A DNA stretch of 64,000 nt from NCBI RefSeq assembly GCF_000514775.1, contig NZ_AZWO01000001.1, positions 124,001-188,000 of the forward strand, given 5' to 3'. Every line of letters begins with the position of its first letter. The first letter of the stretch is position 1. The DNA comes from Salinispora pacifica CNR114. GTDB taxonomy: Bacteria > Actinomycetota > Actinomycetes > Mycobacteriales > Micromonosporaceae. The position numbers and the translations under genes are program-made. Under the pieces are notes generated by a model, which saw nothing but the letters and a program-made list of their open reading frames with translations, did not search any database and had not been told where the DNA came from. Below are positions 1 to 64,000 of the stretch, piece by piece.

Positions 1-1046
1 ACCGTTCCGTTGGTGGTGTCCAACACCGTGTACGCGGCGACGTTGTGTTCCGCATCGGGCTTCATCGCGTTGGCGAAGCCGCCGTCGGTCACGAAGTGGT
101 CGACCACCTTGCCCGCCACCGGGGAGCGGTTGATGTGGACGTCGAGCACCGACAGGAACACGGCGATCCGCAGCCATTCGCCGTCGCCGAACCGCTCGTC
201 GGAGAGGCGTTGTACCGAGAGCACCCTGCCATCGGCCGAGGCGACCACCGCGGACGGATCCGCTGGCACCTCCCGCTCCGGGTCCCGGAAGAAGGCGGCG
301 ACCGGTGCGGCGGCAAGGGCCGGCAGCAGCCACAGCTTGGAGGTCGGCCGGGCGACACGGGCCACCGCCGCCAGCCCGAGGGCGATCCCGGCGGCGGCCA
401 CCCCGTTGCTGTCGATGTGCATCGTGCGGGTCAGCGGCACGCTGGCGGGTCGGTACGCCGGGGCCAGCCCCACCGCCGCCGCCGCGGTGGCCGGGCTGAA
501 GCGGAGCCGGTGCACCCGCAGCGGTGGGTTGTTGCGCAGCAGCAGGTCGCTACCGACGCCGTGCAGCGCGGCCTGGCGGGCCAGTTCGTCGCTCGCGCCG
601 CCGGTGCGCCTGGCGATGGCGGGGGTGGCGAGGCTCAACGTGGCCCCGTTGTCGAGGTACTTGCCGAGCCCGTCGAGGGTGGCGCGGGTCTCCTCCATCG
701 TCCCGGTGAGCGGTTCACCGATGATCGCCACCGCTGCGGCCTCGGCGTCGGCCAGCGCGTCAACGACCCGGACCCGCTCGGCGACCCAGGGGCCCTGGGC
801 GGCTACGTGCGCGCGCAGCATCTCGGCGTCCGACCAGCCGGCCGGTACGACGGTGAGCGTGTCACCGGGCAACAGCGCCTCGATCGCCGCGGCGAGTACC
901 GGGGACTCCAGGCTGGCGTCGACCAGCAGGGCGGCCTTCGGCGCGTTGATCCGGGCGAGTTCCGAGACGAGGACACGGGCGGCGCGCTCGCCGATACGGA
1001 CCGGACCGGAGCGGCCGGTGGGAGGCACGGCGGGGGACTGGGTCAT
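1..1046 (-). CDS. psd: Phosphatidylserine decarboxylase, N-terminal extension form (partial, 3' end off window)
   Basis: Converts phosphatidylserine to phosphatidylethanolamine at the membrane. The minus strand is open from an ATG at 1046 (AGGAG about 12 nt upstream) to the left edge, 348 codons, so the C-terminus lies outside. The last ~130 residues show a hydrophobic stretch, then FFRDPEREVP, ASADGRV and FLSVLDVHINRSPVAG, which carry the conserved Asp and His regions of the PSD family. The LGST self-cleavage motif that makes the pyruvoyl group would lie off the window. About 200 residues precede the PSD domain; they include a Rossmann-like stretch (ALLVDASLESPVLAAAIEAL) that resembles a methyltransferase fold, which is inference. 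The usual bacterial enzyme lacks such an extension. Confidence 0.85.
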   Translation of the reverse strand, partial: MTQSPAVPPTGRSGPVRIGERAARVLVSELARINAPKAALLVDASLESPVLAAAIEALLPGDTLTVVPAGWSDAEMLRAHVAAQGPWVAERVRVVDALADAEAAAVAIIGEPLTGTMEETRATLDGLGKYLDNGATLSLATPAIARRTGGASDELARQAALHGVGSDLLLRNNPPLRVHRLRFSPATAAAAVGLAPAYRPASVPLTRTMHIDSNGVAAAGIALGLAAVARVARPTSKLWLLPALAAAPVAAFFRDPEREVPADPSAVVASADGRVLSVQRLSDERFGDGEWLRIAVFLSVLDVHINRSPVAGKVVDHFVTDGGFANAMKPDAEHNVAAYTVLDTTNGT

Positions 1047-1218
1047 GTCGGACAAGCTCCTGACGGTCGGGACGACGGGTCGGTGAGATCGGCGCGATCG
1101 GCGTCGGGTCGCTCGGCATCGCCCGTGGGCGCGCTGCCGGGTCGAACCGGCGAGTGCGTGGCGGGGCGGGCGCCACCGGCCAGCATATGCCCCGAGCCGG
1201 GTCGAGCCGGCGTTGCGC

Positions 1219-1488
1219 TCAGCGCCGATCCCCCTCGGCTGGCCCGGGCTCCGGCGTCGCACCGGTTGGCGGCGCCTCCGCCTCCGGAGCGGCCGGGCTG
1301 CCGAACCGGGCCGCGCGAAGCGCCCCGACCAGCCCCAGTACACCGATCAGTAGCAGCGCGCCGGCCAGGAACCAGCCCACCGGGGGGAGCGTGAGTTCGA
1401 GCAACCGGGCGACCAGCCACCAGGCGGCAAGGAGAAGGAAGATCAGCCCGAAGATCAACGACACCGAGTCGGTGCGATGGGGTTTCAC
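1219..1488 (-). CDS. Small two-helix membrane protein
   Basis: 89 residues with two predicted membrane segments, around residues 9-30 (LIFGLIFLLLAAWWLVARLL) and 36-58 (VGWFLAGALLLIGVLGLVGAL), followed by a Pro/Glu/Ala-rich cytoplasmic-like tail. Its ATG overlaps the stop of the upstream PspC gene by 4 nt (ATGA), so the two are almost certainly translationally coupled. I do not recognise a named family. Its context suggests a partner of the PspC envelope protein. Confidence 0.75.
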   Translation of the reverse strand: MKPHRTDSVSLIFGLIFLLLAAWWLVARLLELTLPPVGWFLAGALLLIGVLGLVGALRAARFGSPAAPEAEAPPTGATPEPGPAEGDRR

Positions 1489-2840
1489 CGGGTCACCTCC
1501 AGCGTGCCGACGTCAACGTGAACGGAGAGGCGTAGCGTTCCGCCGCCGGGGCCGTCCGCCCCCAGGTCGGTGCTTTCGTGGCGCGAACCGGTGGAGCCGC
1601 TGCGCTTGGCGACGCCCTGGTCGAAGACGACCGCGTCGCCGACGGTGACGGTCGCGGTGACGGTGGCGTCGACGTCCGGGGGCAAGATCACGGTGGCCTT
1701 CCCGGCGGTGACCGTCACCGTGACCTCGCTGCGCTTTCCGGTGAAATCCACCGAGCGTAGGTCGAGTAGTGAGTTGCCGGAGAGGTTCTCGTAGCGGTTG
1801 GCGAGCTCGGCATGGCTGGCCGGCGCCCAGGTCACCGCCTGGTTCACCGTTCGGAACCGGTCGGACTCGGCCACCGTGGCCACCCCCAGTGCGGCGGCGG
1901 TGATCAGGCCGAGCGCGATGAGCCAGCGGGCCCGGCCGAACCAGGCGCCGACGAGTAGGCCGAGGCCGATGGTGGCCAGGACGGCCGCGAAGTACGCGGA
2001 CGCGCCGAGGGCGGGTACGCCGGTCAGATCGAGGAGGGTCAGCAACCCGAGGACGAGGAAGACCAGCGAGAAGGTCACCCCACCGAGCGCGGAGCGTTCC
2101 CGCGGTCGTTTCCGCTCCGGCCGCGGGGCCGGTGGTGCGGGCGGCGGGGTCGGTGAGGCGTACGGCCCATGTGGGGCGAACGGCAGGCGGACGCCGCCAG
2201 GTGGAGCCTCGGGCGCTGTCGGCCAGGCCGGCGGCGGTGCCGAGGTTGGCCAGGGCGGCGGCGGTGCCGAGGTCGGCCAGGCCGGCGGCGGGGCAACGGG
2301 CGGGCCGGGTTGGCCCGGACGTTCGCGGTTGAGTAACAGCGCCCCGCTGATCAGGATCGCCGCGCCGAGCAGCATGGCCCGGAACGCGTCGGTGACGATG
2401 AAGGCGAAGCTGACCGCCACCAGGATGCCGAGCACGATCACGGTGACCGGGGACATGCTGGAGCGTCCCCGACCCAACATCGACTCGACCGGTGAGGCGG
2501 TGTCGCCCTCGCCCGGGATGATCAGCCAGGCGGAGATGTACACCAGGATGCCGACGCCGCCGAAGAAGCCGAGCACCGCGAGCAGCACCCGCCACAGCAC
2601 CGGATCGGTGTTCGTCGCCCGGCCGATCGCCGCGCAGACGCCAGCCAGATAGCGGCCGTCGCGCGGACGGACCAGCCCGTACCGCGAGGTGAAGCCGCCG
2701 CCCCCGAGCGGCGGCGGGGTGGGCGGGCTCCCGGGCGGCGGCGGGGTGGGCGGACCCGTGGGTGGTGGCGGTTCACCCGCCGGCGCCGCAGGTGGTGGCG
2801 TCGCCGCGGCTGGCTGGTGCTGGGCGGCTTCCTCGGTCAT
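1485..2840 (-). CDS. PspC-domain membrane protein with C-terminal adhesin-like beta domain
   Basis: 451 residues. A Pro/Gly-rich N-terminus is followed by a PspC domain at about residues 50-110 (GLVRPRDGRYLAGVCAAIGR then a hydrophobic helix ending AWLIIPGEGD). Next come two more membrane segments, a Pro-rich linker with about three near-copies of APPPxWPTS, and a second cluster of hydrophobic helices near 255-325. The last ~130 residues are Val/Thr-rich (VTVTAGKATVILPPDVDATV) and look like the beta-helical C-terminal domain of LiaF/DUF4097-type proteins. The gene is divergent from a PspC-histidine kinase, which suggests an envelope-stress module in which this protein senses or restrains the kinase. 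That role is inferred from LiaF-like systems. Confidence 0.85.
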   Translation of the reverse strand: MTEEAAQHQPAAATPPPAAPAGEPPPPTGPPTPPPPGSPPTPPPLGGGGFTSRYGLVRPRDGRYLAGVCAAIGRATNTDPVLWRVLLAVLGFFGGVGILVYISAWLIIPGEGDTASPVESMLGRGRSSMSPVTVIVLGILVAVSFAFIVTDAFRAMLLGAAILISGALLLNRERPGQPGPPVAPPPAWPTSAPPPPWPTSAPPPAWPTAPEAPPGGVRLPFAPHGPYASPTPPPAPPAPRPERKRPRERSALGGVTFSLVFLVLGLLTLLDLTGVPALGASAYFAAVLATIGLGLLVGAWFGRARWLIALGLITAAALGVATVAESDRFRTVNQAVTWAPASHAELANRYENLSGNSLLDLRSVDFTGKRSEVTVTVTAGKATVILPPDVDATVTATVTVGDAVVFDQGVAKRSGSTGSRHESTDLGADGPGGGTLRLSVHVDVGTLEVTR

Positions 2841-3035
2841 GACCTCGATCCTGCTCCCTCGTCGCCTCGTCGGCCTCCGGCGGAGACCCTGACCTCACCC
2901 TGAGATCAGGGCAGCAGGATCTCCGGGACGCCCCCGTGGTCGAGTGCTTACCTGGCGTGTGACGATCGGAACCAGCGGCGCGTGCCGCTCGCCGGAAGAA
3001 CCGCCGCGACTAGCTAGGGAGCCCCGATCAGTGTC

Positions 3036-4283
3036 GTGACCAACCCCCCGCGCCTCTATCGCGCCCGCGAGCACCGGATCGCTGCTGGGGTGGCGGCGGG
3101 GATCGCCGGGCACCTTCGCATCCCGGTGCTCTGGGTCCGGGTCGCGTTCCTGGTGTTGCTCGGCTTCAACGGCCTCGGGTTGCTGTTGTACGCGGCCCTC
3201 TGGGCGGTGGTGCCGCTGCGACCGGGGGACACCGCCACCCCGCCCCGTCGTGATGTGGCTCAGCTGCTGCCGTTTGTGGCGATCGGCCTGGGGGTGCTGA
3301 TCTTCCAGGTGATCTTCTTTGATGCGGTGGGTGCGACCGGTGTTGCGGGCACCGCCGGCTGGCTTGTCACGATCATCGCGGTCGGGGCCGGGCTGATCTG
3401 GCACCAGTCCGCACCGCAGCGGCGACGGCAGTGGGACGGGACGCTGCCGGTGCCCTGGCTGAGCGCGGTGGTGGAGGAGAGTGACCGGCGGGCGTTCGTG
3501 CTTCGCTTCATCGGCGGCGGAATCCTGGTCGCGGTGGGGGTGATCGGGGTCGCGGCGGTGTACTCCCCGACGCAGAACTTCGACGCGGTGCTCAACGGCG
3601 TGATCTTCGCCTTGGTCGGTCTGGCGGGGGTCGGGGTGGTGGCCGCGCCGGTGCTCTGGCGAACCTGGAACCAGCTTCGGTCGGAGCGGGAAGGGCGGAT
3701 CCGGGAGCAGGAACGGGCCGAACTGGCTGCCATGGTGCATGACCAGGTGCTGCACACCCTCGCGTTGATCCAACGCAACGCCGGCGACGGGAAGACGGTG
3801 ACGCGGCTGGCCCGGGGGCAGGAGCGCTCGCTGCGCAACTGGCTCTACCGGCCGACTGCCTCGCCGACGGAGCGCTTCGCGGCAGCGCTGGAGCTGGTGG
3901 CGGCCGAGGTGGAGGACACCTACGCGGTCACGGTGGAGACGGTGGTCGTCGGTGACCGGGAGACCGACGAGCGGGTCGGCGCGTTGGTGGCCGCCGCTCG
4001 CGAGGCGTTGGTGAACGCGGGCCGGCATGCTGGGGTGCAGACCGTCTCGCTCTACGCCGAGGTCGAACCGGAGCAGGTCAGTGTCTTCGTCCGGGATCGG
4101 GGGAGGGGTTTCGATCCGGCTACGGTGGAGGAACGCCGGCACGGCGTTCGGGGCTCGATTATCGGCCGGATGAAGCGACACGGTGGCCGGGCGGAGATCC
4201 GCTCCGGGCCCGGGGAAGGGACCGAGATCCGGTTGATCCTGCCGATCTCCCGTGACGGGTCCACGGCGGAGAGGAGTAGGTGA
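3036..4283 (+). CDS. Sensor histidine kinase with N-terminal PspC domain
   Basis: 415 residues starting at GTG 3036; the in-phase GTG just before it is followed by a stop. AGGGAG lies about 14 nt upstream. Residues 1-65 are a PspC domain (YRAREHRIAAGVAAGIAGHL, then a hydrophobic segment). Four further membrane helices follow to about residue 210. The dimerisation/phosphoacceptor segment is AAMVHDQVLHTLALIQ, of the HisKA_3 (NarL-partner) type. The ATPase domain has an N box (AAREALVNAGRHAG) and glycine boxes (VRDRGRGFDP, GVRGSIIGRMKRHGG). It would autophosphorylate on the His of MVHDQ and pass phosphate to the response regulator encoded immediately downstream. Its stop overlaps that gene's start. 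Confidence 0.9.
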   Translation: MTNPPRLYRAREHRIAAGVAAGIAGHLRIPVLWVRVAFLVLLGFNGLGLLLYAALWAVVPLRPGDTATPPRRDVAQLLPFVAIGLGVLIFQVIFFDAVGATGVAGTAGWLVTIIAVGAGLIWHQSAPQRRRQWDGTLPVPWLSAVVEESDRRAFVLRFIGGGILVAVGVIGVAAVYSPTQNFDAVLNGVIFALVGLAGVGVVAAPVLWRTWNQLRSEREGRIREQERAELAAMVHDQVLHTLALIQRNAGDGKTVTRLARGQERSLRNWLYRPTASPTERFAAALELVAAEVEDTYAVTVETVVVGDRETDERVGALVAAAREALVNAGRHAGVQTVSLYAEVEPEQVSVFVRDRGRGFDPATVEERRHGVRGSIIGRMKRHGGRAEIRSGPGEGTEIRLILPISRDGSTAERSR

Positions 4284-4969
4284 TGGCGGACCAGACGCCG
4301 GATTCAGTGGTGGAGGCGGGTGTGGCCGCGCGGCGGCTGCGGGTCTTCCTCGTTGACGATCATGTGATGTTCCGGGCCGGAGTCCGTGCCGAGCTGGGTG
4401 CGCATGTCGACGTGGTGGGCGAGGCGAGCACGGTGGCGGAGGCGGTCAGTCGGATCGCCGCCACCGAGCCCGATGTGGTGCTGCTTGATGTGCACATGCC
4501 GGAGGGGGGTGGCCGGGCGGTGCTTGAGGCCATCCGGCGTACGCACCCGTACGTGCGGTTCCTCGCGCTCAGCGTCTCGGACGCGGCCGAGGACGTGATC
4601 GGGCTGATCCGCGCTGGCGCCCGGGGCTATGTCACCAAGACGATCTCACCGGACGAGTTGGCGGCGGCGGTCCGCCGAGTCGCCGAGGGCGACGCCGTCT
4701 TCAGTCCCCGGCTGGCCGGTTTCGTACTGGACGCCTTCGCCGCCCGGCCGGACGTGCCGGTCTCGGACCCCGAGCTGGACCTGTTGACCAACCGGGAACG
4801 GGAGGTGTTGCGTCTACTCGCTCGGGGGTACGCGTACAAGGAGATCGCCAGGGAGCTGTACATCTCGATCAAGACGGTCGAGACGCACGTGTCGAACGTC
4901 CTCCGCAAGCTCCAGATGTCCAGCCGCTACGAGTTGTCGCGCTGGGCGGCGGATCGTCGGCTCGTCTGA
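4280..4969 (+). CDS. LuxR/NarL-family response regulator
   Basis: Partner of the PspC-kinase, with which it overlaps (GTGATG over the kinase TGA). The start may be GTG 4280 or, with better spacing from GAGGAG, ATG 4283. The receiver domain carries the acidic pair (LVDDHVMF), the phospho-Asp (VVLLDVHMPEGG) and the conserved Lys (YVTKTISPDEL). The C-terminal LuxR helix-turn-helix is LTNREREVLRLLARGYAYKEIARELYISIKTVETHVSNVL (shown here only as a landmark from LTNRERE to THVSNVL, residues ~155-200). It probably regulates envelope-stress genes, perhaps including the divergent PspC operon. Confidence 0.92.
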   Translation: MMADQTPDSVVEAGVAARRLRVFLVDDHVMFRAGVRAELGAHVDVVGEASTVAEAVSRIAATEPDVVLLDVHMPEGGGRAVLEAIRRTHPYVRFLALSVSDAAEDVIGLIRAGARGYVTKTISPDELAAAVRRVAEGDAVFSPRLAGFVLDAFAARPDVPVSDPELDLLTNREREVLRLLARGYAYKEIARELYISIKTVETHVSNVLRKLQMSSRYELSRWAADRRLV

Positions 4970-4979
4970 GCCGACGATC
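4952..4979 (+). terminator. Hairpin overlapping the response-regulator stop
   Basis: A perfect 12-bp stem, GATCGTCGGCTC / GAGCCGACGATC, with a GTCT loop. The stop codon of the response regulator lies inside it. There is no T-run, as is common for actinobacterial terminators. Confidence 0.6.
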
Positions 4980-5020
4980 GGCTGTGACGACGGGTTGCTC
5001 AACGTGACAGGACTGGCTAC

Positions 5021-5096
5021 TGTCGATGTAGTTTTTCCGACTCTTACCACGCTTGCCCGGGGTCGATGTACACACCTATGGGTGGATGTACACACC
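5021..5096 (+). promoter_or_regulatory. Phased direct repeats upstream of peptide-importer operon 1
   Basis: GTCGATGTA occurs at 5022-5030 and 5062-5070, and GTGGATGTA at 5082-5090. The last two extend to GATGTACACACC. Spacings are 40 and 20 bp, so all copies face the same side of the helix. They lie just upstream of a possible -10 (GATAAC, ~5118) and about 120 nt before the binding-protein gene. They look like regulator binding sites; no regulator can be named. Confidence 0.45.
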
Positions 5097-5209
5097 GTCC
5101 CGGCCGGGTATCGGGTTGATAACACGCCTTCCCGCTAGCGCGCGTCTGGTGTCACAGTGGCAGGCACCTCACACCCCCTCGTGAGCTGAGCGCCTGAGGA
5201 GGCACTCCC

Positions 5210-6835
5210 ATGCGTGGGAAATTCCTGAAGGTGGCGGTCGCGGCGACCGCCACCGCTATGTTGGCCACCGCCTGTGGCAGCGACTCGAGCGATGCTGGCG
5301 ACGACGCCGCCGGCGGCACGCTTCGGGTATATGCATCCGAGCCGGCGTACCTGCTGCCGTCGAATGCCAACGACGAGCCGTCGATCTATGTGGTTCGCCA
5401 GCTCTACCGCGGTCTGGTCAAGTACAACGCCGAGACCGGTGATCCAGAGATGGATCTGGCCGAGTCGATCGACTCGGACGACCAGAAGCTCTGGACGATC
5501 AAGCTGAAGGACGGCTACACCTTCGACAACGGTGAGCCGGTCGACGCCGACGCCTTCATCCGGTCGTGGAACTTCGCCGCCTACGCGCCGAACGCCCAGA
5601 ACAACGGCTCCTTCATGACGCGGATCGCCGGTATCGACGAGGTCCTGCCCAAGGACCCGGACGGTGACGGCCCGGAGAAGGCCCCGGAGCCGACGGCCGA
5701 GACGCTGTCCGGCCTGAAGAAGGTCGACGACCTGACCTTCACCGTCGAGCTCAGCGAGCCGTTCAGCGGCTTCCCGATCGTGGTTGGCTACCCGGGCTTC
5801 TCGCCGATGGCCCAGGCCTGCCTGGACGACACGGATGCCTGTAACGAGACCCCGATCGGCAACGGCCCATACAAGATCGACGGTAGCTGGAAGCACGACG
5901 TCGAGATCAACCTGGTCCGTAGCGACAGCTGGAAGGGCGAGGCGGGTAAGCCCGCTGCGATCAACTACCGGATCTTCGGGGACGTGGACGCGGCCTACGC
6001 CGCCTTCCAGGCCGGCGAGCTGGACGTGATGTACACGATCCCGCCGGCGCGCTTCAAGGAGGCCAAGGCCAGCTACGGCGACCGGCTGTACGAGCAGGCG
6101 AGCGGCAGCCTCAACTACGTCGGGCTGCCCCTGTACGACGAGAGCTTCCAGGACAAGCGGATCCGTCAGGCGATCTCGATGGCGGTCGACCGGGAGTCCA
6201 TCGTGGACGCCGTCTTCGACGGCCGGTGGACTCCCGCCACCGGCTTCGTCGCGCCGACCTTCCAGGGTGCTCGCGAGGGTGTCTGCACCTACTGCACGAA
6301 GGACGTCGAGGCGGCCAAGAAGCTGCTCGAAGAGGCCGGCGGCTGGCCGGAGGGGAAGAAGCTGACCCTGTGGGCCAACGCGGGCGCCGGCCACGACGCC
6401 TGGCTGCAGGCGGTCGGCGACCAGATCAAGGCCGTGCTGGGCATCGACTACGAACTGAAGGTCAACCTGCAGTTCGCCGAGTACCTGGAGAAGGCGGACA
6501 ACCGGGAGTTCACCGGCCCGTTCCGGCTCGGCTGGGGTCCGGACTACCCGTACCTGGAGACCTACCTGACCCCGACCTACGGCACCGGCGCCAAGAGCAA
6601 CTACACCACCTTCAGCAACGCTGATTTTGACAGCCTGCTGAAGCAGGGTGACTCCGCCCCGAGCGTGGAGGAGGCCATCCCCTTCTACCAGCAGGCCGAG
6701 GACATCCTGGCCGAGGAACTGCCGGTCATCCCGATGTTCTGGCGTAAGGAAGCGGCGATCTACAGCGAGCACGTCGACAACTTTGTCTGGAACAAGGTCG
6801 CGGGCGCCGACTACGGTGCGACCGCGCTGAAGTAG
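5210..6835 (+). CDS. Peptide ABC transporter substrate-binding lipoprotein (SBP_bac_5), operon 1
   Basis: 541 residues. The N-terminus is a lipoprotein signal with lipobox LATAC (Cys at about residue 22), so the mature protein is anchored outside the membrane. The body matches family 5 oligopeptide/dipeptide binding proteins: LKDGYTFDNGEPVDADAFI, the IRQAISMAVDRE segment, and the late FRLGWGPDYPYLETYL. GAGGAGG sits 8 nt before the ATG. It is the first gene of a five-gene importer; a strong hairpin separates it from the permeases, so it is probably made in excess. The peptide specificity cannot be read from sequence. Confidence 0.93.
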   Translation: MRGKFLKVAVAATATAMLATACGSDSSDAGDDAAGGTLRVYASEPAYLLPSNANDEPSIYVVRQLYRGLVKYNAETGDPEMDLAESIDSDDQKLWTIKLKDGYTFDNGEPVDADAFIRSWNFAAYAPNAQNNGSFMTRIAGIDEVLPKDPDGDGPEKAPEPTAETLSGLKKVDDLTFTVELSEPFSGFPIVVGYPGFSPMAQACLDDTDACNETPIGNGPYKIDGSWKHDVEINLVRSDSWKGEAGKPAAINYRIFGDVDAAYAAFQAGELDVMYTIPPARFKEAKASYGDRLYEQASGSLNYVGLPLYDESFQDKRIRQAISMAVDRESIVDAVFDGRWTPATGFVAPTFQGAREGVCTYCTKDVEAAKKLLEEAGGWPEGKKLTLWANAGAGHDAWLQAVGDQIKAVLGIDYELKVNLQFAEYLEKADNREFTGPFRLGWGPDYPYLETYLTPTYGTGAKSNYTTFSNADFDSLLKQGDSAPSVEEAIPFYQQAEDILAEELPVIPMFWRKEAAIYSEHVDNFVWNKVAGADYGATALK

Positions 6836-6876
6836 AACTGAGCTTCGGCTATCTGATCCCGCCGTAACCAGGATGT

Positions 6877-6915
6877 GGCGGCAACGGTCACCCCACCAGG
6901 GTGATCGTTGCCGCC
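6877..6915 (+). terminator. Intercistronic hairpin between binding protein and permease
   Basis: GGCGGCAACG-G-TCACCC pairs with GGGTGA-T-CGTTGCCGCC around a 5-nt loop, giving a 17-bp stem with one G-T pair. It probably stabilises or attenuates, giving more binding-protein mRNA than permease mRNA. Operon 2 has an equivalent structure. Confidence 0.6.
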
Positions 6916-6942
6916 GTATCAGCGCCGAGAGGAGACCCCGAC

Positions 6943-7953
6943 ATGGGGCGCTACGTCATTCGACGGTTGCTCCAGTTCATTCCGACCGTGCTGGGCACCA
7001 TGTTCCTGCTCCACTACATGACCTCGCTGGCGATTCAGTTCAGTGGGAACCCGGTCCGTGCCATCTTCGGCGACCGGACCCCGCCGCCGGCCCTACTCCA
7101 GTCGATCACCGAACGCCTCGGCTACGGTGACCCCTGCCTCGAGCAGAAGGGCAACCCCTGCTTCGGGCTCTTCCTCGACCGGGTGAGCGGAGTCTTCCTA
7201 AGCTTCGACTTCGGCATCGACCTGCGGGAGCAGGAGGTAACCGAGCTGGTTGCCAATGCCATTCCGTACACCCTGAAGCTGCTGGTGATCGCGATCGTCT
7301 TCGAGGCGGTCGTGGGTATCGCCGCCGGCGTCTGGGCGGGTCTGCGGGGCGGCAGCTTCGCCGACAACCTGGTGAAGATCAGCACCGTCTTCGTGATCTC
7401 TGTGCCGATCTTCGTGCTCGGCGTGGTGGTGCGAGAGTTCATCGGGGTCAAGTTCGGCAACATTCTGCGTGATCAGGAGTGGCTCCCCGACGTTGTCGCG
7501 TACGGGTTCTTCAGCCCCGGCTTCAAGCCGGACTACCCCTTCGCCAGCCTCCTGATTCCCGGCATGGTGCTCGGCTCGGTCGCGCTCGCCACCACCGCGC
7601 GGCTGACCCGGACCAGCATCATGGAGAACATTCGGGCGGACTTCGTCCGGACCGCCCGGGCAAAGGGCTTGGCCAACAAGCGGGTCATCGGCGTGCACAC
7701 GCTGCGTAACTCGCTGATCCCGGTGATCACGTACCTCGGCGTCGACATCGGTTCGGCGATGGCCGGTGCGGTGGTTACCGAGACCATCTTCAACGTGCCC
7801 GGTATCGGTCGGCTGGTGACGGCTGCCGCCCGGGAGGGAGAGTCGTCCGTGGTCATCGGCGTGGTGACCATGCTGGTGTTGGTCGTTCTGCTCGCCAACC
7901 TGTTGGTTGACCTCCTGTACGCCGTGCTCGACCCGAGGATCCGCTATGAGTGA
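6943..7953 (+). CDS. Peptide ABC transporter permease (DppB/OppB type), operon 1
   Basis: 336 residues from ATG 6943, chosen over the upstream in-frame GTG at 6901 because GAGAGGAG lies just before it and MGRYVIRRLLQFIPTVLGTM is the standard DppB N-terminus. About six membrane helices are visible. The conserved cytoplasmic EAA-type loop reads FVRTARAKGLANKRVIGVH, and the protein ends VLDPRIRYE as is usual for this family. It pairs with the DppC-type permease encoded next to form the translocation channel. Confidence 0.93.
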   Translation: MGRYVIRRLLQFIPTVLGTMFLLHYMTSLAIQFSGNPVRAIFGDRTPPPALLQSITERLGYGDPCLEQKGNPCFGLFLDRVSGVFLSFDFGIDLREQEVTELVANAIPYTLKLLVIAIVFEAVVGIAAGVWAGLRGGSFADNLVKISTVFVISVPIFVLGVVVREFIGVKFGNILRDQEWLPDVVAYGFFSPGFKPDYPFASLLIPGMVLGSVALATTARLTRTSIMENIRADFVRTARAKGLANKRVIGVHTLRNSLIPVITYLGVDIGSAMAGAVVTETIFNVPGIGRLVTAAAREGESSVVIGVVTMLVLVVLLANLLVDLLYAVLDPRIRYE

Positions 7954-8027
7954 CGGCACCGTGGTCAGTAACCGGGGGCCGGTGACACCGGCGATCCGCG
8001 GCAGGGCGAAGCGAAACGAGGTGGGAC

Positions 8028-8945
8028 ATGAGTGACGCGACGAGTGCCGGCACCGCCGTCGGCGGTGCCCCCGGGAAGACGAGCAAGAGCGGCAAGGAGC
8101 GCAACGCCAGCCTGTGGGCGGATGCCCGCCGGCAGCTGGTCCGCGACCCGGTCTTCATGCTCGCCGTGCTCTACATCGTGGTGGTCAGCACGATGGCGGC
8201 CTTCCCGAAGCTCTGGACCGGTCAGGACCCGCGGGCGTGCCACACCGACCAGTCTCGGATCGCGCCGAGCTGGGAGCACCCGTTTGGCTTCAACATCCAG
8301 GGCTGCGACTACTACTCGCACGCCATCTATGGCGCCCGGCCATCAATGGTGATTGCGATCATGGCTACCGGGGGCATCGTGCTCTTCGGCGGCCTGATGG
8401 GCCTCCTCGCCGGCTACTACGGCGGCTGGGTGGACGGGCTCATCTCCCGGCTGATGGACATCTTCTTCTCGCTGCCGTTCCTGCTCGGCGCGATCGTCTT
8501 CCTGACCGTGATCAAGCAGCAGAACATCTTCACCATCGCCCTGGTGCTGTTCCTGCTGAGCTGGCCGACGATCGCCCGGATCATCCGCGGTAGCGTCATC
8601 TCCTCAAAGGACCTGGACTATGTGCAGGCCGCCAAGGCGGTCGGGGCGGGTAACGGCCGGTTGATGTTCCGGCACATCCTGCCGAACGCGATCGCGCCGA
8701 TGTTGGTGTACGCCACGATCGTGCTGGGCTCGTTCGTCGCCGCGGAGGCCACGCTGACCTTCCTCGGTATCGGGCTCCAGCCGCCGACGCAGTCCTGGGG
8801 CATCATGATCTCGGCCCACCAGGTCTACTTCCTGGAGGATCCGTGGCTGCTGCTCTTCCCCTGCGGACTGTTGATTGGCACGGTGCTGTCCTTCATTCTC
8901 ATGGGTGACGCCCTGCGTGACGCCCTCGACCCGAAGTTCCGGTGA
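8028..8945 (+). CDS. Peptide ABC transporter permease (DppC/OppC type), operon 1
   Basis: 305 residues. A polar cytoplasmic N-terminus is followed by the first helix (PVFMLAVLYIVVVSTMAAF) and an extracytoplasmic loop with two cysteines that could form a disulfide (CHTDQ, QGCDYY). The BPD_transp_1 domain follows, with the EAA loop KDLDYVQAAKAVGAGNGRL and the typical end [13 protein letters not shown] 74-nt gap separates it from the DppB gene; its last codons overlap the first ATPase gene. Confidence 0.93.
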   Translation: MSDATSAGTAVGGAPGKTSKSGKERNASLWADARRQLVRDPVFMLAVLYIVVVSTMAAFPKLWTGQDPRACHTDQSRIAPSWEHPFGFNIQGCDYYSHAIYGARPSMVIAIMATGGIVLFGGLMGLLAGYYGGWVDGLISRLMDIFFSLPFLLGAIVFLTVIKQQNIFTIALVLFLLSWPTIARIIRGSVISSKDLDYVQAAKAVGAGNGRLMFRHILPNAIAPMLVYATIVLGSFVAAEATLTFLGIGLQPPTQSWGIMISAHQVYFLEDPWLLLFPCGLLIGTVLSFILMGDALRDALDPKFR

Positions 8946-9988
8946 GCGCCATGAGCACTGATGTGAACGTCAAGCTGGACGCCCTGCCCGGCCTTGACGC
9001 GGATGCCCTGCCGCTTGAGGTCAAGAATCTGCAGGTGGAGTTCCGCACTCGCAACGGCATCGCCCGCGCGGTCAACGGCGTCAACTTCAGCCTGCGGGCC
9101 GGCGAGACCCGAGCGATTCTCGGTGAGTCCGGCTGCGGTAAGAGCGTCACCGCTCAGGCGATCATGGGCATCCTGGACAGCCCACCCGGGTTCGTCACCG
9201 GCGGGGAGATCCGCTACCGCGGTGTTGACCTGCTCAAGCTCCGGGAGGCGCAGCGGCGTAAGGTCCGCGCCAACCGGATCGCGATGATCTTCCAGGACGC
9301 CCTCTCCGCGCTGAATCCGGTCTTCACGGTCGGCTTCCAGCTCGGCGAGCTGTTCCGTAAGCACCGGGGCATGTCCCGGGCGGACAGCAAGGTGCGCGCC
9401 GTCGAGCTGCTTGACCTGGTCAAGATTCCGGCGGCGAAGCAACGGGTGAACGAGTACCCGCACCAGTTCTCCGGCGGTATGCGGCAGCGTGTCATGATCG
9501 CCATGGCGTTGGCGCTCGACCCGGAGGTGTTGATCGCCGACGAGCCGACCACCGCCCTGGACGTCACCGTGCAGGCCCAGATCATGTCCCTCCTCGCCGA
9601 GCTGCAGCGGGAACGGAACATGGGCCTGCTGCTGATCACCCACGACATGGGTGTGGTCGCCGACGTGGCGGACCAGATCTCGGTGATGTACGCCGGCCGG
9701 GTCATTGAGGAGGCTCCGGTCCGGGAGATCTACGAGAGCCCCTCCCACCCGTACACCAAGGGTCTGCTGGAGTCGATTCCCCGCCTGGACCTCAAGGGCC
9801 AGGAACTCTCCGCCATCAAGGGGCTGCCGCCGCTGCTGACCGACATCCCGAAGGGATGCGCCTTCAACCCCCGGTGCCGGTACGCGCAGGACGCCTGCCG
9901 TCGGGACCCGGTGCCGCCGCTGTATCAGGTGGCGCCGTCCCGAAGCTCCGCCTGCCACTTCTGGAAGGAGGTCAAGGCCGATGTCTGA
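8942..9988 (+). CDS. Peptide ABC transporter ATPase (DppD/OppD type), operon 1
   Basis: 348 residues from GTG 8942 (overlapping the permease stop); ATG 8951 is an alternative. Walker A is [11 protein letters not shown], the signature [15 protein letters not shown], and Walker [13 protein letters not shown]. The C-terminal oligopeptide-transporter extension has a probable 4Cys Fe-S type motif ([16 protein letters not shown]...C). It energises import together with the DppF-type ATPase that overlaps its 3' end by 8 nt. Confidence 0.93.
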
Positions 9989-10991
9989 CATCGTGTTGGA
10001 GGCCCGTGACCTGGTGAAGCACTTCCCGCTTACCCAGGGGATCCTCTTCAAGCGGCAGATCGGCGCGGTCCGCGCGGTCGATGGGATCAACCTGCAGCTG
10101 CGCCGGGGCGAGACTCTCGGCATCGTCGGCGAGTCCGGCTGTGGCAAGTCGACCCTGGCCCGGATGCTGGTGGGGCTGGAGACGCCCACCTCCGGTGACC
10201 TGTTCGTGCAGGGCCGGAACATGGCGAAGGTCGGTGGCGCCGAGCGGCGTCGTGGCCGGCGCAACATCCAGCTGGTGATGCAGGATCCGTACACGTCGCT
10301 CAACCCGCGGATGACCGTCGGCGACATCGTCGGCGAGCCGTTCGAGGTGCACCCCGAGGTGTTGGCGAAGCCCAAGCGGCGGGCCCGGGTTCAGGAGCTG
10401 CTGGATCTGGTCGGCCTGAACCCCGATCACATCAACCGGTACCCGCACCAGTTCTCCGGCGGCCAGCGCCAGCGCATCGGTATCGCCCGCGCCCTGGCGC
10501 TCAACCCGGAGATCATCTTGTGTGATGAGCCGGTCTCCGCCCTGGACGTGTCGATCCAGGCGCAGGTGATCAACCTGCTGGAGAAGCTTCAGGACGAGTT
10601 GGGGCTCTCGTACATCTTCATCGCACACGATCTGTCCGTGGTTCGGCACATCGCCGACCGGGTCGCGGTGATGTACCTCGGTCGGGTCGTTGAGATCGGT
10701 ACCGAGGACCAGATCTACGAGAACCCCACCCACCCGTACACGCAGGCGCTGCTCTCGGCGGTGCCGGTGCCGGATCCGAAGCTTCGGGGTCTGCGGGACC
10801 AGATCGTGCTGACCGGCGATGTTCCGTCGCCGGCCAACCCGCCCTCCGGCTGCCGGTTCCGGACCCGCTGCTGGAAGGCACAGGAGATCTGCGCCCAGCA
10901 GGAGCCGGCGCTGGCTGTCCGGCAGAGTTCGGCCCACCCGAGTGCCTGCCACTTCGCCGAGGTTCGGGACGTGGTGCACGCGCAGCGGTAG
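9981..10991 (+). CDS. Peptide ABC transporter ATPase (DppF/OppF type), operon 1
   Basis: 336 residues. The N-terminus [20 protein letters not shown] is typical of DppF. Walker A is [11 protein letters not shown], the signature [15 protein letters not shown], and Walker [13 protein letters not shown]. The C-terminal Cys-rich tail ([16 protein letters not shown]) is present. It is the last gene of importer operon 1 and is closely similar to the ATPase at 25406-26446 in operon 2. Confidence 0.93.
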
Positions 10992-11004
10992 CGGCGCTAC
11001 GGTG

Positions 11005-11040
11005 ACCGGGGCGTTGGCCATTCCTGGCCGACGCCCCGGT
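11005..11040. terminator. Bidirectional terminator between importer operon 1 and aroQ
   Basis: ACCGGGGCGTTGGCCA and TGGCCGACGCCCCGGT form a 16-bp stem (one T-G pair) around TTCC. It lies between the converging dppF-type and aroQ genes and can serve both. Confidence 0.75.
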
Positions 11041-11065
11041 TCCGTTCCGCTACCCGGCCGCCGGA

Positions 11066-11404
11066 TCAGAGCGGGCCACGACCGGCACGAAGCAGCAGGA
11101 GAGCGACCTGGGTACCATCCGCCCCCAGCGCGGACCGGAAGCGTTCCAGGATCTCCCGCTCCCGGGAGAGCACCAGGCGGGTGCCACCGGAGGCCATCCG
11201 GGTCATGCCGACCTGCTGGGAGAGCCGGGCCCGCTCCTGCCAGAGGTCGATCAGGGCGCCGTCGATCTCGTCGATCCGCTGCCGGATATTCGCGATTTGC
11301 GCTGCAGCCAACGGTTCCTTCGTGCCGGCGTCGCGGCCATCGGTGCCCGCCGCGCCATTCGTTCCGTCCGTGTTGCCGTTCTGCTCCGCCACGCCTGTCA
11401 TCAT
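11066..11404 (-). CDS. aroQ: Chorismate mutase, AroQ class (mycobacterial intracellular type)
   Basis: 112 residues; starts at the tandem ATGs 11404/11401, with GAAGGG about 10 nt upstream. It converts chorismate to prephenate, the branch point to Phe and Tyr. The helical core IRQRIDEIDGALIDLWQERA, then RMASGGTRLVLSRE and the C-terminal LLLRAGRGPL, resembles the M. tuberculosis intracellular mutase, which acts in complex with DAHP synthase. A ~40-residue polar N-terminus precedes the core. The gene is divergent from pcrA, as in Mycobacterium. Its leader contains a Phe/Tyr-rich peptide and a terminator, which points to attenuation control. Confidence 0.92.
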   Translation of the reverse strand: MMTGVAEQNGNTDGTNGAAGTDGRDAGTKEPLAAAQIANIRQRIDEIDGALIDLWQERARLSQQVGMTRMASGGTRLVLSREREILERFRSALGADGTQVALLLLRAGRGPL

Positions 11405-11449
11405 CGTCGTACCCTTCGGGTGTCGGGCGCTGGTGCCCGGATCCCGAGA

Positions 11450-11487
11450 CGAAAAGGCCCCGGGCTCGCGAGCCCGGGGCCTTTTCG
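11450..11487 (-). terminator. Attenuator terminator in the aroQ leader
   Basis: A perfect 38-bp palindrome centred on TCGCGA. In the aroQ transcript it reads AAAAGGCCCCGGGCTCGC, then the complementary arm, then TTTTCGTCT, which is a classic intrinsic terminator. It sits 14 nt after the leader-peptide stop and 45 nt before aroQ, so it must be conditional if aroQ is to be expressed. An alternative hypothesis is a simple bidirectional terminator. Confidence 0.8.
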
Positions 11488-11501
11488 TAGGTCTTGGTTG
11501 A

Positions 11502-11567
11502 TCAAGCGTGACCCACGGCTACCGGACTCTCCGGGCCGTAGTAAAAGTAGTCGCGCTGATCGAACAC
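11502..11567 (-). CDS. Putative aroQ leader peptide (21 codons, Phe/Tyr-rich)
   Basis: GTG 11567 to TGA 11502. The peptide begins V-FDQRDYFYYGPE and so has Phe once, then Tyr-Phe-Tyr-Tyr within a short run, followed by about ten ordinary residues. A -10-like CATACT ends 7 nt before the GTG and a -35-like TTGCGC stands exactly 17 bp further up, so the mRNA would be leaderless. The Tyr codons run straight into a 10-bp hairpin, followed by the terminator. The arrangement is that of a classical amino-acid attenuator for a Phe/Tyr-committed enzyme. Confidence 0.7.
   Translation of the reverse strand: MFDQRDYFYYGPESPVAVGHA
11522..11539 (-). promoter_or_regulatory. aroQ attenuator: leader hairpin and antiterminator arm
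   Basis: In the leader RNA, ACGGC-CCGGA (11539-11530) pairs with TCCGG-TA-GCCGT (11526-11515) around GAG. If a ribosome stalls at the Tyr codons it covers the 5' arm. The freed AGTCCGG (11528-11522) can then pair over 7 bp with CCGGGCT (11477-11471), which is part of the terminator's 5' arm. Free energies were not computed. Confidence 0.55.
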
Positions 11568-11574
11568 GGACCCG

Positions 11575-11603
11575 AGTATGCCCGCTCCCGCCTGAGGGCG
11601 CAA
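11575..11603 (-). promoter_or_regulatory. Putative promoter of the aroQ leader
   Basis: -35 TTGCGC (11603-11598), 17-bp spacer, -10 CATACT (11580-11575). Transcription would start at or next to the leader-peptide GTG at 11567. Confidence 0.55.
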
Positions 11604-11730
11604 GGAAAGCCCGGGCCGGGGAGGCCGGTGCCACCCGAAGGGGAGGACCGGGGCGCGGCGGGCGCGCCGTCGCACATCCGGGCCGTGGCCGAAGGGATTC
11701 GTCGGGGCGACGGCATAGACTCGCCGTGCG

Positions 11731-14118
11731 ATGCATCCTCTCTTTGACCTTCCCGTGTCCTCGTCCGCGCCCGACCCTGCTCCGCCGCGCCGGCCCACTC
11801 CGGTGCGCCTCGACCCGCAGGAGCTGCTCAACGGGCTGAATGGCCCCCAGCGGGAGGCGGTCACCCACGCCGGGTCACCGCTGCTCATCGTGGCCGGGGC
11901 CGGCTCCGGCAAGACCCGGGTGCTCACCCATCGGATCGCGTACCTGCTCGCGGAGCGACAGGTGCACCCAGGCGAGATCATCGCGATCACCTTCACCAAC
12001 AAGGCCGCGGGCGAGATGAAGGAGCGGGTGGCCCAGTTGGTCGGGCCGCGCGCTCGGTTGATGTGGGTCTCGACCTTCCACTCCGCGTGTGTCCGCATCC
12101 TGCGGGCCGAGCACGAACACGCCGGCCTGAAGTCGACCTTCTCGATCTATGACGCCGACGACTCCCGTCGGCTGATGCAGCTGGTCACCCGGGAGCTGGA
12201 CCTAGACCCGAAGCGCTACCCAGCGCGGGGGCTGGCCGCCCAGGTCTCCAATCTGAAGAACGAACTTGTTGACCCCGAGGAGTTCGCCGCCCGGGCCAAG
12301 GGGCCGAACGAGCGGGCGCTCGCCGAGGCGTACTCGCTCTATCAGCGGCGGCTCCGGGAGGCGCACGCACTGGACTTCGACGATCTGATCATGACCACGG
12401 TGCACCTGCTCCAGTCGCATCCGCACGTCGCGGAGACCTACCGGCGTCGGTTCCGGCACGTGCTGGTTGACGAGTATCAGGACACCAACCACGCCCAGTA
12501 CGTGTTGATCAAGGAGCTGGTGTCGGGTACCGACGGGCTCGACCCGGCGGAGCTCTGCGTGGTGGGCGACGCCGACCAGTCGATCTACGCGTTTCGGGGC
12601 GCGACGATCCGCAACATCCTGGAGTTCGAGCGGGACTTCCTCGATGCCCGGACAATCCTGCTGGAGCAGAACTACCGCTCCACCCAGACCATCCTGAACG
12701 CGGCCAACGCCGTGATCGACCGAAACACCTCCCGTAAGCCCAAGCGGCTCTGGAGCGAGGCCGGGACCGGTGACCCGATCGTCGGCTACGTCGCCGACAC
12801 CGAGCACACCGAGGCCGACTGGGTGGCCCGGGAGATTGACCGGCTCGTGGACGACGGTGACACCCGGCCGGGGGACGTGGCGGTCTTCTACCGCACCAAC
12901 GCCCAGTCCCGGGTCTTCGAGGAGGTGTTCATCCGCGTCGGCCTCCCCTACAAGGTCGTCGGTGGGGTCCGCTTCTACGAGCGGAAGGAGGTCCGGGACG
13001 CCCTGGCCTACCTGCGGGCGTTGGTCAACGAGGACGACACGGTCAGCCTTCGTCGGGTGCTGAACACTCCACGCCGGGGCGTCGGGGACCGCGCCGAGGC
13101 GTGTGTCGAGGCGCTGGCCAGCCGGGACCGGATCTCCTTCGGCGCGGCTCTGCGCCGGGCCAAGGACGCGCCGGGCATCTCCACCCGGGCGGCGAACGGC
13201 ATCGCGGAGTTCATCGCGCTGCTCGATGGTGCCCGGGAGGTCGCGGAGACCAGCGCACCCGAGGAGGTGCTGGAGGCGTTGCTCAACCGGTCGGGGTACC
13301 TGACCGAGCTGGAGGAGAGCCTGGACCCGCAGGATGCCGGCCGGGTCGACAACCTCCAGGAGCTGGTCAGCGTGGCCCGGGAGTACACGGAGCGGGTGGA
13401 GGGCCTGGGCGAGGAGGGCGAGCGAGCCACCGTCGCCGGCTTCCTGGAGCAGGTCGCGCTGGTGGCCGACGCGGACCAGTTGCCCGCCGACGACCCGGAG
13501 CACCAGGGGGTGGTGACCCTGATGACGCTGCACACCGCCAAGGGGCTGGAGTTTCCGGTGGTGTTCCTGACCGGTTTGGAGGACGGGGTCTTCCCGCACG
13601 CCCGTACCTTCGGCGACAACCATGAGCTGGAGGAGGAACGGCGCCTGGCGTACGTGGGGATCACCCGGGCCCGGCAGCGGCTCTACCTGTCCCGGGCGGT
13701 CACCCGCTCGGCGTGGGGCCAGCCGGCCTACAACGCGCCGTCCCGGTTCCTTGCGGAACTGCCCGTGGAGTTGGTGCGCTGGGAGCGCACCGAGGGCTCG
13801 TACACCTCGTGGGCCGGCGGCGGTGGGGGCGTGGGCGGTCGCGCGGACCGGGGGCAGGGCGGCTTCACCGGGGGCACGCCGAAGGCCACGCAGCTGGCGC
13901 GTCGGCTCGGCGTGGACGGTAGCCGCCTCGCCACGGCCAGCGAGTTGCCGTCGGCGCCCCCGCGGGTCGCGGTCGGGGACCGGGTCAACCACCAGCGGTA
14001 CGGGCTGGGTCGGGTGCTCGCGGTGGAAGGACACGGCCCTGGCGCCCGTGCCCAGATCGACTTCGGCGACCAGACAGTCTGGCTGGTGCTCCGGCACGCA
14101 CCGATCGATCGACTCTGA
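11731..14118 (+). CDS. pcrA: ATP-dependent DNA helicase UvrD/PcrA (UvrD1)
   Basis: 795 residues, superfamily 1A 3'-5' helicase acting in nucleotide excision repair and replication restart. Visible motifs: Q-motif region LNGPQREAV, Walker A GAGSGKT (residues 56-62), motif Ia TFTNKAAGEMKERV, motif II VDEYQDTN, motif III GDADQSIYAFRGA, motif IV QNYRST, motif V LMTLHTAKGLEFPVVFLTG, motif VI YVGITRARQRLYL. The C-terminal ~60 residues form the Tudor-like RNA-polymerase-binding domain (VGDRVNHQRYGLGRVLAVEG). A TAGACT 9 nt before the ATG suggests a leaderless or very short leader mRNA. aroQ-pcrA-M23 order is conserved in actinobacteria. Confidence 0.95.
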   Translation: MHPLFDLPVSSSAPDPAPPRRPTPVRLDPQELLNGLNGPQREAVTHAGSPLLIVAGAGSGKTRVLTHRIAYLLAERQVHPGEIIAITFTNKAAGEMKERVAQLVGPRARLMWVSTFHSACVRILRAEHEHAGLKSTFSIYDADDSRRLMQLVTRELDLDPKRYPARGLAAQVSNLKNELVDPEEFAARAKGPNERALAEAYSLYQRRLREAHALDFDDLIMTTVHLLQSHPHVAETYRRRFRHVLVDEYQDTNHAQYVLIKELVSGTDGLDPAELCVVGDADQSIYAFRGATIRNILEFERDFLDARTILLEQNYRSTQTILNAANAVIDRNTSRKPKRLWSEAGTGDPIVGYVADTEHTEADWVAREIDRLVDDGDTRPGDVAVFYRTNAQSRVFEEVFIRVGLPYKVVGGVRFYERKEVRDALAYLRALVNEDDTVSLRRVLNTPRRGVGDRAEACVEALASRDRISFGAALRRAKDAPGISTRAANGIAEFIALLDGAREVAETSAPEEVLEALLNRSGYLTELEESLDPQDAGRVDNLQELVSVAREYTERVEGLGEEGERATVAGFLEQVALVADADQLPADDPEHQGVVTLMTLHTAKGLEFPVVFLTGLEDGVFPHARTFGDNHELEEERRLAYVGITRARQRLYLSRAVTRSAWGQPAYNAPSRFLAELPVELVRWERTEGSYTSWAGGGGGVGGRADRGQGGFTGGTPKATQLARRLGVDGSRLATASELPSAPPRVAVGDRVNHQRYGLGRVLAVEGHGPGARAQIDFGDQTVWLVLRHAPIDRL

Positions 14119-14169
14119 GCGGACGGCCCGGGTGCTGTTCGGCCGCCGTCGGCCCCGGGAGGCGCTCGG

Positions 14170-14994
14170 TCAGCAGGCCACGTCGACGCCGCGTTCGCGG
14201 AGGAACGGCGCCGGGTCGATCTGGTTCCACAGCTGGCCCTGATGCACCTCGAAGTGCAGGTGCGGGCCGGTGGAGTCGCCGGTGGAGCCCTCCAGGCCGA
14301 TGGTGTCACCGGCGTCGACCGGGTCGCCGATGCTCACTTTCGCGGTGCTCAGGTGGGCGTAGTGGGTCAGATATCCGGTGCCGTGGTCGATGACGACCGA
14401 GATGCCGTACCCGTCACCGGCGTCGCCGGCTTTCGTCACGGTGCCGCCGAAAGCGGCGCGGACCGGGGTGCCGGCGGGCAGGGCGAAGTCGATGCCGGCG
14501 TGCAGCATTCCTCCCCGGGGGCCGTAACAGGAGGTGATGGTGGCGTCAGCCATCGGGATGACCCAGGTCGGTGTCGACGCGGTGGTTGTCGGCTTGGCTG
14601 TCACCTTCGGTGTCGTGCTGGCCGAGGGCTGCGCCGTGGGGCTCGCCGAGGCGCTCGGGCTCGCCGAGGCGATCGGGCTCGGACTGCTGCTCGCCGACTT
14701 TCGGGCGGAGCGATCGGCGCGGGCGGCTGCCGCGGTGCGGGCGGCGGCCTCGGCTTCAGCGGCGGCCTCGGCCTTGGCCCGGGCCTCGGCTTGGGCTTGC
14801 AGGTCGACGTTGACGGCATCGTTCGGGGTGGCGTCCTGGTCATCGCCGGTGATCGTTGTTAACGCGACTCCGGCGAGGGCGAGTCCGGCTACCGCGGTGG
14901 CCGTGGCCCGCAGTATCCGACCTCGGGTGTTGATCGGTCGCCGATGGCGGGCCGGGGCGGTGTTCCTGCGCGAGCGGGAGGTGTCGTTCTGCAC
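14170..14994 (-). CDS. Secreted M23 family metallopeptidase (LytM-like)
   Basis: 274 residues, GTG start with GAAGG upstream. One membrane/signal segment lies near residues 28-50 (ATATAVAGLALAGVALTTI), then an Ala/Glu/Arg-rich probable coiled coil (80-115), a Ser/Pro/Thr linker, and an M23 domain at about 160-270. The zinc ligands are visible in HAGIDFALP and HLHFEVHQ. Such enzymes cleave or bind peptidoglycan cross-bridges during growth and division. It converges on pcrA. A second M23 gene lies upstream on the same strand. Confidence 0.9.
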   Translation of the reverse strand: MQNDTSRSRRNTAPARHRRPINTRGRILRATATAVAGLALAGVALTTITGDDQDATPNDAVNVDLQAQAEARAKAEAAAEAEAAARTAAAARADRSARKSASSSPSPIASASPSASASPTAQPSASTTPKVTAKPTTTASTPTWVIPMADATITSCYGPRGGMLHAGIDFALPAGTPVRAAFGGTVTKAGDAGDGYGISVVIDHGTGYLTHYAHLSTAKVSIGDPVDAGDTIGLEGSTGDSTGPHLHFEVHQGQLWNQIDPAPFLRERGVDVAC

Positions 14995-15222
14995 AGCGGA
15001 CCTTCACTGCTCGTAGGGGCACGTGACCTCGACATCCTGAGGTCCGTCCGGAGCCGGCCGGAGACGAGGGGCCGGCGGGCGGGCTCGGTCCGGTGCGATC
15101 AGCGGAGCTATGTCGGCCCGTGTCGCGAATAGCGGCGGCAGCGACCCCGGCTCGTACGTGGGTTCAGTCACACTGTTGGCAGTGACCCCAAACACCTTCG
15201 CCGGCTGGTGGAGAGAGAAAAA
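14995..15222. other. Intergenic region between the two M23 peptidase genes
   Basis: About 230 nt, presumably holding the promoter of the downstream M23 gene. A 63-codon minus-strand reading frame (15004-15195) is open but shows no recognisable domain and no clear ribosome binding site, so I do not call it a gene. I found no c-di-AMP riboswitch core. Confidence 0.4.
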
Positions 15223-15248
15223 CCGCCCGGATCCTTCGATCCGGGCGG
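15223..15248 (-). terminator. Intrinsic terminator of the second M23 gene
   Basis: CCGCCCGGAT / ATCCGGGCGG hairpin followed, on the minus strand, by TTTTTCTCTC. Confidence 0.85.
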
Positions 15249-15268
15249 CGGTAGGGCACTACACAGCG

Positions 15269-15982
15269 TCAGGGAATGGCTACATCGCTGTAGAAAGGTT
15301 CCATCTGGAGTTTGATGTCCACTCCGCGCTCCATCAGCCAGGGCACCGGGTCGAGCGGTTCGCCCTTGACATGGACCTCAAGGTGTAGGTGGGAGCCGTA
15401 GGAGAGGCCGGTGTTGCCAACCAGGCCGAGCTGGTCGCCGGCCTTGACCTGCTGTCCCTCCTGCACGCTGAGGGTGGAGGAGTGGCCGTAGATGGCCTCG
15501 CTGCCGTCGGCGTGCGCGACGATCACCGTGTAGCCGTAGCCGCCGAACCAGCCGGCCTTGGTGACGGTGCCGTCATGGACGGAGACGTAGGGGGTGCCCT
15601 CCGGGGCGACCAGGTCCACGCCGGTATGCAGCTCTTCACCCTGAACGCCGTATGGGGAGTTGAAGTCGTAGTCCTTCAGCGGGAGGCACCAGACTCCGGA
15701 CTCCGCCTCCGAGCTCAACCGCTCGCCGTCCCGCGACGAGCGGTCGGCGGCGTTGGCGCGCTCTGCGGCGTCCTCGCTCAGCGCCGAAGCCGCCTTGAGC
15801 TCGTCCAGTACTGTCGGGCTGACGCTCTTGGCGTCGGGAAGGGCGCTGCCGGCGAAGAGGGCGACCCCGCTGGCGCCGACGAGGGCAGTGGTAACCACTG
15901 CGGCGTAGCGGCTCCGCGGTGGGGTGGGTACGCGGCGGCGGCCGCGATATCTATCGGGCTCAGACGACAGGCGCTGGCGCAC
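15269..15982 (-). CDS. Secreted M23 family metallopeptidase
   Basis: 237 residues from GTG 15982, chosen because GGAGG stands 6 nt upstream. An in-frame TTG at 16105 would add 41 residues with no signal-like character. A basic N-terminus precedes a signal/anchor helix (YAAVVTTALVGASGVALFAG), then a ~70-residue helical linker and the M23 domain, with zinc-binding HTGVDLVAP and HLHLEVH. Likely a peptidoglycan hydrolase or LytM-type activator. It shares domain layout with the neighbouring M23 gene but differs in linker, so the two are paralogues rather than a recent duplication. Confidence 0.88.
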   Translation of the reverse strand: MRQRLSSEPDRYRGRRRVPTPPRSRYAAVVTTALVGASGVALFAGSALPDAKSVSPTVLDELKAASALSEDAAERANAADRSSRDGERLSSEAESGVWCLPLKDYDFNSPYGVQGEELHTGVDLVAPEGTPYVSVHDGTVTKAGWFGGYGYTVIVAHADGSEAIYGHSSTLSVQEGQQVKAGDQLGLVGNTGLSYGSHLHLEVHVKGEPLDPVPWLMERGVDIKLQMEPFYSDVAIP

Positions 15983-16401
15983 GCACACCCTCCGTTGTCG
16001 GGGTATCGAGGCGATCGGGCGGGGTTCGCGAAGCTGGATGAACTCCGCCGACCGCGTCGTCACCCGTCCATGGACCTGATGACAACCGTTGGACACGGTA
16101 ACCAACCACCACGTCCGTCACAAGCCGCATCGCTAAATTGGTGTGATGTTCTGTCCGTTTGTATCCACTATTGTCCTGGGCCTAAGCCGGTGAAGGTGTC
16201 CCCAATCTCATCCCGTTCGTCGCGTAGGGTGACCGAAAGGTGGAGCCGTCCGACTTGACTTACTCGGGGCATCCCTGGTTCCGCTGGCTGGACGGGCACC
16301 GAGGTGGCGGGGGTGTTCGGCGGCCCGGATTCCGCGGCCCGGACCGGTCGGGTTACCGTTCGTTAAGGTCAAGCCGCGGAGCCGGTGAAAGGGATGCGCA
16401 G
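15983..16401. other. Divergent intergenic region, M23 peptidase / icmB-like gene
   Basis: 419 nt. It must contain both promoters. I looked for a ydaO (c-di-AMP) riboswitch, which often precedes actinobacterial cell-wall hydrolases, and did not find the conserved core. No coding capacity is convincing. Confidence 0.4.
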
Positions 16402-16806
16402 ATGAGCTCTCGTGTTCGGGTCGTCGTCGCCAAGCCGGGCCTGGACGGCCATGACCGCGGCGCAAAGGTCGTCGCGCGTGCCCTCCGGGACGCCGGGATG
16501 GAGGTCATCTACACCGGTCTGCATCAGACCCCGGAGCAGATTGTGGAGACCGCGATCCAGGAGGACGCCGACGCGGTCGGACTTTCCGTTCTGTCCGGGG
16601 CGCACATGACCCTTTTCCGGCGGGTGTTGGAGCTCCTTACCGAGCGAGACGCGCGAGACATCGTCGTCTTTGGCGGGGGCATCATCCCGGACACCGATAT
16701 CCCGGAACTGCAGCAGATAGGCGTGGCGAAGATTTTCACTCCGGGGGCCACCACGGGGTCGATCGTGGACTGGGTCCGGCAGAACGTGGCGCAGGCCGTC
16801 GCCTGA
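16402..16806 (+). CDS. icmB: Free-standing cobalamin-binding mutase subunit (isobutyryl-CoA mutase small-subunit type)
   Basis: 134 residues from ATG 16402 (AAAGGG 8 nt upstream). It is essentially one B12-binding domain: DGHDRG (base-off His ligand, DxHxxG), LSVLSGAH and [10 protein letters not shown]. Such proteins supply cobalamin to a separate large catalytic subunit of an acyl-CoA mutase. Size and location beside sucCD match icmB of Streptomyces as I remember it. No large subunit is in the window. A methylmalonyl-CoA mutase-associated B12 carrier is the alternative. Confidence 0.8.
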
Positions 16807-17219
16807 CGATCGGCCCGGGGGGTTTCGCGGGCGGGCAGGGGGAGAGGCCGGACGCACCCCTCACACGCCCGGCCCCTCTATGCACGATGCCCCGCCGCCA
16901 CCCCTCGACCGACAGGGCATCGGCCGTCTCGTCGCCGCGCTGATCAGCGCTTCGACATCTGACTCAACGAGGCCTGAACCCCCGGGGTTACGTGCCGGGG
17001 AAAACATCGTCCGGAAGGTTGACACTCGGCCAAACGGCGGGTGCGGGCCAGTCAGCTGTGTAGAACCGCACACCACGTACCCGCTTGGTCGTTGGTGGTG
17101 TCGACCTCGCTAGGCTGACTTCAATGGCCTGTTACAACTGATGACAGGCGTCAAACTGTTTTCCATACGCTGGTGGCGGCGCGACGGCGCGCCGCGGAGA
17201 CGGGACGGGACGCGCAATC
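16807..17219. other. Intergenic region before sucC
   Basis: 413 nt. A hairpin-like terminator for the B12 protein lies at about 16841-16879 (AGAGGCCGG against CCGGCCCCTCT, imperfect). A possible -10 TAGGCT at 17111-17116 would give sucC a ~100-nt untranslated leader. A 77-codon plus-strand frame (16880-17113) has no recognisable content. Confidence 0.4.
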
Positions 17220-18398
17220 GTGGACCTGTACGAGTACCAGGGGCGGGACCTGTTCGAGCGGCACGGGTTGCCCGTGCTCGCCGGCGGCGTCGCCACGACC
17301 CCGGAGGAGGCCCGCGCGATCGCCGAACGCCTCGGCGGTCGGGTGGTTGTCAAGGCGCAGGTGAAGGTCGGTGGCCGGGGCAAGGCCGGCGGGGTGAAGC
17401 TGACCGAGGGCGCGGAGGAGACGGTGGCCCGGGCCACCGACATCCTCGGCATGGACATCAAGGGGCACACCGTCCATAAGGTCATGATCACCGTGACCGC
17501 GGACGTGGCCGAGGAGTACTACTTCTCCTACCTGTTGGACCGGGCGAACCGCACCTTCCTCTGCATCGCCAGTGTCGCCGGTGGGATGGACATCGAGCAG
17601 GTGGCCGCCGAGACGCCGGAGAAGGTCGTCAAGGCGCCCATCGACGCGAACGTCGGCGTGGACGCGGCGACGGCCCGGCGGATCGTCACCCAGGCCGGCT
17701 TCCCGGCCGAGGTTACCGACCAGGCCGTTGAGATCGCGGTGGACCTGTGGCAGGCGTTCGTCGCCGAGGACGCGACGCTGGTCGAGGTGAACCCGCTCGC
17801 CAAGACCGCCGAGGGCGGGCTGCTCCTGCTCGACGCCAAGGTCAGCCTGGACGAGAACGCGGCGTTCCGGCACCCGGACCACGAGGCGCTGGTTGACCAG
17901 GCCGCGGTGGACCCCCTTGAGCAGGCCGCCAAGGAGAAGGACCTCAACTACGTCAAGCTCGACGGTGAGGTCGGCATCATCGGCAACGGCGCCGGACTGG
18001 TCATGTCGACCCTCGACGTGGTCGCGTACGCCGGTGAGCGGCACGGCGGCGTGAAGCCGGCGAACTTCCTCGATATCGGTGGCGGTGCGAGCGCCGCGGT
18101 GATGGCCAACGGCCTCGAGATCGTGCTCTCCGACCCCGCGGTGAAGAGCGTATTCGTCAACGTCTTCGGCGGGATCACCGCCTGCGACGCGGTCGCCAAC
18201 GGCATCGTGCAGGCGCTGGCCCTGCTCGAGCAGCGGGGCGAGCAGGTGACCAGGCCGCTGGTCGTCCGCCTGGACGGCAACAACGCGGAGGCCGGTCGGG
18301 CGATTCTCGACGGCGCGAACAACCCGCTGATCCAGCGGGTCGACACGATGGATGGTGCGGCCGAGCGGGCCGCCGAGCTGGCCGCTGCGGGGGTCTGA
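17220..18398 (+). CDS. sucC: Succinyl-CoA synthetase beta subunit
   Basis: 392 residues, GTG start. With SucD it makes succinate, CoA and a nucleoside triphosphate from succinyl-CoA in the TCA cycle. The ATP-grasp domain begins [16 protein letters not shown] and contains [20 protein letters not shown]. The CoA-ligase part has [20 protein letters not shown] and the phosphate-loop region [18 protein letters not shown]. sucD follows after 2 nt. Confidence 0.96.
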
Positions 18399-18400
18399 CA

Positions 18401-19288
18401 ATGGCGATCTGGCTGACCAAGGACTCGAAGGTCATCGTGCAGGGGATGACCGGTTCCGAGGGTTCCAAGCACACCCGGCGGATGCTCGCCGCGGGCACCG
18501 ACATCGTCGGTGGGGTGAACCCGCGCAAGGCGGGCACCACCGTTGACTTCGACGGCGCCCAGCTGCCGGTCTTCGCGAACGTCGCCGACGCGATGCGGGA
18601 GACCGGCGCCAACGTGACGGTCATCTTCGTGCCGCCGCAGTTCACCAAGGGTGCGGTGATCGAGGCGATCGACGCCGGCATCCCGCTCGCCGTGGTGATC
18701 ACCGAGGGCGTGCCGGTACACGACACCGCCGCCTTCTGGGCGTACAACGTGGCGCAGGGTGAGCGGACCCGAATCATCGGGCCGAACTGCCCGGGGATCG
18801 TGTCGCCGGGCGCCGCCAACGCCGGCATCATCCCAGCCGACATCACCGGCGCCGGCCGGATCGGCCTGGTCAGCAAGAGCGGCACGCTGACCTACCAGAT
18901 GATGTACGAGCTGCGCGACATCGGCTTCTCCACCTGTGTCGGTATCGGCGGTGACCCGATCATCGGCACCACGCACATCGATGCGCTGGCCGCGTTCGAG
19001 AACGACCCGGACACCGACGCGATCGTCATGATCGGTGAGATCGGTGGCGACGCCGAGGAGCGGGCTGCCGAGTTCATCAAGGCGAACGTCACCAAGCCGG
19101 TGGTCGGTTACATCGCCGGCTTCACCGCACCGCCCGGGAAGACGATGGGGCACGCGGGTGCGATCATCTCCGGCTCGGCCGGCACCGCGGAGGCCAAGAA
19201 GACAGCGCTGGAAGCAGTCGGCGTCAAGGTCGGCAAGACTCCGACCGAGACGGCCCGGCTGATGCGGGAGATCATGTCCGCGGGCTGA
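18401..19288 (+). CDS. sucD: Succinyl-CoA synthetase alpha subunit
   Basis: 295 residues. The CoA-binding domain starts [21 protein letters not shown]. The phosphorylated active-site His lies in [24 protein letters not shown] and [14 protein letters not shown] are typical. Forms a complex with the SucC encoded 2 nt upstream. Confidence 0.96.
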
Positions 19289-19306
19289 GCCCCGGCGACG
19301 ACCGCT

Positions 19307-19338
19307 GGAGGGGTCAGCCGCCCACGGCTGGTCCCTCC
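19307..19338. terminator. Bidirectional terminator between sucD and DUF4190 gene
   Basis: GGAGGGGTCAGCCG / CGGCTGGTCCCTCC forms a 14-bp stem with two G-T pairs and a CCCA loop between convergent genes. Confidence 0.75.
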
Positions 19339-19348
19339 GGTCGTCAAC

Positions 19349-19699
19349 TCAGCTGAACGGATTACTGCCGCCCAGGTAGAAGAAGCCGTTGGCGATGATG
19401 TTGAACACGCCGAAGGCGATGCCCAACCAACCGAGCACCGGCGAGTTACCGAAGCGCCGCGCATCGCGGATTGACAGGTAGCCGAAGACGATCCCGAGTA
19501 CGCCGCAGCAGAGCAGGCCGACGACGATGCCGAGTACGCCCCAGAGCGTCGTCCGATCCTTGCCCGCCGCCGTGCCGGACGGCGGATATGCAGCGGTCAC
19601 GGCGTGCCTCCTCGCATCGGTGCCGCGCCCGCCGGGCTGCGGGGGCACGGTCAACACCTCCGGTGGTGGAGGTCCCCACTTGACCCACCGGTCGGCCAC
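19349..19699 (-). CDS. DUF4190 membrane protein
   Basis: 116 residues, GTG start at 19699; a GTG at about residue 34 is a possible alternative. A Pro/Gly-rich cytoplasmic N-terminus leads to two membrane helices around residues 52-72 (LWGVLGIVVGLLCCGVLGIVFG) and 88-108 (VLGWLGIAFGVFNIIANGFF) separated by a short polar turn (YLSIRDARRFG). This is the DUF4190 pattern; function unknown. Another DUF4190 protein is encoded at 21106-21663. Confidence 0.75.
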   Translation of the reverse strand: MADRWVKWGPPPPEVLTVPPQPGGRGTDARRHAVTAAYPPSGTAAGKDRTTLWGVLGIVVGLLCCGVLGIVFGYLSIRDARRFGNSPVLGWLGIAFGVFNIIANGFFYLGGSNPFS

Positions 19700-19823
19700 G
19701 GTGGCGTCCTGTGGCCGAGGCTAGACCGGATCGGAGGCAGGAGACGGTGGATCGCGCAACTCGAACCCGCCCGGGGGGTTTATCGACCTGCTGCCACCCC
19801 CACGGCATGTCAGAGTAGACCTG

Positions 19824-21092
19824 ATGTCCTCTGTCACCCCCGACCAGCCCGGCCGAGCCCCCCGGATGGGCGCCCGTCCGCCGGGGCGACCCGGGCCGGC
19901 TCGCCGGGTACCCGCGCCACGGGCGGGCGGGCCGCCGAGCCGTCCGCCGCTGGCCGTCGCCGCGGGCGTCGCCGCGGTCGGTGCGGCGCTCACCTCCTGG
20001 CTACCGGTGGCAGTTGTGCTCTGGTTCTTCCAACTCGGTGCGGGTGCGTCGAACCTGCCGGACGCGGTCCGGGTCGGGCTGGCCGGCTGGTTGCTCGGGC
20101 ACGGCGTCCCGCTGACGACGGACGCCGGTCCGCTCGGGCTCGCCCCGCTGGCGGTGACCCTGCTCGCCGGCTGGCGACTCATCCGGGCCGGAGTGCACGT
20201 CACCCGGGCCATCGGCGCCCGGGGCAGCAGGTCACCGAAGCGTGCGTTCGTCGCCGCCGGGGCGGTCGGGATCGCTTACACCCTCCTCGGAGTGCTCGCC
20301 GCCCTGCTGGTAGCCGGTGGGACATTGGATGTGTCGCCGGTACGGACCGGCCTGACCCTCGCCGCGGTCGCCACCGTTGCCGCCCTCGTCGGGGCGGTTC
20401 GCACGAGCGGGCTCGGTGACCTGCTCGCCGCGCGGGCGCCGCTAGCGCTGCGGGAGGGGATCCGGACCGGTCTGGTCGCGGCGCTGCTGCTACTTGCGGC
20501 GGGGGCCGGCGTGGCGGGGCTGGCGGTGGCGACCGGTGGCGGTGACGCGGCCGACCTGATCGCGGCCTACCACACCGGGGTGGCGGGGCAGGCCGGGATC
20601 ACCCTGGTCAACCTGGCGTACGCCCCGAACGCGGCGATCTGGTCAACCAGCTACCTGCTCGGCCCCGGGTTTGCGGTTGGCGTCGACACCACGGTGCAGA
20701 CCAGCGAGGTGACAGTGGGGGCACTGCCGGCCCTGCCGCTGGTGGCGGGCCTCCCCGGTGGACCGGTGGACGGCCTGGGGACGGGCCTGCTCGCGGCGCC
20801 GGTTCTGGTCGGGATGGTGGCGGGCTGGTCGTTGACCCGTCGGGTGCTGCGGTCCGGCAGCGACAGTGCCCGGGGAGAGTGGGGGCCGCTGCTGCGCCCG
20901 GTGGTGCTCGCCGGCCCGGTGGTGGGCCTACTGGTGGGGGCCGCGGCGGCGGCGTCCGCCGGCCCGCTCGGTGCGGGCCGGCTGGCGGAGGTCGGACCGG
21001 TGCCGTGGCAGGTGGCGGTGGTGGCGACCGTGGTGACCGGGACCGGCGTGCTGGGCGGCGTGGTGGCGGCCCGGTTCCTGTCCCGCGGCTGA
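19824..21092 (+). CDS. DUF6350-type polytopic membrane protein (PerM-like annotation)
   Basis: 422 residues. A ~45-residue Arg/Pro-rich cytoplasmic N-terminus is followed by about nine to ten hydrophobic segments from residue 48 to the end. It has the features of the actinobacterial membrane protein family found upstream of purN, sometimes annotated as a division-associated protein. I see no catalytic motif and rely on position and topology for the family call. Confidence 0.7.
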   Translation: MSSVTPDQPGRAPRMGARPPGRPGPARRVPAPRAGGPPSRPPLAVAAGVAAVGAALTSWLPVAVVLWFFQLGAGASNLPDAVRVGLAGWLLGHGVPLTTDAGPLGLAPLAVTLLAGWRLIRAGVHVTRAIGARGSRSPKRAFVAAGAVGIAYTLLGVLAALLVAGGTLDVSPVRTGLTLAAVATVAALVGAVRTSGLGDLLAARAPLALREGIRTGLVAALLLLAAGAGVAGLAVATGGGDAADLIAAYHTGVAGQAGITLVNLAYAPNAAIWSTSYLLGPGFAVGVDTTVQTSEVTVGALPALPLVAGLPGGPVDGLGTGLLAAPVLVGMVAGWSLTRRVLRSGSDSARGEWGPLLRPVVLAGPVVGLLVGAAAAASAGPLGAGRLAEVGPVPWQVAVVATVVTGTGVLGGVVAARFLSRG

Positions 21093-21105
21093 CCCGTCGA
21101 GGCGA

Positions 21106-21663
21106 CTAGAGGGCGAGCCCGATGATGTTCAGGACACCCCAGCCCAGGCCCAGCAGCGCCCCGATCGCTCCACAGATCATCCCGGCCATGGCCTGATCAC
21201 GATTGTCCGCGAGCCCCTGCTCGACCTTTTGCTGGCCGAGCCATCCGGTCACCACCGCGGCGATGCCCACCGGAAGGCCGACATAGCAGCAGGCCAGCGG
21301 GACCGACGCGATGCCGAGGATCATGGACAGTAGTCCGAGCGAGTTCTGCCTTCCCGCCGGGAGCGGGTAACCCGCGTTCGGGTACAGCTGCACCCCACCG
21401 TAGGGCCCCGGGTACGGCGGAGCGGTGGGCGCAGCGTACGGGTCCGGTGGTGGTGGGCTCGGCGGTGTGGTGGGCGCGGCGTACGGGTTCACCGGCGGCG
21501 GAGGGTACGGCTGCTTGGAAACCGGGGTAGCCGGTGGGGCGTACGGGTCGGCCGGTGGCGCCCACGGGTCGACTGGTGGGTGGAACGGGTCCGCTGGTGG
21601 GGTGGATGGGTCGGCCGGTGGAGTGGATGGGTCGGACTGCGGGGTGGATGGGTCGGGCTGCAT
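21106..21663 (-). CDS. DUF4190 membrane protein with heptapeptide Pro repeats
   Basis: 185 residues. The N-terminal ~45 residues are a tandem heptapeptide (DPSTPQS, DPSTPPA twice, DPFHPPV, DPWAPPA, DPYAPPA), encoded by a 21-bp DNA repeat. A Pro/Tyr-rich linker follows. The C-terminal half has two helices (GLLSMILGIASVPLACCYVG and MICGAIGALLGLGWGVLNII) separated by a charged turn, as in DUF4190. The repeat probably makes an extended cytoplasmic arm. Function unknown. Confidence 0.75.
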   Translation of the reverse strand: MQPDPSTPQSDPSTPPADPSTPPADPFHPPVDPWAPPADPYAPPATPVSKQPYPPPPVNPYAAPTTPPSPPPPDPYAAPTAPPYPGPYGGVQLYPNAGYPLPAGRQNSLGLLSMILGIASVPLACCYVGLPVGIAAVVTGWLGQQKVEQGLADNRDQAMAGMICGAIGALLGLGWGVLNIIGLAL

Positions 21664-21875
21664 GGTTTCCCCGGTAAATCAGTAGGAGTTCGAGGACTGG
21701 GGCGGGATCGCGGGCTGCATCTCTCGATACTCCTTCGAACGGGTGCGGCATCGGGACGACTGTCGCCATCGGTGCGCGTGGGAGCGACCGGCAGCGTACC
21801 GGGTCCGGTCGAGGGTTCAGCGTCGGCTTGCCGCCCAGCGGACCGGCGGCCGGGCCACCCCGATAGGGTTGTCCG

Positions 21876-22492
21876 GTGCCTGCGCCCGCGTCTGCCGCCC
21901 GTATCGTCGTTCTCGTCTCCGGCTCCGGCAGCAACCTTCAGGCGTTGCTCGACGCCGGCACCGATCCCGGGTACGGGGCCCGGGTGGTCGCGGTCGGGGC
22001 GGACCGCGACGGCATCGCCGGGCTGGACCGGGCCGCGGCGGTGGGGGCGCCGACCTTCGTTGAGCGGGTGAAGGACTATCCGACCCGCTCCGACTGGGAC
22101 GCCGCGCTCACCGCGCGGGTCGCCGAGCACACCCCCGACCTGGTCGTCTCCGCCGGCTTCCTGAAGCTGGTCGGCCCGCACTTCCTCGCCGCGTTCGGCG
22201 ACCGCTATCTGAACACCCACAACACCCTGCTGCCGGCCTTCCCCGGCATTCACGGGCCCCGCGACGCGCTCGCCTACGGGGTGAAGATCACCGGGGCCAC
22301 CCTCTTCTTCGTCGACGCGGGCACGGACACCGGCCCAATCGTCGCCCAGGTCGCGGTGCCGGTCCGGGACGGCGACGACGAGCAGACGCTCACCGAGCGC
22401 ATCAAAGAGGCCGAGCGCCGCCAGCTCGTCGAGCAGGTGGGCCGCCTGGTCCGTGCAGGTTGGACGATCACCGGAAGAAAGGTCACGGTTCC

Positions 22493-22496
<4 letters not shown>
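21876..22496 (+). CDS. purN: Phosphoribosylglycinamide formyltransferase
   Basis: 206 residues, GTG start; TAGGGT ends 6 nt upstream, suggesting a leaderless mRNA. It transfers formyl from 10-formyl-THF to GAR in purine synthesis. Motifs: [19 protein letters not shown] (phosphate loop), the catalytic Asn/His in [16 protein letters not shown], and Asp in [11 protein letters not shown]. Its TGA overlaps the purH GTG. Confidence 0.95.
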
Positions 22497-24064
<1,568 letters not shown>

Positions 24065-24070
24065 CCGAGG

Positions 24071-24835
24071 TCAGGTCAGTTCCAGCCCGCCGTCGACAGT
24101 GAGGACCTGCCCGGTCAGCCAGGTGCTGGCCGGGTCGGCCAGGCGCAGGATCCACGCGGCGACCTCCTCGGGATTACCGCGGCGACCGAGGGGGATGCGG
24201 GCAGCCTCTTCTCGTTTGATCTCCTCGATGGCCGCGTCGGAGAGTCCGGCGGCGGCCAGCGCCGGGCTCTCGGTCGGGCCGGGAGCGAGGGCGTTGACCC
24301 GAATCCCGCCCGCCGCGAGTTCTGCCGCCCAGCTCCGGGTGAGCTGTTCGAGGGCGGCTTTGGAGGCCGCGTAGTGGGCGGCGCCTGGCAGGGGTCGGTG
24401 GCCGTAGGTACTGGAGACGTTGACGATCGATCCGCGGCTTCGGCGCAGGTGCGGTAGGGCCGCGTGCGCCAGCAGGCTGGGCGCGACGACGTTGAGGTCG
24501 AACAGGGCGGCGATGCCCGCGGCGGTGGTGTGTGCCAACGGCATGATCTTGGTGGCGCCGGCGTTGTTGACCAGGACATCCAGTTGTCCCCAGCGGTCGA
24601 CTGCGGCGTCAACCACTTCCTGCGGTGCTGAGGGCTCGTTCAGGTCGGCCGGGTGGACGGCGATCGCGGGGTGTCCGGCGGCGGTCTCCGCGAGCGCGTC
24701 CTTGCGGCGGCCGACACCCAGCACCCGGGCGCCCGCGTGGGCGAACGCGTGTGCTGTCGCGCGGCCGATGCCGGATCCGGCCCCGGTGACGACAACGACG
24801 TGTGCGGTGAGATCGGTGCAGGGTCTGGCGTTCAC
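24071..24835 (-). CDS. Short-chain dehydrogenase/reductase (SDR)
   Basis: About 254 residues from GTG 24835; GTG 24841 is an alternative, and the much longer frame upstream runs through the divergent regulator and is not credible. Classical SDR: cofactor motif VVVTGAGSGIGRATA (TGxxxGxG), NNAG, catalytic Ser in NVSSTYG, and YAASK (Tyr-Lys), ending with TGQVLTVDGGLELT. Substrate unknown. It is divergent from an ArsR regulator with a shared operator, so it is the likely target of that regulator. Confidence 0.9.
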   Translation of the reverse strand: MNARPCTDLTAHVVVVTGAGSGIGRATAHAFAHAGARVLGVGRRKDALAETAAGHPAIAVHPADLNEPSAPQEVVDAAVDRWGQLDVLVNNAGATKIMPLAHTTAAGIAALFDLNVVAPSLLAHAALPHLRRSRGSIVNVSSTYGHRPLPGAAHYAASKAALEQLTRSWAAELAAGGIRVNALAPGPTESPALAAAGLSDAAIEEIKREEAARIPLGRRGNPEEVAAWILRLADPASTWLTGQVLTVDGGLELT

Positions 24836-24847
24836 TGTCACCCCAAT

Positions 24848-24872
24848 GTTCGATGTTCGTAAAACGTCGAAC
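24848..24872. promoter_or_regulatory. Inverted repeat between SDR and ArsR genes
   Basis: GTTCGA at 24848-24853 and TCGAAC at 24867-24872 are symmetric about a 13-bp centre that contains another TTCG/CG half-match. It lies 9 bp before the regulator ATG and 13 bp before the SDR start, as expected for an autoregulatory ArsR operator. Confidence 0.55.
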
Positions 24873-24880
24873 AAGGTAGC

Positions 24881-25282
24881 ATGGTCGCCATGAGAAAGGC
24901 ACGACATCCCGACCCGGACGAGATCTCCCTGATCGACGTGCTGGGGGCCCTCAACGACCCCATCCGGGTCGGCCTGGTGCGGGTGCTCGCCGATGGCCGG
25001 GAACGCGGGTGGGGCGAACTTCGCGTGCCGGTCGCCAAGTCCACCCTCAGTCATCACCTGCGCGTGCTCCGCGATGCTGGGATCACCCGCACCCGACAGG
25101 AAGGCACCCGCTGCTTCGTCGAACTTCGTGGCGGCGACCTCGACGCCCGCTTCCCCGGGCTGCTGGGCGCCGTCCTCGGTGCCGCCGACCGCGACGACGT
25201 GGGCGGTCACGTCGGCGTCGTAGCCGGCCTACCCGAGCCCCTCGCAGATCGAAAGCCTGGAGCCCCGCAGATCGAAAGCTGA
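24881..25282 (+). CDS. ArsR-family winged-helix regulator
   Basis: 133 residues from ATG 24881; ATG 24890 is also possible. The winged-helix domain includes LGALNDPIRVGLVRVLADG and the recognition helix STLSHHLRVLRDAG, followed by the wing RTRQEGTRCFVELR. No Cys metal site (ELCVCDL-like) is present, so it is not an obvious arsenic sensor. The last ~13 codons run into the 23-bp tandem repeat, so the C-terminus is probably a recent extension. Confidence 0.88.
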   Translation: MVAMRKARHPDPDEISLIDVLGALNDPIRVGLVRVLADGRERGWGELRVPVAKSTLSHHLRVLRDAGITRTRQEGTRCFVELRGGDLDARFPGLLGAVLGAADRDDVGGHVGVVAGLPEPLADRKPGAPQIES

Positions 25283-25334
25283 AGGCCCCGCAGATCGAAA
25301 GTCGGGTGCCTCGCAGATCGAAACCCTCGGGTGG
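25243..25334 (+). repeat. Four-copy 23-bp tandem repeat
   Basis: CGCAGATCGAAA begins at 25243, 25266, 25289 and 25312, an exact 23-bp period. The 11 bp between cores vary but are mostly GC-rich. The array covers the 3' end of the ArsR gene and the gap to importer operon 2. Confidence 0.85.
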
Positions 25335-25405
25335 GCACCAGGAAGCTGGGCGCCACGGGCGGCGCCCGCCGGACCGGTTGATCCCGGCGCCCTGGGATGC
25401 GGTCG

Positions 25406-26446
25406 TCAGGAGGGGGACGCCGGTTCGCGGAGTTCGGCGAAGTGGCAGGCCGACGGGTGCGGGTCGGCGGCGCGCGGCACGGTGTCCGGGTCCTGGGTGG
25501 CGCAGACATCCTGCGCCTTCCAGCACCGGGTGCGAAACCGGCAGCCGCTCGGCGGGTTCGCCGGGCTCGGCACGTCGCCGATCAGGCGGATCATGTTCTG
25601 GTTGTCCCGCTGTTCCGGGTCGGGCACCGGCACCGCCGACAGTAGCGCCTGGGTGTACGGGTGGGTGGCCCGCTGGTAGATCTCCTCCTCGGTGCCGAGC
25701 TCGACGATCCGACCCAGGTACATCACCGCGACCCGGTCGCAGATGTGCCGTACCACCGACAGGTCGTGGGCGATGAAGATGTACGAGAGGCCGAGCTCGT
25801 CCTGCAGCTGCTCAAGCAGGTTGATCACCTGTGCCTGGATCGAGACGTCCAGCGCGGAGACCGGCTCGTCACAGACGATCACCTCGGGGCGCAGCGCGAG
25901 CGCGCGGGCGATGCCGATGCGCTGTCGCTGGCCGCCGGAGAACTGGTGTGGGTACCGGTTGATGTGCTCGGGGCTGAGCCCGACCATGTCCAGCAGTTCC
26001 TGGACTCGCCGCTGTCGGCTGCCCCTGGGCGCCGCCTCCGGGTGGATCTCGAAGGGCTCCCCGATGATGTCGCCGACGGTCATGCGCGGGTTCAGCGAGG
26101 TGTACGGATCCTGGAGGACCATCTGCATGTTGCGGCGTAGCCGGCGCAACTCCCCGCCGCGGGCGGCGAAGAGGTCCCGCCCCTCCAGGGTCGCCACTCC
26201 GGAGGTCGGGATCTCCAGCCGCATCAGCAGCCGGGCCAACGTGGACTTCCCGCAGCCGGACTCGCCGACGATGCCGAGGGTCTCCCCACGGCGCAGGTCG
26301 AAGCTGACCCCGTCCACGGCACGGACCGCTCCGATCTGGCGTTGGAAGACGACGCCCCGGGTGATCGGAAAGTGCTTTACCAGGTTCTCGACGGCCAGGA
26401 TCGGCTCGCCGCGTACCTTCTTCGGCGGGCTAGCGGGCGCGGTCAT
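25406..26446 (-). CDS. Peptide ABC transporter ATPase (DppF/OppF type), operon 2
   Basis: 346 residues. Walker [12 protein letters not shown], signature [15 protein letters not shown], Walker [13 protein letters not shown], and a Cys-containing C-terminal tail ([16 protein letters not shown]). Very similar to the operon 1 counterpart (same [16 protein letters not shown]-terminus). Last gene of the second importer operon; its start overlaps the preceding ATPase gene by 17 nt. Confidence 0.93.
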
Positions 26447-27467
26447 CGCGGACCTCCTGCGCGAAGTGGCACGCGCTGGTCCGGCCGTCGCCGAGGACCA
26501 GGTCGTGCGGAACGACGTCCACGCAGACCTGCTGGACGTACGGGCATCGGGGGTGGAAGGGGCAGCCGGAGGGAATCCGCATCAGGTTCGGTGGCAGGCC
26601 CCGGATGGTGGACAGCTGCTGGCCGTGGAAGTCCAGCCGGGGGATCGATTCCAACAGCCCCTTGGTGTACGGGTGGGCGGGTGTCTTGTACAGCGACCGG
26701 ACGTCGGCGTGTTCGACGATCCGCCCGGCGTACATGACGGCGATCCGGTCGGCGACGCCGGCTACCACGCCGAGGTCGTGGGTGATCAGGATCATCGCCA
26801 TGCGGAGGTCTCGGCGCAGGTCGGACAGGAGGTCCATGATCTGGGCCTGCACGGTCACGTCCAGCGCGGTGGTCGGCTCGTCGGCGATGAGAACCTTCGG
26901 GTTCAGTGCCAACGCCATGGCGATCATGACGCGTTGCCGCATGCCGCCGGAGAACTGGTGCGGGTAGTCGCCGAGCCGGCTGGCCGCGGCCGGGATCTTG
27001 ACCAGCTCCATCAGTTCGATCGCCCGCCGGCGGGCGTCGCCGCGGGACATCCCGGCCCGTTGGCGCAGCGTCTCGCCGATCTGCCAGCCGACCGGGAAGG
27101 TCGGGTTCAGTGCGGAGAGGGCATCCTGGAAGATCATGGCGATCTCGGTGCCGCGCACCTGCCGGCGTTGCTCCTCGGACTGGGCGAGCAGGTCGCGGCC
27201 CTGGTAGCGGATCTGCCCGGAGCGGATCACCGCGGGCGGGGTGTCCAGGATGCCCATGATCGCCTGGGCGGTGACTGACTTGCCGGAGCCGGACTCACCG
27301 AGCACGGCGAGGGTCTCCCCGGCGTCCAGGTGGTACGAGACACCGTTGATCACCTTCGCCACACCTTCTCCGGTGCGGAACTCGACGTGCAGGTCCCGTA
27401 CCTCAAGCAGGTGGCCGCCCTCCGGAGTGGGGGAGGCGGGCGTGGGTTGGACTGCGGACTGGGACAC
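26430..27467 (-). CDS. Peptide ABC transporter ATPase (DppD/OppD type), operon 2
   Basis: 345 residues from GTG 27467; the frame is open further upstream but that stretch lies over the permease gene and lacks ABC features. Walker [12 protein letters not shown], signature [15 protein letters not shown], Walker [13 protein letters not shown], and C-terminal [17 protein letters not shown] 53-nt gap separates it from the permease. Works with the DppF-type ATPase. Confidence 0.92.
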
Positions 27468-27520
27468 AGCGCCTGCCTTTCGCTCGCTGCCACGGGTGGG
27501 CCGGTTCCCGCGCATGGGGC

Positions 27521-28489
27521 TCACCGGAGTTTCGGGTCGAAGGCGTCTCGGATCGCGTCGCCGAGCATGATGAACGCCAGCACGGTCAGCGCGAGGAAGG
27601 TCGACGGGACCATCAGCGGGGTGGCCGACTCCCGCATGTGCACCCGGCCGTTGTTGATGTCGATGCCCCAGGAGATCGTGGGTTCCTTGAGCCCGATGCC
27701 GAGGAAGGAGAGCGTCGCCTCGGCCGCGATGAACGATCCGAGGGCGATGGTCAGCACCACGATCGCGGGGGCGAGCGTGTTGGGCAGGATGTGTCGCCAC
27801 ATGATTCGGCTGTTGCTCGCGCCGAGCATCCGGGCGGCGGAGACGTAGTCCTGCTCCTTCGCGGTGATCACCGACGAGCGGACCACCCGGGCCGTCGTCG
27901 TCCAGCCGAGCACCGCCAGGACGAAGATGACGGCCGCGATCCGGATCGTCGCGCTGTCGCTGGCGACTCGCTTGAGCAGCACGATCGCGGCGAGCAGCAG
28001 TGGGATACCGAGCACGATGTCGATCACCCGGGAGAGGACGGCGTCGATCCATCGGCCGAAGTAGCCGGCGAGCATGCCGACGGTGAGCGCGATCAGTCCG
28101 GTGAGCAGCGCCGAGAGGGCGCCGACCAGGAGCGAGGCGCGAGCGCCGTAGACCGCTCGGGCGTACGTGTTGCAGCCCTGGAAGTCGTACCCGAAGATCG
28201 CTCCGCCGGAGGGGCCGGCGTGCTGCCGGGAGAGTAGGCAGTCGGCGGGGTCGGCGGTGGTGAACAGCGCGGGCACGGCGGCCATCGCGGTGACCACCAG
28301 GACCAGGGCGGAGCTGATCCAGAAGATCGGCTTTCGCCGTAGGTCCCGCCAGGCGTCGCCAGCGAGGCTGCGCGGTCGGCCGGGGGTGACGGAGGTGCCG
28401 CCGATCTGGTTCGGCGCGTTGGGTTCGCCGGAGGGGCCGCGCCGGGCGTGGGGATCCTCCGACGCGGCCACCGTCTCGAAATCACTCAT
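27521..28489 (-). CDS. Peptide ABC transporter permease (DppC/OppC type), operon 2
   Basis: 322 residues. A ~55-residue polar N-terminus precedes the first helix (PIFWISSALVLVVTAMAAV); then a periplasmic loop with two Cys (ADCLLS, QGCNTY) as in operon 1, the EAA loop KEQDYVSAARMLGASNSRI, and the end DAIRDAFDPKLR. Overlaps the DppB-type gene by 8 nt. Confidence 0.93.
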   Translation of the reverse strand: MSDFETVAASEDPHARRGPSGEPNAPNQIGGTSVTPGRPRSLAGDAWRDLRRKPIFWISSALVLVVTAMAAVPALFTTADPADCLLSRQHAGPSGGAIFGYDFQGCNTYARAVYGARASLLVGALSALLTGLIALTVGMLAGYFGRWIDAVLSRVIDIVLGIPLLLAAIVLLKRVASDSATIRIAAVIFVLAVLGWTTTARVVRSSVITAKEQDYVSAARMLGASNSRIMWRHILPNTLAPAIVVLTIALGSFIAAEATLSFLGIGLKEPTISWGIDINNGRVHMRESATPLMVPSTFLALTVLAFIMLGDAIRDAFDPKLR

Positions 28490-29420
28490 AGCGGATCCTC
28501 GGGTCGAGTACGGCGTAGAGCACGTCCACCACCAGGTTGGCGATGAGGTAGACCACGACCAGCACGCTGACGATCCCCACCACCAGCGGACCGTCCTCGG
28601 TGCGGATGGCGCGGAAGAGGTTGAAACCGACCCCGGGGATGTTGAACACCCCTTCGGTGATGATCGCGCCGCCCATCAGGTTGCCCAACTCGACGCCGAG
28701 GAAGGTGACCACCGGGATGAGTGAGTTGCGCAGCACGTGAATGCCGACGATCCGTCGCTTGACCAGGCCCTTCGACCGGGCGGTGCGGACGTAGTCGGCG
28801 CGCAGGTTCTCGGCTACGGCGGTCCGGGTCAGCCGCAGTGCGGTGGCCAGGGAGAGGGAACCGAGGACGATCCCCGGCAGTAGGAGTGAGTAGAAGTCGG
28901 GGTCGGCGCCGGCGGTGGGTGGGAAGAGCTGCCACCGGACGCCGAGGAGGTACTGCGCGATGGGTGCCAGCACGATGGTCGGCACGGCGAGGACGACCAG
29001 GGTCAGCAGCAGCGTCGAGTTGTCGAAGATGCTGGCCCGGCGAACTCCGGCGAGCACACCGGCGGTGACCCCGACGAGCACGGTAACCGCCATCGCGATC
29101 AGGGCCAACTTGATCGTCACCGGCCAGGCGGCGGCGAGGATGTCGCCGATCTGCCGTCCGGTGAGGGATTCGCCGAGGTCGCCCTGGAGAAGGTTCCGGA
29201 TGTAGTCGAAGTAGCGGTAGAAGAAGCCGTCGATGCCGGTCCGGTCCAGGTGGAACTTCTCCGTCAGGTACGCCCGTTGGGCCTCGGTGACCGGGCGTTC
29301 GCCGGCGAGCGCCTGGATGGGGTCACCCTGACCGGCGAACATCAGCGCGTAGACGATCAGTGTGGTCCCGAAGAAGGCGAGGACCATCTGGAGCAGTCGT
29401 CGCAGAATAAAGCGGACCAT
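28482..29420 (-). CDS. Peptide ABC transporter permease (DppB/OppB type), operon 2
   Basis: 312 residues, MVRFILRRLLQMVLAFFGTT at the N-terminus, EAA loop YVRTARSKGLVKRRIVGIH, end VLDPRIRYE. About six helices. It lacks the Cys-containing loop seen in the operon 1 DppB. Separated from the binding-protein gene by a 17-bp hairpin. Confidence 0.93.
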   Translation of the reverse strand: MVRFILRRLLQMVLAFFGTTLIVYALMFAGQGDPIQALAGERPVTEAQRAYLTEKFHLDRTGIDGFFYRYFDYIRNLLQGDLGESLTGRQIGDILAAAWPVTIKLALIAMAVTVLVGVTAGVLAGVRRASIFDNSTLLLTLVVLAVPTIVLAPIAQYLLGVRWQLFPPTAGADPDFYSLLLPGIVLGSLSLATALRLTRTAVAENLRADYVRTARSKGLVKRRIVGIHVLRNSLIPVVTFLGVELGNLMGGAIITEGVFNIPGVGFNLFRAIRTEDGPLVVGIVSVLVVVYLIANLVVDVLYAVLDPRIRYE

Positions 29421-29454
29421 ACTAGGCAGTCTCTCTGAAAAAGGGCGAAGGGGA

Positions 29455-29496
29455 GGCGTGGTCGGGTCACCAGCTACCCGGTGACCCGACCACGCC
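29455..29496 (-). terminator. Intercistronic hairpin in importer operon 2
   Basis: GGCGTGGTCGGGTCACC pairs perfectly (17 bp) with GGTGACCCGACCACGCC around an 8-nt loop. It lies between the binding-protein stop and the permease start, the same position as the hairpin in operon 1 but unrelated in sequence. Confidence 0.7.
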
Positions 29497-29509
29497 GCTC
29501 GTTACCGAA

Positions 29510-31111
29510 CTACTGGACTGCCTCGATCTTCAGCAGGTCGACCCGGTTGAAGAGGTCCAACTCCACGTTCGTGACCTTGCTCGAGTGCCCGAAGACGTGC
29601 TGGCCGTAGCGCAGCGGGATCACCGGCAGGTCCTCGGCCAGCAGGTCTTCGGCCTGCTGGTACTTCGCGATCGCCTCCTCCTCGGAGGCCGCCGCCGAAC
29701 CCTCGGCGACCAGCTTGTCGAACTCGGGGTTCTCGTAGCCGTAGAAGTTCGCAGAGCCGTTGCTGCTGTACAGCGGGCCCAGGTAGTTCTCCATGGACGG
29801 GTAGTCCATGACCCAACCCATCCGGAACAGGCCGACCGGCTGCTCCGCCTTGACCTTCGTCAGCAGGTCGGAGAACTTCGGCTCGGCGCTGCCGACGCAC
29901 TCCACATCCAGGTTCGCCCGGAGCTGGTTGCAGGTGGCGTCGATCCAGTCCTTGTGGCCGCCGTCGCCGTTGTACGAGATCTCGAGCCGGCTCGGGCCGC
30001 CCACGCTCTGGTAGAGCGCCTTGGCTTTGGCCGGGTCGAAGGTGCCGGCGTCGCCGATGGTGTTGTCGCGGTAGCCCGCGACAACCGGGGAGACGAACGA
30101 GCGGGCCGGCGTCTGCGAGTCCTTGAAGACCGCCTTCGTGATCTCCTCCCGGTCGATCGCCATCGAGATCGCCTTACGCACGTCCGGGTTGCTGAACTCC
30201 TCCTGGTAGGTCGGGAAGGAGAGGAACTGGAAGGACGACGCGGGGCTGGTCTGGAACCGCTCCCCCAGGTCCGTGGGGGCGGTCGACAGGTTCTCGGTCG
30301 GGATCGCCTTGATCACGTCGAGGTTGTCCGAGAGGACATCCGCGTACGCGGCGGCGGGCTGCTGGTAGATCCGGAACTCGACGCCCGCCACCTTCGGCTG
30401 CTCGCCGGGGAAGGCGTCGTACCGCTCGACCTCGACCCGGGCGTCGTGCTGCCAGGTGCCCTTCATCTGGAACGGGCCCTGCCCGATCGGTGCCTGCTCG
30501 TAGCCCTCGTCGAGCACGCCCGGCTCCGAGAACGCGGCCTTCGGCAGGGGGTAGAAGGCGTTGTACCCGAGCATGGTCCGGAAGTCGGAGTACGGCGCGG
30601 ACAGGGTGACGGTGAAGGTCAGGTCGTCAACCTTCTCCAGGCCGGACAGCGTCTGCGCCGCCGGGGTCTCGCCCTGAAGGTCCTCGTAGCCGGCGATCTT
30701 CTCGAAGAAGTAGCTCGAGCCCTGGCCGTTCGGGGCGTAGGCGCCGTAGTTCCAGGCGTCGATGTAGTTGTCGGCGGTGACCGGCTCGCCGTTGTGGAAG
30801 GTGTAGCCGTCCTTGAGTGTGATCGTCCAGGTGATGTTGTCCTCGGACGTCACCGACTCGGCTGCCACCTCGTACGCCTGGTGGGCGTCGTCGTAGTCGA
30901 CCAGTGGGCTGAACAGGGCAGCGAGCACCTGCGAGCCGCTGGTCTCAGTGGTGTTGGTCGGAACCAGGTGCTGCGGCTCGGCGATCTCGATCCGCACGGC
31001 CGCGTTGGGGTCGGTCCCGCCGGAACCACCGCTGCCGGAGCCGCAGGCCGTCAGGCCCAGGGTCACCGCCAGCGGGAGGGCCGTCCAGGCGGCGAGTCTA
31101 CGAACGCGCAT
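29510..31111 (-). CDS. Peptide ABC transporter substrate-binding lipoprotein (SBP_bac_5), operon 2
   Basis: 533 residues. Lipoprotein signal with lipobox LTAC (Cys ~22). Family landmarks: TLKDGYTFHNGEPVTADNYI, VRKAISMAIDREEI and the late FRMGWVMDYPSMENYL. GAGGAGG is 5-6 nt before the ATG. A paralogue of the operon 1 protein, with about the same length and many shared blocks, but with clear divergence in the ligand-binding region, so specificity probably differs. Confidence 0.93.
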   Translation of the reverse strand: MRVRRLAAWTALPLAVTLGLTACGSGSGGSGGTDPNAAVRIEIAEPQHLVPTNTTETSGSQVLAALFSPLVDYDDAHQAYEVAAESVTSEDNITWTITLKDGYTFHNGEPVTADNYIDAWNYGAYAPNGQGSSYFFEKIAGYEDLQGETPAAQTLSGLEKVDDLTFTVTLSAPYSDFRTMLGYNAFYPLPKAAFSEPGVLDEGYEQAPIGQGPFQMKGTWQHDARVEVERYDAFPGEQPKVAGVEFRIYQQPAAAYADVLSDNLDVIKAIPTENLSTAPTDLGERFQTSPASSFQFLSFPTYQEEFSNPDVRKAISMAIDREEITKAVFKDSQTPARSFVSPVVAGYRDNTIGDAGTFDPAKAKALYQSVGGPSRLEISYNGDGGHKDWIDATCNQLRANLDVECVGSAEPKFSDLLTKVKAEQPVGLFRMGWVMDYPSMENYLGPLYSSNGSANFYGYENPEFDKLVAEGSAAASEEEAIAKYQQAEDLLAEDLPVIPLRYGQHVFGHSSKVTNVELDLFNRVDLLKIEAVQ

Positions 31112-31543
31112 GAAGCCTCCTCATCCTCACGCTGCACAGGACCCGACGTTGGGTAACGCTGCGCAACGACCGGCAACGGTAGGCCGCCGGTCAGCGATCG
31201 ACAACGGAAGGGTTGCGAAGCCGTAACGGAGGGTGGTGATGAGGCTTGTCTGGGGCGGCCCTCCGTGCTACAGATCCGCGGCTGAACTGCACGTTTGTCT
31301 CACGAATCGGTGACCGGGTGGGGGGTGTCGACCCGCAACGGCACCACCGAACCCGCCGTCGCCGACCCGTCCGGCGTGCCCCTGCCCGCAGTTGGTCGTG
31401 CAGGTTTGGGTCATTTGAGGCTACTCAGAGTGACTTATTGCACGTGACTGGCAGCCCTGGGTGCCCCCCGTCACAACAGCGCCGCGCCGCCGGCTGCCCG
31501 GGTCGTCGGCTCCGCGCGGCGGCCGGCGTGAGACGATCTGGAG
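31112..31543. other. Divergent intergenic region, importer operon 2 / folD
   Basis: 432 nt. AACG-containing words recur (GTAACG, GCAACG, ACAACG) and GACCGGC / GCCGGTC forms an inverted repeat at 31168-31192. A GTGACTGGCA near 31444 recalls the ZTP riboswitch often found before folD, but the other conserved segments are absent. No gene is convincing. Confidence 0.4.
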
Positions 31544-32404
31544 GTGACGGCGACGCTTCTGGATGGCAAGGCGACCGCAGCCCAGATCAAGGACGAGCTG
31601 CGGGTACGCGTGAAGGCTCTGGCGGAACGGGGTGTCACTCCCGGTCTCGGCACCGTCCTGGTCGGCGGCGATCCCGGCTCCCAGGCGTACGTCAACGGCA
31701 AGCACCGGGACTGCGCCGAGGTCGGCGTCGCCTCGCTTCGTCGGGAGCTTCCGGCCGACGCCACGCAGGAGCAGGTGGACGCCGTGCTGGCGGACCTGAA
31801 CGCCGACCCGACCTGTCACGGCTACATCGTGCAACTGCCGCTCCCCGGCCACCTCGACACCCAGCGGGTGCTGGAGCTGATCGATCCGGACAAGGACGCC
31901 GACGGTCTACACCCGGTCAACCTGGGCCGGCTGGTGCTCGGCTACCCGGGGCCGCTGCCCTGCACTCCGCGCGGGATCGTCGAGCTGCTCCGCCGGCACG
32001 ACGTGGCGCTGCGAGGTGCCCGGGTCGTCGTGGTCGGTCGCGGTAACACGGTCGGCCGCCCGCTCGGGCTGCTGCTCACCCGGCGCAGCGAGAACGCGAC
32101 CGTCACCCTCTGCCACACCGGCACCCTCGACCTCACCGCGCACACCCGGGCCGCGGACATCGTGATCGTCGCGGCCGGGGTGCCGGGGCTACTCACCGCC
32201 GACATGGTCACGCCGGGCGCGGTCGTGGTGGATGTCGGGATCACCCGGGTTATCGGCCCCGATGGTAAGGGCCGCTACACCGGCGACGTGGATCCCGGCG
32301 TCACCGAGGTGGCCGGGGCCCTGGTCCCGATGCCCGGCGGAGTGGGGCCGATGACCCGCGCGATGCTGCTGACCAACGTCGTGGAGCGGGCCGAACGCGG
32401 CTGA
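31544..32404 (+). CDS. folD: Methylenetetrahydrofolate dehydrogenase / methenyl-THF cyclohydrolase
   Basis: 286 residues, GTG start. Interconverts 5,10-methylene-THF and 10-formyl-THF, feeding purine synthesis (purN and purH lie in this window). Catalytic segment [14 protein letters not shown] (Lys), [21 protein letters not shown], and the NADP site [17 protein letters not shown]; ends [15 protein letters not shown]. Confidence 0.96.
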
Positions 32405-32526
32405 CGTCCCGCAGCGGCACCGCAGCGCGCGCATCGGGGTCATAACCGTCCGCCCCTGACCGGATCGGTGCCAGGATGGCTGATACGGTCCGGAAAAACC
32501 GACTGGTATCAGGGAGTGGGACGTCA

Positions 32527-33477
32527 ATGGGTAAGAAGGTCACTGTCGTCGGGGCCGGCTTCTACGGCTCCACCACCGCGCAGCGTCTGGCCGAGTACGA
32601 CGTCTTCGACACCGTCGTGATCACCGACATCGTGGAGGGTAAGCCGGCGGGTCTAGCCCTGGACCTCAACCAGTCGCGGGCCATCGAGGGCTTCGAGACC
32701 AAGCTGGTTGGCGTGACCACCGGCCCCAACGGCGAGGGCTACGAGGCCATCGAGGGCTCGGATGTCGTCGTTGTCACCGCCGGTCTGCCGCGCAAGCCGG
32801 GCATGAGCCGGATGGACCTGCTGGAGACTAACGCCAAGATCGTCCGGCAGGTCGCCGAGAACGTCGCCAGGTACGCGCCGAACGCCGTCGTGATCGTGGT
32901 CTCCAACCCGCTCGACGAGATGACCGCGCTGGCCCAGATCGCCACCCAGTTCCCGCACAACCGGGTGCTCGGCCAGGCGGGCATGCTGGACACCGCCCGA
33001 TTCACCAACTTCGTGGCCGAGGCGCTCGGCGTACCGGTGGCGTCGGTGCGGACGCTGACGCTGGGCTCGCACGGGGACACCATGGTCCCGGTGCCGTCGA
33101 AGAGCAGCGTGGCCGGCAAGCCGCTGCGTGAGGCGATGCCCGCGGAGCAGATCGAGGAGCTGGTGGTCAAGACCCGCAACGGTGGCGCCGAGGTGGTGGC
33201 GCTGCTGAAGACCGGCTCGGCCTACTACGCCCCGTCGGCCGCCGCCGCCCGGATGGCGAAGGCCGTCGCCGAGGACTCCGGCGAGGTCATGCCGGTCTGC
33301 GCCTGGGTGGACGGGGAGTACGGCATCTCCGGCGTCTACCTCGGGGTGGAGGCGGAGATCGGCGCGCAGGGAGTTCGGCGGGTCGTCGAGACCGACCTGG
33401 ACGCCGATGAGCTGGCCGCGCTGAAGGAGGCCGCCGAGGCGGTTCGCGCCAAGCAGGGCGACGTCGCCAGCATGTGA
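32527..33477 (+). CDS. mdh: Malate dehydrogenase (LDH-like type)
   Basis: 316 residues from ATG 32527, where MGKKVTVVGAGFYGSTTAQ begins the Rossmann fold; GGGAG is ~12 nt upstream. An earlier in-frame start at 32476 adds 17 atypical residues. Substrate-binding Arg residues lie in GLPRKPGMSRMDLLETNA, and the catalytic His in LGSHGDTMVP. Belongs to the lactate dehydrogenase-like MDH group rather than the cytosolic type of many actinobacteria. TCA cycle. Confidence 0.94.
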   Translation: MGKKVTVVGAGFYGSTTAQRLAEYDVFDTVVITDIVEGKPAGLALDLNQSRAIEGFETKLVGVTTGPNGEGYEAIEGSDVVVVTAGLPRKPGMSRMDLLETNAKIVRQVAENVARYAPNAVVIVVSNPLDEMTALAQIATQFPHNRVLGQAGMLDTARFTNFVAEALGVPVASVRTLTLGSHGDTMVPVPSKSSVAGKPLREAMPAEQIEELVVKTRNGGAEVVALLKTGSAYYAPSAAAARMAKAVAEDSGEVMPVCAWVDGEYGISGVYLGVEAEIGAQGVRRVVETDLDADELAALKEAAEAVRAKQGDVASM

Positions 33478-33483
33478 TCATCC

Positions 33484-33526
33484 CGACGGCAGGCCCCGTG
33501 GCCACCCGGCCGCGGGCCTGCCGTCG
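33484..33526 (+). terminator. Terminator after mdh
   Basis: CGACGGCAGGCCC / GGGCCTGCCGTCG, a perfect 13-bp stem with a 17-nt loop, beginning 7 nt after the mdh stop. Confidence 0.7.
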
Positions 33527-33585
33527 CCCTCACCAAGGGCTCGGGGACCCTGGAATGAGGCCGGCTGGGGAGACCGGAATTGTTT

Positions 33586-33603
33586 GCAGTACGCTCGTAC
33601 TGC
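33586..33603. promoter_or_regulatory. Inverted repeat upstream of icd
   Basis: GCAGTAC-GCTC-GTACTGC, a perfect 7-bp inverted repeat about 35 nt before the icd ATG. It is likely an operator or a promoter-overlapping regulator site. Confidence 0.5.
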
Positions 33604-33637
33604 TTGAGCATGTGTCCCCCGAGAGGAGCGCCGGCCG

Positions 33638-34852
33638 ATGGCGAAGATCAAGGTAAACAACCCGGTCGTAGAGCTCGACGGCGACGAGATGACCCGGATC
33701 ATCTGGAAGCAGATCCGGGAGCAGTTGATCCTGCCCTACCTCGACGTCGACCTGCGGTACTACGACCTCTCGATCCAGCACCGGGACGAGACCGACGACC
33801 AGGCCACCGTTGACGCCGCCAACGCGATCAAGGAGCACGGCGTCGGCGTCAAGTGCGCCACGATCACTCCGGACGAGGCGCGGGTCGAGGAGTTCGGGCT
33901 GAAGAAGATGTGGCGGTCGCCGAACGGCACCATCCGCAACATCCTCGGCGGCGTCGTCTTCCGTGAGCCGATCATCATGTCCAACGTGCCGCGGCTGGTG
34001 CCCGGCTGGACGAAGCCGATCATCATCGGTCGGCACGCCCACGGCGACCAGTACAAGGCCAGCGACTTCGTCGTCCCCGGGCCCGGCAAGGTCACCATCA
34101 CCTACACCCCGACCGACGGCACCCAGCCGGTCGAGATGGAGATCGCCAACTTCCCCGGCGGCGGGGTCGCCATGGGCATGTACAACTTCGACGAGTCGAT
34201 CCGGGACTTCGCCCGCGCCTCCATGCGGTACGGCCTCGACCGTGGCTACCCGGTCTACCTGTCGACCAAGAACACCATCCTCAAGGCGTACGACGGCCGG
34301 TTCAAGGACATCTTCGCCGAGGTCTACGAGGCCGAGTTCAAGGCCGACTTCGAGGCGGCCGGCATCAGCTACGAGCACCGGCTGATCGACGACATGGTCG
34401 CCGCGGCGCTCAAGTGGGAGGGCGGCTTCGTCTGGGCCTGCAAGAACTACGACGGTGACGTGCAGTCCGACACCGTCGCACAGGGCTTCGGCTCGCTCGG
34501 CCTGATGACGTCCGTGCTGATGACCCCGGACGGCCGTACCGTCGAGGCCGAGGCCGCGCACGGCACCGTCACCCGGCACTACCGGCAGTACCAGAAGGGC
34601 GAGAAGACCTCGACCAACCCGATCGCCTCGATCTACGCCTGGACCCGGGGCCTGGCCCACCGGGGCAAGCTGGACGGCACCCCGGCGGTTGTCGAGTTCG
34701 CCAACACGCTGGAGAAGGTCATCATCGAGACCGTCGAAGGCGGTCAGATGACCAAGGACCTCGCGCTGCTCATCTCGCGGGACGCCCCGTGGCTGACCAC
34801 CGACGAGTTCATGAACGCGTTGGATGAGAACCTGGCCCGCAAGCTCGCCTGA
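33638..34852 (+). CDS. icd: NADP-dependent isocitrate dehydrogenase (homodimeric, eukaryote-like type)
   Basis: 404 residues. Oxidises isocitrate to 2-oxoglutarate. The N-terminus ([20 protein letters not shown]) and the blocks [36 protein letters not shown] and [16 protein letters not shown] identify the subgroup shared with mammalian and mycobacterial Icd1, not the E. coli type. [16 protein letters not shown] gives the NADP-binding site. GAGAGGAGC precedes the ATG. Confidence 0.96.
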
Positions 34853-34871
34853 CCAATCCCGACCGACGGGG

Positions 34872-34899
34872 CCGCCGACTACCGATGGGTAGTCGGCGG
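34872..34899 (+). terminator. Terminator after icd
   Basis: CCGCCGACTACC / GGTAGTCGGCGG with a GATG loop, 20 nt after the icd stop. Confidence 0.75.
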
Positions 34900-35062
34900 G
34901 GCGGGGTCGAGCCGGCGGGTGGCGCGACTTTCTTCGGCGCGCCTCGTTGACCCAGATGGACGAGATGCCAGTCGAGTCCAGGAAAGTTGACCGTGGTCGC
35001 CCACGACGTGTGCCGCCCGTCAGCTTCCCGGCTGTCGCGTACAGCCAGCCGTCCCTTCCCAG

Positions 35063-35088
35063 CGGGGGGCCCTGTCCCGGGCCCCCCG
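35063..35088 (-). terminator. Terminator of the APS-kinase gene
   Basis: CGGGGGGCCC / GGGCCCCCCG hairpin 30 nt beyond the stop of the minus-strand gene. No T-run. Confidence 0.55.
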
Positions 35089-35117
35089 CGCCCCGGTTCC
35101 GGGCCCTTCCCGGGAAA

Positions 35118-36644
35118 CTATCCGCTCGGGTGGCGGGGCTCGACCCAGCCCGTCTCGGCCAGCTGGTGCAGGACCGCCTGCACCGCCTCCTCCACCGACA
35201 GGTCGGTCGTGTCGAGTGTCAGGTCAGCGTCGGTCGGCTCCTCGTACGGGTCGTCCACTCCGGTCATCCCGGTCAGCAGGCCGGCGCGGGCGCGTGCGTA
35301 CAGGCCCTTGCGGTCCCGCTGCTCGCAGACCTCCAGCGGGGTGGAGACGTGGATCAGCAGGAAGCCCGCCCCGGTGGCCAGCGTCATCCTTCGAGCGGCG
35401 GTCCGCGCCTGCTCGTAGGGGGCGATCGGGCAGCAGATCGCCACCCCCCGATGCCGGGCGATCTCGGCGGCCACCCAGCTGATCCGGCGGATGTTCGTGT
35501 CCCGATCGGCCTTGCTGAAGCCGAGCCCCGCCGACAGCTCCCGGCGCACGATATCGCCGTCGAGCAGGGTGACCGTCCGTTCACCCTGCTCCCGCAGGGC
35601 GTCGGTGAGACCACGGGCGATGGTGGACTTGCCGGAACCGGAGAGGCCGGTCAGGAAGATGACCAGTCCTCGGTAGCGGCGGGGTGGGCGGGCGTGCACC
35701 AACTCCTTCGCCACCGCCGGTGGAGTGTGCCACTCCGGCAGCGGGAAACCCCGGTCCAGCAGGTCGTCGATCTCGGCCTGGGTCAGCGCCTGCCGCCGGT
35801 TGCGCGGCGGGATGTCCTCCCGCCACCGCCACTGCCCGTCGCGGTTGTCGTAGGCCAACTCCCGTGGGACCAGCACCCGCAGCCCGGCACCGGAGAGCGT
35901 CTCGCCGGTGGAGAGCAGATGGGTCACCCCGTACGCCGCCGAGACCCGCGCCCGGAGCAACGCGTCGGCGATCTCCTCGCGGCGGCGGGGTAGCGGAACG
36001 GCGACCAGCGTCGCTGGCGGCATTCGGTCCCGGGCGGCGAAGACGCTGCGAACCAGGGCCTCCGGCGGCAACTCGCCGCCGTCCTCACCGATCGGGATCA
36101 ACACCAGCAGGTGGGCGCCGAGGGTACGGGTCGCGTGGGCGATCTGGGCGAGCTGCGGCCGGTGTAGCGGCCGGTTGGCGACCACCCCGAGCACCCGGCC
36201 GGGTGGCAGCAGTGAGCGAATCTCCTCCGGGGTGCGACGCAGCCGCTGGAACGGGCCGTGCCCGCCGTCACCGAGCCGGCGAACCGGACCGCCGACCCCC
36301 GTCACCCCGTCGCGGACCGGCCAGACGTCGGCAACCTCCAGCGCGGCCATCGGGGCCCCCTCGCCGTCGGTCAGTACCAACGTGCGGCGGGCCGGATCGT
36401 GGACGTCGAGCCGCTCGACGAGGGCCGTGGGCACCTGGAGCGTTACCGGCACCGACCAGGAAACGTCGTCGGCCAGCCGGCCCCGCCGGCGCACCGAGAC
36501 CAGGTCGGCGCGGGTCATGAAGCCGGTCAGCGGGGTGTACGCCCCGGTGAGGAGCAGCTCCAGGTCGGCCAGTTCACCCGGGCGGGGCGAGTACGCCGGC
36601 GCGTCCCGCAGCACCTCGTCGGGCGGCACCCAACCGTTACTCAT
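35118..36644 (-). CDS. cysC: Adenylylsulfate kinase fused to a degenerate ATP-sulfurylase-like domain
   Basis: 508 residues. Residues ~320-500 form an APS kinase: P-loop IFLTGLSGSGKSTIARGL, then LLDGDIVRRELSAGLGFSKADRDTNIRR (landmarks DGD and GFSKADR), APYEQAR and the lid region DRKGLYARARAG. It would phosphorylate APS to PAPS. Residues ~1-310 resemble ATP sulfurylase (LTGAYTPLTGFMTRADL, PVTLQVP). The family's nucleotide motif, normally RNPxHxxH, here reads NRPLHRPQ, with the Arg-Asn order and last His changed. This half may therefore be inactive or repurposed. No cysD/cysN is nearby. Confidence 0.85.
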   Translation of the reverse strand: MSNGWVPPDEVLRDAPAYSPRPGELADLELLLTGAYTPLTGFMTRADLVSVRRRGRLADDVSWSVPVTLQVPTALVERLDVHDPARRTLVLTDGEGAPMAALEVADVWPVRDGVTGVGGPVRRLGDGGHGPFQRLRRTPEEIRSLLPPGRVLGVVANRPLHRPQLAQIAHATRTLGAHLLVLIPIGEDGGELPPEALVRSVFAARDRMPPATLVAVPLPRRREEIADALLRARVSAAYGVTHLLSTGETLSGAGLRVLVPRELAYDNRDGQWRWREDIPPRNRRQALTQAEIDDLLDRGFPLPEWHTPPAVAKELVHARPPRRYRGLVIFLTGLSGSGKSTIARGLTDALREQGERTVTLLDGDIVRRELSAGLGFSKADRDTNIRRISWVAAEIARHRGVAICCPIAPYEQARTAARRMTLATGAGFLLIHVSTPLEVCEQRDRKGLYARARAGLLTGMTGVDDPYEEPTDADLTLDTTDLSVEEAVQAVLHQLAETGWVEPRHPSG

Positions 36645-36734
36645 GAACCCCCCAAATCACTGTTCGGCACTAGTTTCTCAGCCAACCGGGGGATCGGTCG
36701 AGTGCCACTCCAGGAGACGGGGGTGCGGCCGGAT

Positions 36735-37313
36735 TCAGGCAGTGGCCAAGGGAGCGGCGCCGAACGACACCGCGAACCGTTTGCACCAGATTGACACGCT
36801 GGTCAGCTCGTCCAGCCTCACCTCGGCCGGGATGTCGTACGCCTGGTCGCCGCGGTTGCCCTTGAGCCGGCCCAGCTCGACCCAGTGGCCGTCGTCGAAC
36901 ACGTGCCACCCGGCCTCGCCGGTCCGCACCGGCTGGTCGGTCAACCACACCCGCAGGTCAGGACCGTTGGAGGTTGCCAGGCCGACCAGTTCCAACCGCA
37001 GCTTGCCATCGGCGGTGCGGATGATCCGAGCGGTGCCGCTGGTGTCGTGTTCGTGGGTGACGAACTCGCCGCTGCGCACGACTACCGGGCCGGTGTCCGA
37101 GGCGGAGTCCTCGTCCGGAGTGGAGCCTTCGCCTGGCGTGGAGTTGGCCGGCGATGACGGCGCATCGGTGGCCACGACCGACAATTCTTCGTTCACCTCG
37201 GTGTCGGTGACCAGCTTCCACGGCTGGAACCAGTAGAGACCGAAGGCGGTGCCGGCGGCGAGAACGGTGACCGCGACCCAGGTGAGCGGGGCGCGCAGCA
37301 GTCTTGAGGCCAT
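36735..37313 (-). CDS. Membrane-anchored DM13-domain protein
   Basis: 192 residues from ATG 37313; the frame extends far upstream but over an ABC gene. One N-terminal membrane segment (APLTWVAVTVLAAGTAFGLYWF) is followed by an acidic Ser/Pro linker and a DM13 domain (residues ~85-190) with GEFVTHEHDTSGTARI, LTDQPV and the single Cys near the end (VSIWCKRFAVSFGAAPL). DM13 domains are predicted redox/electron-transfer modules. It is divergent from the ABC-2 transporter genes and upstream of the APS-kinase gene. Function unknown. Confidence 0.82.
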   Translation of the reverse strand: MASRLLRAPLTWVAVTVLAAGTAFGLYWFQPWKLVTDTEVNEELSVVATDAPSSPANSTPGEGSTPDEDSASDTGPVVVRSGEFVTHEHDTSGTARIIRTADGKLRLELVGLATSNGPDLRVWLTDQPVRTGEAGWHVFDDGHWVELGRLKGNRGDQAYDIPAEVRLDELTSVSIWCKRFAVSFGAAPLATA

Positions 37314-37439
37314 ACGTTCAGTCTGCCGGCCGGGGTCGGTGGGTGAAATTACCGGAGCCTTACGACTGCCGCCCCCTACGGGATTGATCAGGGGCGCGTC
37401 GGGTGTCGGCAGCGGGCGGCGCCTGCCTAGGCTGGGAGC

Positions 37440-38354
37440 GTGGCACTCATTGCGACCGAGTCGCTGACCAAAACCTATCGGGGTGGGGTCACCGCGCTGG
37501 CTGATCTGACCGTCGTGGTCGAGCCCGGCGTCGTCGGTCTCGTCGGCGCGAACGGCGCCGGCAAGTCCACCCTGATCAAGATCCTGCTCGGCCTGCTCCC
37601 GCCGACCAACGGGCAGGTCCGGGTCCTCGGCCTGGATCCGACCACCCAGCCCGACCAGGTCCGGGCGCGGGTCGGCTACATGCCCGAGCACGAGGCCCTG
37701 CCGCCCGACCTCTCCGCCGCCGAGTTGGTCACCCACCTCGGCCGGGTCAGCGGCCTGCCACGGACGGTGGCCCGCGAACGGGCCAGCGAGGCACTGCGAC
37801 ACGTCGGGCTCTACGAGGAGCGCTACCGCCCGGTCGGCGGCTACTCGACCGGCATGAAGCAGCGGGTGAAGCTCGCGCAGGCCCTGGTGCACGACCCGGA
37901 CCTGCTCCTGCTCGACGAGCCCACCAACGGGCTCGACCCGGCCGGGCGGGACGCGATGCTCGCCCTGATCCACCGGATCGGCACCGAGTTCGGCATCTCG
38001 GTGCTGGTCTGCTCGCACCTGCTCGGCGAGGTCGAGCGGATCTGCGACACGCTGGTCGCCATCGACGGCGGCCGGCTGCTGCGGGCCGACCGGATCGACG
38101 CCATGACCTCGGCCACCGACGTGCTCGCGGTGGAGGTCAGCGAGGGCACCGAGGAACTGGCCGCCCACCTGGCCGCGCTGCGGCTGCCGGTCCGCCGGGA
38201 CGGCCGCCTACTCCTCGTCGAGCTGGCCGATGACGACACCTACGATCAGATCCTCGGCGCGGTCGCCGAGCTGGACCTGCCGCTGCATCGGTTGGACCAG
38301 CGTCGTCACCGGGTGGCCGAGTTGTTCGCCACCAGGGAGCCCAGCCATGTCTGA
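37440..38354 (+). CDS. ABC transporter ATPase (ABC-2 type, first pair)
   Basis: 304 residues, GTG start preceded by GGGAG and by TAGGCT 6 nt upstream. Walker A GANGAGKSTLIKILLG, signature YSTGMKQRVKLAQAL, Walker B LLLLDEPTNGLD, switch His in CSHLLGEVE. Overlaps its permease gene by 8 nt. Substrate unknown; such ATPase/permease pairs usually export lipids, peptides or drugs. Confidence 0.9.
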   Translation: MALIATESLTKTYRGGVTALADLTVVVEPGVVGLVGANGAGKSTLIKILLGLLPPTNGQVRVLGLDPTTQPDQVRARVGYMPEHEALPPDLSAAELVTHLGRVSGLPRTVARERASEALRHVGLYEERYRPVGGYSTGMKQRVKLAQALVHDPDLLLLDEPTNGLDPAGRDAMLALIHRIGTEFGISVLVCSHLLGEVERICDTLVAIDGGRLLRADRIDAMTSATDVLAVEVSEGTEELAAHLAALRLPVRRDGRLLLVELADDDTYDQILGAVAELDLPLHRLDQRRHRVAELFATREPSHV

Positions 38355-39225
38355 GTCGACCGGAGTCATTCACGACATCGGCTACCAGCGCTACGAGGGC
38401 CCCCGCCTCGGCCGTGGTCCGGTCTTCGCCGCGCTCTACCTGCACGGGCTGCGTACGGTCTTCGGCTTCGGCCGCAGCGCCAAGGCGAAGATCTTCCCTT
38501 GGCTGGTGGTGGGCATCGTGATCGTGGTCGCCGCGGTGGTCGCCGCCGTCCGGAGCCAGATCGGTCAGGTGGTGATCACGTACGCGCAGTTCGCCGACAC
38601 GATGAGCTGGCTGATCATCTTCTTCGCCGCCGTCGCCGCCCCCGAACTGGTCAGTCGCGACCTGCGCAGCGGAGTGCTGCCGCTGTACTTCTCCCGGCCG
38701 CTGGCCCGGTCGGACTATCCGCTGGCCAAGCTCCTCGCCCTGGTTACCGCGCTCTGGTTGCTACTCGGCGGTCCGCAGCTGGTGATGTTCCTTGGCGCCG
38801 CCTTCACCACCGAGGAGGGGCCACGGGGGGTCTGGAACGAGCTGCTCGACCTGCTGCCGGGCCTGCTCTACGCCGGTCTCTGGGCAGCGGTCTTCGGCGC
38901 TATCGGCCTGTTGATCGCCGCACTCACCGGCAAGCGGGCGTTCGCCGCCGGCGGGATCGTCGCGGTCTTTTTGATGACCACGCCGATCGTCGGCATCCTT
39001 GCCATCCTGCCCGCGCAGACGATCAATGAGCTGGCCTTCCTCGCCTCCCCCATGACCATGGTCAACGGCGTGGGCACCTGGGCGCTCGGTGACCTGCTCT
39101 TCGAGGGCGGGGGTGGGCTGCCCATCGGTGGGTTCGGTCCGCTCTACGCCCTCGCGGCCGTGCTGCTCGTGGCCGGCTGTGTCGTCCTCCTGTTGGCCCG
39201 CTACCGGAAGGTGGCCACCCGATGA
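38347..39225 (+). CDS. ABC-2 type permease (first pair)
   Basis: 292 residues from ATG 38347, within the 3' end of the ATPase gene. N-terminal IHDIGYQRYEGPRLGRG is typical of this family, with about six membrane helices from residue 45 onward and the usual SRDLRSGVLPLYFSRPLARSDY loop (residues ~100-120). Its stop overlaps the second ATPase gene by 4 nt. Confidence 0.88.
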   Translation: MSESTGVIHDIGYQRYEGPRLGRGPVFAALYLHGLRTVFGFGRSAKAKIFPWLVVGIVIVVAAVVAAVRSQIGQVVITYAQFADTMSWLIIFFAAVAAPELVSRDLRSGVLPLYFSRPLARSDYPLAKLLALVTALWLLLGGPQLVMFLGAAFTTEEGPRGVWNELLDLLPGLLYAGLWAAVFGAIGLLIAALTGKRAFAAGGIVAVFLMTTPIVGILAILPAQTINELAFLASPMTMVNGVGTWALGDLLFEGGGGLPIGGFGPLYALAAVLLVAGCVVLLLARYRKVATR

Positions 39226-40178
39226 GCGTGACCAGTGTGGAGCCGAGGTCGACGTCGGCCCCCACGGGCAGCCGACTGGATCTGGCGGGGGTCTCCCGCT
39301 GGTACGGCAACGTGGTCGCCGTAAACGACGTCAGCATGATCCTGGGGCCGGGGGTCACCGGGCTGCTCGGCCCCAACGGTGCGGGCAAGACGACGCTGCT
39401 GCACATGATGGCCGGTTTCCTCGCGCCGTCCCGTGGCGCGGTGACCCTGGACGGGGCGCCCACCTGGCGTAACCCCGAGGTCTACCGGCGACTGGGCCTG
39501 GTCAGTGAACGGGAGGCCGTGCACACCTTCCTCACCGCGTACGAGTTCGTGCTGGCCAGCGCACGGCTGCACCAGCTGCCGGACCCGGCGGAGGCGGCTC
39601 GCCGGGCGATCGCCCTGGTCGAGTTGGAGGGGGCGCAGTCCCGCCGGATCGGCACGTACTCCAAGGGCATGCGACAGCGGGCGCGGGTGGCGGCGGCGCT
39701 GGTCCACGATCCGCAGGTGCTGCTGCTCGACGAGCCGTTCAACGGGATGGACCCGCGACAGCGGCTGCACATGATGGACCTGCTGCACCGCCTCGGCGGC
39801 GCCGGGCGCACCATCCTGTTCAGCTCGCACATCCTGGAGGAGGTCGAGCAGCTCTCCGGCACGGTGCAGGTGATGGTCGCCGGCCGGCTCGCCGCCTCCG
39901 GCGACTTCCGGACGATCCGCCGACTGATGACCAACCGGCCCCACGTCTTCGCGGTCCGCTCCACCGACGACAGGGCGCTCGCCGTGGCGCTGATGGCGGA
40001 GCCGTCGGTGACCGGCGTGGAGCTGGGCCAGGCCGGGCTGACCGTGCGGGTGAGCGACTACGGTGCCTTCACCCGGGTGCTGCCCAAGGTCGCCCCGGCC
40101 CGGGGAATCCGGGTGCGGCAGCTGGTGCCCGAGGACGAGTCCCTGGAGAGCGTGTTCTCCTACCTGGTGGAGGCCTGA
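39222..40178 (+). CDS. ABC transporter ATPase (ABC-2 type, second pair)
   Basis: 318 residues. Walker A GPNGAGKTTLLHMMAG, signature YSKGMRQRARVAAAL, Walker B VLLLDEPFNGMD, switch His in SSHILEEVE. Overlaps the preceding permease stop (ATGA). Two ATPases and two permeases in one operon suggest a four-component complex or two related pumps. Confidence 0.9.
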   Translation: MSVTSVEPRSTSAPTGSRLDLAGVSRWYGNVVAVNDVSMILGPGVTGLLGPNGAGKTTLLHMMAGFLAPSRGAVTLDGAPTWRNPEVYRRLGLVSEREAVHTFLTAYEFVLASARLHQLPDPAEAARRAIALVELEGAQSRRIGTYSKGMRQRARVAAALVHDPQVLLLDEPFNGMDPRQRLHMMDLLHRLGGAGRTILFSSHILEEVEQLSGTVQVMVAGRLAASGDFRTIRRLMTNRPHVFAVRSTDDRALAVALMAEPSVTGVELGQAGLTVRVSDYGAFTRVLPKVAPARGIRVRQLVPEDESLESVFSYLVEA

Positions 40179-40181
40179 CCA

Positions 40182-40892
40182 ATGTCGACTGTTTCCTGGA
40201 TCACCGCCCGGGGGCTGTTGGGGCGGCGTCGCTTCCTGCTGCTGTTCCCGCTCCCGGTGCTGCTGATTCTGCTCGCGGTGCTCTCCCGCGCGCTGGGGGT
40301 GGATCCCGGCGAGTGGGGGCCGCCGGTGCTGGTCGGTCTCGGGTTGGCCGTGGTGCTGCCGGTGATCGCGTTGATCGTCGGGACCGGGGTGCTCGGCGCG
40401 GAGATCGATGACGGCACCGTGGTGCACCTTCTCACCAAGCCGTTGCCGCGCTGGCAGATCGTGTTGCCCAAGCTGGCCGTGGCGGCCGGGGTCACCGCGG
40501 TCACCGTTGCCGTGCCGCTGTATGTGGCCGGTGTGCTCGCCAGCTCGGTCCGGGTCGGTCTGGCGCTCGCCGCCGCCGCCTCCATCGGCGCGTTGGCCTA
40601 CTGCGCGTTCTTCCTCGCGCTCAGCCTGGTCACGCGCCGCCCGGTGCTGCTCGGGTTGGTTTACGTGCTGATCTGGGAGGGGCTGCTCGGCAACTTCGTC
40701 AGCGGTACGAAGGTGCTCTCCATCCAGCAGTACGTGATCGCGCTCGCCGACCGGTTCGCCCCGACCGAGCTGCTCGGCACCGATGTCTCGGTGCCGGTCG
40801 CGGCGGTGATGAGCACGCTGATCGCGGTCGGCTTCACCGCCCTGGCGGTTGATCGGCTCCGGTCGTTCAGTGTGGCCGGCGAAACCAGCTGA
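40182..40892 (+). CDS. ABC-2 type permease (second pair)
   Basis: 236 residues with about six hydrophobic segments: FLLLFPLPVLLILLAVLSRA, VGLGLAVVLPVIALIVGTGV and others. The loop GAEIDDGTVVHLLTKPLPRWQI corresponds to the cytoplasmic loop of ABC-2 permeases. It starts 3 nt after its ATPase gene. Confidence 0.86.
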   Translation: MSTVSWITARGLLGRRRFLLLFPLPVLLILLAVLSRALGVDPGEWGPPVLVGLGLAVVLPVIALIVGTGVLGAEIDDGTVVHLLTKPLPRWQIVLPKLAVAAGVTAVTVAVPLYVAGVLASSVRVGLALAAAASIGALAYCAFFLALSLVTRRPVLLGLVYVLIWEGLLGNFVSGTKVLSIQQYVIALADRFAPTELLGTDVSVPVAAVMSTLIAVGFTALAVDRLRSFSVAGETS

Positions 40893-40925
40893 GGAGTGGC
40901 GGGGCAGCGGCGAGGAGGCTTCTGA

Positions 40926-41081
40926 GTGGCGACTGGAAACGGTCGAACAATGGAGCGCTGGTCGATCACCGCTGGCCCCGTCTCGGGGCGGCTGGGCGGC
41001 GATCGCGTGCCAACCCGGCGGGGTGCGACTCGTCGAACCGCCCCCTGCTCAGCTGAGGGAGTCGAGCCACTGGCGGTGTAG
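40926..41081 (+). CDS. Possible small ORF (51 codons)
   Basis: GTG 40926 with GAGGAGG 7 nt upstream, ending TAG 41081 and overlapping the 3' end of the opposite ABC exporter gene by 33 bp. Arg/Gly/Thr-rich, with no recognised domain. The ribosome site is the only support. Confidence 0.22.
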   Translation: MATGNGRTMERWSITAGPVSGRLGGDRVPTRRGATRRTAPCSAEGVEPLAV

Positions 41082-42947
41082 CGCGGCGTACCGCCCGTCG
41101 CTGTGGACCAGTCGCGCCGGTGGACCGTCCTCGACGATCCGTCCCGACTCCAGCACCACCACCCGGTCGGCGATCTCGACGGTGGAGAGTCGGTGCGCGA
41201 TCACCAACGCGGTGCGGTCGCGCAGAATGGTGGCCAGGGCCCGCTGGACCGCTCGTTCGGTCGGGACATCGAGGGACGAGGTTGCCTCGTCGAGGATCAG
41301 CACCGCCGGGTCGGCCAGGAACACCCGGGCGAACGCGACGAGCTGCCGTTGACCGGCTGAGAGCCGGCTGCCGCGGCGATGCACCTGGGTGGCGTACCCG
41401 TCGGGCAGCGCGGTGATGAACTCGTCCGCGCCGATCGCCTTCGCCGCCGCCGCCACCGCGTCGTCGTCGGCGTCCGGCCGGCCGAAGCGGATGTTCTCCG
41501 CGACCGTGCCGCCGAAGAGGTGGGTTTCCTGCGTGACCAGGACGAGTGCCTGCCGTAGGTCGGCGTCGGCGACGTCCCGCAGGTCCACGCCGCCCAGCGA
41601 AACGGCGCCCGTGTTCGGGTCGTGGAAACGGGCGAGCAGCTTGGCGATGGTCGACTTGCCGGCGCCGGTCGGTCCGATCAGCGCGACTGTCTGTCCAGCG
41701 GGGATGTCCAGGTCCAGCCCGCGCAGGATCGGGGACTGCGGGTAGTACCCGAAGGAGACCGAGTGGAAGGTGACCGCACCGCGCCCGACGGCCGGCAGTG
41801 GCACCGGGCGGGCCGGCTCCGGCACCTCCGGTCGCTCGTCCAGCACCCCGGCGAGCTTCTCCAGCGCCGCGGTGGCCGACTGCAGCGAGTTGTAGAACTG
41901 GCTCAGCTCCTGCATCGGCTCGAAGAACCGACGCAGGTAGAGCAGGAAGGCGGCGAGCACCCCGACCTCCGCGTGACCGTTGAGGACGCGCCACCCGCCG
42001 TAGCAGAGCACCGCCGCGATGGTCACGTTGCCGATCAGCTTGACCCCGGGTGAGTAGGTGGCGATCAGCTGGAACGCGTGCAGGCTGGCCCGTCGGTAGT
42101 CGTCGTTGACCCGGGTGAAGATCCGCTGGTTGCGCGGCTCGCGGCGGAACGCCTGCACCGCCCGGATCCCGCGCAGCGACTCGACAGTGTGCACGATAAC
42201 CAGGGCGATGGTGTCCCGGGTCCACCGGTACGCGACGGCCGAGGTGCGGGCGAACCAGCGGGACAGCCAGAACAGGAACGGGAACGCCAGTAGTGTCACA
42301 GCGGCCAGCGGAAGGTCCAGCCAGAGCAGGATCGCCGCCACCGACAGGATTGACAGGGCGGCGAGGACCAGGCTGTCGATGCCGCCGCCGACCAACTCGC
42401 CGATGGAGTCCAGGTCGCTGGTGAGCCGGGAGACCATCCGCCCGGAGGTGTACCGCTCGTGGAAGGTGACCGACAGGCGCAGGAAGTGCCGGTACACCCG
42501 GCGTCGGAGGTCGAGTAGCACCGCCTGACCGATCCGGGCGGAGCGGACCAGGAAGCCGCGGCGGGCAGCGTACTCGGCGACCGTGGCGACGACGAACGCG
42601 GCCGCGATGTACGTCAACGGTCCGGCGTCACCTGCCTGCAGCGGCGGAATGGCCCGGTCGATGCCGAGCATCACCAGATACGGTCCGGCCATTCCCGCCA
42701 CGTTCTGGATGAGTAGCAGCGCGACGGCGACGGCGAGCTGTCGGCGGTGCGGGTGGAGCAGGTTGCGCAGCAGCGCCCGGCTGCGGGCGCGTAGCCGGGC
42801 CACCGCCGCCGGATCGGTGTCTTCGGCGCGGCTGCGATCGGCGTCCGGGTCGACCGCGATGCCCCGCCAGTTCTCCTGGGCCGGCCGTGGCCTCCGCACG
42901 GGGACGGCCGACCGCGGGTCACCGCCCGGATTGTCGCCGTCGGTCAC
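41049..42947 (-). CDS. ABC exporter half-transporter with canonical ATPase (heterodimer subunit)
   Basis: 632 residues: a ~75-residue polar N-terminus, six membrane helices (residues ~85-350), and an ATPase domain with GPTGAGKSTIAKLL, signature LSAGQRQLVAFARV and LILDEATSSLD. Walker B has the catalytic Glu, while the signature is altered from LSGGQ to LSAGQ. The GTG overlaps the preceding exporter gene by 4 nt. Together they match heterodimeric multidrug/peptide exporters of the TM287/288 kind. Confidence 0.92.
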   Translation of the reverse strand: MTDGDNPGGDPRSAVPVRRPRPAQENWRGIAVDPDADRSRAEDTDPAAVARLRARSRALLRNLLHPHRRQLAVAVALLLIQNVAGMAGPYLVMLGIDRAIPPLQAGDAGPLTYIAAAFVVATVAEYAARRGFLVRSARIGQAVLLDLRRRVYRHFLRLSVTFHERYTSGRMVSRLTSDLDSIGELVGGGIDSLVLAALSILSVAAILLWLDLPLAAVTLLAFPFLFWLSRWFARTSAVAYRWTRDTIALVIVHTVESLRGIRAVQAFRREPRNQRIFTRVNDDYRRASLHAFQLIATYSPGVKLIGNVTIAAVLCYGGWRVLNGHAEVGVLAAFLLYLRRFFEPMQELSQFYNSLQSATAALEKLAGVLDERPEVPEPARPVPLPAVGRGAVTFHSVSFGYYPQSPILRGLDLDIPAGQTVALIGPTGAGKSTIAKLLARFHDPNTGAVSLGGVDLRDVADADLRQALVLVTQETHLFGGTVAENIRFGRPDADDDAVAAAAKAIGADEFITALPDGYATQVHRRGSRLSAGQRQLVAFARVFLADPAVLILDEATSSLDVPTERAVQRALATILRDRTALVIAHRLSTVEIADRVVVLESGRIVEDGPPARLVHSDGRYAALHRQWLDSLS

Positions 42948-44761
42948 GAGCGCACCAGGCCGTTGGGGGTCGGATCGCCCGCCGGCGGCCCCGGTTCGGC
43001 CGCGAGCAGGGCACGGTACGCCGGCACGGTGGCGAGCAGGTCAGCGTGCCGGCCCAGCGCGGTGATCCGGCCGGCCTCCAGCAGGGCGACCCGGTCGGCG
43101 AGCGCGATCGTGGCCGGTCGGTGCACCACGACCAGTGTTGTCGTGTCGGGCAGGGCCCGGCGGAGCGCCGTCTCGACCAGCGCCTCAGTGTGCACGTCGA
43201 GGGCGGACAGGGGGTCGTCGAGCAGGAGCAGGGCGGGGCGGCTGAGCACCGTCCGGGCGAGCGCGAGCCGCTGCCGCTGCCCGCCGGAGAGGGACAGGCC
43301 CTGCTCGCCGACCCGGGTCGCCAGCCCCCACGGCAGGTCGTAGGCGAAGGTGGCCTGCGCCAGCGTGAGCGCGGCCCAGACCTCCTCGTCGCCGGCGTCG
43401 GGTCGGCCCAGGGTCACGTTCTCCCACACCGACATGGAAAAGAGCGTCGGCTCCTCGAAGGCCACCCCGACCAGCCGGCGCAGCGTCGCCAGCTGCAGGT
43501 GCCGCACGTCGTACCCGTCTATGGTGATGTGGCCGCCGGTCACGTCGTGTAGCCGGGGCACCAGCGACAGCAGGGTGCTCTTGCCGGAGCCGGTCGCGCC
43601 GACCAGCGCCACCGTCTCGCCCGGCTCGATGGTGAGGTCAACGTCGCGCAGCACGGGTTCGCGGGCATCCGGGTACCGGAACGAGACACCGGAGAACCGC
43701 AACCGACCGCGGAGCTGGGCGCGGGGTGGGGCGGCGGCGTCGGGAGCGTCCAGGATCGCGGGTGGGGTGTCCAACACCTCCCGGATCCGGTCAGCCGCGG
43801 TCGCCGCCTCCTGCCCGCCCGCGATGATCCACCCCAGGCCCTGCACCGGCCAGATCAGCAGGAGCTGGAGGCTGACGAAGGCCACCAGCTCGCCGATGGT
43901 GAGCGTGCCGGCCGCGGCGGCGCCCGCGCCAGCGACGAGGACGATGCCCAGGGTCAGGTTCGGCACCAGGTCGAGCCGGGCGGAGGTGTCGGCGAGCAGC
44001 CGTCCCTTGCCGACCGCGGTGTCGTGCAACGCTCGGGAGCTGACGGCGAATCGGGCGGCCAGCTCCGGCCCGCGCCCGTATGCCTTCGCCGTGCGTAGCC
44101 CCTGCGCGGTCTCCTCCACCAGCGTGGCCAGGTCGCCCTGTTGGTCCTGCATCCGTCGGGAGGCGGCGTGGTACGCCTGGGCGAACCGCCGGGCGACGAG
44201 GAACAGCGGGATGGCGCTGACCGCCACGACCAGGCCCAGCATGGGGTGTAGCCGGATCAGCAGCGCCACCACCACGGTGTATGTGACCAGGTTCAGGGCG
44301 AGGAAGAGCAGGCCGAAGGAGAGGAACCGACGGATCGCCGAAAGGTCGGTGGTGATCCGGGAGAGGAGCTGGCCGGACTGCCACCGGTCGTGAAAGCTGG
44401 CCGGCAACCGTTGCAGGTGGGCGTAGATGTCGGCCCGGATGGCCGTCTCGATCCCCAGCGAGGAGGAGGACTGCACCCAGCGGCGGATGAAGATCAGCAC
44501 TGCTTCGGCGAGCCCGAAGAGCAGCGCCAGGCCGGCGAGGCGGAACAGCCCGGCGGGATCCTGCCGAGCGACCGGACCGTCCACCACCCGCTGGGCCACC
44601 AGCGGTACGGCGATCCCCGCCGCCACGGCGGCCAGGCCGGCGAGGAAGAGCCAGGCGAACTCCGGTGCGTATGGGCGCAGGTAGTGCCGCAGCCGCCAGA
44701 GGCTGTCGAGCGGATGTCGGCCCGTGGTGGGGCCCGGATAACCGTCAACCTCCGCGGGCAC
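42944..44761 (-). CDS. ABC exporter half-transporter with degenerate ATPase site (heterodimer subunit)
   Basis: 605 residues, GTG start. Six helices in the first ~320 residues, then GATGSGKSTLLSLV, a canonical LSGGQRQRLALARTV signature and LLLLDDPLSALD, where the catalytic Glu is replaced by Asp. Its canonical signature would complete the active site of the partner, and its defective Walker B would pair with the partner's LSAGQ. One active and one degenerate site is the expected heterodimer pattern. Confidence 0.92.
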   Translation of the reverse strand: MPAEVDGYPGPTTGRHPLDSLWRLRHYLRPYAPEFAWLFLAGLAAVAAGIAVPLVAQRVVDGPVARQDPAGLFRLAGLALLFGLAEAVLIFIRRWVQSSSSLGIETAIRADIYAHLQRLPASFHDRWQSGQLLSRITTDLSAIRRFLSFGLLFLALNLVTYTVVVALLIRLHPMLGLVVAVSAIPLFLVARRFAQAYHAASRRMQDQQGDLATLVEETAQGLRTAKAYGRGPELAARFAVSSRALHDTAVGKGRLLADTSARLDLVPNLTLGIVLVAGAGAAAAGTLTIGELVAFVSLQLLLIWPVQGLGWIIAGGQEAATAADRIREVLDTPPAILDAPDAAAPPRAQLRGRLRFSGVSFRYPDAREPVLRDVDLTIEPGETVALVGATGSGKSTLLSLVPRLHDVTGGHITIDGYDVRHLQLATLRRLVGVAFEEPTLFSMSVWENVTLGRPDAGDEEVWAALTLAQATFAYDLPWGLATRVGEQGLSLSGGQRQRLALARTVLSRPALLLLDDPLSALDVHTEALVETALRRALPDTTTLVVVHRPATIALADRVALLEAGRITALGRHADLLATVPAYRALLAAEPGPPAGDPTPNGLVRS

Positions 44762-44797
44762 TACCCGACGTTACGTCTTTTAGGACCGTCGCCGGTG

Positions 44798-45310
44798 TCA
44801 GCTTGTTGTCAACTGCCGCTCATGATTCAGCAGCCACTCCTTCACATCCAGGCCCCAGCGGTAGCCACCGAGCGTTCCGTCGGTGCGTAGCACCCGGTGA
44901 CAGGGGACGAAGAGCGCGGCAGCGTTCCGGGCGCAGGCCGCCGCGGCGGCGCGGACCGCTGCTGGGCGACCCGCCAGCCCGGCGAGCTCCGTGTAGGTGA
45001 CCGGATCGCCCGGCTTCAGGTCCCGCAGCACGTTCCAGGCGTGGGCCAGGAACGCGCCGTCGGTGTGCTGCTCGACCGGAACCCCGTCAACCGCGGTCAG
45101 CTCCCCATCCAGGTACGCCGTGACGGCGGCGGTGACCGGGCCGAGGTCGCGTCGTTGGCGCAACGGGCCACGCAGGCGTGGGTGGACCAGGGTGAGCAGG
45201 GCGGGCAGGTCGGTGGTGAAGCCGGCGGCTCGGACCACCCCGTCCGGTCCGGCGAGGATGCCGAGCGGGCCGGCCGGGGTGTCGGCGACGGTGGCGTCGA
45301 TCATGTTCAT
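44798..45310 (-). CDS. ogt: Methylated-DNA--protein-cysteine methyltransferase
   Basis: 170 residues from ATG 45310, overlapping the Ada-AlkA stop (ATGA). Suicide repair of O6-methylguanine: active Cys in FVPCHRVLRTDGTLGGYRWG, Asn-hinge region and the C-terminal WLLNHE typical of the family. Coupled with the upstream Ada-AlkA gene, so it is probably induced with it. Confidence 0.93.
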   Translation of the reverse strand: MNMIDATVADTPAGPLGILAGPDGVVRAAGFTTDLPALLTLVHPRLRGPLRQRRDLGPVTAAVTAYLDGELTAVDGVPVEQHTDGAFLAHAWNVLRDLKPGDPVTYTELAGLAGRPAAVRAAAAACARNAAALFVPCHRVLRTDGTLGGYRWGLDVKEWLLNHERQLTTS

Positions 45311-46749
45311 GCTGCTCTCCAGAGTCGGCTCAGCGCGTACGAGCGCCAGGGGCGCCAGCGGTCGGCGTACGAGTACAGGGTGTCGGGGCTGGTGGGGAGG
45401 CCGAGGGCGGCGGCGCCCCGGCGAACGGCCACATCGGTGGGAAGTAGGACGTCCGGGTCGCCGAGCGCGCGGAGCGCGACGTAGTCCGCGGTCCACGCCC
45501 CGATCCCGGGGAGGGTCAGCAGCCGCCGCCGGGTCTCCTGCCGATCCCCACCCGGCTCCAGGTCGATCTCCCCGGCGGCCACCGCCGCCGCAAGCCGACG
45601 CAGCGTCTCCCGGCGGGCGGCCGGCATCCGGAAGGCCGAATCCGGCGCGGCAAGCACCTCCGCGGCGGCGGGGAACCCGGACAACTCCCCGCCTCCCGCC
45701 TCGGATACCGGGGTGGCGAGCTGGCGCAGGAGCCGGGTGAGCGTGGTGCGGGCGGAGGCCACCGAGACCTGCTGGCCGACGACCGCACGGACGGCCACCT
45801 CGAAACCGTCGACCGCACGGGGCACCCGGACCCCGGGTTCCGCCGTGACCATCGGGGCCAGTGCGGGATCGGTGGCCAGGGCGGCGTCCACCGCGGTGGG
45901 ATCGGCATCGAGGTCGAGCAGCCGCCGGCACCGGGCCACCGCCGGTGCCAGGTCCCGCAGGTCGGTCAGGCGCAGGGTCGCCACCACGTGCCGCTCCGTC
46001 GGGGTCAGCGCCGCCGTGCCGGTGCCGTGGGGCAGCCGCAGGCCCCGGTGGTAGGTACCGGCGCGCACCTCGTCCACCCCGGGCAGTGTCCGCGGGGCGA
46101 GGAAGTCCAGCAGCGCCCCGACGTGCAGTGGGGGGCGGTAGGCCAGCCGTACCGTGATGGTGCCGGGTCCCGCGGGTGTCGTTGGACCTCGTCGGGTGGC
46201 CCGCAGTTCGGACGGCGGGACCGCGTACACCGCGCGGAGCGTGTCGTTGAACTGCCGTACGCTGCCGAACCCGGCGGCGAACGCGACCTCCGCCAGCCCG
46301 AGGTTGGTGGACTCGATCAGGGTCCGCGCGGTCTGCGCGCGCTGCGCGCGGGCCAGCGCGAGCGGGCCGGCGCCCAACTCGGTGCGGAGGAGCCGGTGCA
46401 GGTGGCGCTCGGTGTAGCCGAGCCGCGCCGCCAGACCGGGCACCCCGTCGCGGTCGACCACGCCGTCGGCGATCAGCCGCATGGCCCGACTCACCAGGTC
46501 CGCCCGGAGATCCCACTGCGGTGAACCGGGGGTCGCATCCGGCCGGCATCGGCGGCAGGCCCGCAGCCCGGCCCCCCGCGCCGCGGCAGCAGATGGGAAG
46601 AACCGCACGTTATTTCGCTTCGGGGTGGTCGCCGGACAGGATGGCCGACAGTAGATGCCGGTGGTGAGCACACCGGTGTAGAACCAGCCGTCGAACCGCT
46701 GGTCACGGCTGTCAACGGCCCGATAACACCGTTCAAAGTCCAGGTCCAC
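45307..46749 (-). CDS. Ada-type regulator fused to AlkA 3-methyladenine DNA glycosylase
   Basis: 480 residues from GTG 46749 (GGAGG upstream). The N-terminal Ada metal-binding domain has zinc-site cysteines 34, 38, 65 and 68 (GIYCRPSCPA, ACRRCRPD); the methyl-phosphotriester acceptor would be Cys34. Then an AraC helix-turn-helix (LGYTERHLHRLL, VAFAAGFGSVRQFNDTLRAVY), an AlkA N-terminal domain, and an HhH-GPD glycosylase (LPGIGAWTADYVALRALG, catalytic Asp in LLPTDVAV). It senses alkylation and excises alkylated bases. The actinobacterial Ada-AlkA fusion is well known. Confidence 0.93.
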   Translation of the reverse strand: MDLDFERCYRAVDSRDQRFDGWFYTGVLTTGIYCRPSCPATTPKRNNVRFFPSAAAARGAGLRACRRCRPDATPGSPQWDLRADLVSRAMRLIADGVVDRDGVPGLAARLGYTERHLHRLLRTELGAGPLALARAQRAQTARTLIESTNLGLAEVAFAAGFGSVRQFNDTLRAVYAVPPSELRATRRGPTTPAGPGTITVRLAYRPPLHVGALLDFLAPRTLPGVDEVRAGTYHRGLRLPHGTGTAALTPTERHVVATLRLTDLRDLAPAVARCRRLLDLDADPTAVDAALATDPALAPMVTAEPGVRVPRAVDGFEVAVRAVVGQQVSVASARTTLTRLLRQLATPVSEAGGGELSGFPAAAEVLAAPDSAFRMPAARRETLRRLAAAVAAGEIDLEPGGDRQETRRRLLTLPGIGAWTADYVALRALGDPDVLLPTDVAVRRGAAALGLPTSPDTLYSYADRWRPWRSYALSRLWRAA

Positions 46750-46885
46750 GCACCGATGATGCCTCCGTCCGGAGCCGAACGGCTGGCGGGAATCGGACGC
46801 CGGCGTACGGGGGTGCCCGAGGCAGGGACGGTCGGTCCTGGTCGGTACCGTCTCGCACACCAGATCACGGGAGAAGGGTGCGGCG

Positions 46886-47365
46886 ATGGCGAGCGGGGCG
46901 GGCGGGCGGGCACTGACACGGGAGGGGCACCCGCCGCTGGATCCGGCGGTCACGCAGGGCTTCTTCACCCGGATGCGGGTGGTCGCCCCGGCGGCGGTCG
47001 GAGCGCTGGACCGGGACCGTTCCGGAAACCCGGAGCGGGCGTTCGAGGAGACCGCCAGCGGTCGGCTCGTCCGCTCCCTGGACAACGATCGGCTTCGTGC
47101 CCTCGGGATGTGGGTGCACCACTGGTGCGTGCGCTTCTACGACGATGACACCCGGGCGGCGCTGCGGCTGCTCGGCGAGATCGCTGCCCGGCCGGGGCTG
47201 GGGTGGACCGTCGATGAGGTTCGCTGGATGCTCCGCGAGTCGCACGCGGTCGGGCCGGCGGCCGACGCACGCTTCACCCTGCCGCTCGCCGCCGCCGCCG
47301 AACTGCCCCCGGAAACGCCGCGGATCGAGCCGGTCATCCCCCGCCAGGCCCGCCCCCGGGACTGA
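46886..47365 (+). CDS. Hypothetical protein
   Basis: 159 residues, ATG with GGAGAAGGG upstream. No signal or membrane segment. Mixed helical composition with a Trp-rich middle (LGMWVHHWCVRFYDDDTRAAL, GLGWTVDEVRWMLRES). I do not recognise the family. It starts a short plus-strand run with the S51 peptidase 53 nt downstream. Confidence 0.7.
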   Translation: MASGAGGRALTREGHPPLDPAVTQGFFTRMRVVAPAAVGALDRDRSGNPERAFEETASGRLVRSLDNDRLRALGMWVHHWCVRFYDDDTRAALRLLGEIAARPGLGWTVDEVRWMLRESHAVGPAADARFTLPLAAAAELPPETPRIEPVIPRQARPRD

Positions 47366-47418
47366 CCGAGGCCGCCCTCGGGGCAGGATGGGCGACGCAC
47401 CCGACGGAAAGGAAGACC

Positions 47419-48150
47419 GTGGCCGCCACCGAACCCACCATCCTCGCCACCAGCATGGGCATCTTCGCGCCCGGACGCGCTGGCCAGCCCCGGCGGACCA
47501 ACCCGGTCTTCGACCTGGCCGCCGACCTGGCCGGCGCGGCGGAGCCGCGGATCTGCTTCCTCAACCAGGCCGAGGGGGACCAGCCGGCCACCCTGGCCCG
47601 GGTTTACGAGGGGTTCGCCGGCAGCCGGTTCCGGATGTCCCACCTGGCGCTGTTCCCGATGCCGAACGTCGAGGACGTGCGGGCCCACCTGCGGGCGCAG
47701 GACGTGATCTGGGTTGGCGGCGGCAGCGTGGCGAACCTGGTGGCGGTGTGGCGGGTGCACGGCCTCGGCGAGATCCTGCGGGAGTGCTGGGAGGCCGGGG
47801 TCGTGCTCGGCGGGGTGTCCGCCGGCTCGATCTGCTGGCACGCCGGCGGCGCCACCGACAGCTTCGGGACCACCCTGCGCGGCTTCACCGACGGGTTGGG
47901 CTGGCTGCCGTACGGCAACGGGGTGCACTACGACAGTGAAGACCAGCGGCGCCCGTTGATGCACCGGCTGGTCGGCGACGGCACGCTGCCCACCAGCCGG
48001 TGCACCGACGACGGCGTCGGTTTGCTCTACCGGGGTGAGCGGCTGGTCGAGGCGGTGGCGGACCGGCCGGGTGCGTCGGCGTACGAGGTCAGTCGCGGTC
48101 CGGACGGCAGCATCCGGGAGACACCCATCGGCCCGCGCCTGCTGGACTGA
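47419..48150 (+). CDS. Peptidase E-like protein (family S51)
   Basis: 243 residues, GTG start. Class I glutamine-amidotransferase-like fold with the S51 features VGGGSVANLVAVWR and the nucleophile elbow LGGVSAGSICWHAGG (Ser). Downstream HYDSEDQRRPLMH could supply the His. Peptidase E cleaves Asp-X dipeptides; cyanophycinase is a relative. The exact substrate is not determinable. Confidence 0.85.
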   Translation: MAATEPTILATSMGIFAPGRAGQPRRTNPVFDLAADLAGAAEPRICFLNQAEGDQPATLARVYEGFAGSRFRMSHLALFPMPNVEDVRAHLRAQDVIWVGGGSVANLVAVWRVHGLGEILRECWEAGVVLGGVSAGSICWHAGGATDSFGTTLRGFTDGLGWLPYGNGVHYDSEDQRRPLMHRLVGDGTLPTSRCTDDGVGLLYRGERLVEAVADRPGASAYEVSRGPDGSIRETPIGPRLLD

Positions 48151-48170
48151 GGCGGCAGCAGGAATCATCT

Positions 48171-48233
48171 GCCGGGTGCCGGGTGCCGGGTGCCGGGTGC
48201 CGGGTGCCGGGTGCCGGGTGCCGGGTGCCGGGT
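48171..48233 (+). repeat. Nine-copy heptanucleotide repeat upstream of ychF
   Basis: GCCGGGT repeated nine times without error. It ends 25 bp before the ychF GTG and 10 bp before a probable -10 (TAAGCT, 48244-48249), so it occupies the -35 position. Confidence 0.95.
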
Positions 48234-48257
48234 GGCGGCGGCGTAAGCTGGCTCGTC

Positions 48258-49343
48258 GTGAGTCTCACCATCGGCATCGTCGGCCTGCCCAACGTCGGCA
48301 AGAGCACCCTCTTCAACGCGCTGACCAAGAATGACGTGCTCGCGGCGAACTATCCCTTCGCCACCATCGAGCCCAACGTCGGTGTGGTCGGCCTGCCGGA
48401 CGAGCGGCTGGGCAAGCTCGCCGAGATCTTCGACTCGCAGAAGGTGATCCCCGCGCCGGTGTCGTTCGTCGACATCGCCGGGCTGGTCCGGGGCGCTTCG
48501 AAGGGCCAGGGGCGGGGCAACGCGTTCCTCGCCAACATCCGGGACGCCGCCGCGATCTGCCAGGTCGTCCGCGCCTTCTCCGACCCGAACGTTGTGCACG
48601 TCGACGGCAAGATCGCCCCGGCGGACGACATCGAGACGATCAACACGGAGCTGATCCTCGCCGACCTGCAGACGCTGGAGCGGGCGATTCCCCGGCTGGA
48701 GAAGGAGGCCAAGCTCCGCAAGGACCGGGCCGCCGCGGTGACCGCCGCCAAGGCCGCCGTGGAGGTGCTCGACAACGGCACCACCCTGTACGCGGGCGCG
48801 GCCGCCGCCGGTGTCGCGTTGGAGCACCTGCGCGAGCTGCACCTGCTGACCACCAAGCCCTTCCTGTACGTCTTCAACGTCGACGAGGCCGAACTGGCCA
48901 ACGCCGAGTTCCTCGACGAGCTGCGGGCCCTGGTCGCCCCCGCCGAGGCCGTCTTCATGGATGCGAAGATCGAATCGGAGCTGGTGGACCTGCCCGAGGC
49001 GGAAGCCCGCGAACTACTGGAGTCGATCGGGCAGGCCGAGCCCGGGCTGGACCAACTCGTCCGGGTCGGCTTCCGCACGCTGGGGCTCCAGACGTACCTC
49101 ACCGCCGGCCCCAAGGAGGCGCGGGCCTGGACCGTGCCGGTCGGGGCGAGTGCCCCGGAGGCCGCCGGGGTCATCCACACCGACTTCCAGCGCGGCTTCA
49201 TCAAGGCGGAGGTCGTCTCCTACGACGACCTGCTCGCGGCCGGGTCGATGAGCGCCGCGAAGGCGGTGGGCAAGGTCCGCATCGAGGGCAAGGACTACAT
49301 CATGCAGGACGGCGACGTCGTGGAGTTCCGCTTCAACGTGTGA
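48258..49343 (+). CDS. ychF: Redox-regulated ATPase / Obg-like GTPase YchF
   Basis: 361 residues from GTG 48258; the longer open frame runs through the heptanucleotide repeat and is not credible. TAAGCT ends 8 nt before the GTG, suggesting a leaderless mRNA. P-loop IGIVGLPNVGKSTLFNALTK, the YchF-specific FVDIAGLVRGASKGQGRGN, a coiled-coil middle and a C-terminal TGS domain (TAGPKEARAWTV, GDVVEFRFNV). Ribosome-associated ATPase. Its last 13 bp plus stop are duplicated at 51211, marking it as an integration target. Confidence 0.95.
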   Translation: MSLTIGIVGLPNVGKSTLFNALTKNDVLAANYPFATIEPNVGVVGLPDERLGKLAEIFDSQKVIPAPVSFVDIAGLVRGASKGQGRGNAFLANIRDAAAICQVVRAFSDPNVVHVDGKIAPADDIETINTELILADLQTLERAIPRLEKEAKLRKDRAAAVTAAKAAVEVLDNGTTLYAGAAAAGVALEHLRELHLLTTKPFLYVFNVDEAELANAEFLDELRALVAPAEAVFMDAKIESELVDLPEAEARELLESIGQAEPGLDQLVRVGFRTLGLQTYLTAGPKEARAWTVPVGASAPEAAGVIHTDFQRGFIKAEVVSYDDLLAAGSMSAAKAVGKVRIEGKDYIMQDGDVVEFRFNV

Positions 49344-49344
49344 A
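49327..49344 (+). mobile_element. Putative attL: 3' end of ychF
   Basis: TCCGCTTCAACGT-G-TGAA, the last codons and stop of ychF, matches 51211-51228 at 17 of 18 positions. The integrase remnant begins 21 nt further on and points towards this site. Confidence 0.6.
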
Positions 49345-49364
49345 ACCGGCCTGTTTCCGCAAGC

Positions 49365-49896
49365 TCAGGCGGTTGGACTGTCGCTCTGGGGCACCCGGGG
49401 CACAACCCCACGCGTCGTCAACCGCGCGGCGGGTGCTTTCTCCGAGTCCGGCATCAGGTGACCGTGGGTCGACAGGACGAGGCTTGCGTTCTCGTGCCCC
49501 AGGCGTTCGGCGACAACAGTGACCGACTCGCCCTGCATCAGCAGGACCGACGCGCAGTGGTGCCGCAGGTCGTGACTCGTGGTGCCCTCCGGCAGTCCGG
49601 CCCGTTTCACCGCCGCCGAGAAGATCAGCGAGCCGTAATAGTCGTGCCGGTACGGACCCGTGAAGCGGGTGGTGAAGATCGTGCCCTCGTCAGCAGGCGG
49701 GAACTGTTCCGAGTGTTCACTCAGAGCCGTCGACACCACCTCTGGTAGCGGGACCGTTCGACGGGACCGGCGGGTCTTCGGCTCGGTTCGGACCTTGGAC
49801 TGCGGCGCAGCTTGCCATTCGATCCGCACCGTACGGCTGACGTGGTCGATGTCCTGGACGCGTAGCGCGAGAAGTTCACCTGAACCCGGAGGTACG
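49365..49896 (-). pseudogene. Tyrosine integrase remnant
   Basis: The longest clean frame (49365-49829, 154 residues) is the C-terminal catalytic half of a phage/ICE-type tyrosine recombinase: HDLRHHCASVLLMQGESVTV (HxxR), LGHENASLVLSTHGHLMPDSE. The nucleophile position, normally STYGHL, reads STHGHL, so Tyr has become His. Upstream the frame continues as PGSGELLALRVQDIDHVSR, the region of the first catalytic Arg, but has no start and meets a TGA at ~49909. The N-terminal half is gone. It is therefore catalytically dead. Confidence 0.8.
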
Positions 49897-49928
49897 TCGA
49901 CACGCCCTCAATCGACCACAGCTCATCC

Positions 49929-50277
49929 GTGGCGGGTGCTCCCGCTCTCCTGGATTCAAACGCCATTGACCCCTTCGTCGATGTTCCTGACCATTGACGA
50001 GCTGGCCGAGATCCCGGACGTAGACCGCCGGCAACATCTGCTGTTGGTGATGGTTGCCCTCGGTCGACTCGTTTCCACCGGGGCTGCCGCCGCCGACTAC
50101 TTTCGCGTCAGTTGGTGCCGAGTAGTAGACGACGCAGACGTGTTCGAGGCAGTGCAGTCCGGCAACATTGATCACACCGGAGACGCCCTGCTCGCAGCAA
50201 CCGCCGTATTCGAACGATGCCCGCTCGTGACCGACGACAGGAGGTTTCGGAACCGGGCAACCGAGATCATTCCTTGA
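49929..50277 (+). pseudogene. PIN-domain protein, frameshifted
   Basis: Frame A from GTG 49929 reads VAGAPALLDSNAIDPFVDVPDH then stops at 49997; LLDSNAIDPF is a PIN-domain N-terminus with the first acidic residue. Frame B, shifted by one, reads from ATG 49981 and carries the rest, ending SGNIDHTGDALLAATAVFER and PLVTDDRRFRNRA, the C-terminal acidic cluster of PIN nucleases (VapC-like toxins). A single indel near 49980 would join them. No antitoxin gene is recognisable next to it. Confidence 0.6.
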
Positions 50278-50288
50278 CGCCGAAGAGG

Positions 50289-50864
50289 TCACTGGTCCGA
50301 TTCTGGCGAGGTCCGGGCAACGGTACGCGCACTATAGATCAGTGCGGCTGTGATAAATGCGGGCACAAAGGATGCTGCGAGTCCGAGTTGACCCAATTCA
50401 ACCCATGCTGGAGATATTCGACCGAATGCGTCCGGCAATGCTTCATCAATCCCTGTTGGTTCGTCAGCTAGCCATAACCATCCCCCGGCCCCACAACAGC
50501 AAAGCATGCTAAGCATGCTCGTCGCGAGGGTGGCTACTCGCGCACTCTGTTGACCCGTCCTGACCCACAACGCGACGCCAACCAATGCGGGCGCGAAGAA
50601 GAATGAATACCACAGGGTAAGCTGAGCCTGGAAATGAAAGTAGGACGCCTTGAGTGCGATCGAACTGCTGTCTACCGGGGTGCTGGAACGAGCCGCTGCA
50701 TCGTTTACAGCAGTATCGATCTCCCCTTGAGAGTATGCGGCGGAAATCGCCGCGAATATGAGCAACGACGCCTGAAGAATCAACAATACGCTTGCGATGT
50801 TGACTTTCAGCGGGAGGCGCCGAGGCGGCAGCCCGCCAGCTGAGTTCGCGCTAGTCGGAACCAC
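50289..50864 (-). CDS. Hypothetical four-helix membrane protein, low G+C
   Basis: 191 residues. Hydrophobic segments at about 23-44, 83-102, 110-132 (with CCCGAGGW) and 160-180. Its composition is visibly less GC-rich than its neighbours, with many A/T-ending codons, indicating foreign origin. It lies between the putative att sites. No family recognised. Confidence 0.65.
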   Translation of the reverse strand: MVPTSANSAGGLPPRRLPLKVNIASVLLILQASLLIFAAISAAYSQGEIDTAVNDAAARSSTPVDSSSIALKASYFHFQAQLTLWYSFFFAPALVGVALWVRTGQQSARVATLATSMLSMLCCCGAGGWLWLADEPTGIDEALPDAFGRISPAWVELGQLGLAASFVPAFITAALIYSARTVARTSPESDQ

Positions 50865-51560
50865 GAGATGATGCTAGGTGGCGATCAACGCCTAACGCTC
50901 GCCAGGGTGACGGTGCATCCACGGGCAACCATGACGGTGGTGACTCGCACAGCAGCTCGGTGTCTTCCCAAGCTGCGCATCGAGCGGTGACCGCATGCTC
51001 GCAGACCCGGAGGTCGGTGCCCCGCCGCGTGCCCGTCCGGTTGGTCAACAGGGGTCAACTACAGACACACCGACAGGGGGCTCGGGGCACACAGGGGGCA
51101 CAAGACACCGTGGAACGTCGTCAAACAGCGAACACCCGTGACAGCCCGGGAGGTCGAGTGACCAGGTGTCGGACGGTGTCGCCGCCAGCAACGGGACAGT
51201 GGCTCTTAGCTCCGCTTCAACGTCTGAATTTAGCGTTGCCGTGAGTACTTCACCTGGTTGATTCCGGTGTCCTCGCTCAAGGCATGGTGGCTCCGGATGA
51301 CCATGCCCGCAACATGGAGAGGGTGGCAGCCCGTTCGAGTCGGGCCGAGTCCGGGGAGCCCCGCCGGCTGCGGGGCTCCCAAGCCTCGCACACCGTCGGT
51401 GGCGACAGTCCGACAGCGATGCTGACAGGAACAAGCCGCGACGTGGACAGCCGGCAGCGGCCGGACAGTTACCCGAGGTCGTGAACGCGGAAGGACCTTC
51501 GCCCGGCCCCCCTGCACAGACCTTTCGAGCGATGGCTCTATTCGCCTGAGGTGATGGGCC
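50865..51560. other. Non-coding accessory stretch containing putative attR
   Basis: Nearly 700 nt with no convincing gene; the open frames are short and compositionally random. It contains the ychF 3'-end copy at 51211-51228 and an 11-bp hairpin at 51354-51380 (GGGAGCCCCGC / GCGGGGCTCCC). Confidence 0.5.
51211..51228 (+). mobile_element. Putative attR: copy of the ychF 3' end
   Basis: TCCGCTTCAACGT-C-TGAA. In the ychF phase the flanking bases read CTC-CGC-TTC-AAC-GTC-TGA (LRFNV-stop against FRFNV-stop in ychF). Confidence 0.6.
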
Positions 51561-51935
51561 TCACTCGCCCGCTTCGTACTCAGCGACGGCGGCGGTGATG
51601 AGGTCAGCGACGGCTGGTGGGCCGGCGGCGACCTGATCGGCGGTGACGGTGGTGTTGGGTGCGGCGGTGAGGTAGCGCTTGGCGATGTGGGGGATGTCGG
51701 TGATTCGGGGTTCCTGGGTGTCGTGCAGGACGCACAGCATCGACACCCGGGCCGGGTCAGCGCCCTCCATGGCGGCGAGCATCAAACCGATCAGCGCGGT
51801 GCGGAACGAGTGGTCGGCGATGGACTCGGGCTGCGTGACGCCGGCGAACCATCAGCCGGTGCGGGCGGCACGTTTGAGGACGCCGGCTTCGAAGATGAAG
51901 CTTATGGCTCCGTCGGCGTCGCGGTCGTCGGTCAT
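51561..51935 (-). pseudogene. HD-domain hydrolase interrupted by an in-frame TGA
   Basis: One frame from ATG 51935 to TGA 51561 reads MTDDRDADGAISFIFEAGVL...KRAARTG, TGA, WFAGVTQPESIADHSFRTAL and on to LCVLHDTQEPRITDIPHIAK. The His, His-Asp and later Asp of an HD phosphohydrolase (YfbR / deoxynucleotidase-like) are all present. Codon 28 (51854-51852) is TGA directly before a TGG, where this family commonly has WW. One substitution would restore a 124-residue protein, so this is a recent nonsense mutation or a sequencing error. Confidence 0.7.
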
Positions 51936-52180
51936 CGGTCCGTCCCTGTGCCGGAGATGCCTGATCCCAACATAACTGCACGTACCGCACACGTTATGCG
52001 GCCAAGCAGGCGCCGGCTTCCCGGCGCTGCCCTGGCGATCAGGCTGAGCTGAGGCAGCGGTTCGCCGGCAGCGAGGCCCGCCCGGCCTGGCCGAAGGAGA
52101 GGTTGCGCCGCACCGGTCGCTGCTACGGTCTGGGTTGGCCTCGTCCCAGTTGGGACGCCCATTTTTGGGCCAACTCCAGT

Positions 52181-52393
52181 CTAAGCGTTTCTGCGCCAGC
52201 GGGAGAGGACCGTAGGGCTGCTCCGGTCTCTCCGCAATAGTGCGTCTCTGAGTTGCATCGCGGTCAGGATTCCCATCAGGGGAATAGGCAGGGATGCCCA
52301 GCCGGCCGCACCTACAACGAGCACGATGGTTAAACCATTTAAGATTAACGTTCCGAGGATTAGGAGTGCGATGCGTATCTCCAGCAGGGTCAC
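52181..52393 (-). CDS. Small two-helix membrane protein
   Basis: 70 residues, GTG start preceded closely by GATACT, which suggests a leaderless mRNA. Helices at about 7-27 (IALLILGTLILNGLTIVLVV) and 29-47, then a basic tail (RRDRSSPTVLSRWRRNA). Composition is less GC-rich than the core genome. No family recognised. Confidence 0.5.
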   Translation of the reverse strand: MTLLEIRIALLILGTLILNGLTIVLVVGAAGWASLPIPLMGILTAMQLRDALLRRDRSSPTVLSRWRRNA

Positions 52394-52546
52394 CCGCCTA
52401 GTATCGCTGGTGGCGCCACTCTCTTTGGCTGAGGTCTCCGGCCCACCGCTGTGTGCAGCGGGTTCCCAACGCTGTGGTCAGAGCCGACCTGCCACTCAGC
52501 GGTCCACTGTCGCAGCAAGATAAGCGGAAGCGTAGCTGCCCTCAGA

Positions 52547-52660
52547 TGTAGCGGCTGCCGAGTTGCCCCAGCGTCTCCTGCCGGATCGACCAGTCGCCCC
52601 GAAGGTGCCGGTTGAGCAGGTGTTGGAACGCGCCGCCGCTGGTGGTGCTGCGGGAATGAC
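52547..52660 (-). pseudogene. Orphan C-terminal coding fragment
   Basis: A minus-strand frame ending TGA at about 52547 reads SGGAFQHLLNRHLRGDWSIR then QETLGQLGSRYI. Codon use and composition look genuinely coding, but no start or upstream domain is present. Origin not recognised. Confidence 0.3.
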
Positions 52661-52661
52661 G

Positions 52662-53258
52662 CTAGTTCTCCTGCAACGTCTGCACCCCGTGGTCACGGAG
52701 GCTGTAGCGGCGCAGCCGTACGGGTCGGCCTTCGGGGTTGGTCCAGGCGGCGGCGGTGGAGGTGTGGGTGTGTCGCCAGCCGGTGCGCTCGTACAGGGCG
52801 ATGGCGGCGGCTGACCCGGGGTCGTCGACGATCTCCAGCGTGAGGTCGAGTTGGTGCTCGGTGGCCCATTGGCGGGCGTGGTGCAGGAGCCTGGTCGCGG
52901 TGTTGAGGCGACGGGCGGCCGGTGCGACGAACAGGCGGCTGACCTCGGCCACGGCCGCGGAGCCAGGGCCGGTTGAGCAGGCAGAGCCGGTCGCAGCGAC
53001 AGAGCCGGTCGCGGCGGCAGGGTCGGTTGTGAAGGCGGGATCGGTCGCGGCGACGGGGTGGTGGAGGGCGACGTGGCCGACGATGGTGCCTCCGCGCTCG
53101 GCGATCCAGGCGTGGCGGGTGTTGTCGGGAGAGAGCCACTGGTACGGGTCGGCGGGCCAGTTCAGCGGGTAGCGGTCCCGCCGGTACACGTCCGCGAGGA
53201 CTGAGATGCAGCTTTGCAGGTCGGCGGGGACCCGATCACGGATACTGAGGTCGTCCAT
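52662..53258 (-). CDS. GNAT-family N-acetyltransferase with internal repeat
   Basis: 198 residues. GNAT landmarks: RDRVPADLQSCISVLADVYR at the start, HAWIAERGGTIVGHVALHHP, EVSRLFVAPAARRLNTATRLL (acetyl-CoA motif A, though RRLNTA departs from the usual RxxGxG/A) and AIALYERTGWRHT. Between strands 4 and motif A lies an insert of 6-residue repeats (AATDPA, FTTDPA, AATGSV, AATGSA, CSTGPG) encoded by an 18-bp DNA repeat at about 52960-53055. Substrate unknown. Confidence 0.82.
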   Translation of the reverse strand: MDDLSIRDRVPADLQSCISVLADVYRRDRYPLNWPADPYQWLSPDNTRHAWIAERGGTIVGHVALHHPVAATDPAFTTDPAAATGSVAATGSACSTGPGSAAVAEVSRLFVAPAARRLNTATRLLHHARQWATEHQLDLTLEIVDDPGSAAAIALYERTGWRHTHTSTAAAWTNPEGRPVRLRRYSLRDHGVQTLQEN

Positions 53259-53408
53259 TTGATCATCATCGTCGAGCGGCCCCTCGGGGTGAACCCTGAC
53301 GAAAGTTCATGGTCAGCTACTGATGTCGGGGCAGTTCTCCACCACTAGCGTCTGTCGGGCATGGACAAAGTGCCACGTGGGAGGACGCACCGTGAATAGA
53401 GCCCACCG

Positions 53409-55745
53409 ATGAGCCGGCGCCGGCTCGCCGCCGCGGCTACCGTCGTCGGACTGTTCGCCGCCGGCCTCACTGTCACCGGCAGCACCGCCGTCGCGAACGG
53501 CGATGGCTACTCGGCCCTGATCCAGCGCGCGTCGTACGGCGTACCGCACATCACCGCCCGTGACTTCGCCAGCCTCGGCTTCGGTACCGGCTATGTGCAA
53601 GCCGAGGACAACGTCTGCCTGATCGCGGAGCAGATGGTGACGGTTCGCGCCGAGCGGTCCCGCTGGTTCGGGGCGGAGGCAAGTAACGTCAGCAGCGACC
53701 TGTTCCATCAGAAGGCCATCGACGACCAGGTTGCCGAGAAGTTGCTCAAAGGTCCCCGCGATGGTGTCCGTGCACCCTCCAGGCAGGTACGCGACCAGAT
53801 CCGCGGCTTCGCCGCCGGCTACAACGCGTACCTCCGGGACGGGAAGGCGATCAACGACCCCGCCTGTGCCGGGAAGGAGTGGGTACGCCCGATCAGCAAG
53901 CTGGACATGTGGCGGGCGCACTGGGCCCAGATGGTCCTGGCCAGCTCTGGTGCCCTGGCCGACGGCATCGTTGCCGCAGCGCCCCCTACCGCCAGCGGGA
54001 ACAGCGCGTCGGCGAGTGCCCCGCCGGCGGCAGCCGTCGCCGGCTCTAGCGGTACGCCGACCGGATTGGGCAGCAACGCGTACGGCTTGGGGCGGGACGC
54101 CACCACCAGCGGCGCCGGCATGCTGCTGGCGAACCCGCACTTCCCGTGGGACGGCGCCGAGCGCTTCTACCGGATGCATCTCAAGGTGCCCGGCCGGTAC
54201 GACGTCGAGGGTGCGGCACTGGTCGGTGGCCCAATCATCCAGATCGGCCACAACGGCCAGGTCGCCTGGAGCCATACCGTCTCCACCGCGAGAAGATACG
54301 TGTGGCACCGGCTGTCCCTGGTACCCGGTGACCCGACCAGCTACCGCCACGACGGCCAGCCCCGGAAGATGACCGCCCGTACGGTCACCATCCAGACTCC
54401 CGACGGGCCGATCAGCCGGACCCTCTACGACACCCACTTCGGTCCGGTCGTCGTGGTGCCCGGTGCGCTCGACTGGACCACCACCACGGCGTACGCGATC
54501 ACTGACGCCAATGCCACCAACAACCGCGCGCTCGATGGCTGGCTGGCGATGGGACAGGCTCGGTCGGTGGGTGAGTTGCGGACGGTGTTGGACCAGCGGC
54601 AGTTCCTGCCCTGGGTCAACGTCATCGCCGTTGACCGTCGCGGCCAGGCCCTCTACGCCGATCACTCGGTCGTGCCCCGGGTAACCGACTCCCTGGCCGC
54701 CGCCTGCGTTCCGGCCTCCTTCCAGGACTTGTACGAGAGCACGGGCGAGGCTGTCCTCGACGGTTCCCGTTCCTCGTGCGAGTTGGGCCGGGATCCGGAC
54801 GCGGCGGTACCCGGCATCCTCGGCCCGGCCAACCTGCCCACCCTGGTTCGCAGTGACTACGTGACCAACTCCAACGACAGCCACTGGCTGGCCAATCCGG
54901 AGCATCCGCTGGAGGGTTACCCGCGCATCGTCGGCGACGAGCAGACCCAGCGCAGCCTGCGGACCCGACTCGGCGTGCACCAGGTGCAGCAGCGCCGCGC
55001 CGGCACCGATGGACTTCCCGGGAGGGGCTTCACCACCAGCAACCTGTGGGATGTGACGCTCGGCAACCGAGCCTACGGCGGCGAACTGGTCCGGGACGAC
55101 CTGGTCCGGAGCTGCGAGGCGGAGCCGACGGCGATCACCTCCGACGGCGCCACCGTCGACCTGACCGCAGCCTGCGCCGCCCTGCGCGGGTGGGATCTGC
55201 GGGTTGATCTGGACAGCCGGGGCGCACACCTGTTCACCGAGTTCGCTCGGGCCGCGGGCCTGCGCTTCGCCGACCCGTTCGACCCGACCGCCCCGCTGAC
55301 CACACCGAGCCGGCTCGCCGTCGACGACCCGGAGGTGCGGACCGCGCTCGCGAACGCCGTCCAGAAGCTGGACGGCATTCCGCTCGACGCCCGGCTCGGC
55401 GACATCCAGACCGAGCCGCGTGGCGCCGAACACATCCCGATCCACGGTGGCCACCACGACGCCGGTGTCTTCAACATGATCATCAGTGGGTTTACGCCCG
55501 GCGTCGGCTATCCCAAGATTTTGCACGGCACCTCGTTCCTGATGGCCGTCGAGCTGGGTAGGGACGGGCCGTCGGGCCGGCAGATCCTCACCTACTCGCA
55601 GTCGGCCAACCCGAATTCGCCCTGGTACGCCGACCAGACCCGGCTGTACTCGGACAAGGGGTGGGACACCATCAAATTCACGCAGCGCCAGCTCCGTGCC
55701 GACCCGAACCTGGTCACGTACCGGGTGGGGGAGCGGCGCGACTGA
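53409..55745 (+). CDS. Secreted penicillin-acylase family N-terminal-nucleophile hydrolase (aculeacin/AHL acylase-like)
   Basis: 778 residues. Signal peptide (LAAAATVVGLFAAGLTVTG), alpha subunit to about residue 215, then the autoprocessing site in TGLGSNAYGLG, where the Ser becomes the N-terminal nucleophile of the beta subunit. Downstream LLANPHFPW, HTVSTARRYVWHRL and the NSNDSHWLANPEHPLEGYPR region (Asn) complete the family pattern. Length and layout resemble aculeacin A acylase of Actinoplanes and the AHL-acylase AhlM group, which deacylate lipopeptides, echinocandins or acyl-homoserine lactones. A GTG-started 6-codon mini-ORF (53392) with GGAGG ends over its ATG. Confidence 0.92.
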   Translation: MSRRRLAAAATVVGLFAAGLTVTGSTAVANGDGYSALIQRASYGVPHITARDFASLGFGTGYVQAEDNVCLIAEQMVTVRAERSRWFGAEASNVSSDLFHQKAIDDQVAEKLLKGPRDGVRAPSRQVRDQIRGFAAGYNAYLRDGKAINDPACAGKEWVRPISKLDMWRAHWAQMVLASSGALADGIVAAAPPTASGNSASASAPPAAAVAGSSGTPTGLGSNAYGLGRDATTSGAGMLLANPHFPWDGAERFYRMHLKVPGRYDVEGAALVGGPIIQIGHNGQVAWSHTVSTARRYVWHRLSLVPGDPTSYRHDGQPRKMTARTVTIQTPDGPISRTLYDTHFGPVVVVPGALDWTTTTAYAITDANATNNRALDGWLAMGQARSVGELRTVLDQRQFLPWVNVIAVDRRGQALYADHSVVPRVTDSLAAACVPASFQDLYESTGEAVLDGSRSSCELGRDPDAAVPGILGPANLPTLVRSDYVTNSNDSHWLANPEHPLEGYPRIVGDEQTQRSLRTRLGVHQVQQRRAGTDGLPGRGFTTSNLWDVTLGNRAYGGELVRDDLVRSCEAEPTAITSDGATVDLTAACAALRGWDLRVDLDSRGAHLFTEFARAAGLRFADPFDPTAPLTTPSRLAVDDPEVRTALANAVQKLDGIPLDARLGDIQTEPRGAEHIPIHGGHHDAGVFNMIISGFTPGVGYPKILHGTSFLMAVELGRDGPSGRQILTYSQSANPNSPWYADQTRLYSDKGWDTIKFTQRQLRADPNLVTYRVGERRD

Positions 55746-56223
55746 TCGCGGCCGGCGGCCGGCGGCCGGTGGGCCAGCCCCACTGGCCGCCGGCCCTGCT
55801 GCGCCAACCACGGCCAGCCGCCGCCTCTTGAAGCTCCACCTGGCCGGCCCTTGTGGGCGGCGATGCGCTCGCGGATGAACGTGAGCGGGCTACCGTCCTC
55901 GGTCGCCCTTCCTGGGCCAGGTCGCCAGCGCCGCCAGGACGGCGCAGATAGACAGACAGCCCAGCAGGCCGCAAACCGGTGCGGCGACCATCCAGAATGT
56001 TCCCTCCACGGGGCTCGATGATAGGGCTCAACAGCGCGGTACGGAGGTCGAGGAGGAGGCCGGCTGGCGGCCCCAGAGGGTTGTGGGAGTCAGCGTCGGG
56101 GCTGAGGGCGTCGAGGCCGGCCGGTGACGTGTCGAGGGGTACCGATGCATGACGTTCGGGTTACCGTCAATGTGATGGCCGGCTGGGTGAGTTCGCCGGG
56201 CCTGTTGAGCTTGGAGTGGCGCT
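55746..56223. other. Intergenic region after the acylase gene
   Basis: 478 nt. Begins with GGCCGGCGGCCGGCGGCCGG, a short GC-rich simple repeat. The only coding candidate is a small minus-strand membrane peptide (55890-55991). GTGATGG-type words near 56172 may belong to the promoter of the XRE gene. Confidence 0.4.
55890..55991 (-). CDS. Possible small membrane peptide (33 codons)
   Basis: ATG 55991 with GGAGGG 10 nt upstream (GTG 56009 would give 39 codons). A single hydrophobic helix (VCGLLGCLSICAVLAALATW) is followed by a basic tail (PRKGDRGR). Typical of single-pass small proteins. No homologue known to me. Confidence 0.35.
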   Translation of the reverse strand: MVAAPVCGLLGCLSICAVLAALATWPRKGDRGR

Positions 56224-57428
56224 ATGGCCTCGTCCGTCGACCCGCGCTTCGGGGTAGCACTGCGTGAGTTCCGGGAGCGGCGTGGTCTGTCGTTTCGATC
56301 CCTCGGGCAGCTCGCTCATCGGAGTAAGAGTCATCTGCAGGAGCTGGAGGCAGGGATCAAGGCTCCGACACTCGACACGGCGCGCCACCTGGACCGGATT
56401 CTCGGCGCGGAAGGTGTGTTGGCTCGCCTGGTTGACGCGCCGATCGACCATGCGGCCGAGGCCGGCGAACTCCGGGCGAGAGTCGCCGCCAGTGATGTGA
56501 GTGGAGAGGTGCTCGACCGGATCGAGCAGGGCGTTGACGACCTGGCCAGTTCCTATCCGACGTTGGCTCCGGCGGACCTGTTGCCGCTGGTGCGGCGGCA
56601 CCTCGCCGTTGTGCGGCGGTTACTGGATGGACGGGTCACGCTTGCTCAACAACGGCGGTTGTTGGTCGCTGGTGCCTGGATGGCGGTACTGCGGGCGACC
56701 GTTCACATTGACCTTCGGCAGCGGGTCGCTGCGGCTGCCCACCTGCGAGCTGCGCGGGACCTTGCCGAACATGCCGAGCACGGTGAGATCCAGGCATGGT
56801 GCCTGGAAACCCAGGCCTGGGACGTGCTGACTCAAGGTGACTACCGGAGGGCGCTCGATCTTTCCAACCAAGCTCAGCGGGTTGCCCCGAAGGGCAGCTC
56901 TGCTCGCATCCAGGCGATCGCTCAGGAAGCGCGCGCGTGGGCACGGATGGGCGAGGTCGGTGCGACCCGTCGAGTGCTGGACCGGGTGGAGCGGTTGACG
57001 GCGAATCTGCCCGTTCCGGAGCGGGCCGAGCACCACTATCGTTACGACCCGGCCAAGGCTGCCGCCTATACGGCCACGACGTTGGCGTGGGCGGGGGACC
57101 CGGTGCCGAGCAGGTAGCGCGGGCGGTGCTGGCTGACTTGGACCCGCACGGAGATGGGGGAGCGCGGCCTCGCCGGTCCGCGTCAGCTCGTCTCGATCTT
57201 GGCCTTGCCCTGGTCGCCGCCGGTCAGCCCGACGAGGCGGTCGCTCTGGGGGTGCAGGCTGTGGCGTCCGGGCGGGTGGTGCCGTCGAACTGGTGGCGAG
57301 CTGCGGAACTGTTGACAAAGGTGGAACAGTCGGGGGCGCCGGAGGCCGCGACCTTGCGTGACCTGTGCGTGGAGTACGCCCGGGACGCCGACTACCAGCG
57401 GACAGCAACCCTGGTTAGCGGACACTGA
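56224..57428 (+). pseudogene. XRE-family regulator with TPR-like domain, frameshifted
   Basis: Frame 1 (56224-57117, 297 residues) has an XRE helix-turn-helix (FGVALREFRERRGLSFRSLG, SKSHLQELEAGIKAPTLDTA) and helical TPR-like repeats, ending AAAYTATTLAWAGDPVPSR-stop. A second frame from ~57100 continues naturally: AEQVARAVLADLDPHGDGG, LDLGLALVAAGQPDEAVALG and on to a stop at 57428. Restoring one G in CCCGGTGCC would rejoin them into ~401 residues, normal for this actinobacterial regulator type. A 297-residue truncated but functional protein is possible. Confidence 0.75.
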
Positions 57429-57553
57429 GCTTTTGGATTGATGACGCGCCCGGCAGCTGTCTGGCGTGGTGGTCGCGGTTGGTGTTGTACCCGTGTTGGC
57501 AGGTGGAGTGGGCGACCCGGCGGCAGGCGCGCGCGCCAGAAACGCCCCCCGGT

Positions 57554-57588
57554 GGACTGACGCGAACTCGACAGGGTTCCGTCAGTCC
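57554..57588. terminator. Inverted repeat between convergent genes
   Basis: GGACTGACG / CGTCAGTCC with a 17-nt loop, between the XRE regulator and the DUF1254 gene. Confidence 0.4.
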
Positions 57589-57669
57589 GGCCCGGAGGGC
57601 GCCTTCCGGTTCCCGCCCCAACACGATCCTTCGTGGAGGTGAGCGGTGCGTACTCGTTACGAGGGAGGC

Positions 57670-59094
57670 TCAACCCTTCCCACGGGGACCGCCTCCGCTC
57701 CGTCCAGATGGATTGATCTTTCGGACCGCCGGCGGGACATAAGTTCCCTCGGCCACGCTTCCCTCCGGGCCGTAGACGCGGAGCATCATGCTGAAGGGCC
57801 CATCGGGAACGGGTAGCCAGTTGGCGATGCTCACTCCTACTGGAGGAGTTGGCGTTGCGTAGATGCTGATCGATCCATCCTCGTTGGTCTCGAGCCCGGG
57901 CGTATAGCCCGCTACGACGTACTTGTCCTCCGGGTTGCGATGCAGGGTGATTGTTTCGGATATGTAGGAGGTGACGGACCAAAACTCGCGGGCCTGGGGT
58001 ATCTGATCCCTCTCGAAAGTGAGGACATAGCCACCGGAGGCGGCGTTGAGTTGTTGATCATCGCTGTCTCGGAAGACGTCGTAGTACGCCGAACTCTCGA
58101 TGTCGTTGCAGTACTGGCAGAATTCGGTGATCGAGGATCGGTCGAGATAGTTGGTTCCCCAGAAGCCGATGTTTCGGAAGTTGATCCAGTTGTTCCGATC
58201 GGTATTGTTGAGATAGTTCGAAATGATATCGGCCTGTGCGTCCTGGGTCGCTCGCGCGAACTCGTCCTCGAACCTCCCGGTAGCGAACAGTCGGTCGAAC
58301 TCCTCCGCAAGCGCCCTGTTGTCGCCGGTGAGCGGTGGTGTCCGGATATCCATAACTCCCCGCTGGAGTTCTCGCAGGAAGCGAAGTGGGTTATCTCTGA
58401 TCATCCTGTCCGCATCGAGTTTGAACGAGCGAGCCCAGAAAGACACCGGGACGATCAGGGTCTCTGCCAGTACGCCCCTCTCGTACGCCAGCAGGGGGCC
58501 CATGCGGAGGGATCGCCGGAACTCTTCGGCCAGCGCGATCTGGTTTTCCCCGTCGGGTGAGAATCTGTTGCTCCGGATAATCATAAGCGGGTTCGTCACC
58601 GGGAGCGGGATCTCGGTCAACTCCGGAGGAAGGGTTCCGCTCCAGCCGGGTCCGGTAAAGGCGTAGCGACCGCCAGAGGTTGTCGAGATGTCTGTTTTGA
58701 TGATGTTCCCGTAGACGTCTGTGATGAGTACGCCGTAAGTTGCCATGGTGTCCGGGATCTCCAGGACCGCTGGCTCGTTCCGCACGCCGATGAGCGCAGA
58801 GGTGTACAGCGTGTCGTCATTGGGTGCTACGACGGAGCGAAATATTGGGGACATCCGGTCTGGCCCGAAAAGCAGGTTGGGGACCAGGATGAGCTGTTGC
58901 TGGTGGGTGAACCATCGAGGATAGAACTTCGTCACATAGCGGCGCGTCACGTCGTAAACGTCCGTTGCCTGACTGTCGGCCCCCCCTCCTGGCCCACCGG
59001 AAGATGGTGATCTCGCAGTGGTGTACGAGGGGACGGTAATTAAGATCACCACGGCGCAGAGGGAGGCACAGAGGGATCGGATCAAGCGGGCCAT
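57670..59094 (-). CDS. Secreted DUF1254/DUF1214-domain protein
   Basis: 474 residues from ATG 59094 (AAGGAGG 6 nt upstream; an earlier in-frame start at 59130 lacks a ribosome site). Signal peptide LIRSLCASLCAVVILITVPS. DUF1254 region (LFGPDRMSPIFRSVVAPNDD, DTLYTSALIG, YGVLITDVYGN) and C-terminal DUF1214 region (REFWSVTSYI, NWLPVPDGPFSMMLRVYGP). Function of both domains is unknown. G+C is lower than the flanks, especially in the middle, suggesting acquisition by transfer. Confidence 0.85.
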   Translation of the reverse strand: MARLIRSLCASLCAVVILITVPSYTTARSPSSGGPGGGADSQATDVYDVTRRYVTKFYPRWFTHQQQLILVPNLLFGPDRMSPIFRSVVAPNDDTLYTSALIGVRNEPAVLEIPDTMATYGVLITDVYGNIIKTDISTTSGGRYAFTGPGWSGTLPPELTEIPLPVTNPLMIIRSNRFSPDGENQIALAEEFRRSLRMGPLLAYERGVLAETLIVPVSFWARSFKLDADRMIRDNPLRFLRELQRGVMDIRTPPLTGDNRALAEEFDRLFATGRFEDEFARATQDAQADIISNYLNNTDRNNWINFRNIGFWGTNYLDRSSITEFCQYCNDIESSAYYDVFRDSDDQQLNAASGGYVLTFERDQIPQAREFWSVTSYISETITLHRNPEDKYVVAGYTPGLETNEDGSISIYATPTPPVGVSIANWLPVPDGPFSMMLRVYGPEGSVAEGTYVPPAVRKINPSGRSGGGPRGKG

Positions 59095-59435
59095 GAAGCC
59101 TCCTTCGATTGATGCGCAGACGGGCATCACGAATTCGCAACCGAGTGGGCGACTACTTCAGACCAAATCTGATCATCGTTCACAGTCTTGCAAACTCTGA
59201 GTCTCAGTTCTGCGAAACAGCTCGTCTCACCCGAAGGCGGAGTCTGTCCGGCTTTGCGCGCCGAGCCCTGGGTCGCTGCGCTAGCGTCGAAGGTTCGCGC
59301 GGTGGTGCGCGGGGCTCCGATCGTAGGTTCGGGATATGTCGATGTCGAGCTGGCGGTGGCGGCCGGGCTGGTTGGCCGGGAGGCGACCAGCGGGAGCGGG
59401 GCAGGCCGACCGCCGGTCGGCCTCGCCGCTGTTGG
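59095..59435. other. Intergenic region, DUF1254 gene / XRE gene
   Basis: About 340 nt. The part next to the DUF1254 gene is AT-richer and presumably its promoter. A perfect hairpin at 59403-59423 (AGGCCGACC / GGTCGGCCT, GCC loop) follows the XRE stop on the minus strand and is its likely terminator. No gene seen. Confidence 0.45.
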
Positions 59436-59702
59436 TCAGGATGCCTGGCGGATGGACGGGTTGGTGAGCCAGGCGTCAGCCAGGTCGGCGAGGGGGGTGT
59501 CGAGGGCGCGACTGAGGCAGACCACGGTGCCGAACGCCGGTGCGGGCAGTCGACCCGACTCGATCTTGCGTAGGGTTTCGGGGGAGATGCCGGCCGCCAG
59601 GGCCACCTCGACGAGGCTGCGGTCGGCCCGCGCGGCCCGGAGGGCGACCCCGAGGCGCTGACCCGCGGCGATCTGTTCGGCGGTCAGGGGTTGGCGAACC
59701 AT
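59436..59702 (-). CDS. Small XRE-family transcriptional regulator
   Basis: 88 residues. A single helix-turn-helix: RLGVALRAARADRSLVEVAL, then AGISPETLRKIESGRLPAPA. Divergent from an extra methionine aminopeptidase, with palindromic sites between them, so it most likely represses that gene and itself. Confidence 0.85.
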   Translation of the reverse strand: MVRQPLTAEQIAAGQRLGVALRAARADRSLVEVALAAGISPETLRKIESGRLPAPAFGTVVCLSRALDTPLADLADAWLTNPSIRQAS

Positions 59703-59740
59703 GTCGGCAGGATAGCCTCCGGTGTTCTCCCCCGGGGGTG

Positions 59741-59767
59741 GTATAAAAATACGGTATTAAAATACCG
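59741..59767. promoter_or_regulatory. Double palindrome between XRE and aminopeptidase genes
   Basis: GTAT-AAAA-ATAC at 59741-59752 directly abuts CGGTATT-AA-AATACCG at 59752-59767. It is AT-rich in a 70% G+C region, 16 bp before the aminopeptidase GTG, and likely the XRE operator overlapping the promoter. Confidence 0.6.
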
Positions 59768-59783
59768 CTGCCTGGGAGGCGTC

Positions 59784-60602
59784 GTGATCGAGCTGAAGTC
59801 CGCCGTGGAGATCGGCCAGATGGCGGTCACCGGCCAGTTCGTCGGTGAGCTGCTCGCCGAACTGGGCGAGGTCGCCGCGGTCGGCGTCAACCTGATGGAC
59901 CTCGAACACCACGCCCGCCGTCGGATCGCGCAACGCGGTGCCGAGTCCTGCTACTGGGACTACGCTCCCTCCTTCGGCCGCGGACCCTTCCGTAACGTCC
60001 TGTGCCTGTCGGTCAACGACGCGGTGCTGCACGGCCTGCCGCACGACTATCTCCTCCGCGCCGGTGACCTGCTCAGCATCGACATGGCGGTCAGCATCCA
60101 GGGCTGGGTCGCCGACTCCGCGGTCTCCCTCATCGTGGGCACCCCCGCCCCGGCTGACCTGAAGCTGATCGAGGCCACCGAGGTCGCCCTCGAAGCCGGC
60201 ATCGCCGCCGCCCAGCCGGGGGGCCGGCTCGGCGACATCTCCGCCGCGATCGGTCAGGTCGCCGCCTCCTACGGCTACCAGGTCAACGGCGAGTTCGGTG
60301 GGCACGGCATCGGGCGCACCATGCACGAGGCCCCGCACGTGGCCAACAACGCCCGCGCCGGTCGCGGCCTGAAGCTGCACCCCGGCCTCACCATCGCCAT
60401 CGAACCCTGGTTCTGCGCCTCCACCGACAAGATCAAATTTGATGAGGACGGCTGGACGATCCGCTCCGCCGACGGCTCCCGTACCGCCCACTCCGAACAC
60501 ACGATCGCCATCACCGCCACGGGCCCGCAGGTCCTGACCCGTCGTCCCAGCCCAGGCGCCACCAGCGCTGACCCCACCGGCAGGCCCGCGGCGGCCTCCT
60601 GA
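59784..60602 (+). CDS. map: Type I methionine aminopeptidase (additional copy)
   Basis: 272 residues from GTG 59784 with GGGAGG just upstream; the in-frame extension to 59691 crosses the operator. Removes N-terminal Met. Metal ligands are all visible: Asp in LSIDMAV and VADSAVS, His in GGHGIGRTMHE, Glu in IAIEPWF and in TAHSEHTIAI; substrate His in LHGLPHDY. The N-terminal SH3-motif extension of some actinobacterial Maps is absent, and a ~20-residue Pro/Ser tail is added. The housekeeping map normally sits in the ribosomal secY-adk cluster, which is not here, so this is probably a second, regulated enzyme. Confidence 0.9.
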   Translation: MIELKSAVEIGQMAVTGQFVGELLAELGEVAAVGVNLMDLEHHARRRIAQRGAESCYWDYAPSFGRGPFRNVLCLSVNDAVLHGLPHDYLLRAGDLLSIDMAVSIQGWVADSAVSLIVGTPAPADLKLIEATEVALEAGIAAAQPGGRLGDISAAIGQVAASYGYQVNGEFGGHGIGRTMHEAPHVANNARAGRGLKLHPGLTIAIEPWFCASTDKIKFDEDGWTIRSADGSRTAHSEHTIAITATGPQVLTRRPSPGATSADPTGRPAAAS

Positions 60603-60645
60603 CCCGACCCCAAGAGGCCGCCGTACCCGGTTCGGGGTGGGAGGG

Positions 60646-61008
60646 TCAGCTGATGTAGTGCAGGATCACGTTGTGCACGTGGTGGCTCTTCTGGGAGCCG
60701 CGGAACTCCACCTCGTAGGTGTGCGTGCCGACGTGGATGGCGATGGCGCCGGTGGAGAAGAACGAGCCGCCCCACGACTTGTTGCTGACCACGCTCACGC
60801 TGGTGATCTTCGCATACGGGATGCTGGTGATCGCGTAGCGTTTGCCGATGAACGAGCGGTCCTGAATGATCACGCGCCGGTCGGTCACGCCGATGAAGCC
60901 GGTACCGGTGCCGACGGCGTCGTAGACGGCGATGATCTGCTCGCCCTCAAGCAGCCCGCTCTGGATCTGCTGCAGCTGCTCCTTGCGGTCGTACGTCGCG
61001 TTCGCCAT
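60646..61008 (-). CDS. Bacterial PH-domain protein
   Basis: 120 residues. An N-terminal helix (YDRKEQLQQIQSGLLEGEQI) is followed by a beta-rich PH-like domain: FIGVTDRRVIIQDRSFIGKR, IPYAKITSVSVVSNKSWGG, and a C-terminal helix HHVHNVILHYIS. Soluble. Such domains occur as stand-alone proteins in actinobacteria; function unknown. Confidence 0.8.
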   Translation of the reverse strand: MANATYDRKEQLQQIQSGLLEGEQIIAVYDAVGTGTGFIGVTDRRVIIQDRSFIGKRYAITSIPYAKITSVSVVSNKSWGGSFFSTGAIAIHVGTHTYEVEFRGSQKSHHVHNVILHYIS

Positions 61009-61099
61009 GGCCTCAGCGTAGGCATGGCGAGCACATCGAATCCTGACGAAATGATCCGCGGTGACGCTCGTCGGCTACTGACGGCCCATCGTCGTGGCC

Positions 61100-61420
61100 T
61101 CAGCGCTCGGTGACGGCGCGGTACGCGTCCTCGATGCGGGCGGCCAGTAGGACCTCGCCCTCGGTCAGCGGTACGGTGTCGTGGCCGACTCGAATCTCGG
61201 TCTGGTCGGCGTGGCGGCTGATGTCGGGGCGAAGGTGCAGCGCGTCGGCGACCACCTTCACCCGCTCGGTGAGGGCCGCGTGCTGGGAGTCGTCGATGGG
61301 GAGCGTCCGTCGGATCCCTTCGCCCTCCCGGGTCCAACCGGGCAGCAGAGTCAGCGCATCGTTGAGATAGTTTTGCTTACCCCGCCCGAACGGCATGCGT
61401 ACCACCACACCTCCCGGCAT
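61100..61420 (-). CDS. Pterin-4a-carbinolamine dehydratase-like protein
   Basis: About 106 residues from ATG 61420; TTG 61441 or GTGs near 61405 are alternatives. Pattern LTLLPGWTREGEGIRRTLPI, then DISRHADQTEIRVG and LTEGEVLLAARIEDAYR, matches the PCD (DCoH) fold. The family's His pair (HHP) is weak: only SRHAD is evident. It may be an inactive or divergent member. Confidence 0.65.
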   Translation of the reverse strand: MPGGVVVRMPFGRGKQNYLNDALTLLPGWTREGEGIRRTLPIDDSQHAALTERVKVVADALHLRPDISRHADQTEIRVGHDTVPLTEGEVLLAARIEDAYRAVTER

Positions 61421-61584
61421 CGTTGCGGTCTTGTAGCCCAATCGTCGCTTTTCCGTGTCTTATCGGTGGACTTAGTCTGTCCTTTGGTGGGGGCTGTGTC
61501 CACGGCCACACTTCTGGGTCTTCCTGGCCTGATGGGTTGGTCACGGTACCCAAACCGACGATTGATCTGGCACGCTGGACGCTC

Positions 61585-62025
61585 GTGCGAACCGAACAGG
61601 CAAGCGATGGCGGCCGGGTCGAGCGACCCGAGCCGAAGGTGGTCGTCGGCGCGGCAATCATCCAGAACGGCCGGGTGCTGGCCTGTGCACGGTCAGCCCC
61701 GCCGGAGGTGGCGGGCCGGTGGGAGTTCCCCGGCGGCAAGGTGGAGCCGGGGGAGAGCGAGACCGCGGCGCTACTGCGCGAGTGCGCCGAGGAACTGGCC
61801 GTCCGGGTGGAGATCGGCGAGCGGGTCGGCCGGAGTGTTCGGATGGCCCACGGCCGCTCGGTGTTGAAGGTGTATCTGGCCCGGCTGCTCCCCGGCGACC
61901 AGCCGCAGGCCCTGGAGCACTCGGCACTGCGTTGGCTCTCCGCCGCCGAGTTGGACAGCGTCACCTGGCTACCCGCCGATGCTCCGATCGTCGCCGCGCT
62001 CCGCCCACTGCTGGCCACTGGTTGA
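61585..62025 (+). CDS. Nudix hydrolase (MutT-like)
   Basis: 146 residues from GTG 61585; earlier in-frame starts exist to 61423. Nudix box EFPGGKVEPGESETAALLRE-CAEEL (written here in two parts) fits Gx5Ex7REUxEE. N-terminal VVVGAAIIQNGRVLACARS and C-terminal LRWLSAAELDSVTWLPAD are typical of 8-oxo-dGTP/CTP pyrophosphatases. Likely nucleotide-pool sanitation; substrate not certain. Confidence 0.87.
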   Translation: MRTEQASDGGRVERPEPKVVVGAAIIQNGRVLACARSAPPEVAGRWEFPGGKVEPGESETAALLRECAEELAVRVEIGERVGRSVRMAHGRSVLKVYLARLLPGDQPQALEHSALRWLSAAELDSVTWLPADAPIVAALRPLLATG

Positions 62026-62059
62026 CCCGCAGCAGAACCGGAAGGGCAACCCGAAAACG

Positions 62060-62093
62060 GACAGGGCCGGCGGAGTTCGCCGCCGGCCCTGTC
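62060..62093. terminator. Bidirectional terminator between Nudix and sdhB genes
   Basis: GACAGGGCCGGCG / CGCCGGCCCTGTC, a perfect 13-bp stem with an 8-nt loop. Confidence 0.8.
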
Positions 62094-62109
62094 ATCGTTG
62101 CTGCCGTGT

Positions 62110-63210
62110 TCAGTGCTTGTCCTGCTCCGGGTGGGCGTAGTTCAGGTGCTCCGGCGGCAGCGGGAAACTCACGTCCTCGCCGAACGGCGACGGTGCGGCC
62201 GGTCGGTCGAAGGTGAGCTCGGTCAGTGGCAGCTTGCCGGTCTCGTCAAGTGTCGGGGCGGTCGGCTTCGGCACCTCGCGGTGCCAGTTGACACCCGCCT
62301 GCGCCTGCGCCTCGGCCTCCGGGTCGTGCGAGGCTCCCGCGTGCGAGTGGAACCCTGGCGGGCCGGCCGCGGGGGTGCGCACGGCGCCCGGGGAGTGCTC
62401 GCTGGTCACGCTGGTCTGAGGCACCTGACCCCTCCGGAAGATCTTGTTACCGAGCCAAACAAGAGGATCATACTTCCGGTCGACTACCCGCTCCTTCATG
62501 GGGATAATCCCGTTGTCGGTGATCTTGATGTGCTCGGGGCAGACCTCGGTGCAGCACTTGGTGATGTTGCAGTAGCCCAAGCCCTGTTCGGCCTGCGCGT
62601 ACTCCTTGCGGTCGTCCCGCGCGTCCAGCGGGTGCATGTCCAATTCGGCGGCCCGAATGAAGTACCGCGGCCCGGCGAAGGCGGGCTTGTTCTCCTCATG
62701 GTCCCGGATCACGTGACAGACCGTCTGGCAGAGGAAGCACTCGATGCACTTGCGGAACTCCTGCGAGCGCTCGACGTCGACCTGCTGCATCCGGTAGTCG
62801 CCCGGGGTGACACCGGGGGGCGGTGCGAAGGCAGGCGTCTCCCGGGCCTTCTCATAGTTGAACGAGACATCGGTGACCAGGTCCCGAACGATCGGGAACG
62901 TCCGTAGCGGCGTGACCGAGATCGTCTCATCCGCGGTGAAGGTCGACATTCGGGTCATACAGGCCAGTTTCGGTTTGCCGTTGATCTCCACCGAGCAGGA
63001 GCCGCACTTGCCGGCCTTGCAGTTCCAGCGGCAGGCGAGGTCCGGCGCCTCGGTGCTCTGCAGTCGGTGGATGATGTCGAGGACGACCTCGCCCTCCTTC
63101 ACCTCGACCAGGTATTCCTTCAGGTCGCCGCCGGTCTCGTCGCCCCGCCAGATGCGGAACTGTCGCTTCGTGGCCGGTGCGCCGGCCGCCTGGCTCTTCT
63201 CAGTTCCCAT
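62110..63210 (-). CDS. sdhB: Succinate dehydrogenase / fumarate reductase iron-sulfur subunit with long C-terminal extension
   Basis: 366 residues. [2Fe-2S] ligands in CRWNCKAGKCGSC...C, then CIECFLCQTVC and CNITKCCTEVCPEHI for the [4Fe-4S] and [3Fe-4S] clusters. Passes electrons from SdhA to the membrane quinone site. About 110 residues after the core (from ~255) are Pro/His/Ala-rich with no recognisable domain; usual SdhB proteins end near 240-260. The start is 3 nt from the sdhA stop. Confidence 0.93.
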   Translation of the reverse strand: MGTEKSQAAGAPATKRQFRIWRGDETGGDLKEYLVEVKEGEVVLDIIHRLQSTEAPDLACRWNCKAGKCGSCSVEINGKPKLACMTRMSTFTADETISVTPLRTFPIVRDLVTDVSFNYEKARETPAFAPPPGVTPGDYRMQQVDVERSQEFRKCIECFLCQTVCHVIRDHEENKPAFAGPRYFIRAAELDMHPLDARDDRKEYAQAEQGLGYCNITKCCTEVCPEHIKITDNGIIPMKERVVDRKYDPLVWLGNKIFRRGQVPQTSVTSEHSPGAVRTPAAGPPGFHSHAGASHDPEAEAQAQAGVNWHREVPKPTAPTLDETGKLPLTELTFDRPAAPSPFGEDVSFPLPPEHLNYAHPEQDKH

Positions 63211-63213
63211 TCC

Positions 63214-64000
63214 TCAGCGCTCCTCCTCGGTGAGGGCGTCGAACTCCGCCAGTTCCTCGTCGGTCAGGTACTTGGCCAACTCCGCGCGGTCGAAGAGCGC
63301 GAACAGCTCCGGCCGCATCCGCGGTAGCGGCTTGCGGTCCAGGTGCACGATGTCGCCCTCCAGGGAGCAGACCTGGTTGACCCGTCGCCAGGCCGGGTCC
63401 ATCGTCGGATGATCCTCACGGGTGTGGCCGCCCCGCGACTCCCGCCGCTCCAGCGCTGCCTTCGCGGTGCACTCGGAGACCACCAGCATGTTGCGGAGAT
63501 CCAGGGCGAGGTGCCAGCCCGGGTTGTAGCGCCGACCGCCCGCCGCGCTCACCTTCGCCACGCGTTCGCGAAGCTCGCCGAGTCGGGCCAGCGCGTCAAC
63601 CAGCTCGCCCTCCCGACGAATGATGCCGACCAGGTCGCCCATCACCGCCTGGAGATCCTGCTGCAGGACGTACGGGCTCTCGCCGGTGTCCCGCTGCAAC
63701 GGGGCCAGGGCCGTCTCCACCGCGGTCTCCACCGCCGGCACCGGGACCCGGGGCCGGGATGCCAACCCGTCGGCGTACGAGGCGGCGTGCCCGCCCGCCC
63801 GCTTGCCGAAGACCAGCAGGTCCGACAGGGAGTTACCGCCGAGCCGGTTGGAGCCGTGCATACCGCCGGAAACCTCACCCGCGGCGAACAGCCCGCGGAC
63901 ATGGCCGAGGGCCGCACCGGAGTCGGGGTCGACCTCCACGCCACCCATCACGTAGTGACAGGTCGGACCGACCTCCATCGGCTCCCGGGTGATGTCGACA
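63214..64000 (-). CDS. sdhA: Succinate dehydrogenase / fumarate reductase flavoprotein subunit (partial, 5' end off window)
   Basis: C-terminal ~260 residues only. VGPTCHYVMGGVEVD contains the FAD/substrate His-Tyr region, and GEVSGGMHGSNRLGGNSLSDLLVFGKRAG is the C-terminal FAD-binding signature (landmarks GEVSGG and NRLGGNSL). The helical C-terminal domain ends in an acidic tail (EELAEFDALTEEER). Gene order sdhA-sdhB on the minus strand. Confidence 0.93.
   Translation of the reverse strand, partial: VDITREPMEVGPTCHYVMGGVEVDPDSGAALGHVRGLFAAGEVSGGMHGSNRLGGNSLSDLLVFGKRAGGHAASYADGLASRPRVPVPAVETAVETALAPLQRDTGESPYVLQQDLQAVMGDLVGIIRREGELVDALARLGELRERVAKVSAAGGRRYNPGWHLALDLRNMLVVSECTAKAALERRESRGGHTREDHPTMDPAWRRVNQVCSLEGDIVHLDRKPLPRMRPELFALFDRAELAKYLTDEELAEFDALTEEER

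Follow-up and report, generated by a model that had tools for sequence, protein, structure and literature searches.

Why does Salinispora pacifica CNR114 keep a further gene for type I methionine aminopeptidase (MetAP; the gene is map, the protein Map) next to a small regulator gene of the XRE family, and what could the regulator be doing there? The window, that is, the whole stretch of 64,000 nucleotides analysed, contains the xre gene on the minus strand (59436..59702). It starts with ATG and codes for an 88-amino acid protein with an N-terminal arm (MVRQPLT), one lambda-repressor-like helix-turn-helix (HTH) domain and a C-terminal QAS. The map gene lies on the plus strand (59784..60602), starts with GTG and codes for 272 amino acids. 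The coordinates given for both genes in the first-pass annotation were exact, and its description of a map gene divergent from a small xre gene across two abutting palindromes agrees with the 81-bp gap that we found. The Map protein scored 230 bits against the NCBIfam model of type I MetAP (TIGR00500; cut-off 171.35) and retains the five metal ligands (D100, D111, H174, E207 and E238), as expected of the complete enzyme that had been claimed. These ligands, together with histidines H83 and H181, are invariant in a 28-row alignment and are present in 79/79 named relatives. Removal of the N-terminal Met is the predicted activity of this Map.

A housekeeping map was sought elsewhere in the genome (5.87 Mb in 99 contigs). 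Four Map matches were obtained, and three of them exceeded the family cut-off: the paired one, a second full Map at C1:45418 that adjoins adk, and another full Map, with an N-terminal extension, at C17:63267. The idea that the paired gene is the only map is thus excluded. The extension of the latter Map, and of those at L156 and L160, begins with MTVRAPLTPG (3 of 11 such rows) and resembles the XRE start MVRxPLTP; this likeness is probably due to chance. Other genes of the window code for a penicillin amidase-family enzyme (53409-55745, 778 aa, E 2.5e-124) and for a second HTH regulator (HTH_31) with a long C-terminal part (56224-57117), which lies near the pair and is not part of it.

A survey of relatives revealed that the pair is conserved. 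In a search of 61 genomes, 30 loci were found (the present one included), and Map was divergent and beside XRE in all 30, at 49-100 bp. Named genomes contained 518 relatives, and the best 80 of these, all actinobacteria by title and under about 35 genus names, were likewise paired without exception, at 17-180 bp. Hence Map is divergent from XRE in 110/110 loci of the two sets, although the counts lack independence, as the loci are related to one another and certain genomes appear more than once; L014 and L049, for instance, come from contigs of equal length. XRE was detected at E 1e-13 or better in at least 23 genomes of an even sample of 396 from the phylum, a number that may be low because at most 13 candidates were scored per genome. 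From this sample 21 of 24 further loci were paired (L133, L138 and L139 were not), and at least three of the 24 (L116, L117 and L120) repeat earlier places. Together with L143, these three are the loci with an XRE and no Map in the DNA examined. One genome (G219) has a paired (L124) and an unpaired (L138) XRE copy. Sixteen records of a plasmid collection gave a match; among the five examined, three had a divergent Map, one had Map on the same strand and one had no Map. The same-strand case, in a Tsukamurella plasmid record (L141, 4001-5054) with 19 bp between the genes, was the only one of its kind.

Within the genus, the window-type pair was found in 14 of 37 genomes and a second type, with an XRE 53-59% identical, in 21. 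In the remaining two genomes (G010 and G015) neither XRE nor a third Map was among the matches listed. The two genes were adjacent by coordinates in 35/37 genomes, and no genome had both types among matches better than 1e-15. The XRE and Map distances correlated (n = 79, Mantel r 0.77, a value reached in none of 500 permutations); such a correlation would also arise between any two genes passed on vertically. In five of seven named Micromonosporaceae loci (L038, whose map side is cut off by the end of the contig, L042, L047, L049 and L070) DNA similarity to the window was limited to the pair; at L046 it added a PH-domain gene, and at L036 the whole right flank compared. The latter locus, from Salinispora cortesiana, was 93.5% identical over 4.3 kb; its similarity ended at 59430-59436, exactly where xre ends, and the DUF1254/DUF1214 gene of the window beyond that end had no counterpart in the stretch compared. 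The widest protein cluster outside xre and map occurred in 15/80 neighbourhoods, all from Nocardia. Since similarity is confined to the pair in most of these loci and few neighbours are common, the pair stays together while its surroundings change. A candidate for a third conserved gene, a 40-locus cluster, was discarded, as it consisted mostly of ORFs that overlap the pair (38 of 42 members). Architecture, linkage and joint presence or absence of the two genes can be read directly from these sequences.

The paired Maps are also distinct in sequence. In a tree of 61 Maps (midpoint root), 31 paired and 6 unpaired rows fell on one side of a branch with support 100/99; outside it were two more unpaired Maps and the 22 others. 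The loop that precedes C74 of P0001 is six residues longer in all 37 rows of this clade. In the window this loop, SCYWDYAPSFGRGPF, spans residues 55-69 (59946..59990, plus strand). The insert is absent in 21 of the 22 other Maps, L171 has an unlike filler, and in the two unpaired Maps outside the clade the loop is longer by four residues and by one. The loop length was identical across the 79 named paired Maps counted. The L032 Map is a special case, in that its translation stops after 59 codons though similarity continues. The six unpaired Maps of the clade have no recognisable XRE within the 3-4 kb examined; L145 and L146 are Maps of this kind, with the same clade and loop length and no recognisable XRE in 3.5-4 kb. 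The insert loop presumably borders the substrate pocket, as in Escherichia coli MetAP. Residues 59-66 had a pLDDT below 50 in the model, and hence nothing is argued from the modelled place of the insert.

The two palindromes are candidates for XRE sites. Copy 1, GGTATAAAAATACG (59740..59753), has one mismatch to the palindrome GGTATnnnnATACC, and copy 2, GGTATTAAAATACC (59753..59766), lies within CGGTATTAAAATACCG (59752-59767). The copies abut, and both are on the map side of the gap, about 40 bp from the xre start. A scan of the whole genome found a single exact GGTATnnnnATACC, and when one mismatch and an A/T centre were allowed the matches were these two adjacent sites only (control, 1). 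A wider XRE regulon was considered and set aside, as neither scan of the genome gave a further site. By itself, the count within the 64-kb window at two mismatches is not remarkable (2 found, 1.12 expected, and 2 or more in 32 of 100 shuffles), and these short palindromes were absent from the output of a general repeat finder. Across the 110 gaps, GGTATnnnnATACC was present in 97, once in 42, twice in 50 and three times in 5. Where XRE has 60% or more identity to that of the window, the gap contains it in 97/97 cases; the 13 gaps without it (12 second-type loci and L022) are the sole loci with an XRE below 60% identity, and therefore different, putative operators are expected there. The second-type gaps (L023-L034) are alike among themselves, and most of them contain TACCGGGATAATATGGCCGGGATA-like elements. 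Among the other genus genomes of the window type, 11 of 13 had one exact GGTATnnnnATACC, located at the pair, and two had further copies; it was found in none of four second-type genomes. Extra exact palindromes occurred in four of 20 other genomes (G004, G026, G043 and G056), and the control pattern, read backwards, was present in 7/20, up to four times in one. This rare and conserved operator-like site is thus a likely binding site of XRE. The earlier proposal that the extra Map stands under its own repressor holds for a regulator gene and for an operator-like site that is unique to the pair and conserved in relatives; that the regulator acts by repression is a matter of interpretation, taken up below.

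The position of the palindromes acquires a meaning when the gene starts are compared. Upstream of xre we noted a putative -10 element, TATCCT (59709..59714, minus strand), 6 nt before the ATG. On the other side, a ribosome-binding site (GGGAGG, 59774..59779, plus strand) precedes map, and a possible -10, TAAAAT (59758..59763, plus strand), lies inside copy 2, with TATAAA (59742-59747) as an alternative; both map -10 candidates were assigned by eye. A TANNNT element 6 or 7 nt before the xre start was found in 107/108 loci, compared with a mean of 8.13 and a maximum of 16 in 200 shuffles, and a Shine-Dalgarno (SD)-like sequence in 101/108 map leaders versus 13/108 xre leaders. These counts omit L103, whose XRE start is out of frame, and L074, whose gap is 17 bp. 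In 39 of the 55 gaps with at least two palindrome copies, the distance from the XRE start codon to the beginning of the first copy is 17 or 18 nt, which places this copy just upstream of the TANNNT element. The conserved spacing of this element, the scarcity of SD-like sequences before xre and the position of the palindrome suggest that the xre message apparently lacks a leader, that XRE represses its own gene and that it represses map as well.

The XRE protein exceeded the HTH_3 and HTH_31 cut-offs. Its structure model (pLDDT 90.7) shows a five-helix HTH domain preceded by seven unstructured residues and followed by a weakly predicted tail, and it is a single domain, with no sensor domain. 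The fold search returned 2OFY as the nearest structure, followed by ClgR proteins and restriction-modification controllers. The start Met-Val-Arg (59694..59702, minus strand) is found in 109/110 relatives, in an arm of the form MVRxPLT; residue 4 takes 11 different residues. Over the 109 loci Val2 uses three codons and Arg3 six, and hence the constraint acts on the protein. The sole exception is L103 (about 3940-4110), where the XRE start is out of frame relative to its relatives; it was omitted from the codon count and also from the distance and residue counts of the named Maps.

Taken together, these results make it likely that xre and map form a self-contained module, in which XRE is the dedicated repressor of an alternative, insert-loop type I MetAP. 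In our model, XRE dimers would bind GGTATnnnnATACC by means of the HTH and an N-terminal arm like that of the lambda repressor. Relatives with two sites have the first immediately upstream of the xre -10 and the second nearer the map start, so that XRE should repress map and, in these relatives, also xre; in the window, with both copies on the map side, it would repress map. We infer that XRE is a self-limiting repressor devoted to the alternative MetAP, which would be made as a spare, beside the two others, when repression fails. DNA binding, the activity of the enzyme, the direction of regulation and the signal are the interpretive parts of the model, and XRE could also be an activator.

What, then, would relieve repression? 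With no sensor domain in XRE, the signal is expected to affect the XRE protein directly, by way of a partner, of its stability or of the state of its N-terminus. A signal that affects stability corresponds to a proteolytic switch, in which Clp turns over XRE through a C-terminal Ala-Ser or Ser-Ala, a tail that we take to be a Clp signal by analogy with PopR and ClgR, and altered turnover releases map. XRE ends in AS in 68 and in SA in 16 of 110 loci, and ClgR proteins are its nearest structures after 2OFY; the other 26 XREs end otherwise. We regard this switch as possible, though the odds are against it.

Our leading guess for the signal of the repressor module is the N-terminal state. Of the triggers named in the first-pass annotation, a stress that changes N-terminal processing is the most attractive and may be the right one. 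XRE would then read the Met-excision capacity of the cell from its own Met-Val start, in a homeostatic loop that needs no ligand. Val being borderline as a second residue for MetAP, Met would be cleaved from this start only as long as MetAP activity is plentiful, and the operator would be held by the mature Val-Arg arm. If the housekeeping enzymes were inhibited or starved of metal, newly made XRE would keep its Met and release the operator, and the alternative MetAP would be made until XRE arms are processed again, so that a protein-processing enzyme would be both input and output. The idea derives from a study of Bacillus subtilis Anti-TRAP, a protein that starts with Met-Val and whose N-terminal state governs its assembly, where Val2 is called an often poor MetAP substrate (PMC11255114). 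Against it, three unpaired XREs (L133, 1462-1749; L138, 1501-1752; L143, 4001-4258) also start with MVR, and the conservation of MVR would be accounted for just as well by an arm that contacts DNA. The diverged unpaired XRE of L139 has no MVR in the ORF listed. We hold this sensor reading tentatively, and it is rather unlikely to be correct in full.

Resistance is a less probable origin of the pair. The third Map would be insensitive to, and induced by, a bengamide-like inhibitor from the host or a competitor. The extra Map has its own regulator gene, duplicated-target self-resistance is recognised by an extra copy of an essential target, and three full Maps are present here. The distinct loop, if it borders the substrate pocket as in the E. 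coli enzyme, might exclude inhibitors. Yet H83 and H181 are retained in 79/79 Maps, the pair is present in 35/37 genus genomes and under about 35 genus names, and no neighbour recurs beyond the 15 Nocardia loci. Moreover, no polyketide-synthase, peptide-synthetase or terpene-synthase domain was detected at E 1e-6 in 47 window ORFs, which include 43 of the 48 ORFs of 330 aa or more. With no biosynthetic cluster found, the earlier suggestion of self-resistance in a Map-inhibitor producer is not supported; resistance to a compound from a competitor may still play a part. An addiction or toxin-antitoxin-like module, in which XRE would keep in check a Map that does harm when unregulated, is very improbable: the pair is kept together amid changing surroundings, occurs in four of the five examined plasmid records and has a weak HipB-type similarity in XRE, but the HipB-type antitoxin model TIGR03070 gives 19 bits (cut-off 71.65), the genes are divergent rather than co-directional (110/110, with one plasmid record on the same strand), the Map active-site residues are intact and ordinary, and XREs without Map exist. 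A defence-system search (PADLOC) returned no family for Map and three weak ones for XRE. A phage origin was considered too: 33 phage records matched Map, with an identity of at most 39.3% among the 20 matches listed.

No description of an XRE-Map pair was found in the titles and abstract starts of the open literature, a scope outside which most subscription papers and bioRxiv preprints fall. Both protein families are ordinary ones; the tightly conserved module that they make up has apparently not been described. It centres on an essential step of protein processing that is also a drug target. Studies of MetAP inhibitors in actinobacteria should allow for a third enzyme, which may be inducible. 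If the N-terminus were the sensor, the module would show how bacteria can monitor N-terminal processing.

The module also suggests a role for the regulator family to which 2OFY, a protein of Rhodococcus sp. with a solved structure and no assigned function, belongs. 2OFY is the best fold match of XRE and belongs to the same family (profile E 4.5e-37 over residues 1-79); it starts with MVRVPLT, and its entry title says only "putative". It is treated as a globular dimer in a simulation study (PMC9861041). Mycobacterial genomes have two to four putative MetAP1 genes, according to one report (PMC3154147). Among their products, MapA (MtMetAP1a) and MapB (MtMetAP1c) are type I MetAPs like the Map of the window; unlike them, the paired Maps form a separate group of 37 rows (100/99) with a six-residue insert and a regulator of their own. 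Anti-TRAP differs from XRE in that it binds zinc, acts on TRAP and is not an XRE protein; it keeps its Met1, and its assembly is blocked by the formyl group (PMC11255114). Lambda CI (1LMB) shares its fold with XRE (rank 42, TMq 0.60 over 87 columns), and in both a flexible arm precedes helix 1. The arm of lambda CI ends in PLT, and lambda CI is made from a leaderless mRNA. Unlike lambda CI, XRE has no second domain, a Val-Arg arm and one apparent chromosomal target.
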